Source: Candidatus Cloacimonadota bacterium
GTDB lineage: Bacteria > Cloacimonadota > Cloacimonadia > Cloacimonadales > Cloacimonadaceae
Length of the DNA stretch: 14,644 nt
Assembly (NCBI GenBank): GCA_012519465.1
Contig: JAAYQD010000230.1
Coordinates: forward strand, 1-14,644
Direction of reading: 5' to 3'
The first letter of the stretch is position 1. Each line of letters begins with the position of its first letter. Of this stretch, positions 1-14,644 are shown piece after piece. The notes under the pieces were generated by a model. That model was not told where the DNA came from. It did not search any database and saw nothing but the letters and a program-made list of their open reading frames with translations. The translations under genes and the position numbers were made by a program.

Positions 1-847
1 AGGAGGAGATACATACCATCCCACAGCTCATCGCTTCCATCAGGGCACAAGGCAAGCCTTCGTTATCAGAAGCCATCACAAAAATTCGCGCTTTATGTAA
101 CCAGGCCCGGGTATCCTTTTGAAAACCGTGAAAACTGATATTGCCACTCAAGCCTCTTTCTCGCACCTCTGTTTTCAATTCTTCTTCCAAACTGCCATAG
201 CCCACCACTGCCATCTTTATATCAGGATAAATCTTTACCAGCTCCTCCATTGCATTAAATATCCGGGGTAGCCCCTTATAAACTTCCAAACGCCCAATAT
301 AAATGAAATCAAATTCCTTGGTATCCGAAATGGAGGGGATAAAACGTTCGGTATCAATGGTGCTATGTAAAACATGTACGTTATCAAAACCCATTTCGTT
401 CCAGCGTTTCTGAGACCGGGAGCCTGGAACATTGAAAAACAAGGCATGTTTGATTATCCTGCGGATAAACCAGCCCCTGACGGGCAAAGCCGCCAGACGG
501 TGCACATCCGTGCCTGTCTGACCTAAGATATACGGCGTTCCGGTAAACTTGGCTGCTATATACACCAGGTAAAAATGTGGTATATAATGATATGCCAATA
601 ATAGCCTCGCTTTATGCTTTTTTACCAGCCTTGCCAAAATGAAGGGTGTGATAAGCAGGTTCAAAAAAGGATTCTTGCACAAACTGGGCAACACATGATA
701 GGATAGCTTGGAGATCTCCGGTCCCCGCTCTTTTCTTGCCACTATTATCTTATCCACTTGCTGCACTTTGCTGAGAGGGATAAATTTGGCTTCAAAAGTG
801 CCGGGACCCATCCTGCTGCTGCTGATAATAGTGATGCTATCTTTCAA
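1..847 (-). CDS. Glycosyltransferase family 4 (partial, 3' end off window)
   Basis: The visible 282 residues read as a retaining GT-B glycosyltransferase of family GT4, which transfers a sugar from a nucleotide donor to a growing lipid-linked glycan on the cytoplasmic side of the membrane. Seen: an N-terminal strand ITIISSSRMGPG (residues 5-16), an acceptor-domain stretch GTPYILGQTGTDVHRL (103-118), the second-domain opening FIYIGRLEVYKG (181-192), and the donor-site motif EGLPCALMEAMSCG (263-276), with the two Glu residues of the EX7E pattern at 263 and 271 (nine residues spanning EGLPCALME). The C-terminal helices are cut off by the window edge. I chose a TTG start at 847 because an AAGGTGG ribosome site lies 4 nt upstream and a stop codon closes the frame shortly before it. 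The start overlaps the upstream PaaK-like stop (TTGA), which implies translational coupling. M13 is an alternative start but would remove the first strand. Confidence 0.9.
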   Translation of the reverse strand, partial: MKDSITIISSSRMGPGTFEAKFIPLSKVQQVDKIIVARKERGPEISKLSYHVLPSLCKNPFLNLLITPFILARLVKKHKARLLLAYHYIPHFYLVYIAAKFTGTPYILGQTGTDVHRLAALPVRGWFIRRIIKHALFFNVPGSRSQKRWNEMGFDNVHVLHSTIDTERFIPSISDTKEFDFIYIGRLEVYKGLPRIFNAMEELVKIYPDIKMAVVGYGSLEEELKTEVRERGLSGNISFHGFQKDTRAWLHKARIFVMASDNEGLPCALMEAMSCGMVCISS

Positions 848-2184
848 TATTCCACCTTTGAAATTACGTATTTATGCTTGCCGGCGGCGCTGAGGGGGAT
901 ATCATCCACAATCTGCACCTCTATGGCTATTCCCTCTCCAGCATTATGCTTTAATAAATCTAAAATATCCTGCTCGTTTTTGGCAGTAAATGCCGGAGTG
1001 ACAACAAGTTTTATCACTATCAAAAGCGGTTTTTCATGGATGACCTGAAATTTGGAAAGCTTGTCAGTCCAAGCCTCAAACGGGATGGAGAGCCCATTGA
1101 GTACCCTGCCGTTGGGCAGGTAGAATACATCAGACACCCGTCCCACTATTTTATCCAATACGGGCAGCTTAATCCCGCATTCACAGGGAGTGGCACTGGG
1201 TATGGCTTGATCTGAGGGAGTGTATCTGATGAGGGGCATGGCATAATCGTGCAAAGAGGTGAGCACAATCTCGCCTGTATCTCCAGGTAGTGTATTCGTT
1301 TTGAGATCTTTATCCAAAATCTCCATGATACTGGTCTCGGTATTAATATGATATTTTTGCGATAGCACACATTGGCTGGCGCCGCCCATCCCGTCTCCAC
1401 AGCCGTATGTATCTATTATTTTACAGGCAAAGGCTTCTTCTATGCTCTTTCTATCTGCCTCCAACAGCATTTCAGCAGTGGTGAATATCTTATCCATATT
1501 AAGTTGGATATTATGCTGCTGCACCCATTTGGCAAAGCTGGATATTGCCGAAGGATAACCTCGCATAAAGCGGATTTTTTGCGATGCTATATCTTGGGCA
1601 TACAATTTCATCTGCTCATCGCTCATGTGCATGATATTAAAGGAGTAATTCCTCTGCGTCCAGCGCCACAACCTCGCTTTAAGGCCTATCTTACCTTCGT
1701 TGTACATGGACCCACCTTTTAGGATGGCAATTTTATCTCCCCCCAGATGGTAGCCACCCCACTCAAAAGCCCGAATCTTGGTAGCCCAGTTCAAGCCCCA
1801 ACTGGCTGTATCGTTGTAGTATTTAAAGGGAATACCCGTGGTTCCTCCGCTGGAGCGTGGTAGAGGGCGATAGGTTTGGAAGTCTGAAGCGATAAAATCA
1901 TCAGGATTTGCCCGTACATCGCTTTTACCGATTATAGGAAAATGTTGCAAATCTTCAAGTGATTTAAGGTCTTCCGGCTCCATCCCTTGCTGCTTCATCA
2001 CCTTACGATAATGTGGCACTTTGTGATAAACATGAGTCACCAATAGCTGTAGCCTCTGCAACTGATAGGCATGGGTTTGATCTTCACTCCAGTATTGGTT
2101 TTCATTTACAAACTTCACCATGTTCCGGAGATCGAAGCCATACCTTTTACCAAGTAAGAAAAAGCTAAGATCTGATCTATTCAT
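844..2184 (-). CDS. PaaK/CapK-like AMP-forming ligase (copy 2)
   Basis: A 446-residue member of the phenylacetate-CoA ligase / coenzyme F390 synthetase family, the usual length for it. These enzymes activate a carboxylic acid as acyl-AMP. CapK-type members occur in capsule clusters with unproven substrates. Seen: the phosphate-binding loop SSGGTTG (111-117), YGCGDG (260-265), the adenylate-site stretch RYTPSD (320-325), CECG (334-337) before the GR of the hinge motif KIVGR (345-349), and a C-terminal AAGKHKYVIS (433-442) with candidate catalytic lysines K436 and K438. The family more often has Glu than Asp in the YGxxE-type motif; here the residue is D264. The ATG at 2184 follows a modest AAAGAAG ribosome site. 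The gene overlaps the downstream glycosyltransferase by 4 nt. It is a divergent paralogue of the 2857-4182 gene. The substrate is unknown; an acyl or aminoacyl decoration of the glycan is inference. Confidence 0.88.
   Translation of the reverse strand: MNRSDLSFFLLGKRYGFDLRNMVKFVNENQYWSEDQTHAYQLQRLQLLVTHVYHKVPHYRKVMKQQGMEPEDLKSLEDLQHFPIIGKSDVRANPDDFIASDFQTYRPLPRSSGGTTGIPFKYYNDTASWGLNWATKIRAFEWGGYHLGGDKIAILKGGSMYNEGKIGLKARLWRWTQRNYSFNIMHMSDEQMKLYAQDIASQKIRFMRGYPSAISSFAKWVQQHNIQLNMDKIFTTAEMLLEADRKSIEEAFACKIIDTYGCGDGMGGASQCVLSQKYHINTETSIMEILDKDLKTNTLPGDTGEIVLTSLHDYAMPLIRYTPSDQAIPSATPCECGIKLPVLDKIVGRVSDVFYLPNGRVLNGLSIPFEAWTDKLSKFQVIHEKPLLIVIKLVVTPAFTAKNEQDILDLLKHNAGEGIAIEVQIVDDIPLSAAGKHKYVISKVEY
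852..858 (-). promoter_or_regulatory. Ribosome binding site deciding a TTG start (GT4 gene)
   Basis: On the minus strand AAGGTGG lies 4 nt before TTG at 847-845. It differs by one base from AAGGAGG. It is inside the last codons of the PaaK-like gene, which supports coupled translation and the non-ATG start. Confidence 0.55.
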
Positions 2185-2475
2185 GACTTGTCTTCTTTAA
2201 TATAATCATTATTGATATTATTCATTAGAATTTGATTTGTTTTGAGGCGTATTTGCAAGGTGAATCTATCCATATCTCACCCAAATCGCAATATGGAATT
2301 CTATATTTCACTTTTGAGACTTCAAAATGAAATATGGGTTTTTGTATTTCAAGTTTTCAGCCAAAGTACAGAATCTTAACAAGCCAATCAATAATTCTAT
2401 CACTTCTTTGAATTACATCACAGTATACTCTGAGATCAAGCATTATTGAACAGCATATGTCTTAAAACAGATGGG
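2185..2475. other. 291-bp AT-rich spacer with two hairpins
   Basis: This is the longest gene-free stretch. No open frame in it looks real. It holds a 7-bp stem (2269-2275 with 2291-2297) and next to it a 13-bp stem with one bulged base (2303-2335). I found no convincing -35/-10 pair for the PaaK-like gene that follows, although a promoter here would make sense because the upstream neighbour is an unrelated HTH gene. Confidence 0.5.
2303..2335. repeat. Bulged AT-rich inverted repeat (hairpin)
   Basis: ATATTTCA-C-TTTTG at 2303-2316 pairs with CAAAATGAAATAT at 2323-2335 around a 6-nt loop; the C at 2311 is a bulge. On the plus strand it is followed by GGGTTTTTG, but all genes are on the minus strand, so it is not a terminator for them. 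Its role is unknown. Confidence 0.5.
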
Positions 2476-2814
2476 TTAGATCTTAATCCTGCCCATTTTC
2501 ATCAAGCGTGAGTTTATTGCCCAAGAAGTTCTTTGTAATTTAGCGGCAATCTCACGAATCGAGGTTCCAGCTTCAAATTCGCGTATCAAAAGAGATTCTT
2601 CATCAGGTGTCCATGCCTTACCCGTATTTTCCGGAGCCTCATATTTTCGCTGGGATTGTTTATTTTTCTGTTTCATGATCTCCAGAGCCTTATACAAGGC
2701 TCTAATAGTATCAGGTTTCTGAAATACACTGTCATGCTCAAGTGCAACCCCGGAAAAAGGGTCTATGCCATCAGCCAGAAAGGTTATGATCTCTACTGCT
2801 CTACTTAGTTCCAT
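2476..2814 (-). CDS. Small DNA-binding-like protein with C-terminal SANT/Myb-like HTH
   Basis: This 112-residue protein has two parts. Residues 1-46 carry a motif of the type LADGIDPFSGVALEHDSVFQKPDTIRALYKAL, seen in small bacterial proteins of unknown function. Residues 68-110 form a helix-turn-helix-like domain opening with WTPDEESLL, then a second helix SIREIAAKLQRT and a third WAINSRLMKMGRI, which resembles SANT/Myb-like or sigma-region-4-like folds. A basic linker (48-62) separates them. It probably binds DNA, but no target is known. The ATG at 2814 has only a weak AAGAG upstream. It sits between two PaaK-like genes, 42 nt after one and 291 nt before the other, and has no obvious enzymatic link to the locus. 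It could be a local regulator or an unrelated passenger. Confidence 0.75.
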   Translation of the reverse strand: MELSRAVEIITFLADGIDPFSGVALEHDSVFQKPDTIRALYKALEIMKQKNKQSQRKYEAPENTGKAWTPDEESLLIREFEAGTSIREIAAKLQRTSWAINSRLMKMGRIKI

Positions 2815-2856
2815 TTGCTACTCTTATCGTTGTTTTACAAAAAACTATCTAACAGG

Positions 2857-4182
2857 TTATGAAATGCTATGCATGCCCTGTATTTCGCTGATTATGGGTC
2901 GATATTTTCCAGATTTCGCATTGGCGATATCCGTCTCTTGGATATAATCAACCCTAACCTGGGGCAGTTTATCTGTTATCAGTTGAGTAAGTACCAGTTC
3001 ATCTTCCTTACTCATTTGCTCCCCCACATATCTGAATTTCAAGCTTGTATCTTTCTTTTGCAGAACCTGAAACTTCTGTAAACCAATCTTTTGCCCGATG
3101 CCGCTTTCAAAAAGGATCTTCCAGATATAGGAGCTATGCAGCTTTTCGCCCTCCATACCGTGGAGATAATCAACTACCCTGCCCTTGATATACTTGATCT
3201 TTTGGCTCTTTCTGCCACAGCTACATTCTTGAGGGTCAAATTCCGCCTCGTCCCCATTCCAATAGTTAATATAGGGCATCGCATAGTTATCCAAGTCTGT
3301 CAACAGAAACTCGCCATTATCCTTGGTGTTTGCAATCACTCTCTCCTCCGTGATATGCAGCCCTGTGTGTGCGGGACATTCATAAGCTATGCCACCGATT
3401 TCCCCGCATCCATATTGATCAAAAACTTCCGCTGAAAACACCTTTTCAAAGAGTTCCCGATGCTGTGGTAACAGAGGTTCCGCGGTGGTCATGATGGTCT
3501 TCACGGGAAAGCGCAAACCTTGGGAATCCAAATCCTGGGCAATGTTATACAAGAATTGTGGATAGGCTCTGATCAAGGCTATATGATGCTTACTTAGGAG
3601 ATCTCTTATGTACAGAAGATTGGATGCATAATCCCCATAGGTATCCACGGGAATCTCATGATTTAGCTTATTAATCAGCAATTTAGTTAGCTGTTTTAAT
3701 GAGCGCTTCCCCTTGCCAAATCCACCAGACAAATCAAGCTTCTGATCCTTGGGCTTTATCTGCATCCAATCCAAAAATCTTTTGTAAGCTCCCCAACTGG
3801 AACTGCGAACTTGGGCATCTTTTCTTTTGAGGAGCGCCCCTCCCGTGGTACCACCGGTATAGCTCTCTTTTACTCCCTTAATCTGCCGGATATTGGCGGG
3901 AGTCAAATCCTGATAGTTTTGCATGATGATTTCTTTGGTGAGGATGGGGAAGCTATGCAGGATATCAAGAGACTTCACGTCTTGTGGACACATCCCCAGC
4001 TCATCCATCAATTTCCTATAATATGACACCTGCTGATATACGTGGTTGATAAGCTTTTGCAGCTTACCCAGCCTGAAGGCATACATCTCTTCTTTGCCAT
4101 ACCACTGCGTTTTGCTATACAGACGGTAATGGCGTTGCACTCGCTTACCACTGAAAAGATCTGTTATTATGTTGTTATACAT
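2857..4182 (-). CDS. PaaK/CapK-like AMP-forming ligase (copy 1)
   Basis: A 441-residue adenylate-forming ligase of the phenylacetate-CoA ligase family. Seen: phosphate-binding loop TGGTTGG (109-115), TTAEPL (232-237), YGCGE (257-261) with the canonical Glu, YWNGDE (307-312) with Asp311 as the expected ribose-binding residue, CSCG (320-323), KGR (333-335) at the hinge, and the C-terminal AKSGKYRPII (422-431) with K426 as candidate catalytic lysine. The full family architecture is present and no key residue is obviously lost. The start at 4182 lies 12 nt after the polymerase stop, with AGG inside the end of that gene as the likely ribosome site, so the two are probably cotranscribed. The substrate is unknown. 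Paralogy with the 844-2184 protein is clear by motif order, but the sequences are far apart. Confidence 0.88.
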   Translation of the reverse strand: MYNNIITDLFSGKRVQRHYRLYSKTQWYGKEEMYAFRLGKLQKLINHVYQQVSYYRKLMDELGMCPQDVKSLDILHSFPILTKEIIMQNYQDLTPANIRQIKGVKESYTGGTTGGALLKRKDAQVRSSSWGAYKRFLDWMQIKPKDQKLDLSGGFGKGKRSLKQLTKLLINKLNHEIPVDTYGDYASNLLYIRDLLSKHHIALIRAYPQFLYNIAQDLDSQGLRFPVKTIMTTAEPLLPQHRELFEKVFSAEVFDQYGCGEIGGIAYECPAHTGLHITEERVIANTKDNGEFLLTDLDNYAMPYINYWNGDEAEFDPQECSCGRKSQKIKYIKGRVVDYLHGMEGEKLHSSYIWKILFESGIGQKIGLQKFQVLQKKDTSLKFRYVGEQMSKEDELVLTQLITDKLPQVRVDYIQETDIANAKSGKYRPIISEIQGMHSIS

Positions 4183-4194
4183 GGATGTATCTTT

Positions 4195-5490
4195 TTACCT
4201 CAGCTGTTCTTTCTGGTTTGGTGTTGATCCTGCTGATGAATTATTATTTGAATTTTCTTGATTTTGCAGATAAAGTAATATGGCTGGTGACAAAAACAAG
4301 GGAATGAAAAACATAAAGTCACCAAGGATCACTTTCATTAAGCCCATTACGATTAATAATCCCAAGGAGAGCCAATAAAAGAAGCGGTATTCACCTCTCA
4401 AGTGGGCAAGTAGGGTTTTAATAATATTTACCAATACCCAGATTAGTGCAGAAAATCCCACAATACCAAAAAGTGCCAATTGATATGCCCAGAATAGGTG
4501 CCCATCCCCACTAATGGATTCTCTATTGCCAAAAAGTGGATTGCGCATAAACACTTCATAATTATAATAATATCGTTTTATTCTTCCTTCTGCAGTTGTC
4601 TCTACCCGTGTTTCTGCATCAATCTCAACCCCAGAACTTATTGCAGTTTCAATATCCGTAACCCGTACACGCACTTCTTCAGTGGGAGCTATGTTTGCAA
4701 GCCCCAACAGAGCTTTAGAGATTAAAACATTGGGGGGGACAACAATCAATAGTAAAACAATCACCAAAACCACAATGATGGAATAGCCCTTATGAAAGAT
4801 GTTTTGCCCAACCATTGAAAGTGCAAACCCTGCTATTGCCAGCAACAGTGGCGCAGTGAAAGCACCTAAAAAAACAGTGATCATCACAATTGTGGCAAAA
4901 CCATAAAGGAATGATTTCTGTAGCTTATTATCAGTCTTTTTTGCCCACAAGACCAAAGGTGGTATTAAGGGCGGCAACCCTGAATGAAAACCATATCCGG
5001 AAATCCCCGTCCTGGCGATTTCCAGAGCCGTATCACCTCCAACCATTCTTGCCGCATAGGGATTTAACAAAAGCCCTCTTATATTAATAATACATGAAAT
5101 AAAGATCATTACCAAGCTGGTGATAACAATTAACTTTAAAGAATGAGGATCGTTTTTAGCAATAAACAAATCATAGAGCAGGATTACTATCAATAAGGGA
5201 ATGGTAATCCTATCCATCCATATCGTGACCCCAAATATTCTCCCTCTTCTTATGTTTGTAATCATCATTACCACCAAGGTATAGTAAAAAAGAAGCAACA
5301 TGTTTTTTTTCGTTAAAACACTGGAAAACATAAATAGGGTTGTTAATATAAAAATTGCTTTCCATAGCTGCACACTAAATATGCTTACGCCAGCAACCCT
5401 AATTTCCAAAAATCGGGATACCACGGGCAAGATCATAGTAAAAAGGTATATGTTTGCCAAATATATACATAGCTTGACTTTGTTGATCAT
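4195..5490 (-). CDS. Wzy / O-antigen ligase-like polytopic membrane protein
   Basis: This 431-residue protein has roughly ten or more hydrophobic segments (for example 7-25, 44-60, 64-79, 96-110, 118-136, 196-226, 237-252, 338-360, 371-388, 391-408). It has a long hydrophilic segment at about 265-335 that would face the periplasm. That segment ends with RNPLFGNRESISGDGH (316-331) directly before a membrane helix, the hallmark arrangement of the O-antigen ligase / Wzy polymerase family (NPLFG, then a His). Such proteins join lipid-linked repeat units, or transfer them to an acceptor, on the outer face of the inner membrane. Sequence alone does not separate polymerase from ligase. The C-terminal tail (409-431) is polar and Asn/Ser-rich. 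Base composition is clearly more AT-rich than the LegC/LegB region. The gene is 12 nt upstream of the PaaK-like copy 1. Confidence 0.85.
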   Translation of the reverse strand: MINKVKLCIYLANIYLFTMILPVVSRFLEIRVAGVSIFSVQLWKAIFILTTLFMFSSVLTKKNMLLLFYYTLVVMMITNIRRGRIFGVTIWMDRITIPLLIVILLYDLFIAKNDPHSLKLIVITSLVMIFISCIINIRGLLLNPYAARMVGGDTALEIARTGISGYGFHSGLPPLIPPLVLWAKKTDNKLQKSFLYGFATIVMITVFLGAFTAPLLLAIAGFALSMVGQNIFHKGYSIIVVLVIVLLLIVVPPNVLISKALLGLANIAPTEEVRVRVTDIETAISSGVEIDAETRVETTAEGRIKRYYYNYEVFMRNPLFGNRESISGDGHLFWAYQLALFGIVGFSALIWVLVNIIKTLLAHLRGEYRFFYWLSLGLLIVMGLMKVILGDFMFFIPLFLSPAILLYLQNQENSNNNSSAGSTPNQKEQLR

Positions 5491-5632
5491 AACATGCTTT
5501 CTCTTTGTCCTGTTTTCTTAGAATGTTGTCTTTATAGTGTTTGCGGCTATCTGTTAAGCTTTAATTTTTCACCACGATCCGCACTTTATGCCTGTCAGTA
5601 TGCTCACTTAATAAGGAACCACTCGTATAGCC

Positions 5633-6079
5633 TTATATCAGGCTATCCAGGCTCTCCCAGCCCGGCACTTTCTCCAAATACCCAGCCTCTGCAGCAGCTG
5701 CCACGCTTTTACAGGGCAGATCCCGCTCTAACACCTCCTCACGGGTGAGGGTGGTAAAATCCACATCAGGATATTCCTTTACCAGGGCGCGCATTATCTT
5801 CATATACACATTTGGCCAGGTGCTCATCGCTCTGCCCTGGCGGCGGAAATGGCGGTTAAAAAGATCAATATAACGCCGGCAATCATCAAGATATGCATCC
5901 GTCACGGCGATGCGCCGTCTAAAGCTATGCATTTTCTGAGTTATGGTATTATCCGGCATAAACTTGGGCTTCACCTTCCTGCGGACAATATACTTGTTTA
6001 GCTTGGAATTGTAGTAAATCACCACGTCATCCATATTGCCGCTAAAACCGGGGAGCAGAACTTTCAATTTTGCTTTCAT
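5633..6079 (-). CDS. Unrecognised basic 148-aa protein
   Basis: I do not recognise a characterised family. The frame is closed and has a plausible ribosome site (AGGTAGGTAAAAAT before ATG at 6079). The protein opens with MKAKLKVLLPGFSGNMDDVV, continues with a tyrosine/lysine stretch YYNSKLNKYIVRRKVKPKF (22-40), and has a basic mixed helical middle (HSFRRR 51-56, FNRHFRR 74-80). The C-terminus is acidic and alanine-rich, with AAAAEAGYLEKV (127-138). No signal peptide or membrane segment is visible. The high Arg/Lys content suggests nucleic-acid or partner binding, but that is inference. It lies between the FemAB-like gene and the polymerase, with a strong inverted repeat just upstream, and looks like a passenger rather than a glycan enzyme. 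Confidence 0.65.
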   Translation of the reverse strand: MKAKLKVLLPGFSGNMDDVVIYYNSKLNKYIVRRKVKPKFMPDNTITQKMHSFRRRIAVTDAYLDDCRRYIDLFNRHFRRQGRAMSTWPNVYMKIMRALVKEYPDVDFTTLTREEVLERDLPCKSVAAAAEAGYLEKVPGWESLDSLI

Positions 6080-6118
6080 ATTTTTACCTACCTTAGAATA
6101 TTAGCATCTTGCCTATAC

Positions 6119-6187
6119 GATACCCTTGCGATGCCGTTGCGCCTCCTTGCGAATTGCTGGCTATCGCAACGGCATCGCAAGCGTATC
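6119..6187. repeat. Long inverted repeat, 17-bp perfect stem (23 bp with one mismatch)
   Basis: Positions 6125-6141 (CTTGCGATGCCGTTGCG) are perfectly complementary to 6165-6181. GATAC/GTATC extend the stem to 6119-6187 with one C-C mismatch. The 23-nt loop carries a further TTGCG, so TTGCG occurs three times and CGCAA twice. No T-run follows on the minus strand, so it is not a classical terminator. It looks like a REP/BIME-type palindromic repeat in the gap between the FemAB-like gene and the 148-aa gene. Confidence 0.8.
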
Positions 6188-6231
6188 TAATGGGCAAGCC
6201 CCTTGGCAGATGCCTTTGTCCATTATAAACA

Positions 6232-7317
6232 TCAGCCATCTAATTTTCTATAGCCTTGCAAGAGGTGGGCACTGCGTGAGGCAGACATGGGATGCCTTGC
6301 CTTCCATTGCTCTTGGATCTGTTCATAGATATCTGGGTTGTGGATGGTTTTGCCAATAAAAAAGGGATTGTCACAGCCTTTGGCAAAGTTCAATTTGAAG
6401 TTATAGACACTATCACCCCGGGAGGATCCTCCGCCCATGGAGTATTTTTTGATGCCGATGGTATCCAAGTATTTGAGCAGTTCCCATCTTTGAAAGGTGT
6501 TGGCTTTGTATTGATAGTATTCGCTGAGAGTGCCGCCTAAAAAGCCAAAGGCGAGCTCTCCATCCAGTAGGATCAGTTCCGTGCTGATGGGTGTATCTTC
6601 AAAAAATGTAATTAAAACCAGCAGCATCTCTTGCAGATTGGATGCGAGGTTTTGGAAAAAATCGAAATCGAAGAAATAAAAATCATCGGCTTTAGTGCGC
6701 TGCATGGTGCTGTTGTAAATTTCAAAGAATACCTCGAGGAGGCTCTTTGTAATCTCTTGCCCTCTAAAAAAGTGAGTGACCAAATCGTAAGATTCCCCTT
6801 TCCTGACTGTTTTACGTACCCGATATTCAAAGGAATCGCTCCATACGGTGTCCAGGCCTTGGGATAAATCTATAAACACATTATCCAACACGTCCAACTG
6901 CTGGGTATAGTTGTGATATTTCCTGTTTCCCGTGATGGGGCAATATCTCACAAATTCTGTCACCACTCTATTATTTTGCAAAAATGCCTGCAACTCCGTA
7001 TTGAATAGATATATAAACTGCGGATCACTCACCTTACCAATGGGGCCATTATAGCCGTATGCTCCAGAAATATCATAATACTGGGCACCCAAGTCATAGC
7101 CCAGGGCATTGATGCTCTTTTTGATGAGGGGGTAAAAAAGGAAGTTATCCTCATCCTGCATTCCCCAAAAGCACAGCGTCTTCCCATCCTCTATAGATGC
7201 GTAAGAACGGTAATATCCGGAGCTAAAAAACGGAGATTTTTTGGCTGGATCCAGAAGGTGATACAGCTCATCCCAATGTTTTGTATCCGCTATGGTGTCG
7301 AGACCAAAAATACTCAT
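6232..7317 (-). CDS. FemAB-like GNAT-fold acyl/aminoacyl transferase
   Basis: This 361-residue protein resembles the FemAB / lipid II:glycine glycyltransferase-like GNAT superfamily, often found in glycan clusters. Members transfer an acyl or aminoacyl group to an amine or hydroxyl of a cell-envelope precursor. Seen: YDISGAYGYNGPIG (81-94), FIDLSQGLDTVW followed by YRVRKTVRKGE (148-175), a second GNAT lobe with GELAFGFLGGTLSEYYQYKA (253-272), and YSMGGGSSRGDSVYNFKLNFA (292-312), a common end-motif of the group. The ATG at 7317 follows the TAA of the upstream GNAT gene with no gap, so the two are translationally coupled. Substrate and acyl donor cannot be read from the sequence. Modification of the amino sugar made by the LegB/LegC pair is inferred from context. 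Confidence 0.78.
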   Translation of the reverse strand: MSIFGLDTIADTKHWDELYHLLDPAKKSPFFSSGYYRSYASIEDGKTLCFWGMQDEDNFLFYPLIKKSINALGYDLGAQYYDISGAYGYNGPIGKVSDPQFIYLFNTELQAFLQNNRVVTEFVRYCPITGNRKYHNYTQQLDVLDNVFIDLSQGLDTVWSDSFEYRVRKTVRKGESYDLVTHFFRGQEITKSLLEVFFEIYNSTMQRTKADDFYFFDFDFFQNLASNLQEMLLVLITFFEDTPISTELILLDGELAFGFLGGTLSEYYQYKANTFQRWELLKYLDTIGIKKYSMGGGSSRGDSVYNFKLNFAKGCDNPFFIGKTIHNPDIYEQIQEQWKARHPMSASRSAHLLQGYRKLDG

Positions 7318-7863
7318 TTATGATTCTCTTAAAAAACCAGCTTCCTTGTACTCACTTCTCAACACTGAATATATATGCAGGTTTTTGAACTCACCGTTTT
7401 TATATACTTCCTCTTTCAGGATGCCTTCTTGTTTGAACCCAAGTGAGGTCAATGTGCGTATGGTTACATAATGTTCTTCCAAGCAATGGCTTTTAATCTT
7501 ATTTATCGGAAATGCGTTGAAGACATAATTGAACAACAAGATATGGGCTTCTTTTGAATAACCCTGTCTCCACATACTTTTGTTACCGATTGTAAACCCA
7601 CCTACTTCAACCTTTTGGTTTCTCAGGTCCATCTTCATCAGGCTGGCGTAGCCAATCATTTCATCAGTTGATAACAAACAAATAGCAAAATACATACTCT
7701 CTTTATCGTTTATTGCTTTATCGGCAACCCAATGCTTCTCTCTTTCCAGAGAAACATAATTGTAATTTCCCACAAGCAATTTGGAGATTTCGGGGTCATT
7801 TCTCCACTTGTTGATAAGTATATAGTCACTTGGCTCAAAAGCCCTTAGGTAAATCCTGTTCAT
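7318..7863 (-). CDS. GNAT N-acetyltransferase, RimJ/PseH-like
   Basis: This 181-residue GNAT protein probably moves an acetyl group from acetyl-CoA to an amine. Seen: an N-terminal strand IYLRAFEPSDYILINKWRND (4-23) typical of RimJ/RimL-like members, the acetyl-CoA pyrophosphate loop region MWRQGYSKEA (97-106) as a variant of the Q/RxxGxG/A motif, and the C-terminal LGFKQEGILKEEV (141-153) seen in many family members. The start has an excellent ribosome site, AAGGAG 5 nt before ATG. PseH-type enzymes in this family acetylate 4-amino sugars, and the gene follows a LegC-type aminotransferase by 142 nt, so N-acetylation of the new 4-amine is the likely job. Direct proof is lacking, and ribosomal-protein or other targets remain possible. 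Confidence 0.85.
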   Translation of the reverse strand: MNRIYLRAFEPSDYILINKWRNDPEISKLLVGNYNYVSLEREKHWVADKAINDKESMYFAICLLSTDEMIGYASLMKMDLRNQKVEVGGFTIGNKSMWRQGYSKEAHILLFNYVFNAFPINKIKSHCLEEHYVTIRTLTSLGFKQEGILKEEVYKNGEFKNLHIYSVLRSEYKEAGFLRES

Positions 7864-8005
7864 ACTGTCTCCTTATAATTATACTATCTGTTAACCTGTT
7901 TGTCTTGCAAAGCTGTACATTTGAAAACAATACATGATTTACAATTCCATTCTATCTTACTGTTTTTATTACTTGTTACCAATACAGCAGATAATTGTAC
8001 AACGC

Positions 8006-9286
8006 TTATTCTACTCTACAGGAACTGGGTATATTCACCAGCCGATCTGCTATTTCTTTGGATATGCTCAAATCTCCGCAAATGGAATTCTTGAACATCT
8101 CCAGTTCACTCATTAGTCTCCATGCGGGACGCGTCATTACTTTATTGGCGTTTGTTTCTTTTAGGAATAGCTCCTGCTGGATATGATCCTTGAGCAGAAT
8201 CACATTGAGCCAGAAGTTGGAAATCGATTGTGCGGGCTCAGTCCTGTACTGAATATCGGGAATGCCGGCAAAGAACTCCTGATAACGCATAGCCGTCTCG
8301 CGTTTATTGGCAAGGATGGTCTCCAGTATTTCCATCTGCGCACAGCCCAAAGCGGCGTTGACGTTGGGCAGACGGTAGTTATAGCCCACCATATCATGTT
8401 CAAACTTCCAAGGATGGGGCTTTTTGGCGGTGGTAGTGATGTGCTTTGCCAAGGGACCCAAGTGCTCATCATCAGTCAGCACCATTCCCCCGCCGCCGGT
8501 GGTGATGGTCTTATTGCCATTAAAGCTGAGGATCCCCAATTTGCCAAAGGTGCCCGTATGCCGGTCTTTATAATAGGAGCCCAGGGATTCAGCGGAATCC
8601 TCCACCACGGGGATGTGATAGCGGGCGCATATCTCTACGATTTTGTCTATATGGCAGGGATGGCCGAAGGTGTGCATGGGAACGCAGGCTGAAATTGGGC
8701 GGCGCAGTGTTTTGTGTACTGCAATCAATGAGGAGGGCTGGATGCTGCGCCTTGTTGAGCGGACTTCGTCCTGTTGAGTGGGCTGCGCCCGGTTGAGCGG
8801 ACTTCGTCCTGTTGAGAAGGCAGCGTCTGGCTGAACATCTGCAAGTTCAAAACTATTTAAACTTACCACTTCAACGTTTTCTGTGAGCCAGCATTCCAGG
8901 GATTCCGGGGACATGCCCATGGTATCGGGATCCACATCCACAAAGACGGGCTTTGCGCCGCAGTAGGAGATGGCATTGCAGGTAGCGATGAAGGTGAGGG
9001 GTTGGGTGATTACCAAATCCCCCGGCTGCACTCCTGCCAATAGCAGGGCAATATGTAGGGCGGCGGTACCATTCACCGTAGCGATGGCGTATTTGGCGCC
9101 GGTGTATTCCTTTACCATTTCTTCAAAACGATCCACGTATTTGCCCACGGAGGATACGAAAGTGGTATCAATACAGTCGGCAAGGTACTTCTTTTCGTTG
9201 CCGGCAAAATAGGGCTCGTGCAGGGGGATGAAGTCTTTATCTGGGTAGAGGGAGCGGATGAAGGAGATTGTGTCTTTGTATTTCAT
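8006..9286 (-). CDS. legC: LegC-type PLP-dependent sugar aminotransferase with a repeat-derived insertion
   Basis: This 426-residue member of the DegT/DnrJ/EryC1/StrS family makes a 4-amino sugar from a nucleotide 4-keto-6-deoxy sugar using PLP and glutamate. Seen: HEPYFAGNEKKYLADCID (23-40), FVSSVGKYVDRFEEM (43-57), ATVNGTAALHIAL (69-81), VVEDSAESLGS (227-237) with D230, and SFNGNKTITTGGGG (254-267) with K259 as PLP Schiff-base lysine. The C-terminal VNIPSSCRVE is typical of the LegC group. LegB next door supports the assignment. The segment between WLTENVE and ISACVPMH (about 140-190) is unusually long. From memory of the family about 20 residues are expected between these motifs, but 64 are present, and the extra part is encoded by GTTGAG hairpin repeats. 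Conserved motifs on both sides stay in frame. The start has GGAG 7 nt upstream. Confidence 0.9.
   Translation of the reverse strand: MKYKDTISFIRSLYPDKDFIPLHEPYFAGNEKKYLADCIDTTFVSSVGKYVDRFEEMVKEYTGAKYAIATVNGTAALHIALLLAGVQPGDLVITQPLTFIATCNAISYCGAKPVFVDVDPDTMGMSPESLECWLTENVEVVSLNSFELADVQPDAAFSTGRSPLNRAQPTQQDEVRSTRRSIQPSSLIAVHKTLRRPISACVPMHTFGHPCHIDKIVEICARYHIPVVEDSAESLGSYYKDRHTGTFGKLGILSFNGNKTITTGGGGMVLTDDEHLGPLAKHITTTAKKPHPWKFEHDMVGYNYRLPNVNAALGCAQMEILETILANKRETAMRYQEFFAGIPDIQYRTEPAQSISNFWLNVILLKDHIQQELFLKETNANKVMTRPAWRLMSELEMFKNSICGDLSISKEIADRLVNIPSSCRVE
8754..8835 (-). repeat. In-frame GTTGAG hairpin array inside the legC-like gene
   Basis: Plus-strand GTTGAG occurs at 8754, 8773, 8792 and 8811, an exact 19-nt period, followed by a decayed GCTGAA at 8830. 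Each spacer is a 13-nt stem-loop: GGAC-TTC-GTCC (8761-8771), GGGC-TGC-GCCC (8780-8790), then GGAC-TTC-GTCC again. On the coding strand the array encodes about residues 154-181 (around STGRSPLNRAQPTQQDEVRS), which have no counterpart in the conserved aminotransferase core. The 25-nt stretch 8773-8797 is identical to 9443-9467. Confidence 0.88.
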
Positions 9287-9305
9287 ATTATGACTCCAAT
9301 GTAGT

Positions 9306-9339
9306 CAGTTGAGCGCACTCGCAAGCTCGTGCTGTTGAG
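9306..9339 (+). repeat. 34-bp perfect inverted repeat, left arm
   Basis: This stretch, from CAGTTGAGCGCACTCGCAAG at its start to GTGCTGTTGAG at its end, is the exact reverse complement of 9999-10032. Pairing fails at 9305/10033 and at 9340/9998, so the perfect match is 34 bp. The arms lie on opposite sides of the four-helix-bundle gene. Confidence 0.92.
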
Positions 9340-9467
9340 ATGCACTCGTGCAAGTTGAGCGCACTCACAAGTTCGTGCTGTTGAGTGGCACTGTGTGCCG
9401 GTTGAGCGGTGCTGCGCACCTGTTGAGATGCACTGCGTGCAAGTTGAGTGGGCTGCGCCCGGTTGAG
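9306..9467 (+). repeat. GTTGAG hairpin-repeat array A
   Basis: Eight GTTGAG units start at 9308, 9334, 9354, 9380, 9401, 9422, 9443 and 9462 (spacing 19-26 nt). Each is followed by a small stem-loop, for example TGCAC-TC-GTGCA, GGCAC-TGT-GTGCC, GGTGC-TGC-GCACC, TGCAC-TGC-GTGCA and GGGC-TGC-GCCC. Stem sequence differs from unit to unit but pairing is kept. The array occupies the leader between the four-helix-bundle gene and the legC-like start, ending 20 nt before that ATG. Confidence 0.88.
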
Positions 9468-9488
9468 AAAGTCTGTGCGCTTTATGTA

Positions 9489-9878
9489 TCATTTACGTGT
9501 GGTCTTGTTTTGTTCATTTTGAAGGGCAGCTTTCCTCAGGGCATTAAGCCGATAAGCTACCTTGTCAATTTTATCTCTTATGGTGTTATATCCATTCTCA
9601 GATATATAGGTTATATCAAAACATAAGGTCATCTGGCAGAGTAACTCCATCAAACTGGCATAGGCTGTTTGATAGAAATGAGCTTGATCCTTGCAGCTAA
9701 CCCTGGAAGAACCTTCTGCAATATTTGAGCTTACAGAAACAGCAGATCTTTGAATTTGACTAATCAGTCCATACCTCTCGCTTTCAGGTATCTTTTTGGT
9801 TAGGAGATAAACATCTTTAACCAACTGGCGTGAATCCTGCCACACTTCCAGCTTTTCGTATCCATACTGTCTTTTCAA
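9489..9878 (-). CDS. Four-helix-bundle protein (23S rRNA intervening-sequence / S23 type)
   Basis: This 129-residue protein is a clear member of the four-helix-bundle family first found as ORFs in 23S rRNA intervening sequences and later as free-standing genes, some as accessory proteins of diversity-generating retroelements. Seen: YEKLEVWQDSRQLV (7-20), the hallmark SQIQRSAVSVSSNIAEGSSR (40-59), AHFYQTAYASLMELL (66-80), and a last helix ISENGYNTIRDKIDKVAYRLNAL (92-114), then a polar tail rich in N, T and K. The family is thought to form oligomers and may bind nucleic acid. The start is TTG at 9878, with GAGGTGG 4 nt upstream; the nearby ATG at the ribosome site meets a stop after three codons. 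No reverse transcriptase or rRNA is in the window, so neither known context applies. It lies inside inverted hairpin arrays. Confidence 0.9.
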   Translation of the reverse strand: MKRQYGYEKLEVWQDSRQLVKDVYLLTKKIPESERYGLISQIQRSAVSVSSNIAEGSSRVSCKDQAHFYQTAYASLMELLCQMTLCFDITYISENGYNTIRDKIDKVAYRLNALRKAALQNEQNKTTRK

Positions 9879-9882
9879 TCTA

Positions 9883-9889
9883 CCACCTC
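9883..9889 (-). promoter_or_regulatory. Ribosome binding site deciding a TTG start (four-helix-bundle gene)
   Basis: On the minus strand GAGGTGG ends 4 nt before TTG at 9878-9876. The only ATG nearby opens ATG-AGG-TGG-TAG and stops at once, so TTG is the credible start. Confidence 0.55.
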
Positions 9890-9926
9890 ATAAATGTAAT
9901 TCAGAACACACGCGAAGAGCCAAACC

Positions 9927-10064
9927 CTCAACTGGGCGAAGCCCTCTCAACCGCGCAGCAAGCTTCGCTTGCAAACACTTAACAGGCGCAACGCGCCGCT
10001 CAACAGCACGAGCTTGCGAGTGCGCTCAACTGGGCGCAGCCCTCTCAACTGATGCTCCGCATCA
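9927..10064 (-). repeat. GTTGAG hairpin-repeat array B (inverted relative to array A)
   Basis: On the plus strand the unit reads CTCAAC, at 9927, 9946, 9999, 10025 and 10044, with a decayed CTTAAC at 9978. Intervening stem-loops are GGGC-GAA-GCCC (9934-9944), GCAAGC-TTC-GCTTGC (9958-9972), GGCGC-AAC-GCGCC (9985-9997), GGGC-GCA-GCCC (10032-10042) and TGATGC-TCC-GCATCA (10050-10064). The last hairpin contains the stop codon of the legB-like gene. Confidence 0.87.
9999..10032 (-). repeat. 34-bp perfect inverted repeat, right arm
   Basis: Exact reverse complement of 9306-9339 (see left arm). The distance between the inner ends of the two arms is 659 bp, and the four-helix-bundle gene takes up 390 of these. 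Confidence 0.92.
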
Positions 10065-11039
10065 AACATTATACAAACCCGGTTTATACTTCGCCAGATT
10101 CCCCGGTTCCACAAACCACTCCACCGTCTTTTCCAGACCCTCCCTGATACTATATTTAGGTTCAAAGCCCGTTAGTTTACGGATTTTGGTATTGTCACAC
10201 CACAATCTGAATACTTCCGATTTCTCTGGTCTCAGGCGCTGTTCATCAGTCACAAACTCCACATCGCTATCCATTATTTCTTTGATCAGGTTCAGGGTAT
10301 CTGCCACGGAGATTTCGTAGTTGGAACCGATATTAACGGTCTCACCAATGGCTTGTTCACATTTGGCAAGCTGGATAAAGCCCCGGCAGGTATCTTCCAC
10401 ATAGTTAAAATCACGGGTAGGGCTCAGGTCTCCCAGTTTGATCTGTGTGGCACCAGCAGCAATCTGGGTAATGATGGTGGGGATCACGGCACGGGCAGAT
10501 TGGCGCGGACCATAGGTATTGAAGGGCCTCACAATGGTGAGGGGCAAAGACAGGGCATTAAAAAAGCTCATGGCGATGGCATCTGCGCCGATCTTGCTGG
10601 CGCTATATGGGGATTGGGGCTGTAAGGGGTGTTTTTCATCGATGGGAACGTATTGTGCCGTGCCATATACCTCGCTGGTGGAGGTGCACAGAATGCGTTT
10701 GACCCCGGCATCACGCGCCGCCTGGCAGATATTGAGGGTGCCACGCACGTTTGTATCCACATAACTATCGGGGGCTATATAGGAGTAAGGAATGGCGATG
10801 AGGGCTGCCAGGTGAAACACGATATCGATATCAGCACAGATTTCCCGGCAGTAATTGGGGTCCCTCACGTCTCCCGAAACAATTTCCAGATTTGGGTGCT
10901 GGGGGATGTCTTCCAGCCAACCCCAATAATTGAAGGAATTGTATTGGGCAAGGGCGCGTACATGGTAGCCTTCCGCAAGCAGTGCCTCTGTGAGGTGGGA
11001 GCCGATGAAACCGTCGGCACCGGTTACTAAAACTTTCAT
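10062..11039 (-). CDS. legB: LegB-like NAD-dependent nucleotide-sugar 4,6-dehydratase
   Basis: This 325-residue extended short-chain dehydrogenase makes a 4-keto-6-deoxy nucleotide sugar, the substrate for the LegC-type aminotransferase. Seen: NAD-binding VTGADGFIGSHL (5-16), SGDVRD (55-60), HLAAL (76-80), TSTSEVYG (119-126) with Ser122/Glu123 in the dehydratase active-site position, catalytic Y145 and K149 in YSASK, RPFNTYGPRQSARAVIP (171-187) and RDFNYVEDT (209-217). The YNSFNYWGWL segment (33-42) and the NVRGTLN context match my recollection of LegB rather than RmlB or GMD. I start at ATG 11039 because AAGGA lies upstream and the NAD motif then begins normally. A TTG at 11066 would add nine residues without a ribosome site. 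Its stop codon lies in the last hairpin of array B. A related UDP-sugar epimerase or dehydratase role cannot be excluded. Confidence 0.86.
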   Translation of the reverse strand: MKVLVTGADGFIGSHLTEALLAEGYHVRALAQYNSFNYWGWLEDIPQHPNLEIVSGDVRDPNYCREICADIDIVFHLAALIAIPYSYIAPDSYVDTNVRGTLNICQAARDAGVKRILCTSTSEVYGTAQYVPIDEKHPLQPQSPYSASKIGADAIAMSFFNALSLPLTIVRPFNTYGPRQSARAVIPTIITQIAAGATQIKLGDLSPTRDFNYVEDTCRGFIQLAKCEQAIGETVNIGSNYEISVADTLNLIKEIMDSDVEFVTDEQRLRPEKSEVFRLWCDNTKIRKLTGFEPKYSIREGLEKTVEWFVEPGNLAKYKPGLYNV

Positions 11040-11086
11040 TTGTTTTCCTTCATTTTCTATCCGCAAATGTGTGCGGCAGTGGGTGT

Positions 11087-11788
11087 TTAGTTATCGTTAC
11101 AAAACTTCTCTTTATAGATTTCCTGCGCCTTTTCATAATCTTGCACCTGGCCTATATCCAGCCAGTATTCTTCGATTGGGTAGTGGGTGATGGGCAGGTT
11201 TAAATCTAACATTTTTCGGATGAGCAAGTCCATGCCAAAGCGTTTATTATTGGGAATCAGCTCTAAGATCTGGGGTTTGAAGATATAAATCCCAGCTAAG
11301 ATCGTGGTGCGCAGGTCTGGTTTTTCCTCGATACCACTCACGTAATCGCCATTGGTATGGATATTACCAAATTGGAAAGGGGTCACGATTTCTTTGGTAG
11401 AGATGGTGAGCAGGGAGTCTTTGGATATGGCAAAATTATAGAGGTCTTTATAGGCAAGCTGGGTGAGGATGTCGCCATTCATCACCAAAAAAGGTTCGGT
11501 GAGATGCTCTTGCAGCAGCTTGACGGGTCCCGCTGTACCCAAGGGTTTTTCTTCTTTGCTTACCATCAATTTAACCCCATACTTGCTGCCATCGCCAAAG
11601 AAGTTTTCTATATATCCGGATTTGTAGTTGGTTGCCAAAAAAATATGATTGAAACCGTTGGCTTTGAGGTGTTCAATTTGAATCTCCAAGACCGCCTTCT
11701 CCCCTATGGGCAAGAGTGGCTTGGGAATCACTTCTGTAAAGGGTTTGAGGCGTGTGCCCAAACCTCCGGAAAGTATTACTGCTTTCAT
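11087..11788 (-). CDS. Sugar-1-phosphate nucleotidyltransferase
   Basis: A 233-residue NTP_transferase-fold enzyme that joins a sugar-1-phosphate to an NTP, giving NDP-sugar and pyrophosphate. Seen: the N-terminal signature LSGGLGTRLKPFTEVIPKPL (6-25), LGTAGP (83-88), the metal-binding NGD (104-106), EEKP (154-157) and DIGQVQDYEKA (211-221). The length matches the catalytic domain alone, with no CBS or acyltransferase extension. The nearest functional types are mannose-1-P guanylyltransferase-like and glucose-1-P thymidylyltransferase-like enzymes. In GDP-type legionaminic acid routes a PtmE-type enzyme does this step with CBS domains, which are absent here. Nucleotide and sugar cannot be assigned from sequence. 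The ribosome site AGGAT is 9 nt before ATG. The legB-like gene follows after 47 nt, so the two likely supply one pathway. Confidence 0.88.
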   Translation of the reverse strand: MKAVILSGGLGTRLKPFTEVIPKPLLPIGEKAVLEIQIEHLKANGFNHIFLATNYKSGYIENFFGDGSKYGVKLMVSKEEKPLGTAGPVKLLQEHLTEPFLVMNGDILTQLAYKDLYNFAISKDSLLTISTKEIVTPFQFGNIHTNGDYVSGIEEKPDLRTTILAGIYIFKPQILELIPNNKRFGMDLLIRKMLDLNLPITHYPIEEYWLDIGQVQDYEKAQEIYKEKFCNDN

Positions 11789-11863
11789 TTGTTGTTTATC
11801 CTATATTATATTCTCTTTTGCAAGATTTCATCCGGAATTCTGTATCAGATCTTCCAATCATCA

Positions 11864-13016
11864 TCACAATATTTTTGCATTGCCGGGAATTGTTGGGATT
11901 GACCTATCAAAACCTCGCAGCCTGAGAAACTCAACAAATTCTTCGTCAATTAGAGCCGGAGAAGAAAACTGCATTGATCTTAATGCTGGCTTTATATTTA
12001 TCTCAATCAATTTTATACCTTCGGTTGTAAAGGCTATATCAAGACCACCATATTCCAAATAGTTTATCTCTTGAAGGAGGTCAGCAATGGCTCTCTTTTT
12101 AGAATTCCAATCCGGGATCTTTAAACCAGTAATCTGCTCTCCAGTTACAGGGTGTGAATCGAGATCGATTTTCTTTTTTCGTACAGTGTAGGCTTGCATC
12201 AATTCTCCAGTCTCCAGATCGATACCGGCAGCCATACCCCCGCTCGACACGTTGTCTACATATGCATCTGAAGAAGAACCAAAACGATGGACCATGTTAA
12301 GTGCTTTTAAAGACCCATGCTTTGTTTTATAGAAATTTACTCTGATCGTATTTAAGCTACTGGGGTTAATCCTGTATGCATATTCTTCATTAATTAAAAT
12401 ATTGTTTATGATGGCATTACCCTCCTCCCATTTTAATCCGCTGAACTGTTTCTCCCGTTAATGTGTTGGAAATCAAAAAGATTCCTCTACCCTGATTTAA
12501 GCTATGAGGTTTTACAATCAATTTTTCGTACTTTTTGAGGCATCTTTGCAGGAGCTCTTCTAAGTCAAAGTCTCTCTCTTGATATGAGCCATCTTCGATG
12601 ATGTATTGCACACTTCCCCTGTCAATGGCGATATTAAGGCTCGGAAGATAGTGGGCTTTTTTTAGCAATAAAATAGGTAAATTCCTTTTTCCCACGATAG
12701 CGGGAGTAATTCCCCTTTCTCTAAAATCTAGTTTTCGCAGATCTCTTTCTGTAAAAAACTGTGCCATTCCCCATTTCTTAAAATCATATATCATATAGGA
12801 ACGGGGATAGAAACCAAATTCCCGGGCACTATGAAGTTCATCCGGCGTGAGATCGTATCTTTCTTTTTGTTTTTCAAATATTCTCTCATACTCATCTACC
12901 TCTACTTTGCTGTAAGTCAACACTTGATATGCAGAACGAAGCCGTTTGCGCAAAACGTTCATTTTTTGTAATGCTTGTGATGATTTAGAAAACTTGTGGT
13001 AGATTTTTTTGATCAT
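11864..13016 (-). pseudogene. Sugar-transfer-associated ATP-grasp protein, copy 3, frameshifted
   Basis: Two open frames, 12417-13016 and 11864-12295 (the second already open from about 12420), together match the intact copy at 13152-14291 end to end. The N-terminal part ends RIKMGGG-stop. Removing one base from the AAAA run (plus-strand TTTT at 12431-12434) gives RIKWEEGNAIINN, which aligns with RIEKEGNAIINN of the intact copy. The joined product would be 383 residues against 379 for the paralogue. The second part carries NPSSLNTIRV, VHRFGSSSDAYVDNVSSGGM and GGLDIAFTTEG with EIN near the end. It may be a real pseudogene, a sequencing error in a short homopolymer, or a programmed frameshift. 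Function if restored: ATP-dependent ligation in glycan modification, inferred. Confidence 0.85.
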
Positions 13017-13151
13017 GTCACACTCCCTCTATTGATACTGTGTATGCCTTATAGTATTTAGGGGCGTACTGAGAGTTGTTTTGGTGTAGGCATATATATG
13101 AGAAACATCCATGGAACACTTTATTGATCCAGCAGTTCTTTTACCCAACAC
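13017..13151 (-). repeat. Intergenic spacer duplicated with the ATP-grasp genes
   Basis: This spacer and the one at 14292-14427 are alignable. Both have GTGTGACATG at the downstream gene's start behind a GAGGRA-type ribosome site, a shared ATACACAGTA block, a related GGATG-TTCTC segment, and AGTGTTGGG just after the upstream stop. The duplication unit therefore included gene plus spacer, not the coding sequence alone. No promoter or terminator stands out. Confidence 0.65.
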
Positions 13152-14291
13152 TCACTCCTTTTCTGGCTGGATTGCGTTTGGTTTTTGAAAGCCACGTAGC
13201 CTGAGAAACTCTACAAATTCTTCATTAATAAGGGCAGGAGCCAAATGCTGTATTCCTTGAAAGTCAGGTTTTTTATTTATTTCAATGATTTTAAATCCTT
13301 CAGTGGTAAAAGCTACGTCCAGACCGCCATATTCCAGATAGTTAATCTCTTGTAACAGATCATCGATGGCTCTTTTTTTGGAACTCCAGTCCGGGATAAT
13401 TAAGCCATTAATCTTCTCTCTCGTTAATGGATGAGTATCAAGATCGTTTCTTTTTCTTTCTAAAGTATAAGCATGCTTCAACCCCCCTGTCTCAATATCG
13501 ACACCGGCGACCACGCCCCCTGCTGAGGTGTTATCCACACAGGTATTCGCAGTTGAACCAAAACGATGAACCATACTGATTGGCTTTAAAACACCTTTTT
13601 TTGTTTTAAAAAAGATTACTCTTATCGTATTTAAGCTGCTGGGGTTAATCCTGTATGCATATTCTTCATTAATTAAAACATTGTTTATGATGGCATTGCC
13701 TTCTTTTTCAATCCGTTTTATAGTGTCTTCACTTATTGTATTAGCTATCGTAAATATTCCTCTACCCCCACATAAGCTAATCGGCTTAACTATCAACTTT
13801 GCATACTTTTTGAGGTAGCTCTGCAGTAGCTCTTCCAAGTCAAAATCTCCCTCTTGATATGAGCCATTTTCGATGATGTATTGAACTCTTCCCTTATCAA
13901 TGGCGATATTAAGACTCGGAAGATAGTGGGCGTTATTTTGTAATAAAAGAGGTAAATTTCTTTTATCTATAGTAGCTGGAGAGAGTCCCCGTTCTCTAAA
14001 ATCTAGTTTGTGGAAATCTCTTTCGGCTAAAAACTGTGCCATTCCCCATTTCTTAAAATCATATATTAAATAGGAGCGGGGATAGAAACCATGTTTACGA
14101 GCATTATGCAGTTCATCCGGCGTGAGATCGTATCTTGATTTGTGTCTTTCAAATGCTCTCTCATACGAATCTAACTCTTCTTTGTTGTTTATCAATACCC
14201 TATAAGCTGCCCTAAACCGCCTGCGTATTAGTTTAATCCTTTGTAGTGCTGGTGATGAATCTAAATATTTGTGGTATAACCTTCTGACCAT
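13152..14291 (-). CDS. Sugar-transfer-associated ATP-grasp protein, copy 2 (intact)
   Basis: This 379-residue protein looks like the ATP-grasp family found in polysaccharide clusters (sugar-transfer-associated type). ATP-grasp enzymes use ATP to activate a carboxylate and join it to an amine or thiol. Seen: a basic N-terminal helical part (1-60), a core opening HGFYPRSYLIYDFKKWG (67-83), LIVKPISLCGGRGIF (166-180) with K169 and the Gly-rich nucleotide loop, RINPSSLNTIRV (214-225), VDNTSAGGVVAGVDIETG (252-269), and LEYGGLDVAFTTEGFKIIEIN (319-339), where D325, E337 and N339 are the likely metal ligands. I start at ATG 14291, where GGAGGA lies 8 nt upstream and the paralogue begins at the same place; an ORF start 18 codons earlier has no counterpart. 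The ligated substrates are unknown. Confidence 0.82.
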   Translation of the reverse strand: MVRRLYHKYLDSSPALQRIKLIRRRFRAAYRVLINNKEELDSYERAFERHKSRYDLTPDELHNARKHGFYPRSYLIYDFKKWGMAQFLAERDFHKLDFRERGLSPATIDKRNLPLLLQNNAHYLPSLNIAIDKGRVQYIIENGSYQEGDFDLEELLQSYLKKYAKLIVKPISLCGGRGIFTIANTISEDTIKRIEKEGNAIINNVLINEEYAYRINPSSLNTIRVIFFKTKKGVLKPISMVHRFGSTANTCVDNTSAGGVVAGVDIETGGLKHAYTLERKRNDLDTHPLTREKINGLIIPDWSSKKRAIDDLLQEINYLEYGGLDVAFTTEGFKIIEINKKPDFQGIQHLAPALINEEFVEFLRLRGFQKPNAIQPEKE

Positions 14292-14427
14292 GTCACACTT
14301 CCTCCATTTGTACTGTGTATAATCTAAAAGAAATACGGGGGACACCCTGAGGGTATTTTAGGGGTTAATATAGATCTGAGAAGCATCCTTGGAGTGCAGC
14401 TTGATCGACAGTCCATTTGCCCAACAC

Positions 14428-14644
14428 TCACGCTTTTCCCATCTTCATTGGTTTTGACTTTTGAAAACCCCTCAGTGTGAGAAACTCAACAAATTCTTCA
14501 TCAATTAGAGCTGGGGAGGAAATCTGTACTCCTCGTAAGTCGGGTCTTCTATTGATTTCTATGATTTTTAATCCCTCAGTGGTAAAAGCTAAGTCCAGAC
14601 CGCCATATTCCAGATAGTTAATCTCTTGTAACAGATCATCGATG
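14428..14644 (-). CDS. Sugar-transfer-associated ATP-grasp protein, copy 1 (C-terminal part, 5' end off window)
   Basis: The last 71 residues of a third paralogue are visible: IDDLLQEINYLEYGGLD, then AFTTEGLKIIEINRRPD, SSPALIDEEFVEFL and the end LRGFQKSKPMKMGKA. The first segment is nearly identical to copy 2, and the E-I-N metal ligands are kept. The stop is TGA at 14430-14428. The gene continues beyond the right edge. It is the most upstream of the three tandem genes, so the operon promoter must lie outside the window. Confidence 0.85.
   Translation of the reverse strand, partial: IDDLLQEINYLEYGGLDLAFTTEGLKIIEINRRPDLRGVQISSPALIDEEFVEFLTLRGFQKSKPMKMGKA

Follow-up and report, generated by a model that had tools for sequence, protein, structure and literature searches.

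An S23 gene between inverted repeat arrays in a protein operon: a candidate mobile cassette

What is a gene for a 23S rRNA intervening-sequence (S23) protein doing between legB and legC, enclosed by arrays of short hairpin units that point in opposite directions? We have addressed this for a stretch of 14,644 nucleotides from a Candidatus Cloacimonadota bacterium, termed here the window, whose features are collected in Table 1. The genome to which it belongs (G000) is a draft of 1.99 Mb in 406 contigs that is 89% complete. We conclude that the segment from 9306 to 10062 is probably a small mobile operon cassette, comprising an S23 gene with inverted-array ends placed between two genes of an operon-like string.

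Table 1. Positions of the S23 gene, its two arms and the neighbouring genes within the window.
Feature	Coordinates	Strand	Remarks
S23 / 23S rRNA-intervening-sequence protein gene, putative cassette cargo	9489..9878	-	129 aa, TTG start
Upstream arm (from S23 gene): GTTGAG-hairpin array, GTTGAG on S23 strand	9927..10062	-	starts at legB stop
Downstream arm: GTTGAG-hairpin array, opposite direction (CTCAAC on S23 strand)	9306..9467	+	ends ~20 bp before legC start
34-nt perfect arm, upstream copy	9999..10032	-	unit missing from G004 upstream arm
34-nt perfect arm, downstream copy	9306..9339	+	unit in G004 with one changed base
legB (NAD-dependent 4,6-dehydratase), upstream host-operon gene	10062..11066	-	TIGR04180 9.1e-157
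legC (LegC-family aminotransferase), downstream host-operon gene	8006..9286	-	TIGR04181 3.1e-157
Further GTTGAG-hairpin array, in frame inside legC	8744..8835	+	

The S23 gene product matches PF05635 (23S_rRNA_IVP) with an E-value of 4.2e-35 and TIGR02436 with 2.7e-31 in profile searches, and the solved structure 2gsc (XCC0516) with 3.9e-22. A preliminary description of this DNA had placed a single S23-type gene between opposed GTTGAG-hairpin arrays, and both the gene and the arrays are confirmed. The two segments it had taken for exact reverse complements are returned by a repeat search as a perfect inverted repeat of 34 nt, 100% complementary, with 659 nt between the arms. As was also proposed, the segment splits the legB/legC pair, with the TIGR04180 and TIGR04181 genes on either side, and S23, legB and legC all lie on one strand. 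The neighbours are protein genes, and an Rfam scan finds neither rRNA nor any other family in the window or in the corresponding locus of G004, a genome of the same genus; nor was rRNA found in 14 more S23 loci, making 16 scanned in this way. PF00078 has no match in the window's genome (89% complete), consistent with the earlier statement that there is no reverse transcriptase. S23 is the sole gene of the segment, and the ORF list and profile searches reveal no recombinase domain in it.

Some further properties of the GTTGAG units may be recorded here. Among 44 distinct GTTGAG-hairpin units from the window and from loci L149-L179, the first and last bases of the spacer around the hairpin covary although the stems vary, the pairs being A/A in 25 units, C/T in seven and T/G in six. 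The core sites of attC elements of integrons have the sequence GTTRRRY. Inspection by eye led us to reject the GTTGAG units as attC or integron sites, because the units of one array all share one direction. The array inside legC, which is also present in G004, falls where LegC of L182 and L042 is shorter by 29 and 26 residues, respectively, and it appears to be a repeat array turned into protein sequence.

The window locus is one case of a widespread arrangement. The 223 distinct S23 genes that we assembled came from 80 contigs drawn from a number of phyla, from Cloacimonadota relatives and from 16 whole genomes; four with flanks shorter than 120 bp were left out, giving 219 for analysis. Arms were measured as an exact inverted match of at least 12 between the 350-nt flanks, and gene neighbours were taken from a simple longest-ORF rule with no gene finder. 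Such a match is present at 107 of the 219 S23 genes, whereas among 547 further genes from these loci only 21 have one; when the threshold is raised to at least 20 the counts become 18/219 and 0/547. Direct repeats of at least 12 occur between the flanks of 29/219 S23 genes. After clustering at 70% identity an inverted repeat is found in 83 of 162 S23 clusters and in 13 of 126 spacing-matched controls, these being genes flanked on each side by a spacer no shorter than 50 bp. Divided by phylum, with manual assignment from record titles, the inverted repeat is present in 38/101 genes of Bacteroidota, 54/86 of Cloacimonadota, 8/16 of Verrucomicrobiota, 4/5 of Marinimicrobia, 1/5 of Gastranaerophilales, 0/3 of Chlorobiota and 2/3 from other records. 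The other 112 of the 219 genes have no exact inverted repeat of at least 12, and this counts against reading the arrangement as a cassette, as do the low figures for Chlorobiota and Gastranaerophilales.

A single genome can contain up to 14 S23 matches. S23 genes also lie in 25 plasmid records, and in six of the 10 cyanobacterial ones that were read there are inverted arms of at least 11, including heptamers AGTAGGG and GGTGACA. Among the other four loci one (L401) has arrays in the same direction and three have no arrays of that size. Cyanobacterial STRR heptamers are known as short tandem arrays between genes. A search for S23 on phages gave no match. The S23 inserts are found in unrelated operons, including folE|cysS, cas6|cas4 and legB|legC (the bar separating the genes on either side). 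On the cyanobacterial plasmids L401, L402 and L405 the S23 genes are flanked by cas6 and cas4 (two plasmids) or by cas10 and cmr3, and in named records S23 is also found between nrdB and nrdA, on the opposite strand. For 208 S23 genes both neighbours could be read; both are on the strand of S23 in 178 cases and both on the opposite strand in six, and S23 agrees with the upstream gene only in 14 and with the downstream gene only in 10. By this comparison the putative cassette is, in most cases, oriented like the genes beside it.

The arms of S23 genes are tandem arrays, mostly of 7-9-bp units that are often GTTNAN-like, running in opposite directions upstream and downstream of the gene. Units of the window arms carry hairpins, whereas at many other S23 loci the arms are simple tandem repeats of 7-9 bp that lack them. 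The aminopeptidase|DUF1015 site illustrates how the two arms are related. Across five genomes there are four main 8-mer motifs, with arrays of GTCGAGAT in G035, GTCGAGAG in G014, GTGGAAAA in G026 and GCGAGATA in G029, while G019 has GTCGAGAG arrays plus GCGAGATA in the upstream arm; each motif is present in both arms except this extra one of G019. An arm motif homogenised throughout a genome was considered and rejected, as the S23 loci of G014 have different motifs.

We analysed the match between arms by permutation. Loci sharing both neighbour families were placed in 29 neighbour-pair groups (82 loci), and the arms were shuffled within groups. None of 5000 permutations reached the observed match, and the result was again 0/5000 when the aminopeptidase and legB groups were removed. 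The mean arm alignment score is 33.9 for natural pairs and 24.5 for swapped pairs, with the natural pair scoring above the mean of its own swaps at 56 of 82 loci. A permutation on 13 hand-picked site groups had given 1/5000, and was replaced by the test on all 29 groups. In a folding version with 10 groups the natural pair outdoes all of its swaps at just 16 of 41 loci, and this counts against a cassette. Swaps had little effect in closely related site groups, with 17.0 against 17.0 pairs for dpp and 41.3 against 46.2 pairs for 24-25. Comparison of loci thus indicates that each locus has a matching pair of arms, with a motif that changes from locus to locus and from species to species.

Could the arms close a stem around the gene in a transcript, as the preliminary description suggested? 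RNA folding of 150-nt flanks was predicted for 209 of the 219 S23 loci and for 200 of 212 controls. The median number of predicted arm-arm pairs is 38 for the S23 loci (n = 209) and 10 for control genes (n = 200), and it is 15 when S23 loci are given the downstream arm of another locus (n = 209). In a second arm swap the natural pairing was better at 160/209 loci and worse at 41/209. For the window 82 arm-arm pairs are predicted, including 29/34 of the perfect arms. With a shuffled downstream arm a mean of 53 pairs is still predicted, and a maximum of 97, an effect of the high G+C content and self-complementarity of the arms. A stem is predicted for the window, but mismatches between arms display no bias toward G-U pairs in the sense RNA (265 vs 284, p = 0.44, 129 loci). 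This argues against selection acting on a stem in the sense RNA, and arm matching is therefore probably kept at the level of DNA.

If the segment were a mobile unit there should be orthologous sites that lack it, and the preliminary description had predicted legB directly next to legC. We find this in seven of 18 loci read. The S23 segment is present in three (G000, G014 and G028), a different ORF lies within inverted arrays in three, one (G003) has arrays with no intact ORF, and four are uninformative. The spacer of the empty sites is no longer than 97 bp; one of these (G021) has a stop inside the legB match. At aminopeptidase|DUF1015, where 30 loci were read of 42 matches, 5/30 are occupied (spacer 539-1256) and 25/30 are empty (11-145 bp). 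At folE|cysS, 30 loci read of 60 genomes comprise one intact copy, one remnant with part of S23 and 28 empty sites (0-151 bp). At these last two sites a 6-mer occurring three times is found in 0/53 empty spacers, compared with 6/7 that are occupied or hold a remnant. Thus gene and both arms appear, by comparison of orthologous sites, to be present or absent together, which suggests that S23 genes and their two arrays come and go as one mobile package. Some S23 sites are kept across genera.

Copies within genomes were also compared. In three of five near-copy pairs the shared block ends in the arms. Two S23 copies of G030, 9 kb apart on opposite strands, share a 670-bp block from arm to arm; a 577-bp arm-to-arm block is common to copies on two contigs of G071; and copies 1.2 kb apart in G061 share an arm-to-arm block of 622 bp. 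Outside these blocks the sequence differs, so that by this comparison some within-genome copies share sequence arm to arm and lose it beyond. In G003 the copies share essentially the S23 ORF, together with scattered matches in the arrays, which counts against a cassette, and the G040 copies are adjacent to each other. The second S23 gene of the window's own genome (contig C363) also counts against a cassette, since the TAACACC arrays on its two sides point the same way over the extent covered by the contig, and so does the same-direction plasmid copy L401.

Terminal inverted repeats, occupied and empty sites, and copies that end at the repeats (3/5 near-copy pairs) are features of a transposon or MITE. 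No target-site duplication is obvious by eye at the three duplicated units, whose array ends are ragged. Only 28 of 148 copies have their nearest S23 relative within their own genome, and S23 proteins resemble each other by site; movement would therefore be rare. Movement itself has never been observed, and mobility is read from the comparison of genomes. Of the two possibilities raised earlier for an undescribed cassette, mobile or RNA-structured, the mobile one gains support, from the empty sites (7/18, 25/30 and 28/30) and from the three unit duplications ending in arms.

The syntenic locus of G004 (L179) allows the turnover of the arms to be followed. Its S23 protein is 94.6% identical to that of the window, with 27 synonymous and seven non-synonymous codon differences between the coding sequences. 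This gives dN = 0.023 and dS = 0.447, a ratio of ~0.05, and points, for this one pair, to purifying selection on the S23 protein. Upstream of the G004 copy lies a gene that is not an orthologue of legB (26% identity). The arms of the two loci differ by whole units. A 26-nt unit behind the perfect repeat is present in both arms of the window; in G004 it is found once, in the downstream arm only, with one base changed. From this we infer that the arms turn over by gain and loss of units. Since G004 has the unit in the downstream arm only, the 34-bp match is probably a recent arm-to-arm copy of one unit, or else reflects loss in G004, and copying of units between arms probably takes part in arm turnover. 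The match is too long for chance, yet it is one unit common to both arms. The identity is therefore a snapshot of arm turnover and no proof of a conserved stem.

The arrays are not specific to S23. GTTGAG arrays of at least three units are found on 17 contigs of the window's genome and 14 contigs of G004, with S23 beside them on one contig in each case, and G027 has 57 raw matches to the GTTGAG-array pattern and no S23 match. No S23 was found in 19 array stretches fetched from G014. The association of this repeat family with four-helix-bundle genes that had been envisaged therefore holds in one direction: inverted arms that match are present at roughly half of the S23 genes, but GTTGAG arrays mostly do not lie beside S23. 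Several S23-less arrangements were noted. Two ~1-kb non-coding inserts of other repeats in G014 (L385 1984-3362 and L389 2020-3061) are bounded by inverted GTTGAG/GTTTAG 9-mer arrays. Pairs of inverted GTTGAG-hairpin arrays ~130-390 bp apart, with ordered hairpin modules unlike those of the window, occur in G000 and G004 (L152 6906-7334, L158 177-431, L170 5234-5724 and L174 6478-6712).

The different ORF at legB|legC is found in three other Cloacimonadota genomes (L410, L411 and L413), where it is GxxExxY-like and lies inside inverted arrays of CACGAAT type. The one tested, from L410, belongs to PF13366 (PD-(D/E)XK); that of L413 may be broken. Judged by their position and surroundings, these ORFs appear to be a second cargo family with the same architecture. 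On plasmids, GxxExxY genes are found with fabD and fabG on either side, and also with ade on one side and a mannose-1-phosphate guanylyltransferase gene on the other. Three of 12 GxxExxY genes reach 12 exact inverted bases in their flanks, by a crude measure that misses arms overlapping the ORF.

Other explanations must be weighed against a mobile cassette. The S23 gene and its stem could be a stable, non-mobile part of the operon, where the stem would set the relative expression or processing of the neighbouring genes as a resident regulatory RNA structure. The shared direction of S23 and both neighbours in most loci, the strong predicted stems, the retention of some sites across genera and the purifying selection on S23 are all consistent with this. 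However, most of the orthologous sites read are empty, copies of the unit appear at new places, the inserts lie in operons that have nothing in common, and the arm mismatches lack the G-U bias, so that we consider this explanation unlikely.

It is still less probable that S23 was acquired singly, and landed or was tolerated in spacers that already contained dispersed tandem repeats. The S23-less arrays common in the window's genome and in G014 would fit this, as would the array-filled legB|legC spacer of G003, and inverted heptamer pairs are known in Xanthomonas from a paper whose text lacks the terms S23 and four helix (PMC4692102). Against it, the empty sites have no arrays, with short spacers and no thrice-repeated 6-mer in 53/60 loci; arm motifs differ among the S23 loci of one genome while matching within a locus; and the 34-mer of the window, allowing up to three mismatches, is found at three places in its genome, all within the window.

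Finally, the GTTGAG hairpins might be REP-like repeats spread by a Y1 (HUH) transposase, with S23 incidental, and the units do resemble tagged REPs in having a short unpaired tag and a hairpin, in forming tandem and inverted pairs and in being dispersed (PMC3733652), but we regard this as very improbable given that cargo and arm type differ, that PF01797 has no match in 7/12 genomes tested including that of the window (draft, 89% complete), that the contig bearing the one PF01797 match of G004 has no GTTGAG array of three units, and that many S23 arms elsewhere contain no hairpins.

Returning to a mobile cassette, there is a good likelihood, by analogy, that it resembles the S23 intervening sequences of 23S rRNA while residing in protein operons. 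As in the intervening sequence of Coxiella, an S23 ORF lies in the sense direction inside an insert ended by a stem, the stem being predicted in the case of the window. The Coxiella element has an end stem of 28 bp and tandem heptamers just upstream of its S23 ORF, is called a selfish element of sporadic distribution, and is excised by RNase III in vitro with no religation (PMC4990558). A solved Xanthomonas relative of S23 forms five four-helix bundles (PMC4990558). There are also differences. The host of the intervening sequence is 23S rRNA whereas that of the window segment is a spacer between protein genes; arms of the window type consist of tandem repeats or hairpin units and vary from locus to locus, unlike those of the rRNA elements; and S23 here appears to be under purifying selection (one pair), whereas the Coxiella authors saw reductive evolution (PMC4990558). 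The rRNA setting was looked for and is absent, and we do not claim membership of the 23S rRNA intervening-sequence family.

S23 is also related to Avd (bAvd, PF22296), the four-helix-bundle protein of diversity-generating retroelements (PMC10053308). The window protein gives a weak match to PF22296 of 6.4e-5, which is below cut-off. Unlike the diversity-generating retroelements, the S23 carriers G000, G012 and G040 have no reverse transcriptase (PF00078). Of 15 genomes tested 12 have at least one PF00078 match. Dependence on reverse transcriptase was rejected as a requirement, since S23 genes are present in G012 and G040 (both 99% complete) although PF00078 has no match in either.

A Flavobacterium columnare genome paper is said to name a four helix bundle protein. 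No description of S23 genes inside inverted arrays was found among the matches listed for openly licensed PMC texts, as titles and abstract starts. The closest likenesses are in short tandem arrays between genes, namely the inverted heptamers of Xanthomonas and Nostoc, of which 70 and 75 inverted pairs were found in two Xanthomonas genomes (PMC4692102), and the TAACTGA arrays (PMC4679880). The terms S23 and four helix are absent from the texts of both papers, and excerpts of these describe neither a cassette with cargo nor an empty site.

How might such a cassette function? The arms could be its recognised ends, folding back on each other as DNA or RNA. Their match may be kept by copying of DNA between the arms, either by fold-back or by template switching, and the S23 protein may bind the folded end structure and so help the cassette to persist or spread. 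RNase III might cut the arm stem in the transcript, a step borrowed from the 23S rRNA intervening sequences that carry S23 (PMC4990558). We propose that an insert between ORFs would be tolerated as a result of such cutting. By analogy, the spacer between ORFs and the break-tolerant rRNA helix may both be places where an insert of this kind does little harm.

More tentatively, and with appreciably less confidence than we attach to the cassette itself, free-standing S23 genes might form a cross-phylum class of mobile elements without recombinase. These would be ended by inverted short tandem arrays, would jump between operon genes and would restore each end by using the other as template, and S23 would be the factor that binds the ends. 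The S23-less arrays of this genome and G014, and perhaps the cyanobacterial heptamers, together with the PD-(D/E)XK cassettes of the legB|legC site and the intervening sequences of rRNA, would then be relatives or relics.

S23 genes are found in several phyla, where annotation describes their products as ribosomal or linked to rRNA and assigns them no role. Many of them would gain a defined setting outside rRNA, carried by a cassette that ends in inverted arrays. A figure legend includes an IVP protein among CRISPR-linked genes (PMC10910872), and the location of S23 next to cas genes, with cas6 and cas4 or cas10 and cmr3 on either side, may explain its presence there. One origin would be offered for unexplained pairs of intergenic tandem repeats, and the old question of how the intervening sequences of 23S rRNA arose and spread would become testable.
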